Virus record (IMG/VR): IMGVR_UViG_3300020281_001072 | Location: 1-49,229 of that record | Source of the DNA: a virus | Length of the DNA: 49,229 bases | Direction: 5' to 3' (one strand) | Shown here: one piece after another, positions 1 through 49,229 of the stretch | Position numbering within the stretch: the first letter of the stretch is position 1 | Layout of the letters: each line of letters starts with the position of its first letter | Program-made: the position numbers and the translations under genes | The notes under the pieces: model-generated | Seen by the model: only the letters and a program-made list of their open reading frames with translations | Told to the model about the DNA's origin: nothing | Database searches by the model: none

Positions 1-299
1 ACAGCACGTTTCTTCGCAATAGCATCGCTATGTGCGGTGCAGACGGTGATGTTGGGAAGTGGGGTGTTAGCACTCCTGTTTGGGTTTATGATAACGAGCC
101 AAGGAATAAGGAAATTACAACAAGAATCTCCAACACCATCTCAAGAGGTGATAAAGTCGTCATCTTCCCAAACAATGTAAAGCAAAAAGATATAAATGAT
201 ATGGTACTAGCTGGGCATGATGTACAATCTGTGGTAGAATCCAATGTATATTCTGGTTTAGAAGCAAAACTTAAGTTCACATCTTGGAAGAGAATATGA
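1..299 (+). CDS. DNA primase (T4 gp61-like), C-terminal fragment
   Basis: The reading frame is open from the left edge (codons begin at base 3), so the gene starts outside the window. The visible ~98 residues contain a TOPRIM-like stretch (VWVYDNEPR, then KVVIFPN) followed by KDINDMVLAG, which resembles the C-terminus of T4-type primase subunit gp61, the enzyme that lays down RNA primers with the gp41 helicase. The stop codon overlaps the nrdA start in an ATGA arrangement, which implies translational coupling. The assignment rests on this short segment only; another TOPRIM protein is possible. Confidence 0.65.
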   Translation, partial: STFLRNSIAMCGADGDVGKWGVSTPVWVYDNEPRNKEITTRISNTISRGDKVVIFPNNVKQKDINDMVLAGHDVQSVVESNVYSGLEAKLKFTSWKRI

Positions 300-2620
300 G
301 TAACGGTCTCAAAGTTGTTAAAAGAAATGGATCTATTGATCCTATAGATTTGGGCAAGATACATGTCATGGTAGAACAATGCTGTGACGGATTAGCAGGT
401 GTCTCTGCTAGTCAGGTTGAGATACAATCTGGTATTCAGTTCTATGATGGTATGAGTACTACTGAGATACAGGAGATCCTTATTAGATCTGCTAGTGATC
501 TCATTGACTTAGAACATCCAAACTATCAATTTGTTGCAGCACGTTTACTTTTGTTTAGTATTCGTAAGCAAATCTTCGGAAAATTACGTGATCTCCCTAA
601 TTTATTGGAACATGTTACGGAGTGTGTTGATAAAGGCATCTATGATCCAGAGATTTTAGATAACTATACAGAAGAAGAGTTTGCACAAGCAAATTCATTT
701 ATAGATCATAGTAGGGATTTTTTATTCACCTACGCAGGGTTACGTCAAGTCGCTGACAAGTACTTGGTTCAAGACAGAAGTACTGGTGAAGTGTATGAGA
801 CTCCCCAATTCATGTACATATTGATCGCAATGACGATCTTTGCAAAATATCCTATAGAAAAGAGGCTCGATTATGTCCGACGATACTACAACGCAACAAG
901 TAAGCACAGAATCAACATCCCCACCCCGATCATGGCGGGAGTACGGACCCCTATTCGTCAATTTGCATCTTGTGTTCTGGTTGATTCTGATGACACCCTC
1001 GATAGTATCTTTAGCTCTGATATGGCTATTGGCAAATATGTCGCACAGAGGGCTGGTATTGGTATTAATGCGGGGAGGATCAGAGGAATCAACTCCAAAA
1101 TCAGAGGAGGTGAAGTACAACACACAGGTGTGGTCCCCTTCCTCAAAAAATTTGAGGCAACTGTCAGATGCTGTACTCAGAACGGTATCAGGGGTGGATC
1201 AGCAACTGTCCACTTTCCTATCTGGCATAAGGAAATCCGAGACATCCTCGTCCTCAAAAACAACAAAGGAACAGAAGACAACCGAGTCAGAAAACTCGAC
1301 TACAGCATCCAGTTAAGTAAATTATTTTATGAGCGATTTATCAAAAGTGAGGATATTAGTTTATTCTCTCCTCACGACGTTCCTGGTCTCTATGACGCTT
1401 TTGGTACTGACGGATTCGACGAACTCTACGAGTCCTACGAACGGTCAGAGGAAATTCCAAGAGAGACTATCCCTGCCCAAGAACTTATCTTAGATCTTCT
1501 TAAGGAGAGAGCAGAGACTGGACGTATCTATATCATGAATATAGATCATTGTAATACCCATTCATCCTTTAAGGATATGGTAAGAATGAGTAATCTCTGT
1601 CAGGAGATCACTCTACCCACAGTACCTATTCAACACATTGATGATAATAAAGGAGAGATTGCTTTATGTATTCTCTCTGCTATCAATGTTGGTAAGGTGA
1701 GATCTGATAAAGAGCTCGAAGAATTGTGTGACCTCTCTGTTAGAGGTTTAGAAGAGTTAATAGATTATCAAAGATATCCTGTAATCGCTGCAGAGACCGC
1801 TACAAAGGCACGTAGATCTCTTGGTGTTGGATTCATTGGTTTGGCACATTATCTTGCTAGACTCGGTTTTAACTATGACTCACAAGAAGCATGGGATGCT
1901 GTTCATGGTTTATCAGAATCATTCCAATACTATCTTTTAAAATCATCTAATGAGATTGCAAAAGAGAAAGGTGCATGTGAGTATTTTGATCGTACCAAAT
2001 ATGCTGATGGAATCCTTCCTATTGATACATACAAGAAGGACGTAGATGAAATTTCATCTGAGGAATTGCAGCATGATTGGGATAGTCTTAGGACATCTAT
2101 CGCCACCCACGGTTTACGGCACAGCACACTGTCGGCACAAATGCCTTCGGAGAGCAGTTCCGTTGTGTCAAATGCCACAAACGGAATCGAACCTCCTAGA
2201 GATTACTTGTCCATTAAAAAATCGAAGAAAGGACCTCTTAAGCAGATTGTACCATCCTACGGGTCTCTGAAGAATGCCTACACATTGTTGTGGGAGATGG
2301 AGTCCAATAGAGGATATATTAATATTGTTTCAGTAATGCAGAAGTTCTTTGATCAAGCAATCAGTGGTAACTGGAGTTATAATCCAGAGCATTATCCTGA
2401 TAATGAAGTACCTGTATCTCAAATGGCACAGGATCTTTTAACCACATATAAGTATGGTTGGAAGACATCCTATTATCAAAACACTCATGATATGAAGAGT
2501 GATGATGAACCAGCACATCCTGTAGGATGGCATGATGATGTACCAGAATCAAAAGAATCATTATTGTCAGAGTTATGTAATATAGATGACGAAGATGACT
2601 GCGAATCGTGTAAAATCTAA
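296..2620 (+). CDS. nrdA: Ribonucleotide reductase class Ia, large (alpha) subunit
   Basis: Reduces ribonucleoside diphosphates to deoxyribonucleotides for phage DNA synthesis, together with NrdB. About 774 residues, close to the usual class Ia length. An N-terminal ATP-cone-like region (about residues 5-95, KVVKRNGS start) suggests allosteric activity control. Catalytic-core cysteines are present: FASCVL near residue 226, SNLCQE (cysteine plus glutamate of the thiyl site), and ALCILSA. The C-terminus ends DDCESCKI, a CxxC pair for re-reduction by thioredoxin or glutaredoxin. An upstream TTG at 284 is in frame, but the ATG at 296 overlaps the primase stop and has GGAAGAG before it, so it is preferred. 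The stop overlaps nrdB (TAATG). Confidence 0.97.
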   Translation: MSNGLKVVKRNGSIDPIDLGKIHVMVEQCCDGLAGVSASQVEIQSGIQFYDGMSTTEIQEILIRSASDLIDLEHPNYQFVAARLLLFSIRKQIFGKLRDLPNLLEHVTECVDKGIYDPEILDNYTEEEFAQANSFIDHSRDFLFTYAGLRQVADKYLVQDRSTGEVYETPQFMYILIAMTIFAKYPIEKRLDYVRRYYNATSKHRINIPTPIMAGVRTPIRQFASCVLVDSDDTLDSIFSSDMAIGKYVAQRAGIGINAGRIRGINSKIRGGEVQHTGVVPFLKKFEATVRCCTQNGIRGGSATVHFPIWHKEIRDILVLKNNKGTEDNRVRKLDYSIQLSKLFYERFIKSEDISLFSPHDVPGLYDAFGTDGFDELYESYERSEEIPRETIPAQELILDLLKERAETGRIYIMNIDHCNTHSSFKDMVRMSNLCQEITLPTVPIQHIDDNKGEIALCILSAINVGKVRSDKELEELCDLSVRGLEELIDYQRYPVIAAETATKARRSLGVGFIGLAHYLARLGFNYDSQEAWDAVHGLSESFQYYLLKSSNEIAKEKGACEYFDRTKYADGILPIDTYKKDVDEISSEELQHDWDSLRTSIATHGLRHSTLSAQMPSESSSVVSNATNGIEPPRDYLSIKKSKKGPLKQIVPSYGSLKNAYTLLWEMESNRGYINIVSVMQKFFDQAISGNWSYNPEHYPDNEVPVSQMAQDLLTTYKYGWKTSYYQNTHDMKSDDEPAHPVGWHDDVPESKESLLSELCNIDDEDDCESCKI

Positions 2621-3813
2621 TGGAAGACTACAACTTTCAAGTATCCTCAGGAGTTAATATGAAGAAGGACAGTGTTAAGGGGATGACGGTATTTAATACC
2701 GACAAGATTAATACTAAGAAGCAACCAATGTTCTTTGGTGCTCCTTTAGGAGTTCAAAGATATGATAATTTTAAGTATCCTCAGTTTGATAAGTTGACTA
2801 CTATGCAACTGGGATACTTCTGGAGACCTGAAGAGGTATCCTTACAGAAGGATAGAGGAGATTATCAACAGTTACGTCCAGAGCAGAAGCATGTATATAC
2901 TTCTAACTTGAAGTATCAGATCATGTTAGATTCTGTTCAGGGTCGTGCTCCTGGTATGGCATTCATTCCTTACTGTTCACTTCCTGAGTTAGAATCATGT
3001 ATGGAAGTATGGGGTTTTATGGAGATGATCCATAGTAGATCGTATACTTATATCATTAAGAATGTATATCCAGATGCTTCTGAGGTCTTTGATACTATAC
3101 TAGATGACAAACGTATTTTAGATCGTGCTGCAAGTGTTACTGAGTCATATGATGAGTTCATTAACATAGCAAATGAATGGGGTCAGAGTAATAATTGGAA
3201 GAATGATTGGAAGGATCATATCAATGCAGAATGGACAAGAAAAGATTTAAAGAGAGCACTTTATAGAGCAGTAGCAAATGTCAATATACTGGAAGGTATT
3301 CGTTTTTATGTTAGCTTCGCTTGTAGTTTTGCCTTTGGTGAACTTAAGCTTATGGAAGGGTCAGCTAAGATCATATCCCTTATTGCACGAGACGAGAACC
3401 AACACCTTGCGTTGACACAGAATATAATAAACTTCTGGAAGAAGGGTGATGATCCAGAGATGGTTAAGATAGTTAAAGAAGAGGAAGATTGGACATATAA
3501 GATGTTTGATAGGTGTGTGAATGAAGAAAAGGCATGGGCAGAGTATTTGTTTAAAGATGGAAGTATGATAGGATTAAATGACAAACTACTTCAGCAGTAT
3601 GTTGAGTGGATTGCCAACCGTCGTATGAAATCTATTGGTTTAAAACCAGCATACGATATACCTGCTAAGAATAATCCACTACCTTGGACAGCACACTGGA
3701 TCTCTTCTAAGGGATTACAAGTAGCACCACAGGAGACAGAGGTTGAGTCCTATGTTGTTGGTGGTATTAAGCAGGATGTTAAAAAGGACACCTTCTCAGG
3801 ATTTAAATTATGA
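2620..3813 (+). CDS. nrdB: Ribonucleotide reductase class Ia, small (beta) subunit
   Basis: 397 residues. Houses the diiron centre and tyrosyl radical used by NrdA. Seen: LDSVQGR, the helix ESCMEVWGFMEMIHSRSYTY with its Glu and His ligands and the radical-type Tyr after HSRS, and ARDENQHLALTQ with the second Glu/His pair. The C-terminal tail ending FSGFKL is of the type that docks on the large subunit. The ATG overlaps the nrdA stop by one base, so the two are translationally coupled. Its own stop overlaps the next small reading frame. Confidence 0.97.
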   Translation: MEDYNFQVSSGVNMKKDSVKGMTVFNTDKINTKKQPMFFGAPLGVQRYDNFKYPQFDKLTTMQLGYFWRPEEVSLQKDRGDYQQLRPEQKHVYTSNLKYQIMLDSVQGRAPGMAFIPYCSLPELESCMEVWGFMEMIHSRSYTYIIKNVYPDASEVFDTILDDKRILDRAASVTESYDEFINIANEWGQSNNWKNDWKDHINAEWTRKDLKRALYRAVANVNILEGIRFYVSFACSFAFGELKLMEGSAKIISLIARDENQHLALTQNIINFWKKGDDPEMVKIVKEEEDWTYKMFDRCVNEEKAWAEYLFKDGSMIGLNDKLLQQYVEWIANRRMKSIGLKPAYDIPAKNNPLPWTAHWISSKGLQVAPQETEVESYVVGGIKQDVKKDTFSGFKL

Positions 3814-3887
3814 CTACATTTATAGTATGGGTATGTATTACGATTCTGTTGTACATATTTTTGAAAAACTTTATTAATCATGCGTAA
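3810..3887 (+). CDS. Candidate 25-residue single-pass membrane microprotein
   Basis: ATG overlaps the nrdB stop (ATGA) and the stop overlaps the following ATG at 3880, so it fits exactly into an overlapping gene chain. The product starts MTTFIVWVCITILLYIFL and then carries a short KNFINHA tail: one hydrophobic helix with a positively charged end. No family recognised. The tight coupling at both ends supports it being translated, but at this size chance cannot be excluded. Confidence 0.45.
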   Translation: MTTFIVWVCITILLYIFLKNFINHA

Positions 3888-4584
3888 GTACATTTTTGAT
3901 GTTGATGGGACTCTGACCCCTAGTAGGAAGAAGATTGAATCAGAGTTTGCAGAATTCTTCCTAGAGTTTATTAAAAACAATCATGTCTCTCTGGTTACTG
4001 GTAGTGATCGTGAGAAGACTTTAGAACAAGTTACACCAGAGATTTATAATTCTTGTAAGAGAGTTTATAATTGCTCTGGTTCTGATGTATATGAAGGGGA
4101 TCTTATTGTCTATAGGAATGACTGGGAGTTACCTAAAGATGTAGAGAGATTCTTACAAGATGAATTAGATTTTAGTCAGTTCCCAATTCGTAATGGTAAT
4201 CATATTGAGAGAAGACCAGGTGGAATTAATTTTAGTATCTTAGGTAGAGATTCTGATCCAATGCTTGGTAGGAAAGAGTATATTAGTTGGGATAATATTC
4301 ATAGTGAGAGGAAGTTTATATCATTAAGAATAATGGATATGTTCCCTGATATTACTGTAGCACTTGGAGGACAGACAGGTATAGACATTGGACCAAAAGG
4401 ATCAGATAAGAGTCAGATTCTAAGAGACTTTGATAAGACTGATGATGTACACTTCTTTGGTGACATGATGAATGAGGGTCAGAATGACTATCCTTTAGCA
4501 ATGGCAATACTTGATAATATGATGGGCACAGTTTATAATGTAGAAGATTATAAAGAGACTTGGAAATTATTACTAAATATTTGA
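3880..4584 (+). CDS. HAD-family phosphatase/mutase resembling eukaryotic-type phosphomannomutase
   Basis: 234 residues. HAD motif I is clear near the N-terminus (IFDVDGTLTPSR, with nucleophile and acid/base aspartates), motif II is in LVTGSDREK, and the C-terminal HFFGDMMNEGQNDY resembles the FFGD..(N)D loop of HAD type IIB proteins such as eukaryotic phosphomannomutase (interconverting mannose-6-phosphate and mannose-1-phosphate). A mutase role would feed GDP-mannose into the gmd/fucose pathway at 14-16 kb, but the genes are not adjacent and a sugar-phosphatase role is equally possible. The family assignment is good; the substrate is inferred. Confidence 0.75.
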   Translation: MRKYIFDVDGTLTPSRKKIESEFAEFFLEFIKNNHVSLVTGSDREKTLEQVTPEIYNSCKRVYNCSGSDVYEGDLIVYRNDWELPKDVERFLQDELDFSQFPIRNGNHIERRPGGINFSILGRDSDPMLGRKEYISWDNIHSERKFISLRIMDMFPDITVALGGQTGIDIGPKGSDKSQILRDFDKTDDVHFFGDMMNEGQNDYPLAMAILDNMMGTVYNVEDYKETWKLLLNI

Positions 4585-4605
4585 CATGACATTAAAGATT
4601 ATGGG

Positions 4606-5070
4606 ATGGAACCCACCACAAAGACCTCAAATAGTGAAGGAGATTATGAAAACCCCTGGACATACAAAGGTACAACTTTCACTTCTGCTGATATTGGCGA
4701 CTTCTTCGGTTACGTCTACTGCATTACAAATCTCAAGAGCGGTAGGAAGTACATCGGCAGGAAGAACTTCCAGCAGCATCGAAAGCATCGAGGTAGCAGA
4801 CGCAAACGGACGAGTGAAAGTAACTGGAAGGCATACTACGGAAGTTCTAAAGAACTTAACGAAGACAGGAAACTTCTGGGGAATAGTACCTTCCGTAGAG
4901 AAATCCTCGGACTCTTCAAAACTCAAGGTAAAGTAAATTACGAAGAGACAAGACAATTATTCCTTAATAATGTTTTAACAGAATCTCTTGACGACGGTAG
5001 TCCTGCATATTATAATAGTAATGTCTTAGGACGCTATTACAAAAAGGATTATTATGAATCAGACGACTGA
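4606..5070 (+). CDS. GIY-YIG-type endonuclease, Seg-like
   Basis: 154 residues. The N-terminal half shows GYVYCITN followed by RKYIGRKNF, which matches the two strands of a GIY-YIG nuclease core, then a basic stretch (KHRGSRRKRTSESNWKAYYG) and FRREILGLF with a plausible catalytic Glu downstream. Such proteins in T4-like phages act as homing or recombination nucleases. No intron is visible around it, so it would be free-standing. A different-frame reading of the same region starting at 4586 lacks any motif and was rejected. The end overlaps the next gene by 17 nt. Confidence 0.7.
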   Translation: MEPTTKTSNSEGDYENPWTYKGTTFTSADIGDFFGYVYCITNLKSGRKYIGRKNFQQHRKHRGSRRKRTSESNWKAYYGSSKELNEDRKLLGNSTFRREILGLFKTQGKVNYEETRQLFLNNVLTESLDDGSPAYYNSNVLGRYYKKDYYESDD

Positions 5071-5257
5071 AGAGATTGTTACATTCGTGCATGAATGGTC
5101 AATAGATCGTATACAGGAACTCTGGGCAGATGCTGATGGTGATCAGGACGGTATGTTTAATGCTATGGCAATCCATGAAGAATTTGCAGAGTGGATTGCT
5201 ACAGAACCTGGTCAACTTGATACAGTAGAGGTCCTCTCAATTAAATCCTTTTCCTAA
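5054..5257 (+). CDS. Small acidic protein with EF-hand-like loop, function unknown
   Basis: 67 residues, overlapping the upstream nuclease gene by 17 nt. A segment DADGDQDGMFNA has Asp at loop positions 1, 3, 5 and 7, as in a calcium-binding EF-hand loop, but Ala instead of Glu at position 12. The rest is helical and acidic (EEFAEWIA). No family recognised. Ca2+ binding is only a suggestion. Confidence 0.6.
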   Translation: MNQTTEEIVTFVHEWSIDRIQELWADADGDQDGMFNAMAIHEEFAEWIATEPGQLDTVEVLSIKSFS

Positions 5258-5260
5258 ATA
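5254..5260 (+). promoter_or_regulatory. Late-promoter-like box CTAAATA
   Basis: CTAAATA in an AT-rich setting overlapping the stop of the preceding gene, one of a recurring set in this window resembling the T4 late promoter core TATAAATA. This one is 125 nt before the next start (5386), farther than the others, so it is less certain. The intervening 128 bases hold no gene. Confidence 0.35.
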
Positions 5261-5385
5261 ATTAATACCTTTCAAGGTAAAATCAGCCAAGTAGAAGAAT
5301 TTTGACATGTGGTAGCAATTTATTTTGCTCCGCTTTTTACGTTTCATGCACACATTTTTCTATGTTGGGTTACTAGTAAAACTTA

Positions 5386-5595
5386 ATGACAAGCAAGTAT
5401 ACTAGGGACATGCTAGTCAAGTCCATAGTTGCAAATCAAATGTCTGGCATTGGATCTACAGGAGGCAATCAAACCTACGTCAGTCAACTTAAAGATTTGT
5501 ATCATAAATGGGAGCATGTTTCATCAGAGGAGTTACTCCTCATGTATAATAAGATTCAAAAGACTGCTATCACACTAAGTCAACTAACCCCTTAA
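5386..5595 (+). CDS. Small hypothetical protein
   Basis: 69 residues (MTSKYTRDMLVKSIVANQMS...), predicted mostly helical, without transmembrane segment, signal peptide or recognisable motif. It follows a 128-base intergenic region and is followed after 12 nt by the cell wall hydrolase gene. Spacing suggests co-transcription. Function unknown. Confidence 0.6.
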   Translation: MTSKYTRDMLVKSIVANQMSGIGSTGGNQTYVSQLKDLYHKWEHVSSEELLLMYNKIQKTAITLSQLTP

Positions 5596-5607
5596 AGTTT
5601 TTTTGTT

Positions 5608-6012
5608 ATGATTCCAATTCCTTTAGTATGTTTAATGTACTCTACTCTCGATCCATCTGAGTACGTAGAGATAGCAAGAGTAGTACAAGTTGAAGCATAC
5701 CGACATTCTAACGATGAATACGGTGTTGCTGCTAATGTTATGAACCGAGTTGCATCTGACGACTTCCCAGATTCTATACAGGGAGTTATAAATCAACCTC
5801 ATCAATATGAAGGTTTAAAGAAATTTCCGAATAGAGAGATAGATCCAGAATTAGTCGCAAAGTTATCATCACCCAAAGGGCAACTTGGTGTTTGTAATGC
5901 TCTGAATAAATTGGAAGGACGTAAGTATTTTAAGGGACAATCACAACTATATAATAGGGTTCCAGAAGAGGACCCCATGTTCCACCCTAATGGAAATTTT
6001 TATCACCACTGA
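5608..6012 (+). CDS. SleB-type cell wall hydrolase
   Basis: 134 residues. The pattern IARVVQVEAYRHSNDEYGVA, then NVMNRVASDDFPDSIQGVI, QPHQYEG and the terminal NFYHH follows the SleB/Hydrolase_2 family: catalytic Glu in the first helix, VxNRV...FP...V core, C-terminal aromatic/His end. Members cleave peptidoglycan (lytic-transglycosylase-like). A short hydrophobic N-terminus (IPIPLVCLMY) precedes the domain; it is too short for a convincing signal peptide. Probable role: lysis or wall penetration. It is not next to a recognisable holin. Confidence 0.75.
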   Translation: MIPIPLVCLMYSTLDPSEYVEIARVVQVEAYRHSNDEYGVAANVMNRVASDDFPDSIQGVINQPHQYEGLKKFPNREIDPELVAKLSSPKGQLGVCNALNKLEGRKYFKGQSQLYNRVPEEDPMFHPNGNFYHH

Positions 6013-6017
6013 CGATT

Positions 6018-6350
6018 ATGGACTTAGACAAGAACGAAGGTATTAAGTATGTTAAGAGGGAAGACCTCGGAGATTTTGGTGCAGATAATATTGATGGGTT
6101 TATGAATTACATTGCCCAAGAGATAGGGGATGATGAGAATTCAATCCTACCTGCTGTAATGCAAAAAAATACTGAGTCGATGGCATTGTATAATATGTCA
6201 AGAGCTCATCGTGAGAATTTAGATACTGTTACAGGTGCTCCTACTAAAGGATATGACAATAAGAACTTTGATGATTATGATGATCATCCTAAGTTTGAGC
6301 AGAAGAAAGAAAATCAATTCTTCTCAGATCATTACACACCTAAGAGGTAG
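6018..6350 (+). CDS. Hypothetical acidic protein
   Basis: 110 residues, hydrophilic and rich in Asp, Asn and Lys, beginning MDLDKNEGIKYVKRED. The C-terminal third (DYDDHPKFEQKKENQFFSDH) looks disordered. It sits 5 nt behind the hydrolase gene and directly before a strong promoter. No family recognised. Confidence 0.65.
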   Translation: MDLDKNEGIKYVKREDLGDFGADNIDGFMNYIAQEIGDDENSILPAVMQKNTESMALYNMSRAHRENLDTVTGAPTKGYDNKNFDDYDDHPKFEQKKENQFFSDHYTPKR

Positions 6351-6379
6351 TTGACAAGCGGTAGTCACTCATGTATAAT
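6351..6379 (+). promoter_or_regulatory. Consensus sigma70 promoter
   Basis: TTGACA at 6351-6356, exactly 17 bases, then TATAAT at 6374-6379: a full match to the bacterial housekeeping consensus, so it should be read by unmodified host RNA polymerase early in infection. It starts right after the stop of the preceding gene, and the expected +1 is about 6386. What follows is about 200 bases without a gene. Confidence 0.85.
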
Positions 6380-6385
6380 AACTTC

Positions 6386-6588
6386 GTTGGACGCAACACA
6401 GGGAGTGACTGAATAAACTTACTGGCATATAGCTGGTTAAGGTGATGAGACACAGGTGGTGCTGCTGGTTCGAGTGAACCAGAACCGATGACCAATCGGG
6501 TCTCAGGCAGAGGAGTAATTCTAAACTGTAGAAATGCCCTTCTCTTGTTGGTACACAGGAATCCAACCTCCCACTCTATTATTTTAAG
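6386..6588 (+). ncRNA. Highly structured RNA: non-coding RNA or long structured leader
   Basis: About 203 bases without a coding frame behind a perfect promoter, packed with complementary segments. Seen: GTTG/CAAC at the 5' end; CTGGTTC-GAGT-GAACCAG (7 bp, about 6466-6483); CCGAT/ATCGG right after it; both enclosed by TGAGAC/GTCTCA. Next comes a two-part stem AGAGGAG/CTTCTCT around TTCTA/TAGAA, and GTTGG/CCAAC near the 3' end. GGAGTG near the start can pair with CACTCT near the end, closing the molecule before a U-rich stretch. The next gene begins directly afterwards at 6589, so it could be a cis-regulatory leader or an independent RNA. It does not match tRNA, tmRNA or RNase P RNA as far as I can tell. 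Confidence 0.6.
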
Positions 6589-6804
6589 ATGATGGTTACT
6601 AAAACTGAGTTGCTACATTGGAGACTACAAGCAGTATTGAGAGAGCATAGTTTCCCAGATTTAGAATACATCGGAGAGAGACCAAGTTATAAGACAGGTG
6701 ATAATGTTCCTTGGTATCGTATAGGATCAGCAGAAGTTCCTATTGATGCTATAACAGAATTTGAATGTGAGGAGGATGAAGATGGATCAGAGGATACCGA
6801 GTAA
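6589..6804 (+). CDS. Small hypothetical protein behind the structured RNA
   Basis: 71 residues starting MMVTKTELLHWRLQAVL, with a very acidic tail (EFECEEDEDGSEDTE). Two adjacent ATG codons (6589, 6592) are possible starts. The start lies immediately after the structured RNA, which may control it. The 3' end overlaps the next gene's ribosome-binding site and start. No family recognised. Confidence 0.6.
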   Translation: MMVTKTELLHWRLQAVLREHSFPDLEYIGERPSYKTGDNVPWYRIGSAEVPIDAITEFECEEDEDGSEDTE

Positions 6805-7357
6805 AAAGAAGTCTCCTGATGATCTTTACCTTCAGACAGCATCTAAAATAATCTCAGAGCATGAGATAGATATTGATGAAGAAAAGATATTAGATCTTCT
6901 ACAAATTAAATATAGATGGCCAGAACCTTCATTAGAAGTTATCAATCAATGTGGTAACGTATCTAATGGATTTTTTGATTCTAAGGGATTTATTTATTAT
7001 GATAGATGGAAGCATCTATATGATCTAGGATTCACAAGTCTTTTAAACAATGTAATGGACTTAACAAGTGACCTTAGAGAGTTAGATAAAAAACTGTATA
7101 AGTTAAAAGGATCAGAGACTAATGCTAACCTATATCTCAGTCATGGGAGTCAAGTTAATAGATCTAGTTTTGATCCACATAATCACGATTATCATGTGAT
7201 AGTAAAACCAATTTATGGATCATGTATATGGGAAGTAAATGGACGGAGACAAACTGTTGATCCTAATGGGATCATTATATTACCAGCAGGTACAATGCAT
7301 GCTGTAGTAGAAAACAAAGAACCAAGATTATCGTTGACAATTAATATGTCAGGCTAG
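6782..7357 (+). CDS. Cupin-domain protein
   Basis: About 191 residues. The C-terminal half forms a cupin-like barrel: FDPHNHDYHVIVKP (metal-type His residues), then WEVNGRRQTVDPNGIIILPAG and TMHAVVENKEPRLSLTINM with a further His. The start at 6782 is chosen because AGGAGG lies 7 bases upstream; a TTG at 6761 and an ATG at 6776 are in frame but poorly placed. Cupins bind Fe/Mn and range from dioxygenases to epimerases and sensors; the substrate is unknown. It fits with the neighbouring cluster of non-heme iron beta-helix proteins. Confidence 0.65.
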   Translation: MDQRIPSKKKSPDDLYLQTASKIISEHEIDIDEEKILDLLQIKYRWPEPSLEVINQCGNVSNGFFDSKGFIYYDRWKHLYDLGFTSLLNNVMDLTSDLRELDKKLYKLKGSETNANLYLSHGSQVNRSSFDPHNHDYHVIVKPIYGSCIWEVNGRRQTVDPNGIIILPAGTMHAVVENKEPRLSLTINMSG

Positions 7358-7361
7358 TACA

Positions 7362-7604
7362 ATGATAGTAAGATGTAAGGAATGCAAAACCGAGATAACT
7401 AGTTCACCCAAACCTCAAGGTTGTGGGTGTCCTAACCAGTTGATTGTCCATGACGATCAGGTTAGTGCTATAGATCTTGGTAAGGTTGTTATGGTTCAGA
7501 ACCATACTAAAGATAAAGAATCATCTCTCAGTAGAGATGATATCGCTTGGCAAGAACAAAGACGCAAGCGTAAAATTAAAAGATTAGACTTTGAGGTTAG
7601 GTAG
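7362..7604 (+). CDS. Small putative zinc-ribbon protein
   Basis: 80 residues. Cysteines in RCKECKTEI and PQGCGCPNQL form a CxxC...CxC arrangement suited to a zinc knuckle. The C-terminal half is basic and helical (WQEQRRKRKIKRLDFEVR), which could contact nucleic acid. Four bases separate it from the cupin gene and two from the next gene, so it is operonic. No named family. Confidence 0.6.
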   Translation: MIVRCKECKTEITSSPKPQGCGCPNQLIVHDDQVSAIDLGKVVMVQNHTKDKESSLSRDDIAWQEQRRKRKIKRLDFEVR

Positions 7605-7606
7605 TT

Positions 7607-8239
7607 ATGCCAGCAGGACATTCAAAAAAAAGTAAATGGATTGGAGCATTCTTAAGAGAAGTTTGTGATATTCATGTACCATATGATGTTCCACCATCTG
7701 TTAGACCAAAAGCAAAAGTTGGTCATAATATAGGATTTGATTTAAAAGGTAAACAAATAGTAGTTGCACCATATTGTATTGAGTATAAGAGTAAGTTTGA
7801 TTATGTTAGATATGAATGGTCTGACATAAAAAACAAACACTCTGAAGCATATGTTGCAAAGAAAGTAATTGCATTATGTGAGAACGTTCGTATAATGGAA
7901 CCTGGACGTGTGGGTGATGTTGGATGGGATGTTAAATACTTATGTGATCCTATGGAGTTTACTCCTAGACAACGTGCTTATATAACCATTAAGTCTTTTG
8001 GTCAGATGAAGAAGATGTTATTCACTGGGATGATGGGTCTTAAGGCAAGACCAGGTGATGTTATTGCTTCTCGTCCTACAGGATATAAATGGGATATGGG
8101 ACAAACACCAGAATCTGAGAAGGTTGGATCTGATCAGCGTAGCGTGTTATCCAAGAAGTACTTTGGATTTGGTGATGTTAAAGAAGATGGTATGCAGTAT
8201 GCATATTATGACGAGAATTACGAACTACAACCTATCTAA
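7607..8239 (+). CDS. Hypothetical protein
   Basis: 210 residues (MPAGHSKKSKWIGAFLREVC...). Mixed alpha/beta composition, no transmembrane segment, no metal or nucleotide motif that I recognise. Followed after 2 nt by the 8242 gene. Its size and coding quality support a real gene. Function unknown. Confidence 0.7.
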   Translation: MPAGHSKKSKWIGAFLREVCDIHVPYDVPPSVRPKAKVGHNIGFDLKGKQIVVAPYCIEYKSKFDYVRYEWSDIKNKHSEAYVAKKVIALCENVRIMEPGRVGDVGWDVKYLCDPMEFTPRQRAYITIKSFGQMKKMLFTGMMGLKARPGDVIASRPTGYKWDMGQTPESEKVGSDQRSVLSKKYFGFGDVKEDGMQYAYYDENYELQPI

Positions 8240-8241
8240 AA

Positions 8242-8829
8242 ATGTTTATTAACGATGCAACTAAAATAGATACTGGTATCTTTACAGATAACTTAGAAGC
8301 AATTAAGAAAGACTATATTCGATTTAGGGATATGGATTACTTCTTTGATTATTCTCATACCTATAATCTTACTGCTGATGCTGGAGACTTCTCTGATTTT
8401 GTTCCAACACAGACTGGATATAAGTGGCAAGTATGTCCTATGGTTTTTAATCGTAGGGCGATTAAAGTTGTACCATTAGAGATAAGACATTCTTTTACTA
8501 CTGATCTTCTTTTAGCACAAGAAGTAAAACCAGTTCTTGCTGTATTTTCTATACTAGAACCAGGAGCAGAGTTAGATCCACATTCTGATGGTGATAAGAG
8601 AATAGACCCACAGTATTGGGATTCTACTGTATATAAATTTCACTTTGCCTTGGATGTACCAGAAGATGGTGATAGTGGATTGGTATGTGGAGGTGAGACA
8701 AGACTATTAAAGAATGGTGATCTAAATGTATTTGATGAAGAAGGAGAACACTATGCATATAATAAAAGTACTGGTAGGAGAGGAGTTTTGATTGTCTCCT
8801 ATATCAAAGCTGAGATTGACAAGGGTTAA
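8242..8829 (+). CDS. Aspartyl/asparaginyl beta-hydroxylase-like 2OG-Fe(II) oxygenase
   Basis: 195 residues. The C-terminal half carries a double-stranded beta-helix signature: FSILEPGAELDPHSDGDKR (HxD iron ligands), FHFALDVP, then GDLNVFDEEGEHYAYNKS (distal His) and GRRGVLIVSY with the Arg expected to bind 2-oxoglutarate. This order matches the Asp/Asn beta-hydroxylase family. The substrate is unknown. First of several oxygenases in a row. Confidence 0.75.
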   Translation: MFINDATKIDTGIFTDNLEAIKKDYIRFRDMDYFFDYSHTYNLTADAGDFSDFVPTQTGYKWQVCPMVFNRRAIKVVPLEIRHSFTTDLLLAQEVKPVLAVFSILEPGAELDPHSDGDKRIDPQYWDSTVYKFHFALDVPEDGDSGLVCGGETRLLKNGDLNVFDEEGEHYAYNKSTGRRGVLIVSYIKAEIDKG

Positions 8830-8864
8830 TCTCCACTGTAAACTAACCATGATAATTTGATACT

Positions 8865-9470
8865 ATGGAACCACATACTGTTGCAAATGATGCTGCAATT
8901 TTTTATACTGAAATTTTACCTCCAAAGTTAGTTGATCTTATGGTTGAAGAACTTTTGGAGATGGAAAAGAATAAAGTTAAATTTGATGATGCTGGTGTAG
9001 GGGGAGATAACAATAGTAGAGTAGATCATAAAGAAAGGAATTCTAAAGTAAGTTGGTGGTATGAGACACACTGGGCAACTAGTGTTATATCTCATTACAT
9101 AGCATTATCTAATAGAAAAAATTGGGAATATGATTTAAATATGTTGGAGAGTCTTCAATTATCTGTATACTTAGGTAAGGATCAAGGTGGTGGAGATGGT
9201 GGACATTATGATTGGCATAGTGATTATGGAACGTCTAATAGAGGAGATTTTACACGTAAGTTAAGTGCTAGTGTTTTAGTAACAGATCCAAGTGAGTATG
9301 AAGGTGGAGATTTAATTTTTAAGGATTATCATAATCGTGAGGTAATAGCACCTAAAGAGAAGGGTACTATAATTGTTTTTGATTCTAGAGTTCCTCATAA
9401 AGTAACACGAGTAACTACTGGTAGAAGAGTATCAATTGTGACTTGGATGTATGGACCTAAGTTAAGATGA
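8865..9470 (+). CDS. 2OG-Fe(II) oxygenase, prolyl-4-hydroxylase/PiuC-like
   Basis: 201 residues. GGHYDWHSDYG supplies the HxD iron ligands, SASVLVTDPSEYEGGDLIF is the conserved strand, and SRVPHKVTRVTTGRRVSIVTW carries the distal His and the 2OG-binding Arg. All ligands are present, so the enzyme is probably active. The end overlaps the next start (ATGA). Likely hydroxylates a protein side chain or small molecule; substrate unknown. Confidence 0.85.
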   Translation: MEPHTVANDAAIFYTEILPPKLVDLMVEELLEMEKNKVKFDDAGVGGDNNSRVDHKERNSKVSWWYETHWATSVISHYIALSNRKNWEYDLNMLESLQLSVYLGKDQGGGDGGHYDWHSDYGTSNRGDFTRKLSASVLVTDPSEYEGGDLIFKDYHNREVIAPKEKGTIIVFDSRVPHKVTRVTTGRRVSIVTWMYGPKLR

Positions 9471-10132
9471 AGTGGCCTAGATTTACTACAGAAGGTTTTA
9501 AGAAGATGAAGTTACCCAAGGATCTCTATGATGAGATCTTTGGGTATTATAATGCAAATAAGGTTCGTGAGTATGTGAGACTTGATGAGGATAAACGTTT
9601 TGATGATGAGTATGGAGCTCATATTGTTGCTGGATCAATAGAAGTAAGATTTGCTAGTCCTAAGGATACCTATGTAAATATGCAACCTCTACCACTAGAA
9701 ACATTACATAGGTGGGCAGAGATGATTAGACCTCATCTGGAAGAATGGTGTGGTGAGAAACTTGTATTCTCTACTGGGTATGGTATTAGAGAATACATAC
9801 CGAATTCTGTCTTGTCTGTTCATAGAGATAATAAAAGAACTCATGTAGTTAGTGCTAATATTTTTATTGATGAAAGTCCAGAAGGATTTGGTTGGCCTTT
9901 AGAATTTGTCGATCATGAAAAGAATATACATAAGGTGGTCTTTGAACATGGAGACATAGTTTTTTACGAGAGCTTGTGTCCACATTCAAGGATAGTTCCC
10001 TTCCAAGGAAACTTCTATAGGAATATGTTTTTCCATTATAGACCTGTGGATTGGGATCATACACTTTACGATGGGAAGAAAGTGAAGTATTATTGTATGC
10101 AAGAAGTTCTCGATGAGGTAATCGAACAATGA
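9467..10132 (+). CDS. 2OG-Fe(II) oxygenase-like protein
   Basis: 221 residues. SVLSVHRDNKRTHVVSANIF gives an HxD motif, HGDIVFYESLCPHSRIVPF a distal His, and GNFYRNMFFHYRP an Arg and closing strand, matching the beta-helix fold of Fe(II)/2OG oxygenases. It overlaps both neighbours by 4 nt, so it is translationally coupled within the oxygenase run. Substrate unknown. Confidence 0.75.
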   Translation: MKWPRFTTEGFKKMKLPKDLYDEIFGYYNANKVREYVRLDEDKRFDDEYGAHIVAGSIEVRFASPKDTYVNMQPLPLETLHRWAEMIRPHLEEWCGEKLVFSTGYGIREYIPNSVLSVHRDNKRTHVVSANIFIDESPEGFGWPLEFVDHEKNIHKVVFEHGDIVFYESLCPHSRIVPFQGNFYRNMFFHYRPVDWDHTLYDGKKVKYYCMQEVLDEVIEQ

Positions 10133-10356
10133 ACAATCAACAAGAAAGAATTTCCTTAGAGTATTTTAAGGATCATTTTCAGGAAGTCTGGAGTCAATGT
10201 GGACGTGGACGTGAGTATGTTATTGAAGGTGACTTTGAACTTATTGAGATGAAATCTATTAAGGATGAGAGAAGACCACAGTTACGTAAACCAACTTGGC
10301 CTCCTGCCGATACAACGGCGATATATAATAAAGATTTCCAACCTTGCGACATCTAA
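10129..10356 (+). CDS. Small hypothetical protein
   Basis: 75 residues, starting MNNQQERISLEYFKDHF and ending with a Pro-rich basic stretch (RRPQLRKPTWPPADTTA). Coupled to the upstream oxygenase by an ATGA overlap. No recognisable domain. Confidence 0.6.
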   Translation: MNNQQERISLEYFKDHFQEVWSQCGRGREYVIEGDFELIEMKSIKDERRPQLRKPTWPPADTTAIYNKDFQPCDI

Positions 10357-10395
10357 GGAAATCCATTATAATACCGAAGTAAACTAATCAGAGAA

Positions 10396-10614
10396 ATGAC
10401 TCTCACTACAAAGTTCAAGAAAGACCTAAGCACTTTACGTGCTGCTGTAGATAAGGACATTTATTTAGATGTAAAAAATCCAAAATTATATAAAAAGATT
10501 GAGAGGTATTATGTTAGTGAGGGTTTAGTTTTAACTGGAGAAGATCCAGATTATGATTATGCAAGGGTAATTGAATGTATTAAAGAGGATTTAGAATGTG
10601 TCCACAAAAAGTAG
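10396..10614 (+). CDS. Small hypothetical protein
   Basis: 72 residues, charged and helical (MTLTTKFKKDLSTLRAAVDK). The 3' end overlaps the next gene by 19 nt in another frame. No domain recognised. Confidence 0.55.
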   Translation: MTLTTKFKKDLSTLRAAVDKDIYLDVKNPKLYKKIERYYVSEGLVLTGEDPDYDYARVIECIKEDLECVHKK

Positions 10615-11234
10615 TAATGGACGGAACTGATTCAGAAGGACGTTCCATTCAACCTGTAGAGCTTTTACATCAAGACTTTATAGGAGTATGGGATGATGTT
10701 ATTCCTGATGATTTCTGTCAATATATTATAAACTTTATGGACACTAGTTCCTATGTTTTACCTAGGGAATTTTCCCACGTACAGGATAAGCAAGTTAATT
10801 TACAGGCATTTGATCCTAATTCTGCTGAATATCTCTATGATCTTATTACTCATTGTTTGAAGAAGTATATTGATATGTATCCATACCTGAGTAACTTCAA
10901 TCATCATAGTAGTGTTACACTATTACAGAAGACTGAACCTAAACAGGGATACCATCCATTTCATTGTGAAGATACTACATGGGATTCTGCTCAAAGAACT
11001 TTAGCATGGATGGTATATTTTAATGATGTGGAAGAAGGTGGTGAGACTGAATGGTTATATCAACAATTAAAGGTAAAACCTAAAGCAGGTAGAGTTGTAA
11101 TTTGGCCAGGTTCATTTACTCATTTACATAGAGGTAATCCTCCAATGGAAAATAAGTATATTGCTACTGGATGGTTTGCATCTAATCAGGGTTGGTATAA
11201 GCATGAAGTCCAAACAATGCAAAGAGATAATTAA
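10596..11234 (+). CDS. 2OG-Fe(II) oxygenase, prolyl-4-hydroxylase-like
   Basis: 212 residues. GYHPFHCEDTTWD (candidate iron ligands, His with a following acidic residue), RTLAWMVYFNDVEEGGETEW, then GRVVIWPGSFTHLHRGNPP (distal His) and NKYIATGWF fit the P4Hc-type beta-helix. The HxD variant here reads HCED, so whether Glu or Asp is the ligand is open. It overlaps the genes on both sides (19 and 32 nt). Confidence 0.75.
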   Translation: MCPQKVVMDGTDSEGRSIQPVELLHQDFIGVWDDVIPDDFCQYIINFMDTSSYVLPREFSHVQDKQVNLQAFDPNSAEYLYDLITHCLKKYIDMYPYLSNFNHHSSVTLLQKTEPKQGYHPFHCEDTTWDSAQRTLAWMVYFNDVEEGGETEWLYQQLKVKPKAGRVVIWPGSFTHLHRGNPPMENKYIATGWFASNQGWYKHEVQTMQRDN

Positions 11235-12015
11235 TATTCCACATTTAGAATGGCATCTGACCCACTCCTGCAATTTTACTTGTCAGGGGTGTGGTCATTT
11301 TACTAATGATGGGTATAGGAGAGACTTCAGTGTTGATGAATTAAAGTCGTGGTATTTACCTTGGGTTGATAAGATAAGACCAAGAGAATTATCCATGCTT
11401 GGTGGAGAACCTTTACTTAATAAAGATCTCATAGAGATCATCTATATGACTAGAGAAGTTTGGGATATAGATGACGAACAATATTTTGAACTTGCTACTA
11501 ATGGATTGCTTATTAATAAACATCCTGATTTGGAGAAGGCATTAAGAGATACTAATTGCACTCTACTTATTACTAAGCATTCTGAAGACCCAACATATCT
11601 AAAATTATTTGAGAAGTCTATGCGAACCATTGAAGGATGGAACATAGATTTTCTTATTCATGATGCAACAGATTATTGGTTGCAAGCATATACAGGATAT
11701 GGATCTACTATTGAACCCATAGGACATGATAACCCTGAAGAGAGTTGGGATAACTGTCCAACTGGACAAGAGAATTTTCAGTTGTATAATGGTTTGATAT
11801 ATAAGTGTGCTCCTTTAGCATACCTTCCTCTACAGAAGGAGAAGTATCCTAATCTATCAGATAAGTGGAATCCTTATCTTAAGTATGTACCATTAACTCC
11901 TGATGGGGATATAGAAGAGTTCTTCTCTAGAGAAGCAGAATCAGTTTGTTCTATGTGTCCAAAGAAGTCTGAATTGATTCAGAAACCATCACCATTACAT
12001 TCGTATGAACGTTGA
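11203..12015 (+). CDS. Radical SAM protein
   Basis: 270 residues from the ATG at 11203 (an in-frame TTG at 11161 is less likely). C23-NFT-C27-QG-C30 is the CxxxCxxC motif binding the SAM-cleaving 4Fe-4S cluster; ELSMLGGEPLL is the GGEP SAM-contact motif. C-terminal cysteines (DNCPTG, YKCAPL, VCSMCPKK) could hold an additional SPASM-like cluster, as in peptide- or sugar-modifying enzymes. It overlaps both neighbours. Lying among oxygenases suggests a shared modification pathway; substrate unknown. Confidence 0.88.
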   Translation: MKSKQCKEIINIPHLEWHLTHSCNFTCQGCGHFTNDGYRRDFSVDELKSWYLPWVDKIRPRELSMLGGEPLLNKDLIEIIYMTREVWDIDDEQYFELATNGLLINKHPDLEKALRDTNCTLLITKHSEDPTYLKLFEKSMRTIEGWNIDFLIHDATDYWLQAYTGYGSTIEPIGHDNPEESWDNCPTGQENFQLYNGLIYKCAPLAYLPLQKEKYPNLSDKWNPYLKYVPLTPDGDIEEFFSREAESVCSMCPKKSELIQKPSPLHSYER

Positions 12016-12739
12016 TTATCTTTATAGTAAGAACGATGTATTCTCCGATGAGTTAAGATTAGATGTTCTTAAAGCATCTGAGAAACATTTTAGGAATAAT
12101 CTTTTAGATCATGATAATGGTATCTTCCAGATAACAGAGTCTATTATTGATTGTCATGGGTTGGCATTGAGTCCAAGTTCATTCTTCCCATACACTGAAC
12201 GTTGTTGGAATATATTTGTTTTAAAGATAAGAGATTTGGTATATGAATATTGTGATAATGCTGGAATCAGTTGGCACTCTATGATTCCATTTTCATTGTA
12301 TGGTGAGAGGATAAGTTATACTCAATACGAAGGGGTTCCAAGGGAGAAGTGGAACCATAAAATATATTCCCGTACCTATGAGGCAGGTAATCATTATGAT
12401 CTTAGGAAGTGGAAGACTGGTAAAAATATTACAGGGTTAAGGAATACATCTAATCCAAAACTTCAATCAGATAGACAAGTTAAAAAGACTTTTATTAGAT
12501 GTGTATATTATATGCAGAATAAGGATGATTCTTTTGGAACACATGTTGAAACAAGTGAAGAAGTGGTTCGTCATAAAGGTATAGAGAATTCAGTATTAAT
12601 CTACTGTAGTAGTGAACTACCAAGTTATAATATTCTTGCACACAATCCTGAGACAGTAGAAGTCACACCTCCTACTAATATAATATTTGAATGGTATATT
12701 AATGAACCCTTTGATGTACCTGATTGGGTCTTGCCTTAA
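12005..12739 (+). CDS. Putative beta-helix oxygenase-like protein, paralog A
   Basis: 244 residues. The middle (FFPYTERCWNIFVLKIRDLVYEYC...) lines up with the two minus-strand proteins downstream, which have W.....YC and HS....R at matching places, and all three end in a YY-x-N strand followed by an NS-(V/L)-I-(Y/F) strand. The His/Asp ligands are less clear here than in its relatives, so activity is uncertain. It converges tail to tail on the minus-strand pair, overlapping by 4 nt. Confidence 0.5.
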   Translation: MNVDYLYSKNDVFSDELRLDVLKASEKHFRNNLLDHDNGIFQITESIIDCHGLALSPSSFFPYTERCWNIFVLKIRDLVYEYCDNAGISWHSMIPFSLYGERISYTQYEGVPREKWNHKIYSRTYEAGNHYDLRKWKTGKNITGLRNTSNPKLQSDRQVKKTFIRCVYYMQNKDDSFGTHVETSEEVVRHKGIENSVLIYCSSELPSYNILAHNPETVEVTPPTNIIFEWYINEPFDVPDWVLP

Positions 12740-13404
12740 TATGGATCAGAACTAATTGTTTTAGGTATTAATTTAGCATCAATCTCTATAGTACGTCTTG
12801 CAGATTTTTTTATTACATCCAATGGTGGATAGTTTGCACTATGAGGTAGTCCAGGATTAAATGCTAATGCAGAGTTTGCCTCTGGTTCATGTAAATATAT
12901 TTTCTTCTCATCAACTTGTATCATTGTACCGTATTCTGGTTTAGGTAATTCTAGATAGATTATTACTTTTATTGCAAGCCACTTCTCAGTGTGTAGATTT
13001 TTGTATGGTGAGAATAATCTCATTCTATTCTCTGCATACTTATCATCCTTAGGTAGTCTATACAATCTAGTAGCAAACATAGAATGTAATTGTAATCTAG
13101 TATGATCTATATCTGCTAATTTGCAGTATTGAATCATTGCTAATTTTGATCTTTCTATTACAGTGTTCCAAATATAATTATCTTCTTTTATAGATTTTAA
13201 AAATCCTCTAGATGATTCAGGAGGAAAAACATCTGATGTCTCACTAACAGGAGATGAGCATACTGATATTCCAATTGGTTTATTCTTATCTTTACTAATC
13301 CTTTTACTAGAATCTTTTATAACATCCTTTAATATATTATCTGGAAGGAAGTTATGATACTTACAGAAGTATTCGCCGTTAAATTTTTTTACTTGTACCT
13401 TCAT
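12736..13404 (-). CDS. Putative 2OG-Fe(II)-like protein, paralog B
   Basis: 222 residues on the minus strand. Start chosen at the ATG ending at 13404, which has AAGGAG six to seven bases upstream; an earlier in-frame ATG would overlap the neighbour. Shares with the adjacent gene a FPPE..S segment, a YCK.A.. helix, TRLYRLP, YGT.I and PGLPHSANYPPL, indicating tandem duplication. The HSA-containing strand resembles the distal-His strand of Fe(II)/2OG enzymes; an HxD motif is not obvious in this copy (its HTEKW segment is degenerate). Confidence 0.6.
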   Translation of the reverse strand: MKVQVKKFNGEYFCKYHNFLPDNILKDVIKDSSKRISKDKNKPIGISVCSSPVSETSDVFPPESSRGFLKSIKEDNYIWNTVIERSKLAMIQYCKLADIDHTRLQLHSMFATRLYRLPKDDKYAENRMRLFSPYKNLHTEKWLAIKVIIYLELPKPEYGTMIQVDEKKIYLHEPEANSALAFNPGLPHSANYPPLDVIKKSARRTIEIDAKLIPKTISSDPY

Positions 13405-13405
13405 A

Positions 13406-14062
13406 TCATTCTCCTTTGTATATAATCCTATCAATGTAGGCATAGTCTGCTACAACTGTCATCCTTAAATGCTTTTCTGTTAGGTTTAGGGGTGGATATA
13501 CTGCACTATGATATAGTCTACCATCAAATATTATAAGTGAGTTCTCTTGCCCAAGGTTTGTTGAGTATTTAGAACCTGGAAATTTAATACTAGTACCATA
13601 TTTTGGATGAGGGTTTTTTAAATAATATACCGTAGTGATTGGACAATCTTTAATATGAGCATGCATATTACCTTGAGTACTATGATGTCTCATACGATAC
13701 TCCAAATCTTTTTTGCTGTGTTGACCTGGAAAATTTAAATCTTTAAGTCTTGTTATCCAAGATGAATGTAACTCTAAGGTTTTGGTATCTAATTCTGCAA
13801 TCTTACAGTATTCGTCAATATGTTTTTGTAGTCTTGTATAGTATTCTTCCCATAGAGGTTCTTTGTCAAATCCTATTTCTAATAATCTATGAGATGCTTC
13901 TGGTGGGAATACCTCTTCATGTATTTCTTTTCTATTATTTTCTAACCATTTTGTAGCAGATTTAAACCTCTCTTCTAACTGTTCTTCAGGTAGAAAATTA
14001 TAAACTTTATAAAAGTAGTATCCATATGCTTTGACGACCTTTACTTTTTCCACAAGCATCAT
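13406..14062 (-). CDS. Putative 2OG-Fe(II) oxygenase-like protein, paralog C
   Basis: 218 residues, first gene of the minus-strand pair. NMHAHIKDCPITTVYYLKNP, KYGTSIKFPG, NSLIIFDGRLYHSAVYPPL and RMTVVADY give a His-rich first motif, distal His and Arg in beta-helix order. Similar along its whole length to paralog B, which follows 1 nt downstream. A late-promoter-like box sits 14 nt before the start on the same strand. Two ATG codons (14062, 14059) are possible starts. Confidence 0.65.
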   Translation of the reverse strand: MMLVEKVKVVKAYGYYFYKVYNFLPEEQLEERFKSATKWLENNRKEIHEEVFPPEASHRLLEIGFDKEPLWEEYYTRLQKHIDEYCKIAELDTKTLELHSSWITRLKDLNFPGQHSKKDLEYRMRHHSTQGNMHAHIKDCPITTVYYLKNPHPKYGTSIKFPGSKYSTNLGQENSLIIFDGRLYHSAVYPPLNLTEKHLRMTVVADYAYIDRIIYKGE

Positions 14063-14090
14063 TGATATGTAAGAGTATTTATGCTATACT
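14062..14090 (+). promoter_or_regulatory. Sigma70-like promoter of the glycan operon
   Basis: TTGATA (14062-14067), 17 bases, TATACT (14085-14090), with TGC directly before the -10 (extended -10). Expected +1 is about 14097, a few bases before the gmd start. It is shared back to back with the minus-strand late box, so this 50-base gap is a divergent control region. Confidence 0.6.
14076..14083 (-). promoter_or_regulatory. Late-promoter-like box CATAAATA, minus strand
   Basis: Read on the minus strand the bases are CATAAATA, 14 nt upstream of the 14062 start, the same element found before many plus-strand genes here. It implies late expression of the paralog B/C pair, opposite in timing to the sigma70-type promoter that overlaps it on the plus strand. 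Confidence 0.5.
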
Positions 14091-14111
14091 CAGAACAATA
14101 ATACCCATACT

Positions 14112-15113
14112 ATGAAGACAGCTTTAATAACTGGAATCACGGGTCAGGATGGATCGTACCTTGCTGAGTTACTTCTAGAGAAGGGATATGATGTTCATGG
14201 TATTGTTAGGAGAGCATCTCTTATTAATACTCATAGGATAGATCATATCTTTGATAGGATTACACTTCACTTCGGTGACATGACTGATTCAGGTAACATC
14301 ATTCATGTTATCCAAAAGGTTAAACCAGATGAGATTTATAATTTAGCAGCACAGAGTCATGTAAAGGTATCTTTTGAGATGCCTGAGTATACAGGTCTAG
14401 TAGATGCTATGGGAACTCTGAGAGTTCTTGAAGCAGTAAGGATTCTTGAGATGCAAGACAAGGTTCGTATCTATCAAGCATCCACATCAGAATTATATGG
14501 TTTAGTTCAAGAGACTCCACAGACTGAAGAGACTCCATTCTATCCACGTTCACCTTATGGTGTAGCAAAGTTATATGGATACTGGATCATCAAGAATTAT
14601 AGAGAGTCATATGGAATGTATGCTTGCTCTGGTATTCTGTTTAACCATGAGTCTCCACGTAGAGGTGAGACATTTGTAACCCGTAAAATTACTCGTGGTC
14701 TCTCACAAATCTCTTGTGGTTTACAGAAGGATCTTGTACTAGGTAATCTTAATGCTAGACGTGACTGGGGTCATGCTAAGGATTATGTTGAAGCAATGTA
14801 TTTGATGCTCCAGCAAGATGAACCTAAAGATTATGTCATTGCTACTGGTCAACAATATAGTGTTAAAGAGTTTGCTGAGAAGGCAGCAACTTATTTTGGA
14901 ATTAATCTTAGGTGGGAAGGAGAAGGATTAGATGAGGTTGGTATAGATAAATCAAGTGGAAAAACCATCATTCGATGCAGTGATAAATACTATCGACCTG
15001 CTGAAGTTGAGACTTTATTAGGTGATGCTCGTAAGGCAAGAGAGGAACTGGGTTGGGAACCTAAGATCTCTTTTGATGAATTAATTGAGGATATGTGTAT
15101 CTATGGACAGTAG
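14112..15113 (+). CDS. gmd: GDP-mannose 4,6-dehydratase
   Basis: 333 residues. Converts GDP-mannose to GDP-4-keto-6-deoxymannose, first step to GDP-fucose. Rossmann motif [12 protein letters not shown] at the N-terminus binds [15 protein letters not shown] carries the catalytic Thr/Ser-Glu and [12 protein letters not shown] the YxxxK pair; [16 protein letters not shown] is the characteristic sugar-nucleotide loop. First gene of a one-direction operon extending to 23.4 kb. The next gene overlaps it by 11 nt. Confidence 0.97.
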
Positions 15114-16026
15114 TTCTAAAGTATTCGTTGCAGGACACAACGGTTTAGTTGGTTCTGCCATTGTTAGAAATCTAGAGTCAAAGAATTACAATAACATATA
15201 CTGGGTACGAAGGAAGAATTGTGACCTGACAAATAAAGTTCAGGTTGATGCTTACTTCGAGCAATCAAAACCAGAATATGTTTTTCTTGCTGCTGCAAAA
15301 GTCGGTGGCATTATAGGCAATAAGAAATTCCCTGCAGAATTTATCTATGACAATCTGATGATTCAGACAAATGTTATAGATGCTGCTTATCGTCACGGTG
15401 TTAAAAAACTTGTATTCTTAGGATCGTCTTGCATCTATCCTAAGATGGCAAAGCAACCAATAACAGAAGATCAGTTGATGACTGGTCCTTTGGAACCAAC
15501 TAATGATGCTTATGCTATTGCTAAGATAGCAGGTATCAGGATGTGTCGTGCTTATCGTGAGCAATATGGATTCAATGCTATAGCATTACAACCAACAAAC
15601 TTATACGGTGAGAATGATAATTTCCATCCAGAACATGGTCATGTAATTCCAGGTATCATGCGTAGAATGTATGAGGCATTAGGTGAACCTGAGTTTTCAT
15701 GTTGGGGTGATGGATCTGCTATGAGAGAATTCCTTTACATTGATGATCTCGCTGAGGCATGTTATACTTGTATGCAAAAGTATGACTCTGAGGAGATTAT
15801 TAATATTGGTAGTGGCGTTGATGTTACTATCAAAGAACTCACAGGTCTTATTGCTGATGTAGTTGGTTACACTGGCAAGATTGTTTGGGACACTAGCAAA
15901 CCTAATGGTACACCTAGGAAGGTTCTTAACGTAGATAAGATTAAGTCTCTTGGATGGGAACCAACTTTGGATCTCAAAGAAGGACTACGTAAAACTTTTG
16001 AATGGTATAAAGAAAATTATGTCTAG
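15103..16026 (+). CDS. fcl: GDP-L-fucose synthase
   Basis: 307 residues (also called wcaG). Epimerises and reduces the gmd product to GDP-L-fucose. Seen: [16 protein letters not shown] (NADP-binding glycine motif), [15 protein letters not shown] (catalytic Ser), [11 protein letters not shown] (YxxxK), and [13 protein letters not shown]. The ATG at 15103 is preferred over an in-frame TTG at 15085 because the protein then begins just before the first beta strand. Translationally coupled to gmd and to the fucosyltransferase downstream. Confidence 0.97.
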
Positions 16027-16828
16027 CATGATCGGATTTAATAGATTGGGATTGATGGGTAGACTGGGTAATCAAATGTTCCAGTATGCTTCATTAAGAG
16101 GTATTGCTGCTAACAATGGTTATAACTGGATGATCCCTCCACCAGCAGAAGAGAAGAGTTTTGATGAGTGGAAACACCATCAACTCTTTAATTGTTTTGA
16201 GATGACTAACTTACATAATCTCAATGTTCAATATACTGATGGTGAGAGACCTACAATACAAGAGAAGGATTTTACCTTTGATGAGGAACTCTTTAATAAC
16301 TGTCCTAAGTGGGTAGATATTTGTGGGTTCCTTCAGAGTGAGAAGTACTTTAAAAATATTGAAGGAGAGATTAGAAAGGACTTTAGATTCCGTGAGGATT
16401 ATCTTATCCCATCAAAAGAAATGATTGGTGGTGTTGATAAACCAGTCGCACTTCATATTCGCAGAACAGACTACTTAGATTTGGATCATCATAACAGTCT
16501 TGGATTAGATTATTATGAGGAGGGTTTAAGTAAGTTTGATGATAATCGTACTGTTATTATCTTCTCTGATGATCCTGCTTGGTGTAAGGATCAGAAGTTA
16601 TTTGATAGTGATAGATTCTTAGTTGCTGAAGGTAACAGTCAGTATATTGATATGTGTTTAATGACATTATGTGTTGGTCATATCATTGCTAATTCATCAT
16701 TCTCATGGTGGGGTGCATGGTTATCAAAGAGTGAGAAAGTTATTGCACCTAAGAATTGGTTTAGTGGACATCTTAAAGATCAGAATGACACTAAAGATCT
16801 TTATTGTCCTGAGTGGGAGGTAATCTAA
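16019..16828 (+). CDS. Alpha-1,2-fucosyltransferase (GT11 family)
   Basis: 269 residues. GRLGNQMFQYASLRG near the N-terminus and ALHIRRTDYLD at about 144-154 (the HxRRxDY motif that contacts GDP-fucose), plus ANSSFSWWGAWLS near the C-terminus, are diagnostic for family GT11. Transfers L-fucose from GDP-fucose, usually alpha-1,2 to galactose. Start at 16019 overlaps the fcl stop by 8 nt; an ATG at 16028 is also possible. Stop and next start overlap (TAATG). The donor is made by the two preceding genes. Confidence 0.93.
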   Translation: MSSMIGFNRLGLMGRLGNQMFQYASLRGIAANNGYNWMIPPPAEEKSFDEWKHHQLFNCFEMTNLHNLNVQYTDGERPTIQEKDFTFDEELFNNCPKWVDICGFLQSEKYFKNIEGEIRKDFRFREDYLIPSKEMIGGVDKPVALHIRRTDYLDLDHHNSLGLDYYEEGLSKFDDNRTVIIFSDDPAWCKDQKLFDSDRFLVAEGNSQYIDMCLMTLCVGHIIANSSFSWWGAWLSKSEKVIAPKNWFSGHLKDQNDTKDLYCPEWEVI

Positions 16829-17598
16829 TGGTTAAATCAAAAGAGAGAAGTGATGGTTCTTATGATTGGAAGAGAACGAAGTGTGCTGTAATTTTTATTG
16901 GCACTGAGAAGTATCTAAACTTCCTACCAACTTGGTATGAGAGTTGTGAACAGTATCTTATGCCAGAGGTAGAGAAGAAGTATCTTGTTTTTACTGATGG
17001 TAATGTTGAGATGGATGATGTGGACAATGCAGTTGTCTATAAGCAAGATCATTTAGATTGGCCTTTGATTACTCTACTTAGATTTGGAATGATTAAGAGA
17101 GCATTTGATGAAATTAGAGATTGTGATTACTTACTATTTTTAGATGCAGATATGCGTGTAGTTGCAGAGGTTAAGGAAGAAGATATAATTGATGAGACTA
17201 AGAAGTATATTGGTGTTCATCACCCATGTCATTACTTAGGTATGCCACCACATGATAAAGCACCTGGTGCATTTGAGGTACGTCCTATTTCTAATGCAGC
17301 AGTTAGTGAAGATGATTTGTTAGATGTTTATTTCCAAGGATGTCTATGGGGTGGTAGAGTTCCAGAAGTTATGGATATGATTACAGAATTAGATCGTAGA
17401 ACTAATGAGGATCTTAAAAAGGATGTTATTGCACAATGGCATGATGAGAGTCATCTGAATAAATTCTATGTTGAGAATAGAGATGATGTTCATGTTGTTG
17501 GACCTGAATGTGCATTCCCTGAAGTGTTCACTGAGCAATGTCACTTTGATCCAAAGATTGTTCACCTAGCAAAAGATAATAGTAAGTATCATGTTTAA
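16828..17598 (+). CDS. GT6-family glycosyltransferase (ABO blood-group transferase-like)
   Basis: 256 residues. LLFLDADMRV (DxD at 106-108, metal/UDP binding), YFQGCLWGG, and AQWHDESHLNKF (202-213) match family GT6, the family of the human A/B transferases, where WHDESHLNK is the acceptor/catalytic segment with the key Glu. GT6 enzymes add alpha-1,3-linked Gal or GalNAc, often to a fucosylated galactose. Many bacterial members have NxN in place of DxD; this one keeps DxD. Start chosen by GGGAGG seven bases upstream. GT6 genes have been noted in cyanophage before; the sugar specificity cannot be read here. Confidence 0.92.
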   Translation: MVKSKERSDGSYDWKRTKCAVIFIGTEKYLNFLPTWYESCEQYLMPEVEKKYLVFTDGNVEMDDVDNAVVYKQDHLDWPLITLLRFGMIKRAFDEIRDCDYLLFLDADMRVVAEVKEEDIIDETKKYIGVHHPCHYLGMPPHDKAPGAFEVRPISNAAVSEDDLLDVYFQGCLWGGRVPEVMDMITELDRRTNEDLKKDVIAQWHDESHLNKFYVENRDDVHVVGPECAFPEVFTEQCHFDPKIVHLAKDNSKYHV

Positions 17599-18295
17599 GA
17601 TTGCCTTATTATATTCTGGACAACCCAGACATTTAAAAGAAGCGTTTCCAAATCACCACGATACTTTTTGGAAACCAAATGATTCATATCAGATAGATGT
17701 GTTTGCACATATGTGGTATGACGAGAAGTGGATTGGTAATTATTTTTGGGATCAGTATAAAGATCGTGGAAGATGGGAAGCAGATCTTAAAGAGTTTATG
17801 ATAGAGAATTGGAATCCAAAAGCAATTTTATTTGAGGAACCAAAAGAGTTTGAGGCAGAAGATATTATTCCTGATCCCAGATTCCCACATCCAGTTAATA
17901 ATATTATCTCACAGTTCTATAGTATTAGTCAGGCAAATGCACTGAAGAAACAATATGAGGATGATAATAATTTTAAGTATGATTGTGTAGTTCGTTTAAG
18001 AACTGATGAATATTTCCAGAGACCTATTGGTCCTATCAATGAATATAATCTTGATAGTATTAATGTCTTGAAGGAATGGGCACATGTTGAACATGGAATC
18101 AATGATCACTTTGCATTTGGATCATCTGAATTGATGGATAAATATCTGGACGTATATGAGAACTTCGTAGAGATTGCGGAGATGGGAGCGGAGATTAATC
18201 CAGAATGTATTATTGGATTTAATGCTCAGATAAGACACAAGTTACCAGTCACTAAGAATGATTGGAAGTATGTATTATGGAGGGATAAGAAATGA
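17591..18295 (+). CDS. Putative glycosyltransferase, SGQPR-type, copy 1
   Basis: 234 residues. Starts with a Rossmann-like strand IALLYSGQPRHL, then DVFAHMWYDEKW and CVVRLRTDEYF, whose acidic motif could bind a nucleotide sugar and metal. The same layout (FFGQPR, DVFGHMWW, VVLARYDTV) occurs in the gene at 20338, so they are paralogs. No named family assigned; the operon context argues for glycan synthesis. Overlaps both neighbours by a few bases. Confidence 0.6.
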   Translation: MFKIALLYSGQPRHLKEAFPNHHDTFWKPNDSYQIDVFAHMWYDEKWIGNYFWDQYKDRGRWEADLKEFMIENWNPKAILFEEPKEFEAEDIIPDPRFPHPVNNIISQFYSISQANALKKQYEDDNNFKYDCVVRLRTDEYFQRPIGPINEYNLDSINVLKEWAHVEHGINDHFAFGSSELMDKYLDVYENFVEIAEMGAEINPECIIGFNAQIRHKLPVTKNDWKYVLWRDKK

Positions 18296-19665
18296 CAAAA
18301 CTTGTTATCTTTGATTTAGATGGTGTATTAATTGACAGTAAAGATTATCATTATGATGCACTGAATGAAGCACTTGGAGAAGAGTATGCTATCAGTAGAG
18401 AAGAACATGTTAGTACATATGATGGTCTTCCTACTACAGCAAAGTTAGAATTACTGAGTAAGAATAAGGGTCTTCCTGCGGATAGATATGAGGAGATCTG
18501 GAGAGCAAAGCAAGAGAATACACTTCATATCTTTAAAACAAAAGTTGATAAAGATTATGAGTTGATGGGATACTTCCAACAACTTTCGGATGAAGGATAT
18601 AAGATTGCAGTTGCTTCTAATAGTATTCGCAATACTGTAAAAATTATTCTACTGCGTCTAGGACTTCTAGAGTTTGTTGACATCTATGTGTCTAACGAGG
18701 ATGTGGTTAGGAATAAACCATTCCCATCTATGTACTGGAAGTGTATGATGGCTCTAGGTGCTTTACCTGATGATACGGTTATCCTTGAGGATAGTCATAT
18801 TGGTAGGCAGGGTGCTTTAGATAGCAAGTGTCACTTAGTTCCTATTGAGAATAGGAGTGATTTAAATCAAGCAAAGGTTGATAGGATTAAAAGAATCCTT
18901 CAAAGTGAAAAACAAAAAGTCGCATGGGAGAGCAAAACTATGAACGTATTAATTCCTATGGCAGGACGTGGAAGTCGTTTTGCTACCCAAGGATACACAT
19001 TCCCTAAACCTCTTATTGATGTTAAGGGTAAACCAATGATTCAGGTAGTCACAGAGAACCTGAATATCAAAGCAAACTATACCTTTATTGTTCAAAAGGA
19101 ACACTATGAGAAGTATAGTCTTCAACATCTATTAAATCTTATTGCACCTAATTGTAATATTGTTCAGGTAGATGGTATTACAGAAGGTGCTGCATGTACC
19201 ACATTACTTGCTAAGGAGTTCATTGATAATGATGAACCACTCTTGATGGCAAACTCAGATCAGTTTGTTGAGTGGGATTCAAATGAAACTCTTTATGCAT
19301 TTACTAATGGTAATTGTGATGGAGGTATCATTACCTTCCCTGCCACTCACCCTAAGTGGAGTTATGCAAAACTAGGTGAGGATGGATATGTATCTGAAGT
19401 TGCTGAGAAGAAACCAATCTCTGAACATGCAACAGTAGGTATTTACTGGTGGGCAAAAGGATCTGACTATGTTAAGTATGCAGAGCAGATGATTGAAAAA
19501 GATATTCGTGTTAATAACGAATATTATGTTTGCCCAGTCTTCAATGAAGCAATTGGAGATGGTAAGAAGGTACGTATTAAAGAGATTGAGAAGGAAGGTA
19601 TGTGGGGTATAGGTACTCCAGAAGATCTTAATTATTTCTTAGAGCATTACAAAGGAGACTTTTAA
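18292..19665 (+). CDS. Bifunctional HAD phosphatase / sugar nucleotidyltransferase fusion
   Basis: 457 residues. Residues 1-210 form a HAD hydrolase (IFDLDGVLIDS nucleophile motif, VASNSIRNT motif II, NKPFPSMY and ILEDSHIG for motifs III/IV). From residue 217 a nucleotidyltransferase begins: LIPMAGRGSRFATQGYTFPK (signature GxGxRF...PK loop), then LLMANSDQFV (metal-binding Asp). An ATG at 18940 opens the second domain and could give an independent product. Together the domains could dephosphorylate a sugar phosphate and activate a sugar for transfer; the sugars are unknown. Confidence 0.85.
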   Translation: MTKLVIFDLDGVLIDSKDYHYDALNEALGEEYAISREEHVSTYDGLPTTAKLELLSKNKGLPADRYEEIWRAKQENTLHIFKTKVDKDYELMGYFQQLSDEGYKIAVASNSIRNTVKIILLRLGLLEFVDIYVSNEDVVRNKPFPSMYWKCMMALGALPDDTVILEDSHIGRQGALDSKCHLVPIENRSDLNQAKVDRIKRILQSEKQKVAWESKTMNVLIPMAGRGSRFATQGYTFPKPLIDVKGKPMIQVVTENLNIKANYTFIVQKEHYEKYSLQHLLNLIAPNCNIVQVDGITEGAACTTLLAKEFIDNDEPLLMANSDQFVEWDSNETLYAFTNGNCDGGIITFPATHPKWSYAKLGEDGYVSEVAEKKPISEHATVGIYWWAKGSDYVKYAEQMIEKDIRVNNEYYVCPVFNEAIGDGKKVRIKEIEKEGMWGIGTPEDLNYFLEHYKGDF

Positions 19666-20333
19666 TGGAATTTATTGATCTTCCTAATTTTGGTATATGT
19701 GAAGTTGAATTGACTCAACGACATGTTGACTTGCTCTATAAGGATCTTATAGCACAAGCACCAAAAGGTTGGGTGTTCGATAAAAATAATAAGATAACAC
19801 AAGGAACAGATATTCCTCAATGGGACTTTGCATTCTCTGAAGAAACTAATCAGGAATTCCTAGGTAATGCCCTTGCACCTGCTATTCATGAGTATACTGA
19901 GAAGTATGGCAAACATACTTTGTTGTGTACATCACAGATGCATCACATCACATTAAGTAGATGTTGGGTCAGATGTTCTAAACCTGGAGAATACCTGAGT
20001 GTACATGATCACTCAGCGTTATTCTCTTTTGCTGTATGGTTAAATATTCCATACGACTATAGAGAAGAGCAAGCAGACAATGAAGCATTTACTCCTTACG
20101 CAGGAGACTTCCAGTTGATCTATCCAGCAACAACTGGACTTATGCTTAAGAAGAACTATCAATTAGATCGTTCTATGGAGAAGAAAATGATTATCTTCCC
20201 AGCACAAATTAGTCATATGGTTTATCCACACCATACAACAAACCAAGCAGAGTTTGAAGGAGAGTATCGAGTTTGTGTTGCTGGTAATGTAGCACTCGAT
20301 AGTTACCAACCTATTCACAATGTAGCATCGTAG
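19665..20333 (+). CDS. 2OG-Fe(II) oxygenase-like protein in the glycan operon
   Basis: 222 residues. YLSVHDHSALFSFAVWLNIP gives an H.H iron-binding first strand, KKMIIFPAQISHMVYPHHT the distal His region, and EGEYRVCVAGNVAL the Arg and closing strand, similar to the family annotated as putative 2OG-Fe(II) oxygenase (2OG-FeII_Oxy_5 type). Its ATG overlaps the stop of the fusion gene. Lying inside the glycan operon, it may hydroxylate a sugar or a protein to be glycosylated; that is inference. Confidence 0.65.
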   Translation: MEFIDLPNFGICEVELTQRHVDLLYKDLIAQAPKGWVFDKNNKITQGTDIPQWDFAFSEETNQEFLGNALAPAIHEYTEKYGKHTLLCTSQMHHITLSRCWVRCSKPGEYLSVHDHSALFSFAVWLNIPYDYREEQADNEAFTPYAGDFQLIYPATTGLMLKKNYQLDRSMEKKMIIFPAQISHMVYPHHTTNQAEFEGEYRVCVAGNVALDSYQPIHNVAS

Positions 20334-20337
20334 AATT

Positions 20338-21063
20338 ATGAAAGTAGCAGTAGCATTCTTTGGACAACCACGATATGTTGGTAATCCAAATATAATCAAC
20401 ACGTATAAACAGGTACTTCTTGACAAGTATGACTGTGATGTATTCGGTCATATGTGGTGGCAGGAAGATGGAGGAGAGTTTGATTATTCCTCATGGTCTA
20501 AGATTAGTAATTGTCCAGTACCACCAGATGCACCTAAGATTGTAACTGATAATTATAATCCATTAATACTTGCTATTGAAGATCCACAAACTTTTGAACT
20601 TCCACCTAACGCTAAGAAGTTTGTTGATGAGAAGTTTACAGATAAGCATCCTGATGGTCCTCATTGGAATGCTAAGAATTATAGTAATGTAATGTCACAG
20701 TTGAAGTCTATTCAACAGGTGTCTAAGATTGTAAGAGAATATTCTATTGAGAAGAATGTCAGTTATGATTTTGTAGTCTTAGCAAGATATGATACTGTTA
20801 TGCTGAGGTTCCCTAATCTTGAGGAACTTGATAAGTATAAGTTTTATCTACCAGGACATCATCCAAGATTCCCTGATACTATTCAGTTCTTTGGACCTAA
20901 GTTTTTAACATGGGCAGAGACTGCTTTTGATGAGGTTGATAATGTATATGAAGATATATGGGAACCATCTCCAGAAGCATTTAAGTATGGGGCATTCCTA
21001 AGAAGGTTTAGTAAGGATGATCTTGTAGGATTGTCAATGGACGCTGCTTGTATCAGAGGATAA
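20338..21063 (+). CDS. Putative glycosyltransferase, SGQPR-type, copy 2
   Basis: 241 residues, paralog of the gene at 17591: VAVAFFGQPRYV, CDVFGHMWWQ and FVVLARYDTVM occupy matching positions. The region PGHHPRFPDTIQFFGP replaces the copy 1 segment VEHGINDHFAFGS, so acceptor use probably differs. Cytoplasmic, no membrane segment. The transferase role is inferred from operon context and the acidic YDT motif. Confidence 0.6.
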   Translation: MKVAVAFFGQPRYVGNPNIINTYKQVLLDKYDCDVFGHMWWQEDGGEFDYSSWSKISNCPVPPDAPKIVTDNYNPLILAIEDPQTFELPPNAKKFVDEKFTDKHPDGPHWNAKNYSNVMSQLKSIQQVSKIVREYSIEKNVSYDFVVLARYDTVMLRFPNLEELDKYKFYLPGHHPRFPDTIQFFGPKFLTWAETAFDEVDNVYEDIWEPSPEAFKYGAFLRRFSKDDLVGLSMDAACIRG

Positions 21064-21064
21064 T

Positions 21065-21646
21065 ATGGTTATTGATTCTCTTATTAATGGTAAGGTTTCA
21101 AATTATGCTTCTCAGTTCAATCGTAAGGTTGACTGGACTAAGACTATTGCTCATAGAGCTAACATAGGAGGACCAAATCCTGAAGTTGAAAATAAACCAG
21201 AACAGATTGACAAGTGTATTGATAAGGGTTATGATGTTGAAATAGATCTTAGGATTGATGAGAGTACTAAGACCCTATGGTTAGGACATGATACTCCAGA
21301 CTATAAGGTTACTTGGTATTGGTTAGCACAGAGACTTAGGAACTTATGGATTCACTGTAAGGACTATAATACTCTTGTTGAACTATCCTCTCATGATACA
21401 TCTAAAGATAATGGATTTGATATCCCTGCTGGTGGATGCAATTTCTTTTGGCATCAAGAAGATGATTATACTTTAACAAGTAATAATATCATCTGGGCAT
21501 ATCCTGGTAAACCTGACAATTTAAAAGATTCTAGACTTCTTAATACTGTACTGGTAATGCCAGAGTGGAATAAGATAGATTGGGAGACTTTAAAACTATT
21601 ACGTTGTTATGGAATTTGTACTGACTACCCTGAAAAACTAAAATGA
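21065..21646 (+). CDS. Glycerophosphodiester phosphodiesterase-like protein
   Basis: 193 residues. IAHRANIGG (H30-R31), EIDLRID (E59, D61) and LWLGHD (H75, D76) match the catalytic His-Arg, Glu-x-Asp and His motifs of the GDPD family. It is shorter than bacterial GDPDs (about 240+), so the barrel may be reduced. It might act on a phosphodiester-linked sugar or a lipid head group. Coupled to the GT4 gene by a 4-nt overlap. Confidence 0.7.
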   Translation: MVIDSLINGKVSNYASQFNRKVDWTKTIAHRANIGGPNPEVENKPEQIDKCIDKGYDVEIDLRIDESTKTLWLGHDTPDYKVTWYWLAQRLRNLWIHCKDYNTLVELSSHDTSKDNGFDIPAGGCNFFWHQEDDYTLTSNNIIWAYPGKPDNLKDSRLLNTVLVMPEWNKIDWETLKLLRCYGICTDYPEKLK

Positions 21647-22596
21647 AGATTACTTTAATTGGACCAGGAATTATGGAGATCCCACCGAAAGGATGGGGTG
21701 CAGTAGAGATCCTAATATGGGATACAAAAAATGCGTTGGAGGAATTAGGTCATGAAGTCCAAATTCTTAACACCAAAGATTACCGCACAGTTATCAATGG
21801 AATCTGTGCGTTTGTACCTGACTTTGTACATGTACATTATGATGAGTTTATTGATTTGGTCCCTTACATTCAATACCCGAATGCAATTACTAGTCACTTT
21901 GGGTACTTAGAAAGACCAAATATGTTTGGTGGATATGTTAATGTGGCAAATCAGTTCAGAGATGTTAAACCAAATGTCTTTGCTTTATCACCAGGTATTG
22001 AGAAGGTATATAATTTAATGTTTGACATCCCATCAGATCAAACATATGTAACACCTAATGGTGTTAACAATAAGAATTTTACATATAAAGACGAACCAAA
22101 ATATCCTGATCGTAGTATCTACTTAGCAAAGATTGACTATCGTAAGCGTCAGCATATGTTCCAGTCAATTGATAGTTTATGGTATGCTGGTAATCTAGCA
22201 GATAATAATTTTGATCGTAATAAGAACTATCTTGGAGAGTGGCAGAAAGAAACTTTATATAAAGAACTTACTGACTATGGTAATCTTGTTCTTTTATCAG
22301 ACGGTGAAGCACATCCTTTAGTTTGTATGGAAGCATTCTGTGCAGGACTTGGAGTAGTTGTATGTGAGTGGGGTAAAGCAAATCTTGATGTTGATAAGAA
22401 GTTTATCACAGTTATCCCTGAGAAACATATAAATGATCTTGAGTTTGTTGAGTATGAAATTGTAAAGAATAGGAAGTATTCAGTTGCTCATCGTGACGAG
22501 ATTCTTGAATACTCTAAACAGTTTGAATGGAAGAACGTTTTAAAAACACATTACATCCCAGCAGTAGAGAAGGTGATTGATAGATGGACCAAGTAG
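21643..22596 (+). CDS. Glycosyltransferase, GT4-like
   Basis: 317 residues. GPGIMEIPPKGWGAVEILIW resembles the N-terminal glycine loop of GT-B enzymes; YVTPNGVN marks the inter-domain region; LLSDGEAHPLVCMEAFCAG is the E-x7-E type sugar-nucleotide motif of family GT4. Cytoplasmic. Shorter than typical GT4 proteins (about 350-400), with a compact second domain. Donor and acceptor unknown. Confidence 0.85.
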   Translation: MKITLIGPGIMEIPPKGWGAVEILIWDTKNALEELGHEVQILNTKDYRTVINGICAFVPDFVHVHYDEFIDLVPYIQYPNAITSHFGYLERPNMFGGYVNVANQFRDVKPNVFALSPGIEKVYNLMFDIPSDQTYVTPNGVNNKNFTYKDEPKYPDRSIYLAKIDYRKRQHMFQSIDSLWYAGNLADNNFDRNKNYLGEWQKETLYKELTDYGNLVLLSDGEAHPLVCMEAFCAGLGVVVCEWGKANLDVDKKFITVIPEKHINDLEFVEYEIVKNRKYSVAHRDEILEYSKQFEWKNVLKTHYIPAVEKVIDRWTK

Positions 22597-23390
22597 TAGA
22601 CACAAACAAATCAATGTATAAACTGGAGAACTTTGGTCCAGTTTATTGTCTTAATCTTGATGGTCAACCAGATAGATGGCAGTACATGGAGTCTCAGTTT
22701 AAGTACTGGGGTGTAACAGACTATCAACGTGTGTCTGCTTATGATGGACGTGAGGATGATCTTAGTGATATTCTTACTGGACGTTATCCAGAGAATATGT
22801 CTGGTGGTGAGATAGGATGTATTACATCACATCTCAAAGCAATTAAGATGTTCTTAGATACTGATGCTCCTTATGCAATCATGATGGAAGATGATTGTAA
22901 TTTAGATACGGTACATCATTGGAATTTTACATGGAATGATTTTGTAGCACATCTTCCATATGATTATGATGTGGTACAACTAGCAATCATATGTACTGGA
23001 GATATACATGTTAAGTTGCATAGGAGATTTGTAAATGATTTCTCCACTGCTTGCTATATGATTACCAGACATCATGCAGAGAAGTTAGTATTGCATCATT
23101 GTAGAGGTGGATATACTGGGAAGCAAAAGTATAAACTTGATAATGGATGTAAACCAAGACCTGTTGCAGATGATTTAATATACAACTCTGGCAATACATT
23201 CTCTACTCCTATTCTACTGTATAGATTGGAGTTAGGATCTTCTATACATCCAGAGCATATAGATTCATTCCATAGAGCAAGTCATGATGGTATATTAAAT
23301 TGGTGGCAGCAAGCAGGAGCACAACTTGATGCTAAGACTTTGTGTGATTACGATCCATATTTGGGTAAGGTAAGCAATCCAGGTGGGTAA
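22584..23390 (+). CDS. Glycosyltransferase, GT25 (LPS biosynthesis) family
   Basis: 268 residues. VYCLNLDGQPDRW, RVSAYDGR, GGEIGCITSHLKAIK and IMMEDDCNL are the ordered motifs of family GT25 (beta-galactosyl/LPS transferases), with the acidic EDDC as metal site and ADDLIYN as a second acidic motif. Last gene of the operon: a hairpin (GGTGGG-TAAA-CCCACC) spans its stop codon. Overlaps GT4 by 13 nt. Confidence 0.88.
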   Translation: MDQVVDTNKSMYKLENFGPVYCLNLDGQPDRWQYMESQFKYWGVTDYQRVSAYDGREDDLSDILTGRYPENMSGGEIGCITSHLKAIKMFLDTDAPYAIMMEDDCNLDTVHHWNFTWNDFVAHLPYDYDVVQLAIICTGDIHVKLHRRFVNDFSTACYMITRHHAEKLVLHHCRGGYTGKQKYKLDNGCKPRPVADDLIYNSGNTFSTPILLYRLELGSSIHPEHIDSFHRASHDGILNWWQQAGAQLDAKTLCDYDPYLGKVSNPGG

Positions 23391-23408
23391 ACCCACCACT
23401 ACTGGTAC

Positions 23409-23437
23409 TTGACCTTTTGTAAAGTTGAATATATACT
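23409..23437 (+). promoter_or_regulatory. Sigma70-like promoter TTGACC/TATACT
   Basis: TTGACC, 17-base spacer, TATACT; five of six matches in each hexamer. It is the first of two sigma70-type promoters before the exported-protein gene at 23634, and its -10 overlaps a late box. Confidence 0.55.
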
Positions 23438-23442
23438 AAATA
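23436..23442 (+). promoter_or_regulatory. Late-promoter-like box CTAAATA
   Basis: CTAAATA overlapping the -10 of the upstream sigma70-like promoter. It suggests expression may continue into the late phase. A 6-bp hairpin CACACT-ACCT-AGTGTG lies at 23455-23470, just downstream. Confidence 0.4.
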
Positions 23443-23477
23443 ACATTGAACTGGCACACTACCTAGTGTGACAGTTG

Positions 23478-23507
23478 TTGACAAATCTTAACAGACGTGT
23501 TAAGATT
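23478..23507 (+). promoter_or_regulatory. Second sigma70-like promoter with embedded perfect inverted repeat
   Basis: TTGACA (23478-23483), 17 bases, TAAGAT (23501-23506). Bases 23484-23507 form a perfect 10-bp inverted repeat, AATCTTAACA-GACG-TGTTAAGATT, covering the spacer and the -10. As DNA this is an operator-like palindrome; as RNA from the upstream promoter it is a stable hairpin. Confidence 0.5.
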
Positions 23508-23521
23508 CCTTGAAGTTCCGA

Positions 23522-23569
23522 ATGGCTCAATTACTCCCGCTAGGTTCTCTACGAGCAAAATTAACCTAA
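23522..23569 (+). CDS. Candidate 15-residue leader peptide
   Basis: ATG...TAA encoding MAQLLPLGSLRAKLT, upstream of the exported protein. Its 3' half contains TAGGTT/AACCTA and GTTCTC, elements of alternative hairpins with the following start region. No Shine-Dalgarno is obvious. It may be a translated leader or just an accidental frame. Confidence 0.25.
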   Translation: MAQLLPLGSLRAKLT

Positions 23570-23633
23570 CGAGAACATGTCGAGTTCTCTGTCATCTGCA
23601 GGTAATCAATCTGCAAGTAAAATTTTAAAAATC

Positions 23634-24020
23634 ATGTCAATCAAATCAACAATCGCTGCAGTAGCAGCATCTCCATTCCTTCTCGCTGGTGCAGCTTTTG
23701 CTGGTCCATACGTGAATGTCGAGAGCAACTTATCATATCCTGATGGAGAGTATTCTTCAGCTACAACTGACCTTGCTATCGGTTACGAAGGAAACAACGG
23801 TGGTAAGATTGCTTACTACGTACAAGGTGGTCCTGCATTCGTTCACACTGAGTCTACAGACGATACAGAAACAGAACTTGCTGGTAAGGCAGGTATCTCC
23901 TATGCAGCTACAGAAGATCTAGCTCTTTATGGAGAGATCTCTGGTATCTCTAACGAGGACAGCAGTGGAGACAGCATCATCGACTTCGGTGGTAAAATCG
24001 GTGCTAAGTTCCTTTTCTGA
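23634..24020 (+). CDS. Exported porin-like small protein
   Basis: 128 residues from the ATG at 23634. N-terminus MSIKSTIAAVAASPFLLAGA followed by AFA-GP is a classic Sec signal peptide. The mature part has alternating strands (LAIGYEG, KIAYYVQGG, AGISYAA, LALYGEIS) and ends in GAKFLF, an outer-membrane beta-barrel-like C-terminal Phe. An in-frame ATG at 23577 would add 19 residues and sits in the loop of a hairpin; I prefer 23634 because the signal peptide starts there. Three stacked promoter elements precede it and a strong terminator follows, so it is an independent, probably highly expressed unit. Confidence 0.75.
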   Translation: MSIKSTIAAVAASPFLLAGAAFAGPYVNVESNLSYPDGEYSSATTDLAIGYEGNNGGKIAYYVQGGPAFVHTESTDDTETELAGKAGISYAATEDLALYGEISGISNEDSSGDSIIDFGGKIGAKFLF

Positions 24021-24072
24021 AAGGAATCAGTTGATCAACCTACTGATACAGTAGATTAGATAAACAAAAATT

Positions 24073-24097
24073 AAGACCCCTTCGGGGGTCTTTTTTT
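24073..24097 (+). terminator. Rho-independent terminator with TTCG tetraloop
   Basis: AAGACCCC-TTCG-GGGGTCTT (8-bp perfect stem) followed by an uninterrupted T run. Ends the 23634 transcript and insulates it from the tRNA cluster. Confidence 0.93.
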
Positions 24098-24098
24098 A

Positions 24099-24107
24099 TG
24101 CTATAAT
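24099..24107 (+). promoter_or_regulatory. Extended -10 promoter for the tRNA cluster
   Basis: TGCTATAAT, an extended -10 element, lies directly after the terminator's T run and 24 nt before the first tRNA. No -35 match is visible 17 bases upstream (that space is the terminator), which fits an extended -10 promoter. Confidence 0.5.
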
Positions 24108-24130
24108 ATCTGAGTCAAAAAAACGGGGTA

Positions 24131-24202
24131 GGGACTGTCGCCTATTGGTTAAGGCCCACTGCTTATAACGGTGTGAAGAGGGTTCAATTCCCTCCAGTCC
24201 TA
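24131..24202 (+). tRNA. tRNA-Ile (anticodon UAU)
   Basis: Acceptor GGGACTG/CAGTCCT (one GU pair), D arm GCC...GGC, anticodon stem CACTG/CGGTG with loop CTTATAA giving anticodon UAU (reads AUA), T arm GAGGG-TTCAATT-CCCTC, discriminator A. No encoded CCA. Bacteria normally read AUA with a lysidine-modified CAU tRNA, so a direct UAU tRNA suits an AUA-rich phage. Confidence 0.88.
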
Positions 24203-24210
24203 CCTTATCT

Positions 24211-24286
24211 GACTCAGTAGCTCAAAGGATAGAGCAACTGCCTTCTAAGCAGTTGGTTGTAGGTTCGAGTCCTACCTGAGTCGCCA
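24211..24286 (+). tRNA. tRNA-Arg (anticodon UCU)
   Basis: Acceptor GACTCAG/CTGAGTC, anticodon stem ACTGC/GCAGT with loop CTTCTAA giving UCU (reads AGA), T arm GTAGG-TTCGAGT-CCTAC, discriminator G and an encoded CCA (24284-24286). The next tRNA starts at the following base, so processing must cut precisely between them. Confidence 0.93.
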
Positions 24287-24359
24287 GGGAGTGTAGTCCA
24301 ACGGCAGAGACAGGAGACTTAAAATCTCTACAGTGTGGGTTCGACTCCCATCACTCCTA
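24287..24359 (+). tRNA. tRNA-Leu (anticodon UAA) on a class I body
   Basis: Acceptor GGGAGTG/CACTCCT, anticodon stem GGAGA/TCTCT with loop CTTAAAA giving UAA (reads UUA), T arm GTGGG-TTCGACT-CCCAT, discriminator A. The variable region is only 5 nt (ACAGT), whereas bacterial tRNA-Leu normally has a long variable arm. The anticodon loop is typical for Leu, so the amino acid follows from the anticodon but the body is unusual. No encoded CCA. Confidence 0.85.
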
Positions 24360-24389
24360 TCTACATAGTTCAGGTGTTTTTTATTGCCG

Positions 24390-24569
24390 ATGAAAACAGA
24401 TGAAGTACTGGGTCATCCACTATGGATGCTACCAGTAATGTTACTAGCAATTCTAGTAATGATAGAAGGTTTACATACTTCAGCACATCTCCATCAAGAG
24501 ATGGATGTACACGGTATTTGCAGACAGAACAAGGAATATATTGAGAGTATAGAGGAAGAAGATTATTAA
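24390..24569 (+). CDS. Small single-pass membrane protein
   Basis: 59 residues. WMLPVMLLAILVMIEGL is a transmembrane helix, followed by a His- and acid-rich tail (HTSAHLHQEMDVHGIC). An in-frame TTG at 24384 is possible; ATG at 24390 is preferred. It lies between the tRNAs and the hli genes. No family recognised. Confidence 0.55.
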   Translation: MKTDEVLGHPLWMLPVMLLAILVMIEGLHTSAHLHQEMDVHGICRQNKEYIESIEEEDY

Positions 24570-24629
24570 ATTTTATTGGTATCATAAGGATTAATTATTA
24601 AGGTTCGGACTACCGTACAATTGTAAAGT

Positions 24630-24658
24630 TGTGTAAACTTAATGTTTGCTATATAATT
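24630..24658 (+). promoter_or_regulatory. Possible promoter for the hli cluster
   Basis: TATAAT (24653-24658) with TTGTGT 17 bases upstream (weak -35). The expected start is about 25 nt before the first hli start codon. The rest of the 24570-24685 gap holds no gene. Confidence 0.5.
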
Positions 24659-24685
24659 ATGTACGTAACAATTCTTAACAAAAGA

Positions 24686-24889
24686 ATGACAAGTTCAACC
24701 GCAAAGTATGTCACCACCGAAGATGGTGGAAGACAAAACATGTTTGCAGCAGAACCTCAAATCGAGGTTATCAACGTGAACTATTGGGAGAACGCAGAGT
24801 TAACTAATGGTCGCCTTGCGATGATTGGATTCTTTGCAGCAGTACATAACTACATCTTATTTGGTGCAGTTATTCCTGGCATCTTCTAA
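24686..24889 (+). CDS. hli: High-light-inducible protein 1
   Basis: 67 residues, start at MTSSTAKYV. One transmembrane helix with the chlorophyll-binding signature ENAELTNGRLAMIGFFA (ExxNGRxAMxGF), ending in the conserved PGIF. Hli proteins sit in the thylakoid membrane and protect photosystems from excess light; phage copies do so during infection. This is the canonical copy of four in tandem. Hairpins (GACC/GGTC, CCCTC/GAGGG) lie between it and the next gene. Confidence 0.95.
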   Translation: MTSSTAKYVTTEDGGRQNMFAAEPQIEVINVNYWENAELTNGRLAMIGFFAAVHNYILFGAVIPGIF

Positions 24890-24966
24890 GACCTACAGGT
24901 CTCTTACACCCCCTCAATGAGGGAACTTTCTAACCCTATTAAATCTAACGAAAGGAGTTTAAAACA

Positions 24967-25074
24967 ATGACACCAGAAGCAGAAAAGTTTAATGGCTGGA
25001 TGGCCATGATTGGTTTCGTAGCAGCAATGGGTGCTTACGCAACTACAGGACAAATTATTCCAGGTATCTTCTAA
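24967..25074 (+). CDS. hli: High-light-inducible protein 2 (minimal)
   Basis: 35 residues: MTPEAEKFNGWMAMIGFVAA and then a helix ending QIIPGIF. Shine-Dalgarno AAAGGAG lies upstream. The chlorophyll-binding NGR is NGW here, losing the Arg that normally salt-bridges the Glu. Almost nothing remains besides the helix. Its stop overlaps the next ATG. Confidence 0.88.
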   Translation: MTPEAEKFNGWMAMIGFVAAMGAYATTGQIIPGIF

Positions 25075-25187
25075 TGACAAACGAAGCAATCTTTCTAAGA
25101 GCACAAGGACGTGCTGCAATGTTAGGAATTTGGTTCTTCGGACTTTCCTATGCAATCACAGGACAACTCATTCCAGGTATCTACTAA
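25074..25187 (+). CDS. hli: High-light-inducible protein 3
   Basis: 37 residues: EAIFLRAQGRAAMLGIWFFG followed by a helix ending LIPGIY. The Asn of the signature is replaced (AQGR) while Arg is kept, complementing the loss in copy 2. TAATG overlaps at both ends force coupled translation. Confidence 0.88.
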   Translation: MTNEAIFLRAQGRAAMLGIWFFGLSYAITGQLIPGIY

Positions 25188-25324
25188 TGACAAATGAAAA
25201 CAATAACAAGCAAGTTGACTTCTCCATCGCTGAGAAGTGGAATGGTATTGCTGCTATCGTTGGCTGTGTCGCAGCTTTCACTAGCTACACTTTCACTGGA
25301 CACATCATTCCTGGTATAGTGTAA
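25187..25324 (+). CDS. hli: High-light-inducible protein 4
   Basis: 45 residues: an Asn-rich N-terminus (MTNENNNKQVDF), then AEKWNGIAAIVGCVAAF and PGIV. The motif keeps E and N but Arg becomes Ile and AM becomes AI, so pigment binding may need a partner. Last of the coupled chain. Confidence 0.88.
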   Translation: MTNENNNKQVDFSIAEKWNGIAAIVGCVAAFTSYTFTGHIIPGIV

Positions 25325-25350
25325 ATTTTTTACGCTAAAACTTAACAAAA

Positions 25351-25357
25351 CTAAATA
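25351..25357 (+). promoter_or_regulatory. Late-promoter-like box CTAAATA
   Basis: CTAAATA 33 nt upstream of the next start (25391), within the spacing seen for most of these boxes here. Confidence 0.5.
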
Positions 25358-25390
25358 CTTACTCGTAGTTTATCAGCGAACTCTAATAAA

Positions 25391-25588
25391 ATGGGCGACT
25401 TTATAGCCGCAACAGACAGTATATCCCCTCTAACAGCAATCCTATGGTGTTTTTACCCCATAGGTGCTTTAGTTTTGATTGAATTAATTCTTCGTGCCAT
25501 CAGTAATGATGACGACGATGATACGGGTGGAGGTAAGGGTATGCGAGTCCAAGAACCCGTTTACGCTACAGTTCCATCAGGTGCTTGA
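25391..25588 (+). CDS. Small single-pass membrane protein with acidic tail
   Basis: 65 residues. One helix (AILWCFYPIGALVLIELILR), then NDDDDDTGGGKG and a short tail. Unknown family; preceded by a late box. Could be a holin-like or photosynthesis-associated microprotein; nothing distinguishes these. Confidence 0.6.
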   Translation: MGDFIAATDSISPLTAILWCFYPIGALVLIELILRAISNDDDDDTGGGKGMRVQEPVYATVPSGA

Positions 25589-25608
25589 CTAAGGGTAGAA
25601 ATACCTAT

Positions 25609-25627
25609 ATACTCTTAGAGTATTTTT
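25609..25627 (+). terminator. Weak terminator-like hairpin
   Basis: ATACTC-TTA-GAGTAT followed by TTTT. Short and AT-rich, so only a partial block is likely; the microprotein chain starts 11 nt later. Confidence 0.3.
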
Positions 25628-25637
25628 ACCTAGTCAA

Positions 25638-25718
25638 ATGCCACAAACTATCTTTATCGCTATTTTAGGAATATACGTTTACTACAATGGAGCCATCAGT
25701 TCTCTCGTATTTCAATAA
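25638..25718 (+). CDS. Candidate 26-residue membrane microprotein
   Basis: MPQTIFIAILGIYVYYNGAI, then SSLVFQ: one hydrophobic helix, comparable in size to small photosystem or cytochrome subunits but without a recognisable match. Overlaps the next frame by 32 nt. Confidence 0.4.
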   Translation: MPQTIFIAILGIYVYYNGAISSLVFQ

Positions 25719-25815
25719 CATATTAATATCTACTCCAGCAGAAGCACACGGTCTGTTGGAGTTTGGATTCTTTCTAGTGGTAGGTGTTACTGCTGGATCA
25801 CTGGGGATAATATAA
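25687..25815 (+). CDS. Candidate 42-residue membrane microprotein
   Basis: Starts MEPSVLSYFNNILISTPAEA, then HGLLEFGFFLVVGVTAGSLG: one hydrophobic C-terminal helix. Stop and next ATG share a base (TAATG). No family recognised. Confidence 0.5.
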   Translation: MEPSVLSYFNNILISTPAEAHGLLEFGFFLVVGVTAGSLGII

Positions 25816-25934
25816 TGATTGAGATGCTGGCCCATTGTACCCCTGAACTATTCGTTGCCGTGGTAACCACTGGCACGGTTATGATATTAGTTGCAATTAC
25901 AATTTTGGATGACAGATGGAAGAACAACAAATAG
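25815..25934 (+). CDS. Candidate 39-residue membrane microprotein
   Basis: MIEMLAHCTPELFVAVVTTG continues into a hydrophobic helix (TVMILVAITIL) and a basic end (DDRWKNNK). Coupled upstream by TAATG and overlapping the following gene by 19 nt. No family recognised. Confidence 0.5.
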   Translation: MIEMLAHCTPELFVAVVTTGTVMILVAITILDDRWKNNK

Positions 25935-26098
25935 AATTAAGAGAACAGGCAATTAAGATCCTGTACAAGAATTTCGGACAAGATGATACAATATATGCAT
26001 GTGCTGATGAGTGGTGTAGGAAGCAAGTAACCACTGCAGGACTTGTCAATTACTACAAGGCGTATTATAATCAGATCAAAGAAACTGCTAAATTATGA
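25916..26098 (+). CDS. Small soluble hypothetical protein
   Basis: 60 residues, charged and helical (MEEQQIELREQAIKILYKNF), two Cys in YACADEWCRK. Overlaps the peroxiredoxin start by 4 nt, so coupled. Unknown function. Confidence 0.55.
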   Translation: MEEQQIELREQAIKILYKNFGQDDTIYACADEWCRKQVTTAGLVNYYKAYYNQIKETAKL

Positions 26099-26589
26099 TA
26101 CCTAATGTAAAATTTAATTTTAAAGGTGATGGTGGTCCATTGATTAAGACCTCTCAAGATCTTTTTGATAATAAGAGAGTAGTTTTATTTTCTTTACCTG
26201 GTGCCTTTACTCCTATATGTTCTACTAAAATGCTTCCTGCATATGAGAACCTATACTTAGAGTTTGAATCACTTGGAATTGATGAAGTCTATTGTATTGC
26301 AGTCAATGATTGTTTTGTAATGGATGCATGGGCAGAGGATCTCTTTATTAAATATGTGAAGTTGATTCCTGATGGTAATGGAGACTTTACCAAAGGTATG
26401 GGAATGTTAGTTTCTAAGAGTAATCTTGGATATGGTAATCGTTCATGGCGTTATGCTGCAGTGATTAATTCTGGTGAGATTGAGTGGTTAAACTCAGAAC
26501 CTGGAATGAAATCTAATGCAACAGAAGATCCATATGAACTTACTAAACCAAGTAAAGTTCTCGAATATTTAAAATCAGTTGCTAAATAG
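26095..26589 (+). CDS. Peroxiredoxin, Prx5/type II-like
   Basis: 164 residues. PGAFTPICS (35-43, peroxidatic Cys42) and a downstream SWRYAAVI...GEIEWLN match the Prx5 family, which reduces H2O2 and alkyl peroxides using glutaredoxin or thioredoxin. A second, resolving-type Cys is not clearly placed; C67 and C73 (YCIAVNDC) are the candidates. Plausibly guards against oxidative stress from continued photosynthesis during infection. Confidence 0.9.
   Translation: MIPNVKFNFKGDGGPLIKTSQDLFDNKRVVLFSLPGAFTPICSTKMLPAYENLYLEFESLGIDEVYCIAVNDCFVMDAWAEDLFIKYVKLIPDGNGDFTKGMGMLVSKSNLGYGNRSWRYAAVINSGEIEWLNSEPGMKSNATEDPYELTKPSKVLEYLKSVAK
26582..26588 (+). promoter_or_regulatory. Late-promoter-like box CTAAATA
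   Basis: Overlaps the peroxiredoxin stop and lies 21 nt before the next start (26610). Confidence 0.5.
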
Positions 26590-26609
26590 TAACCCATTTA
26601 TATTGAATC

Positions 26610-26909
26610 ATGAAAATTAATTTTAATGCAATTGCAAATGCAATTAGTATTGCTTCAGGAGTAACCCTCGCTGGTATTATCGGTGTTGGATCTTACGTCT
26701 ATTTAAATAAGGATGCAATCATCGAAGACATCAAAGAACAGGCAATCGAATCTGTGATGGGTGGAGTTGGTGGTGGTGCTGCTGGTGGAGCACTTAAGTC
26801 CCTTCCATTAGGAACTAACGATCTTGCTCCTGTTCCTAGTCCTGATCAAGCTGCTGCACCTAGTTTTGTAGGTGAGAATGCTGCTGCTGGTGGACCTGTA
26901 CAGTTCTAA
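26610..26909 (+). CDS. Membrane-anchored hypothetical protein with Gly/Ala/Pro-rich tail
   Basis: 99 residues. IASGVTLAGIIGVGSYVYL is a transmembrane helix, then an acidic helix (KDAIIEDIKEQAIESV) and a flexible Gly/Ala/Pro segment. No cleavage site is obvious, so it is probably an anchored protein. Driven by a late box. Confidence 0.6.
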   Translation: MKINFNAIANAISIASGVTLAGIIGVGSYVYLNKDAIIEDIKEQAIESVMGGVGGGAAGGALKSLPLGTNDLAPVPSPDQAAAPSFVGENAAAGGPVQF

Positions 26910-26941
26910 GACACATATATAGGTATAGAGACTTTAGATCT

Positions 26942-27385
26942 ATGCCTGAAGAATTAAAAGAAGAAGTCAAAGAACCTGAAGAAAAGAAGAGTGTCTTTGG
27001 TAAGATCAAAGATAAGATTCTTCCAGATCAAGACGAACAAGCTGCTATCATTAGTACATTTGTTCGCCTTGGTGTTCTTGTTTGGAGCGGAGGAATTTTG
27101 ACTTTGAACTATGTGGCAATTCCAGGAGTGCCACAACAGAAAATAGATCCGACTTTTATAGCTTCGGTTTTTACTGGAGTTTTAGCTAGCTTCGGAATTC
27201 AGACCGCTTCTAAGAAGGGTGACGGAACTATGAAGATGGATGCTGCTAAAGCTGCTGCTGCAGCAAATGGTAATGGTGGGACTGTTCAGACAATTAGAAT
27301 TCAACAAATGCCGTTGAAAATTATTGCTGCTGATATTCCCGATACATTAGATCCAAAGAAAGATCAAAAACCACCAACAGTATAA
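26942..27385 (+). CDS. Two-helix membrane protein, holin candidate
   Basis: 147 residues. Charged N-terminus (EELKEEVKEPEEKK), helix 1 around IISTFVRLGVLVWSGGILTL, helix 2 around FIASVFTGVLASFGIQ, then an Ala-rich linker and a Pro-rich basic tail. Two helices with charged ends fit holin topology, but no holin family is recognised and the hydrolase gene is 20 kb away. Confidence 0.55.
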   Translation: MPEELKEEVKEPEEKKSVFGKIKDKILPDQDEQAAIISTFVRLGVLVWSGGILTLNYVAIPGVPQQKIDPTFIASVFTGVLASFGIQTASKKGDGTMKMDAAKAAAAANGNGGTVQTIRIQQMPLKIIAADIPDTLDPKKDQKPPTV

Positions 27386-27388
27386 ATA
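27381..27388 (+). promoter_or_regulatory. T4-type late promoter box TATAAATA
   Basis: Exact match to the T4 late consensus TATAAATA, 34 nt before the start at 27423 and overlapping the upstream stop. Confidence 0.65.
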
Positions 27389-27422
27389 AGTTATACTAGT
27401 TGATTTACAAAAGGAAGTAAAG

Positions 27423-27599
27423 ATGGCACTTAACGACCCAACATTAGCAAGAGTAAGAGACATTGCTGCTAAAGTGAAAGCAGGTACTACAGTATCTACT
27501 ATGGACCTTACATGGGCACAGAAGCAAGCTATCCATGATGATGTTGCTGCTGCTGACCTACAAGCTGCTGGAAAATATATTGAACCTAAGGATCAATAA
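27423..27599 (+). CDS. Small conserved-type protein
   Basis: 58 residues starting MALNDPTLARVRDIAAKVKA, with Shine-Dalgarno AAGGAAG. The segment V.....MDLTWAQKQA resembles V.LEDMIWAEKLSKA in the gene at 28628, so the two share a short domain. Bounded by a consensus late box upstream and a terminator downstream: a single-gene unit. Function unknown; late timing suggests a virion or assembly role. Confidence 0.7.
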   Translation: MALNDPTLARVRDIAAKVKAGTTVSTMDLTWAQKQAIHDDVAAADLQAAGKYIEPKDQ

Positions 27600-27630
27600 G
27601 TCTCTACTAATGTTTTAATAAAAATAAATC

Positions 27631-27660
27631 TCTCTTCACATTTGTGAAGGGGATTTTTTT
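27631..27660 (+). terminator. Rho-independent terminator
   Basis: CTTCAC-ATTT-GTGAAG extended by three further pairs (with GU), followed by seven Ts. Ends the 27423 unit. Confidence 0.8.
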
Positions 27661-27696
27661 ATGCTAATATATATTGTATAGTATCGAGGTAAGGTT

Positions 27697-27867
27697 ATGT
27701 CGTGTGGTAACCCAATAAAACATAAGATTAAAGACCTGTTTGACAAAGCAGTTGATCTAGATAAAAAGATCTTGGAGAAGATAGAAAAGAAATTTAATCT
27801 GTCTCCATATCAGAGCAAGTGTGCTAACGCAGTACTTGGATTTATTATAGGAGCAATAGTATTATGA
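27697..27867 (+). CDS. Small protein with C-terminal membrane helix
   Basis: 56 residues: MSCGNPIKHKIKDLFDKAVD, a charged helical middle, then ANAVLGFIIGAIVL as a tail anchor. Shine-Dalgarno AAGG precedes it. The next ATG overlaps its end by 4 nt. No family recognised. Confidence 0.6.
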   Translation: MSCGNPIKHKIKDLFDKAVDLDKKILEKIEKKFNLSPYQSKCANAVLGFIIGAIVL

Positions 27868-27962
27868 TAGAACTTTTTATTCTCATCGCAGTCATTTATG
27901 GCGTAAGTTATGGGTTGAGAATATACCGTCATCTACCGTCAGCGAGTCCAGACAAGAAGTAG
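27864..27962 (+). CDS. 32-residue membrane microprotein
   Basis: MIELFILIAVIYGVSYGLRI followed by YRHLPSASPDKK: one N-terminal helix and a short basic tail. ATGA overlap with the previous gene. No family recognised. Confidence 0.5.
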   Translation: MIELFILIAVIYGVSYGLRIYRHLPSASPDKK

Positions 27963-27982
27963 TAGAAATTACCTAAGTCAGA

Positions 27983-27989
27983 CTAAATA
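27983..27989 (+). promoter_or_regulatory. Late-promoter-like box CTAAATA
   Basis: 27 nt before the 28017 start; probably drives the run including plastocyanin. Confidence 0.5.
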
Positions 27990-28016
27990 TTAGGGTAGTA
28001 CGGGATTGAAACAATC

Positions 28017-28241
28017 ATGCCCCTGACTAAACAAAGACATTATACTATCGGTTATCACGATAAGGAACAGCATCACTATGAGATATGTGAATATGCCATG
28101 AGTGCATATGAAGCAATAGAACATAGTAAAGAGGATGTATCCTATCTAAGGGAACATCCTCATTTTATTGACTATTGTAATAACGAAGAGGTTGATAACA
28201 TCTCTCGTCTTATGGAAGCAGGTATCCCAATGGGACACTAG
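28017..28241 (+). CDS. Small hypothetical protein
   Basis: 74 residues, His- and Tyr-rich (YTIGYHDKEQHHYEICEYAM), with no membrane segment. Two bases before the plastocyanin gene. No family recognised. Confidence 0.6.
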   Translation: MPLTKQRHYTIGYHDKEQHHYEICEYAMSAYEAIEHSKEDVSYLREHPHFIDYCNNEEVDNISRLMEAGIPMGH

Positions 28242-28243
28242 CT

Positions 28244-28621
28244 ATGACAACAATAACCAAATACAAACACGAAATTATGTGGTGGATGAGTAGACTCACA
28301 ATAATGATTTGTTCATTATTTTTATCTTTTTCATTAGCAGCATCAGCATATGCTGCAGATATTCAAATGGGTGCTAATGGCAACCTAATATTTGAACCAA
28401 ATGAAGTCACCGTTAATGTTGGTGATACAGTTACATTTACTAATGGGGATTTACCTCCTCACAATGTAGTATTCCTTGACAACCCAGAGTTGTCACATTC
28501 TGATCTAGCATTTTCACCAGGTGAATCATTTAATGTTACCTTTACTGAAGCAGGTAATTATGAATTCCAATGTGAACCTCATGCTGGTGCAGGTATGAAG
28601 GGTGTTATTCACGTAGAGTAA
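28244..28621 (+). CDS. petE: Plastocyanin
   Basis: 125 residues. Signal peptide with core MICSLFLSFSLAAS and cleavage after AYA/A (about 37-38), for export to the thylakoid lumen. Type 1 copper ligands are intact: H73 (PPHNVV), C110, H113 and M118 in CEPHAGAGMKG, spacing CxxHxxxxM. Carries electrons from cytochrome b6f to photosystem I; phage copies help keep electron flow during infection. Mature length (about 87) is slightly short for plastocyanin (about 98). Confidence 0.95.
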   Translation: MTTITKYKHEIMWWMSRLTIMICSLFLSFSLAASAYAADIQMGANGNLIFEPNEVTVNVGDTVTFTNGDLPPHNVVFLDNPELSHSDLAFSPGESFNVTFTEAGNYEFQCEPHAGAGMKGVIHVE

Positions 28622-28627
28622 GAATTT

Positions 28628-28927
28628 ATGTTATCAACCCAATATCGTTTGCGTCTAGAAGCTATCTGTAAAGATATTGCTGCTGGAACTGAAGTCAGTC
28701 TAGAAGATATGATCTGGGCAGAGAAGTTGTCAAAAGCAAACACCGCAGCAAGAGGTATGTTAAACACTGCAAGAAAAATTAGTAAAGACCCTACTGATTC
28801 TTTTCTGAATAGCTTGAATTTAGGAGACCCCGATTCAAGCAATCATCGTAGGGGTTTTGGAGATCCACAAGATGTTGTGGACTGGTTCCATCAAGAACGA
28901 TCTGACGATTGGAGGCAAAGAGATTGA
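28628..28927 (+). CDS. Hypothetical protein sharing a short domain with the 27423 product
   Basis: 99 residues. N-terminal half LEAICKDIAAGTEVSLEDMI and following WAEKL are helical and resemble the small protein at 27423. C-terminal half (DPDSSNHRRGFGDPQDVVDW) is hydrophilic. Its stop overlaps the next start (TTGA). Confidence 0.65.
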   Translation: MLSTQYRLRLEAICKDIAAGTEVSLEDMIWAEKLSKANTAARGMLNTARKISKDPTDSFLNSLNLGDPDSSNHRRGFGDPQDVVDWFHQERSDDWRQRD

Positions 28928-29091
28928 GCGAAGTAGTTTGGTCAATCAATATAATGATAGGTATTCTTCTAGTCTCTGTAGGGATTGCTATTTACTACAT
29001 ATTCATGTATGATACATGGTATCCTAATGAGCACGGAGAAAACATTGAAGGATCTGAAGGTGGATGCACACATAGCAGTGCTGCACACTAA
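28924..29091 (+). CDS. Small single-pass membrane protein, TTG start
   Basis: 55 residues if it starts at TTG 28924, which has GGAGG eight bases upstream and overlaps the previous stop. Helix INIMIGILLVSVGIAIYYIF, then an acidic tail ending GGCTHSSAAH. Alternative starts are TTG 28909 and ATG 28954. Overlaps the next gene by 65 nt. Confidence 0.5.
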   Translation: MSEVVWSINIMIGILLVSVGIAIYYIFMYDTWYPNEHGENIEGSEGGCTHSSAAH

Positions 29092-29563
29092 AGTAAATGC
29101 TCTTGAAGAGAAACAAAAAGAATTAACTCAGCGTGTACGTGCGAATGAGAAAGTAGTTGCTGCTGCTACCCTGTTGGGTACAGTGGCAATTGCTGTTATT
29201 GGGGCAGGATATTTTGCACCTAAGGCAGAAGCAAATCAATTCCCTAGTGCAGGTGAAGCAATACAAAGAATGAGAGAGTGGGAAGCAGAGAAGACAAGAA
29301 CTGATCCTGAAGACTCTATAAATAATGCACTAGCTGAAATGGAGACTGACAATGGGAGCGATGATACCCCCAAGCAGGAAGAGTTGTTACAACTTCCGAG
29401 TTACCAAGATAGACAAGGTGCTGGACGGAGACACGATAGATGTCACCATAGATCTTGGATTCGATTTATACAAAAAAGAACGGGTAAGGATTGCTGGAGT
29501 GGACACCCCAGAGAAGAGGACGAGAGACTTAGAAGAGAAGGCCCTTGGTATAGACGCAACTAA
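29027..29563 (+). CDS. Coiled-coil membrane protein
   Basis: Begins MSTEKTLKDLKVDAHIAVLH; a coiled coil (TKVNALEEKQKELTQRVR) precedes one transmembrane helix (VVAAATLLGTVAIAVIGAGY). After about residue 110 the frame runs 212 nt into the nuclease gene; the residues there (GRRHDRCHHRSW...) look like an out-of-frame reading. Either the overlap is real or the gene has lost an earlier stop. Confidence is good for the first half, low for the tail. Confidence 0.6.
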   Translation: MSTEKTLKDLKVDAHIAVLHTKVNALEEKQKELTQRVRANEKVVAAATLLGTVAIAVIGAGYFAPKAEANQFPSAGEAIQRMREWEAEKTRTDPEDSINNALAEMETDNGSDDTPKQEELLQLPSYQDRQGAGRRHDRCHHRSWIRFIQKRTGKDCWSGHPREEDERLRREGPWYRRN

Positions 29564-29816
29564 TTGGTTGAAGGGTAAACTCACTGAGACTATTAAAGGA
29601 GATGATGAACTTACTATCAGAACCGAACTCAAAGGTGGCGTGGGTAAGTATGGTAGGCTTCTTGGTTGGTTATATGTTGGCGAAGATAATGTATCGTTAA
29701 ATGAAAAGATGATTGAAGAAGGATATGCATGGTCATACGATGGTGGTACTAAGCAAAAGAATTTTGAGGATCTGCGACAGATACGTAGAGCACATGGCAC
29801 ACTAATGGAAGGATAA
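29352..29816 (+). CDS. Thermonuclease (SNase-like) family nuclease
   Basis: 154 residues. FRVTKIDKVLDGDTIDVTID (calcium-binding Asp and conserved DGDT), KERVRIAGVDTPEKR (catalytic Arg and RI.GVDTPE), GKYGRLLGWLYVGEDNVSLN (GRxLG motif), and EGYAWSYDGG match staphylococcal-nuclease-like proteins. Cleaves DNA/RNA; a role in host DNA degradation is plausible. Its first 212 nt overlap the upstream gene in another frame. Confidence 0.88.
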   Translation: MGAMIPPSRKSCYNFRVTKIDKVLDGDTIDVTIDLGFDLYKKERVRIAGVDTPEKRTRDLEEKALGIDATNWLKGKLTETIKGDDELTIRTELKGGVGKYGRLLGWLYVGEDNVSLNEKMIEEGYAWSYDGGTKQKNFEDLRQIRRAHGTLMEG

Positions 29817-29881
29817 GGCACTAAATGTAGCCTGGGACACCTAAATGGGGTATAAACTACTAGTTTTAACAAATCTTATTG

Positions 29882-29888
29882 CTAAATA
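29882..29888 (+). promoter_or_regulatory. Late-promoter-like box CTAAATA
   Basis: 26 nt before the 29915 start; the 98-base gap otherwise contains no gene. Confidence 0.5.
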
Positions 29889-29914
29889 ACTACGCATAAC
29901 TTTCGATTAAGGGT

Positions 29915-30409
29915 ATGAAAAAAGCATTCTTGCTTTTTGGAATGATTTTGATGAGTTCTCCGCTTGCAGCGAGGGCAGATTTAACATCTAGATTCACATC
30001 GAGTGTTCAGCTACAAGTTAATGCTGCTGCAACACAGATGCAGAGAGTGGGAAACTCTTATAGTATATCTGGTACAAATATAGATACAACTGATGGTACG
30101 ACAGCTAACACAGTGAGTGCTGGCACTATTGCCAATGGTATCTACGGACCTGGTACTATTAGTGCTACCCAAGATGATCCAGGTGAGGCGTTCAGCTTCT
30201 CAACTGCGTTCACTCAAGGTGATGCTCTGGTAACATCTGCTCCTTCAGTAGGTGCTGTTAGTGCATTAAGTAACCAGTTGTCTACCGCAGCTGGCTCCGC
30301 AGGAGACTTGGCTGGAACTGTAAATTCGCAGGGTGCTTTGACTGTGACAGCTGGTGGAGCTGGCACAATAGCTACGGGACAATTCGTAACAGAATTACAG
30401 ATGGACTAG
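29915..30409 (+). CDS. Exported protein, first of three
   Basis: 164 residues. Signal peptide MKKAFLLFGMILMSSPLAAR, cleavage probably at ARA/D. The mature part is Thr/Ser/Ala/Gly-rich beta-strand-like sequence without Cys (TTDGTTANTVSAGTIANG). No family recognised. Five bases before the next exported protein. Confidence 0.65.
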   Translation: MKKAFLLFGMILMSSPLAARADLTSRFTSSVQLQVNAAATQMQRVGNSYSISGTNIDTTDGTTANTVSAGTIANGIYGPGTISATQDDPGEAFSFSTAFTQGDALVTSAPSVGAVSALSNQLSTAAGSAGDLAGTVNSQGALTVTAGGAGTIATGQFVTELQMD

Positions 30410-30414
30410 GAGCC

Positions 30415-30882
30415 ATGAAAAGGCTTATAACTATATTACTGTTGTTAGGTAGTGCAGGTGCTGCAAGAGCAGTACCCGTGGTCCCAAATTTCCAGCAGGG
30501 CTCCATGACGAGCCACACTGAGACCGAATCAACGGTCACTGAAACTATAAACTCAATTGACTTTAGGACAGGATGGGAATACAGCGTAACTGGGGTAGGA
30601 GTAGACAACAACGGACAGGCTTTAAATCCCCCAACATCAACGTCAACCGTGACGTTAAATCCGAGTGTGGGAACGGGAGAAGGAGCAATAACAGGAAGTG
30701 TAACTTCTTCGTTCGATGCCTTAGACATGTCAGCAACAAACAACTTCACGATCCACGAACCTGGTGGAGCCTTTCAATTTACCCAGACGTATCAAGGACC
30801 AGGTATGACCAACCAGACCTTGATCCAAAGAGTAACCACTATAAAAAGTGTCACAGATACAACAAGCACGTTTACGCAGTAG
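30415..30882 (+). CDS. Exported protein, second of three
   Basis: 155 residues. Signal peptide MKRLITILLLLGSAGAARA. Mature part starts VPVVPNFQQGSMTSHTETES and is Thr/Ser-rich, strand-forming, no Cys. The 3' end overlaps the in-frame beginning of the next gene in another phase. No family recognised. Confidence 0.65.
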   Translation: MKRLITILLLLGSAGAARAVPVVPNFQQGSMTSHTETESTVTETINSIDFRTGWEYSVTGVGVDNNGQALNPPTSTSTVTLNPSVGTGEGAITGSVTSSFDALDMSATNNFTIHEPGGAFQFTQTYQGPGMTNQTLIQRVTTIKSVTDTTSTFTQ

Positions 30883-31967
30883 GTGGTATACTATTATCAT
30901 TAGTAAGTCCAACAGCATCATTAGCACAGGGAGTCGGTGGAGTTAGTGCCACTGCAAATCCGATTGCGAACAGTTCTGGAAGTGTCACAAACCAAGCTAT
31001 ACAGGTCCTACAAGGTCCTTATGTAACAAATACTTATGGTGGTGGTGTATCATGTCAAGGTACTACACTTAACATGACACCGTACTTACAGTTTGCAGAT
31101 TCAAGGAAGCATCCTTGGGAAGATTTTTATAACGAACCACAATATAACTTAGCAGATAACGAAGGTAGAACAGTACAACAACAAGTAACAGTAAAGAACT
31201 ATCCTTGGGAAGAATGGTATGATGATCGTACCAAAGCAGATGGTACTAGATGGTTTGAAGATGGAGATGATATAACAATTATTCAAAATGTCCCTGCTGG
31301 TGATGGTGTACCTGATGCAGTCACTAATGGTGACCTTGCACCTACATGGTACAAACCTGTACGTACAGACATGAGGGCGAATCAGAGTTTCAACCTAGGA
31401 CTCTCTGCTACGCTTTCAATTCCACTTAACAGGGGTATGCAACGTAAGTGTGCTGAAGCAGCACAACATCAAAATGACTTAGTTGCTCAGACCGTTGCCA
31501 ACAAAAGATTAGATTTTGAAATCGCAAGACTAAAAAATTGTGGTGAACTTAAAAAATCTGGTATATTTTTCCATCCTAATTCACCATATGCATCCATATG
31601 TGCTGACGTTATAGTAACAAATCCAGGTGGTAAGATAACACCACATACACATACGTTCCCACAACCTAATTTTGAAGATCCTTCGTCTGCTTCAGACGTT
31701 TCTTCTCAGACTTCATCTTCTTCGCATGATTCTTCGCAAACGGGATCGCAAGAAGACCTTTCTTCAAACGATACTCATTCGTCTTCTTCTCAGATTCAGT
31801 CAAACGATAAGGGCTTTTTCCTAGGATTGCGTTTACCTTGGTCATCACCTGCTTCACAGCAGGTTTCACAACCCTCAGGAGCAGATCAGCTAGGGGTTTG
31901 GCAAGTAGGGCACTCGATGCAGCCACAGATGCTATCACCGCAGTCGTCGTCACAACCTGAGGACTAG
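30840..31967 (+). CDS. Exported protein, third of three; no canonical start codon
   Basis: About 375 residues from the codon at 30840. YKKCHRYNKHVYAVGGILL then SLVSPTASLA/QG looks like a complete signal peptide, yet no in-frame ATG, GTG or TTG lies before it until 30573, and the sequence upstream of 30840 reads as the previous gene's shadow. Mature domain includes a Trp-rich pair HPWEDFYNEP / YPWEEWYDD, a coiled region (QRKCAEAAQHQNDLVAQTVA) and Cys pairs. The C-terminal 100 residues are Ser-rich and antisense to a minus-strand gene. Frameshift from the upstream gene, rare start or a lost base are the alternatives; the 5' end is provisional. Confidence 0.55.
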   Translation, partial: YKKCHRYNKHVYAVGGILLSLVSPTASLAQGVGGVSATANPIANSSGSVTNQAIQVLQGPYVTNTYGGGVSCQGTTLNMTPYLQFADSRKHPWEDFYNEPQYNLADNEGRTVQQQVTVKNYPWEEWYDDRTKADGTRWFEDGDDITIIQNVPAGDGVPDAVTNGDLAPTWYKPVRTDMRANQSFNLGLSATLSIPLNRGMQRKCAEAAQHQNDLVAQTVANKRLDFEIARLKNCGELKKSGIFFHPNSPYASICADVIVTNPGGKITPHTHTFPQPNFEDPSSASDVSSQTSSSSHDSSQTGSQEDLSSNDTHSSSSQIQSNDKGFFLGLRLPWSSPASQQVSQPSGADQLGVWQVGHSMQPQMLSPQSSSQPED

Positions 31968-32643
31968 GTAGATACTGTTCTGCTATACCAATGTCCTCAT
32001 AGAGTGCTACACATATTTTTTTATTAAGGTTGTTAGGATCGGGTTGTAACTCGTGACCAACAACCTTTTCCTTTTCACTAGGTCCAATTGATCCTATTCT
32101 TGGATCTAAAGGACCAGGACATTCTGGATCACCTTCTGGTTCTTCTGTAGGAGGTGGTTCTGGTGTCTCAGGTGGTGTAACATCACCCGTATCTCCTGTA
32201 TCAACACCACCTTCTTGTTCTGGTTGTTCCTGATATATTGTCTCCCACAGTAAACTTCTAGCATCATAGTTAGGTGCGGTAAAGTATGGAGCACCAGCGT
32301 CACACAAAGTAGTCTGACCTTTGGGGTCATCGTTAACTAGATTCTTATTACTAGATGGATCTCTCTTAGCATTCTCTTTGTGTACTTTGACACAACCAGG
32401 CATATTAACTATAGGTGTACCTGCATTGATAGTTACAGGAACTGCTTGTGGTATTGCTTGTGATGGTTGAGTTACCCAGACACGAACATCTTGTATATTA
32501 CTATTCCGTATATTTGCAATCCTAGTACCATTAATACTTATGTTATTAATATCACTACCCTGAATCAATGGTATCCCTGTACCATTGACTTCAATTTTTT
32601 GAACTGCTTCATTACTATTAGTTGGTATAAAGGGAATGCTCAT
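31666..32643 (-). CDS. Hypothetical protein with Pro/Glu-rich linker and C-terminal membrane helix
   Basis: 325 residues, last of three minus-strand genes. N-terminal beta-like domain (MSIPFIPTNSNEAVQKIEVN), Cys-containing middle, a linker VTPPETPEPPPTEEPEGD, then TTTAVIASVAASSALLAKPL as a membrane helix and a strongly basic tail (KKMKSEKKRLKQTKD). Its last 302 nt overlap the oppositely oriented exported-protein gene. Possibly a membrane-linked structural or lysis protein; unrecognised. Confidence 0.65.
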   Translation of the reverse strand: MSIPFIPTNSNEAVQKIEVNGTGIPLIQGSDINNISINGTRIANIRNSNIQDVRVWVTQPSQAIPQAVPVTINAGTPIVNMPGCVKVHKENAKRDPSSNKNLVNDDPKGQTTLCDAGAPYFTAPNYDARSLLWETIYQEQPEQEGGVDTGDTGDVTPPETPEPPPTEEPEGDPECPGPLDPRIGSIGPSEKEKVVGHELQPDPNNLNKKICVALYEDIGIAEQYLPSPQVVTTTAVIASVAASSALLAKPLADLLLRVVKPAVKQVMTKVNAILGKSPYRLTESEKKTNEYRLKKGLLAIPFAKNHAKKMKSEKKRLKQTKDLQN

Positions 32644-32852
32644 TTTTCAGCAGCGTATAATGCAAATGTAGAAGTAGTTATAACAGTCATCATGTTTGCT
32701 ATGTGTTGTTTCACCTCAGAATCACATACTCTACCAGGTATAAAACAACCAAATATAGTTGCTCCTACTATTCCTAACTGGAATAAGATCACAACCCTTA
32801 TGAGGTTAATGACTTGTTTTTTGGTGTCTTTATTTTGGTTGAACAATGTCAC
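32640..32852 (-). CDS. Small two-helix membrane protein
   Basis: About 70 residues. Helices INLIRVVILFQLGIVGATIF and ANMMTVITTSTFALYA flank a short CFIPGRVC loop with two Cys. All candidate starts are non-ATG (TTG 32879, GTG 32852, TTG 32846); GTG 32852 is a compromise. Its stop overlaps the ATG at 32643. Two short helices fit a holin-like protein; unproven. Confidence 0.5.
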   Translation of the reverse strand: MTLFNQNKDTKKQVINLIRVVILFQLGIVGATIFGCFIPGRVCDSEVKQHIANMMTVITTSTFALYAAEK

Positions 32853-33093
32853 GATAGTTGCCGTTGGGATTAGGACCAAGGTTTGTCACAGGACCAGAAC
32901 TACTAGGCCATGCTTCTTTAATAGCAGCACGAACCTCCTCCCGAACTACCTGTTGTAGTTCAGTGAGTTCTGCTTCTCTTCTTTTCTGTGGACCATCATT
33001 CATATTGTCGATGACATGTCCTCCACCCACAATAGAACCAGTTCCAACTACTGCGGCTGCTGTAATTCCAGTGACCGTATCTCTTAGTTCCAT
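32830..33093 (-). CDS. Small hypothetical protein, first of minus-strand operon
   Basis: 87 residues. N-terminal hydrophobic Gly/Ala/Val stretch (VTGITAAAVVGTGSIVGGGH), then an amphipathic coiled helix (RREAELTELQQVVREEVRAA) and a Pro/Asn-rich tail. A late-type box lies upstream on the minus strand. No family recognised. Confidence 0.6.
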   Translation of the reverse strand: MELRDTVTGITAAAVVGTGSIVGGGHVIDNMNDGPQKRREAELTELQQVVREEVRAAIKEAWPSSSGPVTNLGPNPNGNYRDIVQPK

Positions 33094-33115
33094 TAGACCT
33101 TACTTTTCTATAGTT

Positions 33116-33125
33116 TATTTATTAT
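33116..33125 (-). promoter_or_regulatory. Late-promoter-like box ATAATAAATA, minus strand
   Basis: On the minus strand ATAATAAATA lies 22 nt before the 33093 start, back to back with the plus-strand copy at 33147. Confidence 0.5.
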
Positions 33126-33146
33126 GCAAAATGCCTAATCTAATGT

Positions 33147-33156
33147 ATAATAAATA
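33147..33156 (+). promoter_or_regulatory. Late-promoter-like box ATAATAAATA
   Basis: 33 nt before the giant structural gene at 33190. The identical decamer precedes psbA (42675) and the structural gene at 47506. Confidence 0.5.
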
Positions 33157-33189
33157 TATGTACAAGAAGTAATATTCGGAATACTTTTA

Positions 33190-36100
33190 ATGGGAACCTT
33201 CCGTAAGTCTCTTAAGCGTGGAGATACCTCTCGTCAAATTGAGGAAAATCTTAAGAAATTAAACAAAGATTTAAAAAGAACTGAGTCAGTTTTACCTACC
33301 GAGTCTGCAGAGACTGAGGGTAAAAAATTTGACTGGAGGAAGGAATTTTTTCCTGCAGAATCTGATCGTGTAACAGATGTTAAACATGCATTAGCAGAAG
33401 AAGTAAAAGAATTACGGGATGTTGTAGAAGCAAAAAAAGAGATACGTAATTTACAGAGAGTAGATAAGCATTTAGCAGGAGCAAACGCAGATTTTTATAG
33501 ACTTCGTGATGAGTTAGTTGAACAGATTAATACTGATTTTAATCTTCGTGAGATTGAAGCAAAGTTAGATGAGATATTAGGTGTCTATGGTAAACTTCAT
33601 CAAAGAATAGATGAGGGTTTATTAAATGAACCACCAGAGTCTGCACAAAATGGTGATCCATTAGCACCACTTGGTCAGAAGTTTGTTACCTTTGAACAAC
33701 TTAGGAATCATTACAGTCTATTCATTAATAGAATATCTAAGCAACTCTCCACTCTAGGTGGCGGTGGTGAAGTTAACTTCCGTTACTTGGATGATGTTGA
33801 TTGGGATGGTGCTGATGATGATGGTAAGTTTTTAAAATATAATCATAGTACAGAGAGATTTGAATTCGCTACCGTATCTGGTGGTGGAGGTGGTGGTGGA
33901 AGTATCGCTGGTATTGATACCACAGGTACATCATTCTTTAATAATATAAATGCTGCTGGAGTTGTAACTGCCACAGCATATTATGGTGATGGATCAAACT
34001 TAACTGGTATTGCAGGAACAACTATTGCTACCTATGCAAATGTAGCAGGGATTGCAACCTATGCAACCAATGCAGGTATAGCATCTAATGCAACCATTGC
34101 AACTGCTGCTGGTACTGCTGAAGTAGCAGGAACACTGACAACTTCTTCATCAGTTAATACTTCTGGTATTATCACTGCAGCAAACTTCTATGGTGATGGT
34201 TCAGGATTGACTGGTATTACTGCATCAGGAACTGGTGTTGTTATTCAGGAAGAAGGTAGTAATCTTGGAACAGCATCAACAATTAATTTTGTTGGTACAT
34301 CTGTTACAGCAACCTTCAGTAGTGGTACAGCAACAATTAGTCTCACAGATAATGTTGGGACTGCTGGTACAGGAGCACTTGCTGGTATTGATACCACAGG
34401 TGATTCAGTTTTTACTAATATAAATGCGTCTGGAATTGTTACATCTTTAGGTGGATTTAGTGGTAATATCACAGGTACTGGTGCAACATTTACTTCAATC
34501 ACTGGTGCTTTAACGGGGGATGTTACTGGTACTGCTTCATTAGCACAAGGATTATCTGGTTCACCTACCATAACGGTTACTGGTATTGGTGCTTCAAGTA
34601 TTAATTCTACTGGTATTGTAACTGCTAGTGCATTCTATGGAGATGGATCTAATCTTACAGGTCTTGTATTTGGTGGTGGTACTGTATTCAGTGGTATTGT
34701 TACCTTCCAATCTAATGCGGAATGGGGAGAGAATGATAAGGCAGCGTTCGGTACAAATGCAGATCTTCAACTTTATAATGATGGTTCGGCATCATATGTG
34801 TCAGAGACAGGTACAGGAGATTTAATATTAAATTCAAACGGAACGAATATAAATCTTAAGTTTAATAATAGTGATCTTGCTGCTAAGTTCCAGATTGATG
34901 CAGGTATAGATCTCTACTATGATAATGTAAGTAAGATGGCAATCCTGAGTACAGGTGCTACTACTTACGGTACTCATAGAGCATCTGAATTTGTAGGTGG
35001 TGGTTCAGGTATAACTGGATTAAGTACATCACAACTTAGTGGATGGGAAAACATTCCAATTGGAATAGCAAGTAATACTAGTATTGTTACTAGTGGAATT
35101 ATTACTGCTGCAGGTTTTAATGGTGCATATACTGGAGATGGATCTGCTTTAACTGGTATTGCTACACCAGGATATGTTGATGCTGCTGTTGCTGGTATCG
35201 TATCTTCAGCACCTGCAACTTTGGATACATTGAATGAATTAGCTGCAGCATTGGGAGACGATCCAAACTTCAGCACTTCAATGACCAATTTGATTGGTAC
35301 AAAAGCATCTCTCGCTGGAGCAGCATTCACTGGAAATGTAACTTCTACAGGATATGTTAGTGCTGCGTCTACTGCTGGTATAGGTGGTAGGTTATATGCA
35401 AATGAGAGAGTTTATATTGGTCCTGATAATGCATTCCATTTATCTTATGCTACTGTAGGTAATCCTGTAACAGAAAGATATTGTTATATTGATGGTGGAC
35501 ATGCTTATGGTGATACTGTATTAAGAGTTAGACATACAAACGGTGGTAAAGTTGAGATTACTAATGCAGGTAATCTAAAGTCTGCTGTCTTTGATGGACA
35601 AGGATCTGCTGAACTCTACTATGGGGATGTTAAGCGTCTTGAAACTTCAAATACGGGTGCTAATGTTATAGGAATCCTTAGTGCAACAGGACAAATAAAG
35701 TCTGACACATTAGATGTTACTGGTAATATTTCTGGTGGTAGTTCTATAACTGCTGCGAATAAGTTCTATGGTAATCTTGTAGGTAATGTAACTGGTGATT
35801 TAACTGGTGGACTTATAGGTACAGGTGATATTGGTGCTACAAATATCAATGCTCTTGGTATAGGTACATTCCAGTCTGCTGAGATTAGGAATTTAAGATT
35901 AGGAACATATGGAACAAATAATATTTACGGTGTAGGTGGTCCTTTATATCTCGATTCAGAAGTTGCTCAAGTTGATATTGTTAATCATCTTAAGGTTAGT
36001 GGTATAGCAACCTTCCATAAAGATGCAGTATTTACTCAAGATGTTGTTGGTTTATCCAGTGCAAACTTTACTGGAATTGTTACAGCACAGAAGTTTGTTG

Positions 36101-38529
36101 GTGATGGTTCATTACTTACTGGTATAGGTGTTACTCTTGCTCTTAATGATCTAAGCAATGTTAATGCTGGAACACCAACTGATGGTCATGTTCTTAAGTG
36201 GGATAACTCTTCTGGTAAGTGGGTTGCTGCTGCTGATTTAACTGGTTCTGGTGGAGCAGGTATTGCATTGACATCATTGTCTGCATCTAACGCAGCACCT
36301 GCTGGTATTGCAACCTTTAATTATAATAATACAACTGGTGTATTTACATATACTCCTGTAGATCTCAGTAGTTATCTGACAAATTCAATTAGTCAGAATG
36401 TATCAATGAGTAATGGGTATACGTTTACCTACGACTCATCTGCTGTTGCTAGATTTGGTAGTGTTGGTGCAAGTAATTATGGTGATATATTCTGGGGTAC
36501 TAATAATTCTACTACTGGACTTCATGTAATTAATAGTGATACTGATGGTGGTTTATATCTTACAAACAGTGGTACAGGTGGAGTATTCATTAGATTTAAT
36601 GGTGAGAATCAAGCATCATTTATTCCTAATGGTGCAGCGAATCTGTTCTTTAATAATGTACTTAAGTTCTCTACAACTGAAGAAGGTATATCCATAGCAG
36701 GTGATACAGTATCAACTGGTGCTGCTAACTTTGCTGGAATTGTTACTTCTGTTGCTGGATTTAAGGGAGATCTTACAGGAACTGCAAGTTATGCAACCAA
36801 TTGTGGAGTCGCAAGTACTTCAAACTATGCTACCAATGCATTGTCAGCAAATACTGCTGGTACTGCAGGTGGATTAACAGGTGATCCTTCAGTTACAGTT
36901 ACACAATTAAATACTCTTGGTGATGCTTATGTTGGTGCTGGACGATCAATGTATGTTGGTGGTGTCCTAGGTGTTAGGGATAATGTTCAGATCACTGGTC
37001 AGTCTCCAATATTAAAATTAGAAGATGATCAATACTTTAAGAAGACTGCTACCTTCCATATGGATGGTAACACAAGTGATGGTTTAACTATTGGTCTTAG
37101 ATTAGATAACAATGCATCTAACTTTAGAATTTGTGATGAAGGTAGTGGATCAATAGGAACTAGCTTCCTTAATATTACAGGTGGTAATCCAAGTAATGCT
37201 GACTACGGTAACGTAGGTATCAATAGTGCAATACCCAAGTATCAACTTGATGTTCATGGAGATGCTAGATTCACACAAGCAATTACGGGTAACTTAACTG
37301 GTAATGCAACAGGATTAAGTGGCACACCTACTATTGATGTTGCAAACGTAACTGCTGGTATTATAACTGCAAATAATTTTGTTGGTGATGGATCAGGATT
37401 AACTAATGTTACTGCTGCTGGATCTGGTGTTGTTATACAAGAAGAAGGATCTGCTGTTGGAACTGCAGCAACAGTTAACTTTGTTGGTACAGGTATAACT
37501 GCAACTATATCAGGTGGTGTTGCTAAAGTTGAGGTAACTCAAGATTGGGCAAACAAAGCAGGAATGGCAAATGATGTCGTTGATAATGCTAAGTTATATC
37601 TTGGTGATAGTACTGCTAGTAACCTATACGTAGATGGTAAGATTGGTATAGGAACTACATGGTCTAACACATACTCAATCAATGCTACTGGTAAGGCAAG
37701 ATTCTATGGTGGACATATCTGGATGCCTTGGAATTCCAGTGGAAGTTTGGTCATGGAGAATGCCCATGATGCATATGCTGCTCTGTATACAAGTGGTAAG
37801 AATCATCTTGTTATACAAAATTCAGGTACATTAAGTATAGGTAGGACAACACCTGATGGTAATGCAGGGGTGTCTATTAATAGTTCAGTATCTATTGCTG
37901 GTTCTGTAACCTCTGCTAATACATTCTATGGTGATGGTTCTGGATTAACTGGAGTTACTGCTACTGGAACTGGTGTTGCTATTTGGGATGAGGGATCTGT
38001 TACTGGTACTGCTACTACACTTAATTTTGTAGGTGCTGGTATTACTGCAAGTGTTGCTTCTGGAACAGCAACTATTACAGTCACCAATGCTTCTCAGGGT
38101 TTATGGGAGACAGATGCTGCTGGTATTCATACCACATCTAAAGCAGGTATAGGTACTGATAAAGTTCAAGCATCTGCACAACTTCAAGTTGGTGCTACTT
38201 ATGGTGTTCATTCTGGAGTTGGAACATTTGCTGGAACTGCTGGTACTCCTGCAGATTTAGATTCATTTAATAAATCAACTGATAACTTTAAGACTGCTGA
38301 GTATACATTGCATATTGGTTTTGGTACTTACATGCAATCGCAGAAAGTTCTTCTCATGCAAGATGGAACAAATACATATTCTAGTGAATATGCAGTAATG
38401 CATACACCAGGACAGGTAGTATCTGTTGGATCTACAATCTCTGGTAATGATGTTAAGTTACAAGCAACTCCTGTATCAGGAATCAATGGTTTAATTACTT
38501 ACAGATTTGTAAGGGGAACACTGGTTTAA
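33190..38529 (+). CDS. Very large repetitive virion structural protein, tail-fibre-like
   Basis: 1779 residues. N-terminus (1-150) is charged coiled coil (EENLKKLNKDLKRTES; AKLDEILGVYGKLHQRIDE), a short domain containing FRYLDDVDWDGADDDGKFL, then a poly-Gly hinge near 235. The body is built of repeats: seven blocks with the core Y/F-GDGS-x-LTG (near 33980, 34190, 34640, 35130, 36100, 37385, 37930), three followed by SGTGVVIQEEGS-like segments, and Ala/Thr ladders such as AGIATYATNAG. The C-terminus ends in a compact domain (VSGINGLITYRFVRG). This architecture suits an extended adhesin or fibre on the virion; a receptor is unknown. Confidence 0.85.
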   Translation: MGTFRKSLKRGDTSRQIEENLKKLNKDLKRTESVLPTESAETEGKKFDWRKEFFPAESDRVTDVKHALAEEVKELRDVVEAKKEIRNLQRVDKHLAGANADFYRLRDELVEQINTDFNLREIEAKLDEILGVYGKLHQRIDEGLLNEPPESAQNGDPLAPLGQKFVTFEQLRNHYSLFINRISKQLSTLGGGGEVNFRYLDDVDWDGADDDGKFLKYNHSTERFEFATVSGGGGGGGSIAGIDTTGTSFFNNINAAGVVTATAYYGDGSNLTGIAGTTIATYANVAGIATYATNAGIASNATIATAAGTAEVAGTLTTSSSVNTSGIITAANFYGDGSGLTGITASGTGVVIQEEGSNLGTASTINFVGTSVTATFSSGTATISLTDNVGTAGTGALAGIDTTGDSVFTNINASGIVTSLGGFSGNITGTGATFTSITGALTGDVTGTASLAQGLSGSPTITVTGIGASSINSTGIVTASAFYGDGSNLTGLVFGGGTVFSGIVTFQSNAEWGENDKAAFGTNADLQLYNDGSASYVSETGTGDLILNSNGTNINLKFNNSDLAAKFQIDAGIDLYYDNVSKMAILSTGATTYGTHRASEFVGGGSGITGLSTSQLSGWENIPIGIASNTSIVTSGIITAAGFNGAYTGDGSALTGIATPGYVDAAVAGIVSSAPATLDTLNELAAALGDDPNFSTSMTNLIGTKASLAGAAFTGNVTSTGYVSAASTAGIGGRLYANERVYIGPDNAFHLSYATVGNPVTERYCYIDGGHAYGDTVLRVRHTNGGKVEITNAGNLKSAVFDGQGSAELYYGDVKRLETSNTGANVIGILSATGQIKSDTLDVTGNISGGSSITAANKFYGNLVGNVTGDLTGGLIGTGDIGATNINALGIGTFQSAEIRNLRLGTYGTNNIYGVGGPLYLDSEVAQVDIVNHLKVSGIATFHKDAVFTQDVVGLSSANFTGIVTAQKFVGDGSLLTGIGVTLALNDLSNVNAGTPTDGHVLKWDNSSGKWVAAADLTGSGGAGIALTSLSASNAAPAGIATFNYNNTTGVFTYTPVDLSSYLTNSISQNVSMSNGYTFTYDSSAVARFGSVGASNYGDIFWGTNNSTTGLHVINSDTDGGLYLTNSGTGGVFIRFNGENQASFIPNGAANLFFNNVLKFSTTEEGISIAGDTVSTGAANFAGIVTSVAGFKGDLTGTASYATNCGVASTSNYATNALSANTAGTAGGLTGDPSVTVTQLNTLGDAYVGAGRSMYVGGVLGVRDNVQITGQSPILKLEDDQYFKKTATFHMDGNTSDGLTIGLRLDNNASNFRICDEGSGSIGTSFLNITGGNPSNADYGNVGINSAIPKYQLDVHGDARFTQAITGNLTGNATGLSGTPTIDVANVTAGIITANNFVGDGSGLTNVTAAGSGVVIQEEGSAVGTAATVNFVGTGITATISGGVAKVEVTQDWANKAGMANDVVDNAKLYLGDSTASNLYVDGKIGIGTTWSNTYSINATGKARFYGGHIWMPWNSSGSLVMENAHDAYAALYTSGKNHLVIQNSGTLSIGRTTPDGNAGVSINSSVSIAGSVTSANTFYGDGSGLTGVTATGTGVAIWDEGSVTGTATTLNFVGAGITASVASGTATITVTNASQGLWETDAAGIHTTSKAGIGTDKVQASAQLQVGATYGVHSGVGTFAGTAGTPADLDSFNKSTDNFKTAEYTLHIGFGTYMQSQKVLLMQDGTNTYSSEYAVMHTPGQVVSVGSTISGNDVKLQATPVSGINGLITYRFVRGTLV

Positions 38530-38535
38530 AGTATT

Positions 38536-40635
38536 ATGTCGAAGAAGCGTTATGCCGTCGGATGTACTGCTCCAGATGATTGGAAGTACATTCATGAAGA
38601 GTTAAGTAAAGATGGTTCCTTAGAAGATAATATACCATCTGAAGCAATTACAGTAGATGATTTAAAAGAACATAGTGCAACTAGAGCAGTTTATATGCTC
38701 ACAGATGAGGAAGCAGAGGATGTTAAAAAACATCCTAAAGTTTTATATGTAAACTTAGCACAGGAAGATTACTCTCCTCCTGCTGATGAGTTAATGTCGG
38801 ATCAGACATTTAGATATGCACAAACAGTAAAGAACCATAGAGATTATTATGAATTACCTTCCACACCTGATGATACTGATCTGAGACGTACAGGGTTTCA
38901 ACTTTATAGACATTCACAATTAGATGATCCTTGGCCTCATACTTCTACTGGAGATAATACAGTTTTAAATAATAGAATTTTGCATGAGGGTGATGGTAGA
39001 GATGTTGATCTTATTGTATGTGATGAAGGATGTTGGTTTGGTCATGTAGAATTTCAAACTGATAGTAATGGTGGTGGACCTGATAATTACATAGATGGTA
39101 ATGTATTAACTAGAAGTGGTATATCAACTACTAGTGGTACATGTGACCTATGTGATTTAATTTTAGAAGCACCGTACTATCTTGACCCAGACTTTTTTAA
39201 TGCATCTCCAAGTACTAGATTAGAGACTAGATGGGATGGAACTACTGTTCCTGTTGAGTCAGTAGCAAGGAACTGGTGGAGATTTAGTAGTGCATCATAT
39301 CGTTCAGTTGGATTCTCTACATTTGGAACTGCAAATGTAAGTACAAGTTATAGTAGGATTAGATGTAATGGTACAAATGATTCTCTAGCAACCAATGGAA
39401 GTTATCATGGCACACAATGTATGGGTGCTAGTTGTGGTAGGACACAGGGTTGGGCATTCAATGCTAACAAATGGAATTTAAATTTATATGGTGGTTATGG
39501 GTCTGGTATTGAAGCAGGATTTGATGCTCAGAAGTTGTTCCATCAAATGAAACCAGTTAATCCTAAGTATGGTACTCAAGATCCAACAGTCTCAAGTAAC
39601 AGTTGGGGATATCGTGCAGTACCACAAGATGAGGCATATTATTATTATCATGGAGATACTAATGGTGTCTCTTATTCTTCATCTGCTAATCGTAGTCCCT
39701 ATAGTTCTAGTAATACTAAACCTGGATTTATGAGGTGGATTGGTTATCATGGTGATGGTTACAGGTGCAAGGGTCAATTATTCCCAGACAGTATGACACA
39801 AGCTGCTGATGAATTAATTGAGTCTGGTGTTATATTTGTTTGTGCTGCTGGTAATAGTAATCAGAAGCAAGTTAGTTGGGATCATCCTGACTTTGATAAT
39901 TACTGGAATACTGGTGCAGGTGTTACTGTTGGTAGAAATAATTTTTATGAGTTTGGAAAACAAACGTATCCTTATACTAATAGAAGAGGATTCCCACAGC
40001 ATGCAGGGATGACAAGATCTGGTGTAGGTGGAACAGTATATACTTATCCAGCAATTAATATTGGTGCTCTTGATGATGGTTATGGACTTGAAGATGGGGT
40101 ATATAAAGAGAGGAAAGTAAATTATAGTGATATGGGTAATGAGATTGATTGTTATGCTGCTGCTGATGGTATAATTACAGCAGTCAATTCTACTTCAGGT
40201 ACTACAAGACGGGATACGTATACTAATAGCAGTTATAGTAGTTGGGTTGATGGTAGATTTAGTGGAACCAGTGCTGCTTGTCCTGTAGCAGCAGGTATGA
40301 TTACTACCAAGATGCAATACAATAGAGATTGGACTTGGGAGGATGTTAGGAATTGGTTAAAGGGTAAAAACCAACCAGTTGGTGTTGCTACTGTTGGTAT
40401 TAATACTAGTGGTGAGTTTCATCATGGATCAGATACTCAGGTTTCTGGTGCAGGTGATATTAGTACTGGTCCTTGGTCAGATACTAATAGTTTAGAGGGT
40501 TCTTATCCTGCAATTATTTGGGATGCTCCTACTGGTAACGAGGATGGTCCTGACGAGACACCAAATGCTAAGACCATTAGTGGTCAAGGTATGAGATTCA
40601 CAGGTGGTGGATTAAAAATAGTTTACCGTTCATAA
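38536..40635 (+). CDS. Subtilisin-like serine protease (S8), virion-associated
   Basis: 699 residues. The catalytic triad is complete: D163 (LIVCDEG), H291 (SYHGTQCMG), S579 (SGTSAACPVAAG), with oxyanion Asn440 in CAAGNSN. N-terminal residues 1-85 resemble a propeptide (AVYMLTDEEAEDVKKHPKVL). No Sec signal peptide is seen. Six bases behind the giant structural gene and before a fibre gene, so it probably acts on or in the virion: processing of fibre precursors or degradation of host surface protein. Which of these is inference. Confidence 0.92.
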   Translation: MSKKRYAVGCTAPDDWKYIHEELSKDGSLEDNIPSEAITVDDLKEHSATRAVYMLTDEEAEDVKKHPKVLYVNLAQEDYSPPADELMSDQTFRYAQTVKNHRDYYELPSTPDDTDLRRTGFQLYRHSQLDDPWPHTSTGDNTVLNNRILHEGDGRDVDLIVCDEGCWFGHVEFQTDSNGGGPDNYIDGNVLTRSGISTTSGTCDLCDLILEAPYYLDPDFFNASPSTRLETRWDGTTVPVESVARNWWRFSSASYRSVGFSTFGTANVSTSYSRIRCNGTNDSLATNGSYHGTQCMGASCGRTQGWAFNANKWNLNLYGGYGSGIEAGFDAQKLFHQMKPVNPKYGTQDPTVSSNSWGYRAVPQDEAYYYYHGDTNGVSYSSSANRSPYSSSNTKPGFMRWIGYHGDGYRCKGQLFPDSMTQAADELIESGVIFVCAAGNSNQKQVSWDHPDFDNYWNTGAGVTVGRNNFYEFGKQTYPYTNRRGFPQHAGMTRSGVGGTVYTYPAINIGALDDGYGLEDGVYKERKVNYSDMGNEIDCYAAADGIITAVNSTSGTTRRDTYTNSSYSSWVDGRFSGTSAACPVAAGMITTKMQYNRDWTWEDVRNWLKGKNQPVGVATVGINTSGEFHHGSDTQVSGAGDISTGPWSDTNSLEGSYPAIIWDAPTGNEDGPDETPNAKTISGQGMRFTGGGLKIVYRS

Positions 40636-40638
40636 ATA
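40631..40638 (+). promoter_or_regulatory. Late-promoter-like box CATAAATA
   Basis: Overlaps the protease stop, 17 nt before the next start (40656). Confidence 0.5.
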
Positions 40639-40655
40639 CATAAAAACAAATACCA

Positions 40656-41630
40656 ATGGCAGATAGAAGTTTTGGCGTAAGGGAGATTGCGATTGTAGGT
40701 TCAGGTGGAACTCCTACAATTGAGAGTCCTGGTGCAATCAATTTAGATTCTCACTCTGTTGCGATTAGTACTGATGCAACTATAGGTAGGAACTTAAAGG
40801 TTGTTGGTATAACAACTGTTGGTGTTGTTACTGGTGGTACATATTATGGTGATGGATCAGGGTTGACTGGTATTAGTGGATTGTCTTCTGTATTCTTAGA
40901 CACCACACCAAGACTTGGTGGTGACTTAGATCTTAATAGTAAGTTTATAACTGGATCAGGTGGAGCAAATATTACTGGTGTTATTACAGCAACTACATTT
41001 AAGGGTGCGGTCACTGGTGATGTAACTGGTAACTCAGATACTGCAACCTCTGCAACAACAGCAGGGTATGCAACCACAGCAGGAATATCAACAACCGCTC
41101 AGGGATTAACTGGAACACCAGATGTTACAGTTCAAGATATTAATAATCGTTCTGTTAATGCTAGTGGAATTATAACTGCTGTTAATCTTAAGAGTACTAC
41201 TAGTGCAGTACTTAATGGACTTACCTATCCTACAAGTGACGGGAGTCTCAATGAAGTCTTAGTTACTAATGGATCGGGTACTCTTAGTTTTTCAGGTACA
41301 CCTAGACCAGATCACAACGTAGCATTTGTTGTAACTGCTAACGGTCAATCTGCATATAGAATATCAGGTGGTGGATCTAATGCTTCAACTGATAATCCAA
41401 CCATTAATTTATTCAGAGGATTTACATATAGATTCCAGAACCAAGCAGGTGCTGCTCATCCATTTGAGATTAGATTAGGAAATAATGGTAATGCTGTTAC
41501 TGCTGGTATTGCTGGTACTACAACAGGATTTTTATTCTATACTCCACAACAAGCATTGTCTGCTGGTACAGCATATGTTTATCAATGCACACAACATCCA
41601 GGTATGGTAGGTACAATCAACATTTTATAA
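40656..41630 (+). CDS. Fibre-like structural protein with C-terminal cupredoxin domain
   Basis: 324 residues. N-terminal part shares the giant protein's elements: TYYGDGSGLTGISG and an Ala/Thr ladder (TATSATTAGYATTAGISTTA). Residues about 225-324 form a cupredoxin-like domain: AFVVTANGQSAYRI, INLFRGFTYRFQN, AAHPFEIRLG with H268, and YVYQCTQHPGMVGTINIL with C311, H314, M317. CxxHxxM is the spacing of the copper site in amicyanin. All four type 1 copper ligands are therefore present. Role of copper on a fibre is unknown. Confidence 0.8.
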   Translation: MADRSFGVREIAIVGSGGTPTIESPGAINLDSHSVAISTDATIGRNLKVVGITTVGVVTGGTYYGDGSGLTGISGLSSVFLDTTPRLGGDLDLNSKFITGSGGANITGVITATTFKGAVTGDVTGNSDTATSATTAGYATTAGISTTAQGLTGTPDVTVQDINNRSVNASGIITAVNLKSTTSAVLNGLTYPTSDGSLNEVLVTNGSGTLSFSGTPRPDHNVAFVVTANGQSAYRISGGGSNASTDNPTINLFRGFTYRFQNQAGAAHPFEIRLGNNGNAVTAGIAGTTTGFLFYTPQQALSAGTAYVYQCTQHPGMVGTINIL

Positions 41631-41632
41631 GT

Positions 41633-41639
41633 CTAAATA
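41633..41639 (+). promoter_or_regulatory. Late-promoter-like box CTAAATA
   Basis: 23 nt before the synthetase-like gene at 41663. Confidence 0.5.
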
Positions 41640-41662
41640 GATTAGTTTTGTCAAAAATTAAA

Positions 41663-42508
41663 ATGACTGCGTTGATAGACCCAAGTTTATATACAAAGAC
41701 CGTAAACGAATTACGGTCTTTTTTTGTATCTAAAGGATTTTTAGAAGTCCACACACAGAATCGTTTAAGTATTCTCGCTGCCTGTGAAGACCCAGAGACA
41801 GTAGCAACTTACAATTATAATGGTCAGATTTGGCCACTACCTCAAACAGGTCAGATGTGGTTAGAATATGAATTACTTTCTAATCCTTCTGCGGAAGGAT
41901 TTTTTTGTGTCTCTACTTCATATAGGCAGGAACCAAATCCTGTACCAGGTAGACATGAAGTTATCTTCCCAATGTTTGAGTTTGAGATGAAGGGAGATGT
42001 TATTGCTTTAGAAAATTTATTGGTTGAATTATGTGAATGGTTTGGTAGACCATATAATGAGATGTGTAATCAAACTTATAAGTTCTGGCAAGAAGAGTTT
42101 CAAGTAAATGAACTAGAACATGAACATGAAGCAGAGATTGAATGGGGTATGATTAAAGACTTCCCTGAATTCACATCACCCTTCTGGAATATGGCAAGGA
42201 ACAAAGATGGGACTAGTAAAAAAATTGATGTAATCTTAGATGGTAAGGAGACTATAGGTAGTGCAGAACGCAGTACTGATAAGGAACAGATGCGTGATAC
42301 ATTCCATACTATCACTGAGGGTAAGTATGCCCAATTACTATACGATCTATTTGGTAAGGAGAGGGTAGAACAGGAACTAGAAGACTTCCTTAGTTTTGAT
42401 TTCTTCCCCAGATCTGGTGGAGGTATTGGGATGCAACGTTTGATGTCTGCCTTCTATGGTAAAAATGGAGCAAGACCATCAAGATTTAATCGCCCTCCTT
42501 GTGGGTAA
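41663..42508 (+). CDS. Class II aminoacyl-tRNA synthetase-like protein (AsnRS/asparagine synthetase-related core)
   Basis: 281 residues. Class II core motifs: motif 2 FCVSTSYRQEPNPVPGRHEV (R88, E90, H98) with FPMFEFEMKG, and motif 3 SGGGIGMQRLMSAF (251-264). The WPLPQTGQMWLEYELL stretch resembles the Q..Q.E amino-acid-binding segment of AspRS/AsnRS. There is no N-terminal anticodon-binding domain, as in archaeal-type asparagine synthetase relatives of AsnRS. It may make asparagine or aminoadenylate, or charge a specific tRNA. A tRNA with Asn anticodon lies 32 nt downstream. An intrinsic terminator is embedded in codons 11-21. Confidence 0.82.
   Translation: MTALIDPSLYTKTVNELRSFFVSKGFLEVHTQNRLSILAACEDPETVATYNYNGQIWPLPQTGQMWLEYELLSNPSAEGFFCVSTSYRQEPNPVPGRHEVIFPMFEFEMKGDVIALENLLVELCEWFGRPYNEMCNQTYKFWQEEFQVNELEHEHEAEIEWGMIKDFPEFTSPFWNMARNKDGTSKKIDVILDGKETIGSAERSTDKEQMRDTFHTITEGKYAQLLYDLFGKERVEQELEDFLSFDFFPRSGGGIGMQRLMSAFYGKNGARPSRFNRPPCG
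41695..41725 (+). terminator. Intrinsic terminator inside a coding sequence
   Basis: AAAGACCGTAA-ACGAA-TTACGGTCTTT, an 11-bp perfect stem followed by a run of T (41719-41725). It lies within the first codons of the synthetase-like gene, so it could end transcripts arriving from the fibre gene or attenuate the synthetase gene itself. Confidence 0.8.
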
Positions 42509-42515
42509 TAAAAAA

Positions 42516-42533
42516 GGAGGGTATTAACCCTCC
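42516..42533 (+). terminator. GC-rich hairpin after the synthetase-like gene
   Basis: GGAGGGT-ATTA-ACCCTCC, 7-bp perfect stem, preceded by A6 but followed by TATACTTT rather than a clean T run. It may be a partial terminator or a processing signal at the 5' side of the tRNA. Confidence 0.45.
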
Positions 42534-42540
42534 TATACTT

Positions 42541-42626
42541 TGTGAGGTGGCGAAATCGGTAAACGCTCTAGTCTGTTTAACTAGTGTCTCTGGCGGGACT
42601 TGTAGGTTCGACTCCTACCCTCACAG
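42541..42626 (+). tRNA. tRNA with Asn anticodon (GUU) on a class II, Leu-like body
   Basis: Acceptor TGTGAGG/CCTCACA, D arm GCG...CGC with AAATCGGTAAA loop typical of tRNA-Leu, anticodon stem CTAGT/ACTAG with loop CTGTTTA giving GUU, then a long variable arm GTCTC-TGGC-GGGAC, T arm GTAGG-TTCGACT-CCTAC, discriminator G. Long variable arms occur in bacterial Leu, Ser and Tyr tRNAs, not Asn. Base 37 is U instead of the usual purine. Discriminator G and anticodon GUU are Asn identity elements; the body is Leu-like. No encoded CCA. The true amino acid is undecided. Confidence 0.8.
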
Positions 42627-42650
42627 TTTTAAAAAGACTATTTATTGGGG

Positions 42651-42684
42651 TTGACAATCCCTTAACAAAAGTATATAATAAATA
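42651..42684 (+). promoter_or_regulatory. psbA: Dual early/late promoter of psbA
   Basis: TTGACA (42651-42656), 17 bases, TATAAT (42674-42679): full sigma70 consensus. ATAATAAATA (42675-42684), the late-type decamer seen before structural genes, overlaps the -10. Expected +1 is about 42686. psbA could thus be transcribed both early and late. Confidence 0.75.
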
Positions 42685-42685
42685 A

Positions 42686-42841
42686 CTTCGGGTCAGCAAA
42701 TGCTAACCCAAATACTCTTCCCCTTAAACCAAGACCTATAGGGAAGTAAAATTACGTCTTTCATCCTACCTACAGAATTAGGGTACTGTAGGAACCTAAG
42801 TTCTGCTGATCCCCTATCAGCCCTACTTAAAAGTTGCAATC
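42686..42841 (+). promoter_or_regulatory. Structured 5' leader of psbA
   Basis: 156-nt leader with no Shine-Dalgarno before the ATG. Hairpins: GGGTCAGC-AAAT-GCTAACCC (42690-42709, one mismatch) at the very 5' end and CCTACAG/CTGTAGG (42769-42792). PhotoRC RNA motifs are known upstream of psbA in marine cyanobacteria and phages; I cannot confirm that this is one. Confidence 0.5.
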
Positions 42842-43924
42842 ATGACAACTCTTTCAAAAAGAGAGCAAGGGTTATTAACTGGATGGTCCGAGTTTTGCGA
42901 GTGGGTTACAAGTACAGAGAACCGCATTTATGTTGGTTGGTTCGGTGTTCTTATGATCCCATGCCTATTGGCAGCAACAACTTGTTTCATCGTAGCGTTT
43001 ATAGCCGCTCCTCCCGTCGATATTGACGGAATCCGTGAACCAGTCGCTGGTTCTTTAATGTTTGGTAACAACATCATTTCTGGTGCTGTTGTACCTAGTT
43101 CAAATGCTATTGGTCTACACTTCTACCCAATTTGGGAAGCTGCTACTCTAGATGAGTGGTTGTATAATGGAGGTCCATACCAATTAGTAATCTTCCACTT
43201 CCTTATTGGAATCTCTGCCTATATGGGTAGACAGTGGGAATTATCATACCGTTTAGGTATGCGTCCTTGGATCTGTGTTGCATACTCAGCTCCTGTATCT
43301 GCTGCATTCGCAGTATTCCTTGTATATCCATTTGGTCAGGGTTCATTCTCTGATGGAATGCCTCTAGGTATTTCTGGTACGTTTAACTTCATGTTCGTAT
43401 TCCAAGCAGAGCATAATATCCTCATGCACCCATTCCATATGGCAGGTGTAGCAGGTATGTTCGGTGGAGCACTCTTCAGTGCAATGCATGGTTCACTCGT
43501 TACATCTTCTCTGATCAGGGAGACAACCGAGAACGAATCACAAAACTATGGATACAAGTTCGGACAAGAAGAAGAGACATACAACATTGTTGCTGCTCAT
43601 GGATACTTCGGTAGATTAATCTTCCAGTATGCATCGTTCAACAACTCTCGTTCACTACACTTCTTCCTTGCCGTATTCCCTGTGGTCTGTGTATGGTTAA
43701 CCTCTATGGGTATCTGTACAATGGCGTTTAACCTTAATGGATTTAACTTCAACCAGTCAGTTATTGACGCTAATGGTAAGGTTGTTCCTACATGGGGTGA
43801 CGTTCTTAACAGAGCAAACCTTGGTATGGAAGTTATGCACGAGCGTAACGCACACAACTTCCCTCTAGACTTAGCATCTGCTGAGACTACTGAAGTTGCA
43901 CTTATCGCTCCTAGCGTAGGTTGA
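42842..43924 (+). CDS. psbA: Photosystem II D1 protein
   Basis: 360 residues, full length and uninterrupted (no intron). Binds the P680, pheophytin and QB cofactors of photosystem II. Seen: [77 protein letters not shown] and the C-terminal [10 protein letters not shown] processing region. The residue equivalent to position 130 is Gln (MGRQWE), as in D1:1-type proteins. Phage psbA replaces fast-decaying host D1 so light energy keeps flowing during infection. Confidence 0.99.
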
Positions 43925-43925
43925 T

Positions 43926-44000
43926 ATGGAAATCCTATTCATTTTTGCTGCCATCACTGCTACTGCATTTGGTGCATATAAGATGACTCCTAAGGGTTGA
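43926..44000 (+). CDS. Candidate 24-residue membrane microprotein after psbA
   Basis: MEILFIFAAITATAFGAYKM then TPKG: one hydrophobic helix with a basic end, starting two bases after the psbA stop and before the psbA terminator, so on the same transcript. Size is like the smallest photosystem subunits, but no match is recognised. Confidence 0.45.
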   Translation: MEILFIFAAITATAFGAYKMTPKG

Positions 44001-44025
44001 CAAAATCTAAAATTAATCTTAAGAT
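43997..44025 (+). promoter_or_regulatory. Sigma70-like promoter for the purC segment
   Basis: TTGACA (43997-44002), 17 bases, TAAGAT (44020-44025); the same -10 variant as at 23501. The -10 overlaps the first arm of the psbA terminator, so RNA started here (about 44032) would lack that arm and escape termination. Confidence 0.45.
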
Positions 44026-44050
44026 GAGGGGAGCAATCCCCTCATTTTTT
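44024..44050 (+). terminator. Rho-independent terminator after psbA
   Basis: ATGAGGGGA-GCAA-TCCCCTCAT, 9-bp perfect stem, with six T (44045-44050). Ends directly before the purC start codon. Confidence 0.92.
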
Positions 44051-44812
44051 ATGTCTGGAGATAGTAAAGAACAACCGAATATTTTTTATACAAAAGTACC
44101 TCAGAATGAGGCACACGATACTTTATTACTTCAAGGCAAAGTGAAATCTGTTTACAGTATTGCTGATGAACCTGAAAGAGTATACGTACACTTCCACGAT
44201 AAAGTAACTGCTGGTAACGGTAGAAGAATAGATTTTCCTGAAGGTAAAGGTAAGACTTGTTGTTTGATATCAGCACTTCTTTTTGAATGTATGGAGAAGA
44301 GAGGAATCAAAACACATTATATTGATTGTCCATCTCTCGACACATTACTCTGCAAAAAATTGACTATTGTACCAGTAGAGGTTATAGTTAGGAACATCGC
44401 TGCTGGTAGTATCGTTAAGAATACTAACATCACTGAAGGACAGTTAATTAATCCACCTATAGTGGAGTACTTCCTTAAGGATGATGCTAAGGATGATCCG
44501 TTACTTACCTATGATAGGGTAAGACTGATGGGTATTGATCCTGAACCTATGAAGGAGGTAGCAATTGAAGTAAATACACATCTTCAAATGTTATTCACAC
44601 TTATGGGTATTGACCTTGTTGATTTTAAATTGGAGTTTGGACACGATGCTTACGGCGATTTATTCTTGGCTGATGAACTATCACCTGACAACATGCGACT
44701 CTGGAAAAAGGGTACGAAAGAGAGATTTGATAAAGATCTCTTTAGAAAAGATGAAGGAGATATTGTCGAAGCCTATAAATACATTTTGACTCAGTTGAGG
44801 AAGTTTGTTTAA
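44051..44812 (+). CDS. purC: SAICAR synthetase (purine biosynthesis)
   Basis: 253 residues. Joins CAIR and aspartate with ATP in the purine pathway. Seen: LLLQGKVKSVYSI (GK.K.VY nucleotide loop), HFHDKVTAGNG, VIVRNIAAGSIVK (VxRN.AAGS), GIDLVDFKLEFG and LADELSPDNMRLW (DE.SPD..R.W), all typical of PurC. Start set at ATG 44051, just after the terminator; in-frame upstream codons lie inside the hairpin. The family is usually about 237 residues, so this is full length. Supplies purines for phage replication. Confidence 0.95.
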   Translation: MSGDSKEQPNIFYTKVPQNEAHDTLLLQGKVKSVYSIADEPERVYVHFHDKVTAGNGRRIDFPEGKGKTCCLISALLFECMEKRGIKTHYIDCPSLDTLLCKKLTIVPVEVIVRNIAAGSIVKNTNITEGQLINPPIVEYFLKDDAKDDPLLTYDRVRLMGIDPEPMKEVAIEVNTHLQMLFTLMGIDLVDFKLEFGHDAYGDLFLADELSPDNMRLWKKGTKERFDKDLFRKDEGDIVEAYKYILTQLRKFV

Positions 44813-44982
44813 TGGAAGATAATCCTTTTTGGGGTGAACCAACTCCCACAGACTTGTGGGATGATATGAAAAAACTAGATGAGTTGTATGCAAAACTTGA
44901 TTGGGACCATAGAGATTACTTAGAGATTGCAATTGAAGGTAATCATATTACGATTAGGAATCGCTCACGAGAAGGACGTTAA
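44812..44982 (+). CDS. Small acidic hypothetical protein
   Basis: 56 residues: MEDNPFWGEPTPTDLWDDMK, then KLDELYAKLDWDHRD and a strand ending EGNHITIRNRSREG. TAATG overlap with purC. No family recognised. Confidence 0.6.
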   Translation: MEDNPFWGEPTPTDLWDDMKKLDELYAKLDWDHRDYLEIAIEGNHITIRNRSREGR

Positions 44983-44997
44983 TAATTAAATCTGTAT

Positions 44998-45005
44998 CAT
45001 AAATA
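44998..45005 (+). promoter_or_regulatory. Late-promoter-like box CATAAATA
   Basis: 22 nt before the ferredoxin start (45028). Confidence 0.5.
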
Positions 45006-45027
45006 ACCTCATGTTGTATTAATTACT

Positions 45028-45321
45028 ATGGCTACTATTACTCTTAAGAGTCCAGACGGTTCTACAGAAACATTTGAATGTGACAGTGACACTACCATAC
45101 TAGATGCTTTAGAAGAAGCAGGACTAGATCATCCTTCATCTTGTCGTGCTGGTGCATGTTCATCATGTGCTATGAAGATAGAAGAAGGAACAGTAGATCA
45201 AGAAGAACAATCATTCTTAGATGATGACCAGTTGGAAGAGGGGTATGTCCTCACTTGCGTTGCACATCCAACATCTGATACACTAACATTACTTGCTGAA
45301 CAAGAAGAGAATCTTTACTAA
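45028..45321 (+). CDS. petF: Plant-type [2Fe-2S] ferredoxin
   Basis: 97 residues. CRAGACSSC plus a later LTCVAHP supply the four cluster cysteines (CxxxxCxxC...C). Shuttles electrons from photosystem I to reductases; in a phage it could serve ribonucleotide, bilin or other reductions. Full length. Stop overlaps the next ATG. Confidence 0.95.
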
Positions 45322-45605
45322 TGCAAACTCTAATACTCATAATGTCTTTTGCAAATTTTGTATTTTATCCATTAGTGATAGGTACAATCATTGCTGTAAT
45401 TATTGAACAGATCTTTAGATCAATTGGTAATGAAGAGAATGAAGGAGACTTGAAGAGAGTTGCAATCTCTATGGGGATTAGAAAGTATCTTTACAGACAA
45501 GCATGGATCTTTAATCTTGTTTGGTTTGTAGGATACTTTATTCTTATGTTTACTGTAGGTAGACAAGGACCACAAGCAATGCCTGATATGATTTGGCAGG
45601 GATAG
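45321..45605 (+). CDS. Two-helix membrane protein
   Basis: 94 residues. Helix 1 FVFYPLVIGTIIAVIIEQIF, a charged loop (NEENEGDLKRVAISMG), helix 2 IFNLVWFVGYFILMFTVG. Coupled to ferredoxin by a one-base overlap. No family recognised; holin-like topology is possible. Confidence 0.6.
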   Translation: MQTLILIMSFANFVFYPLVIGTIIAVIIEQIFRSIGNEENEGDLKRVAISMGIRKYLYRQAWIFNLVWFVGYFILMFTVGRQGPQAMPDMIWQG

Positions 45606-45606
45606 A

Positions 45607-46185
45607 ATGTACAAGGAATGTGAACATCTAGATCTATTCCCAACACCAGTCAGTCAATATGATCTATCCTTTTTAGATTTGGATAGTATTATAAAAATAT
45701 TGGATAAATTTGAGGTTGCACCTCATGGTTTATTAGATGATTCTGATTCTAGTTACGGTTTAGATTTTACTATACTGTATGATGATGAATTAAAATTTTT
45801 AAAAGAAGAGTTAGACATATGTATTAATGAGTATGTGCAGAGAACAGGGTTGCAAGATATAGTTATTACTGGAAGTTGGTATAATAAAATGAAAACTGGA
45901 AGAAGACTTAACCTTCATAGGCATGAGGGTAGTGTTCTTAGTGGTGCTTTTTATCTTGATGTTGATGATAATAGTGTTCCTTTAAGGATGAGAAGTCCAT
46001 TGCTTCCTTATAAAATGAATGATATGTATCAAAGGATGGACAATCAATATGCTAGTCCTGGTGTTATGCTTAAACCATCTAAAGGACAGTTGATTCTTTT
46101 TCCTAGTTGGATTGAACATGAAACTGATTCTGAACAAGGACATAGATGCTTAATATCTTTTAATACTTTCTATAATGGTGCATAA
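45607..46185 (+). CDS. 2OG-Fe(II) oxygenase-like protein
   Basis: 192 residues. LNLHRHEGSVLSGAFYLDVD (H.H iron motif and SG.FYL strand), KPSKGQLILFPSWIEHETDS (distal His) and GHRCLISFNTF (Arg and final strand) match the putative 2OG-Fe(II) oxygenase family (2OG-FeII_Oxy_5) common in cyanophages. Similar in layout to the gene at 19665. Substrate unknown. Confidence 0.8.
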   Translation: MYKECEHLDLFPTPVSQYDLSFLDLDSIIKILDKFEVAPHGLLDDSDSSYGLDFTILYDDELKFLKEELDICINEYVQRTGLQDIVITGSWYNKMKTGRRLNLHRHEGSVLSGAFYLDVDDNSVPLRMRSPLLPYKMNDMYQRMDNQYASPGVMLKPSKGQLILFPSWIEHETDSEQGHRCLISFNTFYNGA

Positions 46186-46188
46186 ATA
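46181..46188 (+). promoter_or_regulatory. Late-promoter-like box CATAAATA
   Basis: Overlaps the upstream stop and lies 21 nt before the 46210 start. Confidence 0.5.
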
Positions 46189-46209
46189 ATAGCAGCTTGG
46201 GGAGCTGAC

Positions 46210-46368
46210 ATGGACCACGACGACTACAAAGAAGTACCGATTGATCTGAACACACCGTTCTATACTTCATCTTATGTGACGGAAGCAAAGAGTGCAGAAG
46301 AATGGAAAAACTTCTGGAGTAATGATGAGATAGTAGAAGAATATACCCACGATTCCGAAGGTTGCTAA
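46210..46368 (+). CDS. Small acidic hypothetical protein
   Basis: 52 residues: MDHDDYKEVPIDLNTPFYTS, then an acidic helical half ending HDSEGC. Flanked on both sides by late boxes. No family recognised. Confidence 0.6.
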   Translation: MDHDDYKEVPIDLNTPFYTSSYVTEAKSAEEWKNFWSNDEIVEEYTHDSEGC

Positions 46369-46371
46369 ATA
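46365..46371 (+). promoter_or_regulatory. Late-promoter-like box CTAAATA
   Basis: Overlaps the upstream stop, 22 nt before the 46394 start. Confidence 0.5.
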
Positions 46372-46393
46372 CTAAAAATAGTGTATGAAGTAG

Positions 46394-46729
46394 ATGGCAG
46401 CAATACCTTTAAATCTTACTCTGGAACAGGGTACAGATTTTAGTGTCAATCTAACCGTAAGAAATTCTGATGGGTCGCCATTGAATCTCTTAGGGTACAC
46501 TGCGTCTAGTGAAGTTAGAAAGCACTATACTTCCGCTACAAAATATCCTTTTGATGTTACCTTTGCTGATAGGGCACAAGGTAAGATCTCATTAACCATG
46601 ACGGATACTGCTACTGCTCTCATTGGTGAGGGTAGATATGTTTATGATGTCTATATTACCTCAAGTAATGGTAATAAGAGTAGAGTGATTGCTGGTATGT
46701 TATTCGTATCACCTGGAGTTAGTTTCTAA
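46394..46729 (+). CDS. Putative virion structural protein, Ig-like
   Basis: 111 residues forming an all-beta sandwich-like pattern (LEQGTDFSVNLTVRNSDGSP; GKISLTMTDTATALI; YVYDVYITSSNG), similar to N-terminal domains of phage baseplate upper proteins (BppU-like). Driven by a late box and coupled to the next gene. Structural role inferred. Confidence 0.65.
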   Translation: MAAIPLNLTLEQGTDFSVNLTVRNSDGSPLNLLGYTASSEVRKHYTSATKYPFDVTFADRAQGKISLTMTDTATALIGEGRYVYDVYITSSNGNKSRVIAGMLFVSPGVSF

Positions 46730-47439
46730 TGGCAGATTACGAAGTAACCTTTGATGCTGGTAGTTATAATGTTAATGTTGACACCTCAACCCCAAGTTAT
46801 AATTTAGGTGTTAACTATGAGATACCATCAAAGTCAACACAGTATACCAATCTACTAGTTGATGACATTAAGGGTCAATTTAATGGTACTAAACAAACTT
46901 TTAATATTACTGTGGGTGGGAATCCCTATGTTCCTAAAGATCCACAGCAATTATTAGTTTCTGTTGCTGATATTATTCTCCAACCTGGAGTTGATTATCA
47001 AATAGCAGGTAGTACCATTACATTTACAAACCCACCTGCAGCAGGAGTAGATTTTTGGTCAAGTGCTTTAACTGCTAATGCAGATTTGACTAGAACAATT
47101 AATTTTGTTTTAGATAATGGATCTCAAGATATTACTACTGGATCAAAAGGTCAATTAAATTTGGATGTGACTGGTAGGATAGAATCTTGGATGTTGGTTG
47201 CAAATACCACGGGTTCAATCGTTATAGATATAAAGAAGGATACGTATACTACATATCCAGATAGTTTTACTTCTATAGTAGGAAGTGAATATCCCAGATT
47301 ATCTAGTGAGAAGAAGGCAAGAGATGAATCATTGTCCACTTGGTCAACTCAATTGACTGCAGGTGATATTTTAGATTTTGATGTGGTATCTTGCAGTGGC
47401 ATTCAGAAGTGCTCTTTATTCTTACGTCTAATCATTTAA
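46729..47439 (+). CDS. Putative virion structural protein
   Basis: 236 residues, beta-rich and Asn/Thr-rich. Middle segment IKGQFNGTKQTFNITVGGNP...LLVSVADIILQPGVDYQIAG resembles a repeated strand module found in phage fibre and neck proteins. C-terminal part ends CSGIQKCSLFLRLI. Overlaps the preceding gene by one base. Structural role inferred from context and composition. Confidence 0.65.
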   Translation: MADYEVTFDAGSYNVNVDTSTPSYNLGVNYEIPSKSTQYTNLLVDDIKGQFNGTKQTFNITVGGNPYVPKDPQQLLVSVADIILQPGVDYQIAGSTITFTNPPAAGVDFWSSALTANADLTRTINFVLDNGSQDITTGSKGQLNLDVTGRIESWMLVANTTGSIVIDIKKDTYTTYPDSFTSIVGSEYPRLSSEKKARDESLSTWSTQLTAGDILDFDVVSCSGIQKCSLFLRLII

Positions 47440-47456
47440 AACTTGAAGCTTCAAAT

Positions 47457-47466
47457 ATAATAAATA
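47457..47466 (+). promoter_or_regulatory. Late-promoter-like box ATAATAAATA
   Basis: 39 nt before the 47506 start; same decamer as at 33147 and 42675. Confidence 0.5.
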
Positions 47467-47505
47467 AATCATAGGAAACAATGTTCAAACTGGAGAGCTC
47501 AGCAG

Positions 47506-48891
47506 ATGGCTTTATTAGTATCAGATCAAGGTGAATTACAATCTCTAAGATATCTTGTCAATTCAGATCGAAATATTCCAAGAAACTTGATCCTCAAGTT
47601 GTATACCTCTAATACTGTCCCTGCAGAGACGGACGTACCCTCTCAGACAAAGTATTATGAGCCATATGACGAGACAGGATTAGTCGGATATGGAACCGCA
47701 CCTTCTACAGGTTATCCTGCGGTCAATGTTAATCGTCACGACACAGACTATTCAAGACAATACGGAATTTTACTCAATGGAAGTGAGTGGAATGTTCGTA
47801 CAATTCAAAACGCTATTGCTACACCAACAGGTAGTGGTAACGTAAACGAGTACACCATCACTGTTTCCTCAGTATCGAACATCGCTGTTGGTCATTATGT
47901 AACTGGTGGTAACGTCGGAACAAACGCAGTTGTCGCTGCTATCGACGGTAACACAATCGTTCTTACAGTTAAGAACGCTGCTACATTCAGTAACCAAGCA
48001 CTACAATTTGGTGTTGGTACAACTACTGCTTCCTATCCAGAACAAGAATTTACCTTTACTTCTGCTGCTAATAACATCTATGGTTATTACCTAGTAAGGG
48101 CAAACAATATGCCAATCTCCTTGAATGGTGTTGAGCATGCTGTTACAGTTGGTACTGCTACTACCATATCTAAGGCACAGTCAAGTGGTACGGTTGGTAA
48201 GACATATGTGGACTTGTTCCCATTCAAATCAGAACCTACCGTAACTGGTGTTGGATCTGAGTTTAGTATTGTAGTATCCAGTAACGCTGGTATTACAACT
48301 AGACAAAGAGTTTGGGGTTCAGGTATTGCTGATGGAGCAAGGGTTGTTGGTATCATGAATACTACAACTGTTGTTCTTGACAAGAAGAATAGCGGAACTG
48401 TAACTGGTGTAGCAACATTCTTCAAAGAGATTACTGAAGACATCTGTGTAGGTATGGGTGTTACTCACGGTAACCTTGCTGGAGAGAACACAGGTATTGC
48501 TACTGGAACCACAGTTATTGGTATAGATGAGAAGCTCGGACGAGTTCATCTAAGTAGCGAACTAGAGAACAACATTCAGAACGCTACTGGTAACGTTGTT
48601 TACTTTAACTTTGCTGAAGTTAGTGTTGGAGCAACAGATCACGGTTTAGAAGTTGGAGACATCATTTACGTTGCTGCTGGTGCTGCTAACACAACTACAA
48701 CTTCAGGAACATATACCATTCACACCACTGAGAATGAGAGTACATTCACTACGACTCCTGCTCTGAGTGGAATAGGAAGTGCTTCACTTTACAGTAGCAT
48801 ATTCTTCGCTGAAAGGTTCACAAATGGTCCTTACAACATCCAGAACAACGGAGACCAAATTAAAGTTACATTGAACGTCAGCCTCGACTGA
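47506..48891 (+). CDS. Putative virion structural protein
   Basis: 461 residues. N-terminus MALLVSDQGELQSLRYLVNS is helical; the body is beta-rich with repeated turn motifs (VSSVSNIAVGHYVTGGNVG; VVSSNAGITTRQRVWGSGI; EDICVGMGVTHGNLAG) that look like three related modules of a fibre or baseplate-wedge protein. Ends at a strong terminator. Unit driven by its own late box. Confidence 0.7.
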   Translation: MALLVSDQGELQSLRYLVNSDRNIPRNLILKLYTSNTVPAETDVPSQTKYYEPYDETGLVGYGTAPSTGYPAVNVNRHDTDYSRQYGILLNGSEWNVRTIQNAIATPTGSGNVNEYTITVSSVSNIAVGHYVTGGNVGTNAVVAAIDGNTIVLTVKNAATFSNQALQFGVGTTTASYPEQEFTFTSAANNIYGYYLVRANNMPISLNGVEHAVTVGTATTISKAQSSGTVGKTYVDLFPFKSEPTVTGVGSEFSIVVSSNAGITTRQRVWGSGIADGARVVGIMNTTTVVLDKKNSGTVTGVATFFKEITEDICVGMGVTHGNLAGENTGIATGTTVIGIDEKLGRVHLSSELENNIQNATGNVVYFNFAEVSVGATDHGLEVGDIIYVAAGAANTTTTSGTYTIHTTENESTFTTTPALSGIGSASLYSSIFFAERFTNGPYNIQNNGDQIKVTLNVSLD

Positions 48892-48917
48892 TATTTGATA
48901 ATCTTTATACTCGTTAT

Positions 48918-48952
48918 GGAGGGGTTGCCTTTGGTGATCCCTCCTATTTTTT
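48918..48952 (+). terminator. Rho-independent terminator
   Basis: GGAGGGG/TCCCTCC (one GU pair) around a 13-base loop, followed by a T run. Ends the 47506 unit. Confidence 0.82.
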
Positions 48953-48970
48953 TAAGAGGACTTATAGAAT

Positions 48971-49229
48971 ATGCCAGCCCAAAATGTAGGAGTTAATTCA
49001 ACCTTCGAGCAACAACGACAGGTTGTTAATATAATTGCTGAAGATATTTTTGACCTCTCCTCCCGTTTTGTTGGGTTGGGGTCGGATCTTTCTGTTGATT
49101 ATGCTAACACTGCTGGTGTTGCTACGGTTGCTAATACTGCAACGACTGCAACGACTGCAAACTATGCTACTACTGCTGGTCTTGCAGAGGTAGCAACTTT
49201 AGCAACGAACGCAAATTATGCTGCTGTTG
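48971..49229 (+). CDS. Structural protein, N-terminal fragment cut by the window edge
   Basis: Starts MPAQNVGVNSTFEQQRQVVN; Shine-Dalgarno-like AAGAGGA lies 12-18 bases upstream. After about 40 residues an Ala/Thr ladder begins (NTATTATTANYATTAGLAEV) of the kind seen in the 33190 and 40656 proteins, so a further fibre-like protein probably continues to the right. No stop is reached. Confidence 0.8.
   Translation, partial: MPAQNVGVNSTFEQQRQVVNIIAEDIFDLSSRFVGLGSDLSVDYANTAGVATVANTATTATTANYATTAGLAEVATLATNANYAAV

Follow-up and report, generated by a model that had tools for sequence, protein, structure and literature searches.

A predicted cupredoxin domain with a type 1 copper site in tail proteins of marine cyanophages

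Cupredoxins, which include blue copper proteins active in photosynthesis and respiration, are known as soluble carriers, as membrane-linked carriers, and as domains of enzymes. Their type 1 sites hold copper with very high affinity and keep it buried. In azurin, plastocyanin, and amicyanin, the first histidine ligand is usually followed by an asparagine of the second coordination sphere, and in azurin-like proteins the residue at this position tunes the hydrogen bonds to the copper-thiolate. Glutamine is a known alternative to methionine as the axial ligand in stellacyanin-type proteins. Phage fibres and spikes are also known to have their ends stabilised by metal ions, as exemplified by the iron sites of T4 gp37 and by the iron or zinc sites of PAAR and spike proteins. 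In the full-text open-licence literature (titles, abstracts, and some passages), we found no account of a cupredoxin as a virion part, and an earlier report elsewhere is possible. As far as we have found, it is the use of a cupredoxin as a module of virion fibres that is new, cupredoxins themselves being well described.

The window analysed here is the whole stretch of 49,229 nucleotides from IMG/VR virus record IMGVR_UViG_3300020281_001072. This 49-kb record carries psbA, petE, and purC together with ferredoxin, ribonucleotide reductase, and sugar genes, and for this reason we consider the window to be a fragment of a marine cyanophage genome. The gene under study (positions 40656 to 41630, plus strand) is an ORF coding for a fibre protein of 324 amino acids (P0001) with a C-terminal cupredoxin domain. 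Two genes upstream is the gene for a large tail-fibre protein of 1779 amino acids (33190 to 38529, plus strand), which has PHROG tail fiber matches. The gene directly upstream (38536 to 40635, plus strand) codes for a subtilisin-like S8 protease (Pfam PF00082, E = 1.6e-13) in which the D, H, N, and S motifs are present (residues 159-165, H291, the N437 region, and the S579 region), and a gap of 20 bases separates it from the fibre gene. On its other side, the fibre gene precedes a gene for a class II synthetase-like protein (41663 to 42508), which belongs to PHROG 29758 of unknown function and weakly resembles asparagine synthetase A and the aspartyl- and lysyl-tRNA ligases. This ORF was listed from position 41585, and its likely start is at 41663. 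Elsewhere in the window, a genuine plastocyanin gene, petE (28244 to 28621, plus strand; NCBIfam TIGR02656 at 96 bits against a cut-off of 87.85, and PHROG 515 at E = 2.8e-47), served as an internal yardstick for the fibre cupredoxin domain. Near petE, a peroxiredoxin-like gene (26095 to 26589; PHROG 2281) codes for a further redox protein of the same phage.

The fibre protein begins with a short module (residues 1-44, sequence MADRSFGV..., positions 40656 to 40787, plus strand) that is 49-74% identical to its counterparts in other fibre proteins of cyanophages and is a probable attachment module. A shaft follows (residues 45-216, positions 40788 to 41303, plus strand), which is recognised from its GDGS-type fibre repeats and from PHROG tail-fibre matches. 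The remainder (residues 217-324, positions 41304 to 41627, plus strand) is the cupredoxin domain, as delineated by an AlphaFold2 model, by Foldseek and VIA-align matches, and by a profile match to amicyanin. At the level of the whole protein, PHROG 677, named 'baseplate wedge tail fiber protein connector', matches residues 94-323 with an E-value of 4.5e-24 over positions 206-408 of the 412 in its profile.

The four candidate ligands are encoded on the plus strand at 41457 to 41459 (His268, the first histidine ligand), 41586 to 41588 (Cys311), 41595 to 41597 (His314), and 41604 to 41606 (Met317, the axial ligand). Cys311 is the only cysteine among the 324 residues, and Met317 is the only methionine besides the initiator. 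The first-pass annotation had placed an amicyanin-like copper site at the tip of this fibre protein, and the ORF, its coordinates, the four residues, and their C-x2-H-x2-M spacing are all as it described.

The fold that this proposal implies is also the one predicted. AlphaFold2 yields a confident all-beta cupredoxin, a Greek-key beta-sandwich, with a mean pLDDT of 87.7 that rises to approximately 95 within the domain (most of residues 221-324) and is low in the linker only. The top Foldseek matches of this model are rusticyanin, amicyanin, purple cupredoxin, and plastocyanin, so that type 1 copper proteins lead its matches among solved structures. VIA-align ranks a copper nitrite reductase first, by its N-terminal cupredoxin domain (Z = 10.0, rmsd 2.4, 93 residues), followed by rusticyanin (Z = 8.4-9.6), and proteins of the cupredoxin fold fill the first 50 rows.

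Profile searches point in the same direction. A profile built from 46 homologous domains matches amicyanin in the PDB with E-values of 9e-6 to 3e-5 depending on the chain, plastocyanin at 2e-4, and copper nitrite reductase at 4e-4, and it places the four fibre-domain ligands in register with those of amicyanin. By this alignment, the four side chains would converge on one site. A smaller profile of 12 rows reached amicyanin only at an E-value of 0.01. Within the window, the strongest match of the 46-domain profile other than the fibre domain is petE, as befits its use as an internal control. Antibody light chains that appeared in the first PDB searches were rejected as chance matches to a beta-sandwich with a Y-x-C sequence, and they are gone from the leading hits obtained with the deeper profile. 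On the strength of the predicted fold and the ligand conservation described below, the C-terminal domain is very probably a cupredoxin with a type 1 copper site.

Family models recognise the domain to a lesser extent. No NCBIfam model, including those for amicyanin (TIGR02657) and plastocyanin, matches P0001 at E-values up to 0.1. The Pfam model PF00127 (Copper-bind) scores the window domain at 14.0-14.3 bits, which is below the gathering cut-off of 21.2, and at E-values up to 0.1 it matches 26 of the 46 relatives, the best at 5e-4. In addition, the residue after the first histidine is proline (Pro269 in the window protein) in 98% of the 46 domains, whereas the window petE has the customary His-Asn pair. 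Because proline replaces asparagine at this position, the predicted site would be expected to have an unusual and probably high reduction potential. The description of the site as amicyanin-like thus applies to the spacing of the loop and to the top profile hit, but not to the family model or to the residue that follows the first histidine.

The ligands persist in both close and distant homologues. Among the 46 viral domains, which share less than 85% mutual identity, exactly seven of approximately 100 columns are invariant (G238, H268, Y309, C311, H314, M317, and G319). All four ligands are among them, with a naive hypergeometric probability of 9e-6 when relatedness is ignored. In a set of 48 domains with less than 70% identity, the ligand sets are His-Cys-His-Met in 42 and His-Cys-His-Gln in three, and the remaining three have lost Cys, His, and Met jointly. 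Therefore, 45 of these 48 retain all four ligands, the axial residue being Met or Gln. The loop itself varies somewhat in length, with C-x4-H-x2-M in two close relatives and C-x2-H-x3-M in one distant copy, and this variation resembles that which separates known cupredoxins.

Some loci had originally been collected with patterns that contain the Cys-His motif, and the test was repeated without the motif by gathering loci only through the N-terminal 400 residues of a related gp9 protein of approximately 500 residues. Every locus gathered in this manner, unless a contig edge ended it before the motif, closes in a domain with all four ligands. Chance or search bias as the source of the ligand conservation is excluded by this N-terminus-based search together with the invariant columns.

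The three distant copies in which Gln replaces Met as the axial ligand are found in L007 (residues 194-303 of the ORF at 4435), L033 (the ORF at 776), and L211, and one of them resides in a protein whose C-terminal copy retains Met. The copies that have lost Cys, His, and Met together belong to large fibre proteins (L206, L207, and the 958-residue ORF of L204), at least two of which also hold an intact copy. Such concerted loss is what would be expected of residues that act as one metal site. The same three distant copies presumably still fold, and fibre proteins often recruit beta-sandwich domains, such that the domain could instead be a metal-free adhesion domain that is a cupredoxin by descent only. 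We consider this very unlikely, since a complete ligand set is maintained in nearly all of the divergent domains while the residues next to the ligands vary freely.

Searches with the window domain (tblastn) retrieved 260 phage records, essentially all of them from cyanophages, and most of the matches listed carry the label gp9 or 'baseplate wedge tail fiber connector'. When the more typical domain of phage P-SSM4 was used as the query, 335 records were found, of which 327 bear the name Synechococcus, Prochlorococcus, or cyanophage. By way of comparison, a search with gp8, a baseplate wedge protein of S-SZBM1, retrieves 458 records so labelled, although setting 327 against 458 is a rough guide only, because the counts include duplicate and near-identical isolates. 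Profile scans of whole records yielded one to five domain matches per phage in P-SSM4, syn9, S-RIM14, P-SSM5, P-SSM2, P-HM2, Bellamy, S-H9-2, and P-RSM6, among others, and likewise in the podovirus P-GSP1. The same scans detected no domain in S-PM2, P-SSP7, the pelagiphage HTVC008M, the freshwater phage S-CRM01, or T4. For the T4-like marine cyanophage S-PM2, this result was obtained with a full-sensitivity scan of the whole genome, and the domain is consequently not essential for infecting marine Synechococcus. BFVD matches also include predicted 'beta-sandwich proteins' of cupredoxin-like type from giant viruses that resemble pithoviruses and marseilleviruses.

The domain is attached to proteins of several kinds. 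The start of a typical cyanophage gp9 (L037) matches residues 2-40 of T4 gp10 (E = 5.8e-7), with a weaker match to T4 gp9, and because of this resemblance most carriers are probably baseplate wedge proteins. One of the domain-carrying genes is S-SZBM1_206, whose product of 498 residues shares 52% identity with the window domain. This product was detected by mass spectrometry in CsCl-purified particles with nine peptides and an emPAI of 0.98, which is similar to the emPAI of 1.37 for S-SZBM1_204, a baseplate wedge protein of 511 residues (PMC9146016). The N-terminus of this virion-detected homologue is unlike that of the window protein. The MADRSFGV... start of the latter is instead common to fibre-cluster proteins of S-SCSM2R, S-SSM7, Sf-CH8, and other phages, whose genes each come immediately after a subtilase gene.

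A third arrangement is found in ACG-2014e and ACG-2014h (L245, ORF at 4036, and L246, ORF at 3829), where a subtilase is fused to a C-terminal cupredoxin domain that keeps the four ligands. Given its occurrence in gp9-type, MADRSFGV-type, and subtilase-fused proteins, the cupredoxin domain is a mobile module that has been joined to several tail proteins. Its proposed location at the tip of the fibre holds only in the sense of a C-terminal position in the window protein, and not for the proteins of P-GSP1, P-SSM5, and Sf-CH8, in which the domain lies near the N-terminus of a longer protein.

The association with proteases raises the possibility that the cupredoxin, through its copper state or by docking, positions the adjoining S8 protease or regulates it. 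A subtilase gene is located directly upstream of the MADRSFGV-module gene in 14 of 14 inspected loci (tandem pairs occur twice, in L015 and L016), and the two fusions would fit such a partnership. However, most carriers are of the gp9 type with no subtilase annotated alongside, and the adjacency tracks the N-terminal module rather than the cupredoxin. A regulatory partnership with the subtilase is accordingly quite unlikely.

A different question is whether the domain might be an auxiliary photosynthetic plastocyanin that lies in a fibre cluster by chance. A homologue in S-SCSM2R is indeed annotated as PetE, and petE is a weak hit of the fibre-domain profile (E = 0.002-0.008, or 1e-4 with hhalign). 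This identity is barely credible and was rejected, since the domain is fused to a fibre shaft, has no signal peptide, and has another loop spacing, the phage possesses a separate bona fide petE, and a homologue (S-SZBM1_206) is detected in virions. Derivation of the domain from the phage's own petE was rejected as well. Pairwise BLASTP recovers only a loop of 19 residues at an E-value of 0.01, and the hhalign link is at the level of the superfamily. Judged from these sequence comparisons, separate recruitment or deep divergence is likelier than such a derivation.

Two side observations concern petE annotations. The S-SCSM2R protein annotated as PetE (L106, positions 5800-6306; 168 residues) has the MADRSFGV N-terminus and is a cupredoxin of the fibre cluster, not one of the plastocyanin type; some cyanophage petE calls may therefore be wrong. 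A search of cellular genomes with petE returned one fragment, on a contig of a gammaproteobacterial MAG (TMED78; L217, positions 3001-3108), in which a stretch of 36 residues shares 75% identity with the beginning of the phage petE. This contig is probably a mis-binned cyanophage contig.

With regard to function, comparisons of the window with its closest relatives, which are few, give a dN/dS of approximately 0.39 for the domain and 0.14-0.18 for the shaft and the rest of the protein. A third pair (L001 and L003) has no such difference (0.229 versus 0.236). Substitutions are located beside both histidine ligands, with AA, GS, or SS preceding H268 and Q, A, or L as well as P, G, or S around H314, while the ligands themselves are fixed. 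This combination of fixed ligands, variable neighbours, and faster change of the domain suggests a head that contacts the host. In such a scheme, the type 1 site would hold copper acquired from the lysed host or from seawater, and the metal would pin the loops that lie at one end of the beta-sandwich. Around this metal face, the variable residues could then touch the host surface, and the domain would act as a copper-clamped head for recognition or adhesion on baseplate or short-fibre proteins. That the copper is mainly a structural clamp for a host-contact head is a tentative proposal, to which we assign slightly less than an even chance. As an overall explanation, a type 1 cupredoxin that serves as a building block of cyanophage baseplate or short-fibre proteins and forms a copper-clamped host-contact head is the best available, with a somewhat better than even chance of being correct.

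Alternatively, the copper might be redox-active in the virion and switch its oxidation state, from Cu(I) to Cu(II) or back, at the surface of the host or on exposure to light and reactive oxygen, and in this way gate adsorption or set off a change in the baseplate. The complete type 1 ligand set is used for electron transfer in known cupredoxins. In addition, P-HM2, which has several domains, does not adsorb in the dark, while P-SSP7, which has none, infects in the dark (PMC7112961). However, this dark-adsorption contrast rests on two phages, and the predicted site has no known redox partner. Furthermore, light-dependent adsorption to Synechococcus WH7803 has been described (Jia et al. 2010, as cited in PMC7112961), reportedly for S-PM2, and the domain is absent from S-PM2. 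Owing to this absence, light-gated adsorption is given low weight. Redox activity of virion copper is thus unlikely, and it is still less likely that cyanophage baseplate or short-fibre proteins bear redox-active blue-copper centres whose oxidation state gates attachment or triggering and thereby couples infection to light or to the redox state of the host.

Another conceivable use of the metal is as a lure or as a result of scavenging, in which copper-loaded fibres would exploit a copper-uptake or copper-binding protein on the host surface by analogy with the iron 'Ferrojan horse'. Iron-bearing phage tail fibres have been proposed in the literature, and a predicted metal binder that tail proteins carry, with one to five copies to a genome and chiefly among marine cyanophages, would be compatible with this idea. 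Yet type 1 sites, given how tightly they bind and bury their copper, are ill suited to donation, and we regard this use as decidedly unlikely. We retain the copper-clamped host-contact head as the preferred reading.

If copper is bound, the tails of very common marine viruses would carry several copper atoms per particle, which would bear on the way cyanophages recognise and breach their hosts, and perhaps on copper in the sea. H268, C311, H314, and M317 offer a single testable residue set for a family that is currently labelled 'baseplate wedge tail fiber connector' or 'hypothetical protein'. The domain is widespread, occurring under the name gp9 in hundreds of cyanophage records, and this breadth extends beyond what could be seen from a single sequence. 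These observations also serve as a warning that cyanophage petE calls can be fibre proteins.

Among known systems, amicyanin (Paracoccus; the PDB 1aac family) shares the C-x2-H-x2-M loop, the Y-x-C and M-x-G positions, and the order of ligands with the fibre domain. Unlike amicyanin, the fibre domain fails the amicyanin family model, has Pro in place of Asn, and is part of a fibre protein that lacks a secretion signal. Plastocyanin has the cupredoxin fold and the ligand set in common with it, and hhalign aligns the domain with petE over 64 columns at an E-value of 1e-4. However, plastocyanin is a soluble protein with a signal peptide and a C-x2-H-x4-M loop, whereas the fibre domain has a C-x2-H-x2-M loop and resides within a tail protein. 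The window petE, which meets the plastocyanin model, has this longer loop and a signal-peptide-like N-terminus. The closest folds, namely the copper nitrite reductase domain and rusticyanin, share only 20-24% identity with the fibre domain and are enzymes or soluble electron carriers. Among phage proteins, PHROG 677 and the cyanophage gp9 proteins are homologous to the C-terminal half of the fibre protein, and the complete homologues inspected have the same terminal domain, but the window protein differs from a typical gp9 in its MADRSFGV... start and in that residues 1-93 fall outside the PHROG 677 match. Finally, the metal sites of T4 gp37, PAAR, and spike proteins are formed by histidine clusters or mixed ligands that hold Fe or Zn in needles or cones, whereas the fibre domain is predicted to provide a cupredoxin site in which a cysteine thiolate would bind copper.

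Follow-up and report, generated by a model that had tools for sequence, protein, structure and literature searches.

An AsnRS-like enzyme paired with a Leu-bodied tRNA of asparagine anticodon in cyanophages: a possible asparagine-handling module connected with pyrimidine synthesis

Why does a cyanophage keep a synthetase-like gene, which has no anticodon-binding domain, directly in front of a tRNA with the body of a tRNA-Leu and the anticodon of a tRNA-Asn? The question is raised by a 49,229-base record of an uncultivated virus, which carries cyanophage genes including psbA and is referred to here, at its full length, as the window. The original prediction proposed that the two genes form a dedicated pair or that the tRNA places Leu at Asn codons. 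The features of the locus are listed in Table 1, where the synthetase-like gene is called the ligase; its tRNA is called the odd tRNA in what follows.

Table 1. Features of the ligase and tRNA locus in the window
Feature	Position	Strand	Basis or remark
AsnRS-like catalytic-core ligase, 281 aa	41663..42508	+	ATG at 41663, stop 42508
Hairpin GGAGGG-TATTAA-CCCTCC in the interval between ligase stop and tRNA	42516..42533	+	Read from sequence
Class II Leu-bodied tRNA with Asn anticodon	42541..42626	+	ARAGORN, Rfam, covariation
Anticodon GUU	42575..42577	+	Kept in 58/58 distinct relatives
U37	42578..42578	+	Family-wide; purine in 95/95 other tRNAs of the same loci
Long variable arm with 4-bp stem, fast-evolving, with compensatory changes	42586..42599	+	Family alignment
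Discriminator G73	42626..42626	+	Kept in 58/58 distinct relatives

The odd tRNA and its identity

The description of the locus in the original prediction is confirmed for both genes. The tRNA combines a Leu-type D arm and a long class II variable arm with GUU, U37 and G73, as read from the sequence and as called by ARAGORN (anticodon GUU) and Rfam (RF00005, 53.6 bits, E 7.8e-9), and the 281-residue ligase, a Pfam tRNA-synt_2 protein without an anticodon-binding domain, ends 32 nt upstream. In the window the tRNA has a U1:A72 pair, a 3-bp D stem, A14/A15, G18G19 and the anticodon loop CUGUUUA, which contains U37. Across 22 diverse homologous tRNAs, 528/528 pairs are standard and compensatory changes are present in 21 of the 24 pairs, as compared to 38–49% standard pairs in slid-alignment controls. 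This covariation rules out a chance or pseudogene tRNA; the molecule is maintained intact by selection.

Conservation was assessed in a scan from the ligase side, in which the anticodon, U37 and G73 were not required by the search. All three are nevertheless present in every one of the 58 distinct tRNAs that were found. The 1:72 pair is U1:A72 in 54 and A1:U72 in the remaining 4, C33 is present in 10, and the variable region spans 14–29 nt. Throughout the fetched loci, position 37 is U in 80/80 odd tRNAs and a purine in all 95 other tRNAs; the single C37 call among the latter was the odd tRNA of locus L056, misread. U37 is incapable of carrying t6A. Two relatives stand apart: an outlier in L166 with a degenerate acceptor end, and a class II tRNA at L175:7314-7461 with U37, the anticodon GUC (Asp) and an insertion of ~60 nt in the variable arm.

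The body of the odd tRNA is that of a bacterial tRNA-Leu, with the same 3-bp D stem, A14/A15 and long variable arm, from which it differs in having GUU, U37, and G73 instead of A73. The Leu-type assignment follows as well from a covariance model built from the 22-tRNA family (R1), whose next-best match in bacterial genomes is ordinary tRNA-Leu. With bacterial tRNA-Asn(GUU) it shares GUU, G73 and, mostly, U1:A72, whereas the class II variable arm, the Leu-type D arm and U37 in place of A37 set it apart. Asn identity is conferred by GUU and G73, the amidotransferase (GatCAB) determinant is U1-A72, and G73 on tRNA-Ser is an antideterminant against LeuRS; in yeast, t6A37 blocks charging by AspRS (2023 review, PMC9976931). 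Together, GUU, G73 and the LeuRS antideterminant predict that the tRNA has Asn rather than Leu identity.

The suggestion that Leu is placed at Asn codons, with the Leu body charged by host LeuRS, is unsupported. It draws on the Leu-type D arm, the variable arm, A14/A15 and the R1 match to tRNA-Leu. However, G73 is invariant (58/58) and has a recorded role in repelling LeuRS, albeit on tRNA-Ser, GUU and G73 make up the Asn identity set (PMC9976931), the partner is an AsnRS-type core, and Leu at AAY codons would damage the phage proteome. This alternative is thus extremely improbable.

Several other RNA elements were observed. The hairpin in the window has a counterpart in other cyanophages that spans the stop codon of the ligase gene; in 57 cyanophage loci it lies at or just past the stop, a few bases 5' of the tRNA, and the stem sequences vary while pairing is kept. 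When compared to their own shuffles, 46 of 61 distinct hairpin leaders are better at p<=0.05, and the stems differ. The window also has a manA RNA (6385-6577, 172.6 bits) and, upstream of psbA, a PhotoRC-II RNA (42704-42807, 55 bits). Three tRNAs, Ile(UAU)-Arg(UCU)-Leu(UAA), occupy 24131-24359, 17 kb from the ligase; in P-SSM7 (L001:5674-5897) they appear in the same order, directly before the ligase.

The ligase and its pairing with the tRNA

The ligase is found in at least 598 IMG/VR contigs. Co-occurrence with the tRNA in other cyanophages was borne out by the isolates P-SSM7, P-SSM2 and P-SSM5, where the same type of tRNA is positioned directly behind the gene. The gene itself has been catalogued as T4-GC194 'tRNA ligase', a sporadic gene present in P-SSM2 and P-SSM7; no remark on a tRNA pairing, an odd tRNA or a link to pyrE was found in that paper (Sullivan 2010, PMC3037559).

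To avoid circularity, IMG/VR was also searched from the tRNA side, using the D-arm half alone as the pattern and specifying neither the ligase nor the anticodon. This produced 118 true tRNAs, and the ligase is directly upstream in 111/111 that could be tested, the other 7 having a contig end within 67 nt. The gaps are 16–24 nt, with two of 102 nt. Physical pairing in cyanophages is therefore obligate. Ligases from marine and viral sources that are more distant (L087, L088, L095, L104, L169-L172, L174 and L176) are accompanied by the same tRNA type at gaps of -18 to 1046 nt, and the tRNA carriers are spread over three separate clades of the ligase tree, which needs four changes. The 111/111 linkage and the three clades strongly support the proposed dedicated pairing, and the ligase and tRNA almost certainly constitute one functional module. 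The related expectation, that neither gene would be found without the other, holds in the cyanophages and fails outside of them, as cells and huge phages have ligases without the tRNA. In the huge phages LR756501 and LR756508 (loci L004 and L005; 735 kb and 484 kb), a ligase homologue is present and no tRNA is called by ARAGORN within 10 kb; a query of the L005 type found no further viral relatives. When sequences of tRNA-linked and tRNA-less ligases were compared, no residues marking one or the other group were found, and there was no convergence.

The sole confident Pfam family of the ligase is tRNA-synt_2 (class II D/K/N synthetases; 5.4e-16), and its PHROG assignment is phrog_29758, of unknown function. 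NCBIfam matches are all far under their cut-offs, including asnS (TIGR00457; 13.7 vs 342.6 bits) and archaeal asparagine synthetase A (NF005055; 24.8 bits vs a cut-off of 389). The N-terminal OB anticodon-binding domain is absent and all homologues consist of the core only. Within this core the residues of motifs 2 and 3 are invariant, which suggests that the ligase is an enzyme. A profile of 105 homologues matches AsnRS best (2xgt, 1.3e-12), the AlphaFold2 model is of high confidence (pLDDT 91.9, pTM 0.90), and a Foldseek search with this model finds AsnRS and AspRS at E values of about 1e-16.

Alignment of the pocket separates these two. L67, E68 and E106 are as in AsnRS, whereas AspRS has K, Q and D. 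In profile alignments a QxxQxxLE segment is common to the ligase and AsnRS, where AspRS reads QSPQLYKQ, and following motif 2 the ligase and AsnRS have ExE as opposed to the DxE of AspRS. As the pocket residues are of the AsnRS type, the amino acid used is quite probably Asn, and we infer that it is activated with ATP. The ligase therefore resembles AsnRS (class IIb; TIGR00457; 2xgt, 1x54, human NARS) in core fold, motifs 2 and 3 and pocket, and differs from it in having no OB anticodon domain and in falling far below the NCBIfam cut-off. Archaeal asparagine synthetase A, or AsnRS-related peptide (3p8t, 1nnh), is likewise an AsnRS-like core that stands alone, with about 290 aa and no anticodon domain, yet its profile match to the ligase is far weaker (3p8t, 1.9e-4), and we know of no tRNA linked to it. 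PylRS and tRNA-Pyl are a dedicated pair in which a class II enzyme has its own peculiar tRNA; in the phage pair, by contrast, the anticodon is a sense one and the AsnRS-type core has relatives in metabolism.

Such a module could serve translation, with the ligase charging the tRNA independently of host AsnRS and the tRNA decoding AAU/AAC in phage mRNAs. Both tRNAs and aaRSs are known from phages (PMC7162821). This explanation accounts for the invariant GUU, the tRNA fold that is intact in all sequences, the Asn identity elements G73, GUU and U1:A72, the AsnRS-type pocket and the strict pairing. Loss of the OB domain might also leave space, on the class II approach side, for a long variable arm. 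A role in translation does not explain the universal U37 and the occasional C33, both of which would make for weaker decoding, or why the ligase has no tRNA-specific residues.

Alternatively, the tRNA could be regulatory, a tRNA-like molecule that binds the ligase and switches a metabolic activity according to its Asn charging, for which HisZ-like synthetase folds are a comparison. The near-constant short distance of the tRNA 3' of the gene, and ligase residues that are alike with or without the tRNA, are compatible with such a role. It is improbable, since the invariant aminoacylation identity elements and the full covariation of the T arm and acceptor point to charging, and motifs 2 and 3 are invariant. 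Defence evasion is hardly likely either. Here, a replacement Asn decoder would escape a host nuclease that destroys tRNA-Asn, and the phage would bring its own ligase if AsnRS were limiting. Phage tRNAs with altered anticodon loops do evade tRNA-targeting defences (PMC10264068, PMC11555353), and U37 is a change that adjoins the anticodon. Against this, one anticodon and one change are seen throughout unrelated phages, the ligase matches no family among the PADLOC defence models, and the links to PyrE and PyrD described below are left unexplained.

Pyrimidine genes in phages and cellular relatives

When cyanophage PyrE is used as the query, the only cyanophage isolates found are P-SSM2, P-SSM5 and P-SSM7, in addition to short marine single-cell contigs. 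The six cyanophage records with PyrE are exactly those with the ligase, and they belong to these three isolates; as the denominator, a related gp23 is present in 514 records, 463 of them named Synechococcus, Prochlorococcus or cyanophage. Because P-SSM2 and P-SSM5 are one species, the co-occurrence represents two independent lineages, and since pyrE of P-SSM2 is ~116 kb from the ligase, it is more than linkage. PyrE is present in 6 of 22 ligase-bearing viral contigs, including one of 179 kb. In L034 the order is ligase, tRNA, small ORF, PyrE, PurM, and a PyrD-like gene adjoins the ligase and tRNA in L087 and is near the pair in L095. No PyrE or PyrD was found in the L169-L176 clade on contigs up to 108 kb. 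The 595-kb phage LR756511.1 has PyrE and a PyrD-like gene (212059-212520, 248256-248945) and no ligase match. The single contig L251 combines PyrE, the ligase and the odd tRNA with a canonical tRNA-Asn(GUU, A37). The odd tRNA therefore cannot simply be the one Asn decoder of that phage, which also counts against a pair kept for translation.

A scan of bacterial and archaeal genomes with the ligase gave 125 related places, of which 80 were kept. The cellular relatives come from Aureispira and other Bacteroidota, from many candidate-phyla bacteria, from Midichloriaceae and Pasteurella atlantica, and from some archaeal bins. In 21 loci PyrE/PyrF-type genes lie no more than 6 kb away, and in 19 loci PyrD does; the gene order in P. 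atlantica is pyrD, ligase, pyrF, pyrE. Among the cellular homologues L092-L165, the AsnRS-like enzyme is seen inside pyrD/pyrE/pyrF clusters (e.g. L132:4604-7892), and in candidate-phyla loci (L094, L096, L098, L105, L120, L126, L130, L136, L144, L164) Dus, DnaX and tRNA-Gln(UUG) often adjoin it. Taken together, the ligase is probably connected with pyrimidine synthesis.

The first steps of that pathway appear depleted in ligase genomes. PyrB (aspartate carbamoyltransferase) is over the cut-off in 0 of 18 ligase genomes and CarB in 3, as opposed to 14/14 controls for each, and the dihydroorotase PyrC (TIGR00857) is over it in 0/18, with weaker PyrC-type matches in 10. These counts are only indicative, because pyr-cluster loci were the main source of the 18 genomes, several of which are reduced or not complete. 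A full-length AsnRS is present in 10 of the 18. The cellular ligase family is a candidate for bypassing the first steps of pyrimidine synthesis.

The odd tRNA was not found near cellular ligases, and when 44 genomes were searched by pattern, it turned up solely beside phage-like ligases. Candidates elsewhere in the ligase-bearing cellular genomes were rejected, as the best R1 matches there are ordinary tRNA-Leu. Its absence from the cellular relatives means that the chemistry of the ligase cannot require this tRNA. That close relatives sit in pyrimidine clusters without such a tRNA is a further difficulty for dedicated charging in translation, which is simpler than the off-ribosome role considered next and is, on this evidence, possible though rather unlikely.

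A possible off-ribosome role for the tRNA

As the pair travels with pyrimidine-synthesis genes, the tRNA may serve metabolism and not only protein synthesis. We tentatively propose, while holding it to be less than an even bet, that the pair handles asparagine in connection with pyrimidine synthesis and that its tRNA probably acts as an off-ribosome carrier of Asn. The ligase family would feed pyrimidine synthesis and so bypass CarAB, PyrB and often PyrC. The chemical lead is that five of the six pyrimidine ring atoms are already in Asn, and that dihydroorotate corresponds to Asn plus CO2 minus water. The tRNA would be the Asn carrier, made a substrate of the charging enzyme by its GUU anticodon and G73, and charged by host AsnRS, by AspRS and GatCAB via U1:A72, or by the ligase itself; recognition by GatCAB is doubtful, as there may be additional bases in the Leu-type D loop. 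U37, by preventing t6A, and the odd body would keep the tRNA from normal decoding, such that its Asn goes to the ligase and the pyrimidine route, in which phage PyrE would act further down. The cellular relatives perhaps use free Asn or ordinary tRNA-Asn.

An off-ribosome carrier of Asn would explain U37, C33, the second tRNA-Asn and the PyrE link. Even so, the step from the pyrimidine connection to such a carrier is weaker than the connection itself. The cellular relatives manage without this tRNA, the tRNA-linked ligases have no convergent residues, the PyrC-type matches persist in more than half of the ligase genomes, the L169-L176 clade shows neither PyrE nor PyrD on its contigs of up to 108 kb, and the invariance of GUU fits plain AAY decoding too. 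A more specific version, in which the AsnRS-like enzyme would turn tRNA-borne Asn into dihydroorotate and so open a carbamoyl-phosphate-independent route to UMP, with bacteria using free Asn or ordinary tRNA-Asn, is doubtful. To our knowledge, no enzyme is known for the conversion of Asn to dihydroorotate, and a literature search on alternative pyrimidine routes found no such reaction.

In a literature search, outside of which most subscription papers lay, no report of the pairing, the tRNA class or the pyrimidine association was found. The combination of a Leu body, an Asn anticodon and universal U37 defines a tRNA class for which no described counterpart was found; the coupling of this class to a synthetase-like enzyme is strict. 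If the tRNA functions in translation, the pair would be a natural one that overlaps less with the host system. If instead the off-ribosome role is true, tRNA-dependent chemistry would be added to nucleotide synthesis. In addition, the ligase family points to a hitherto unrecognised entry point to the pyrimidine pathway in Aureispira, candidate-phyla bacteria, Midichloriaceae and Pasteurella atlantica.
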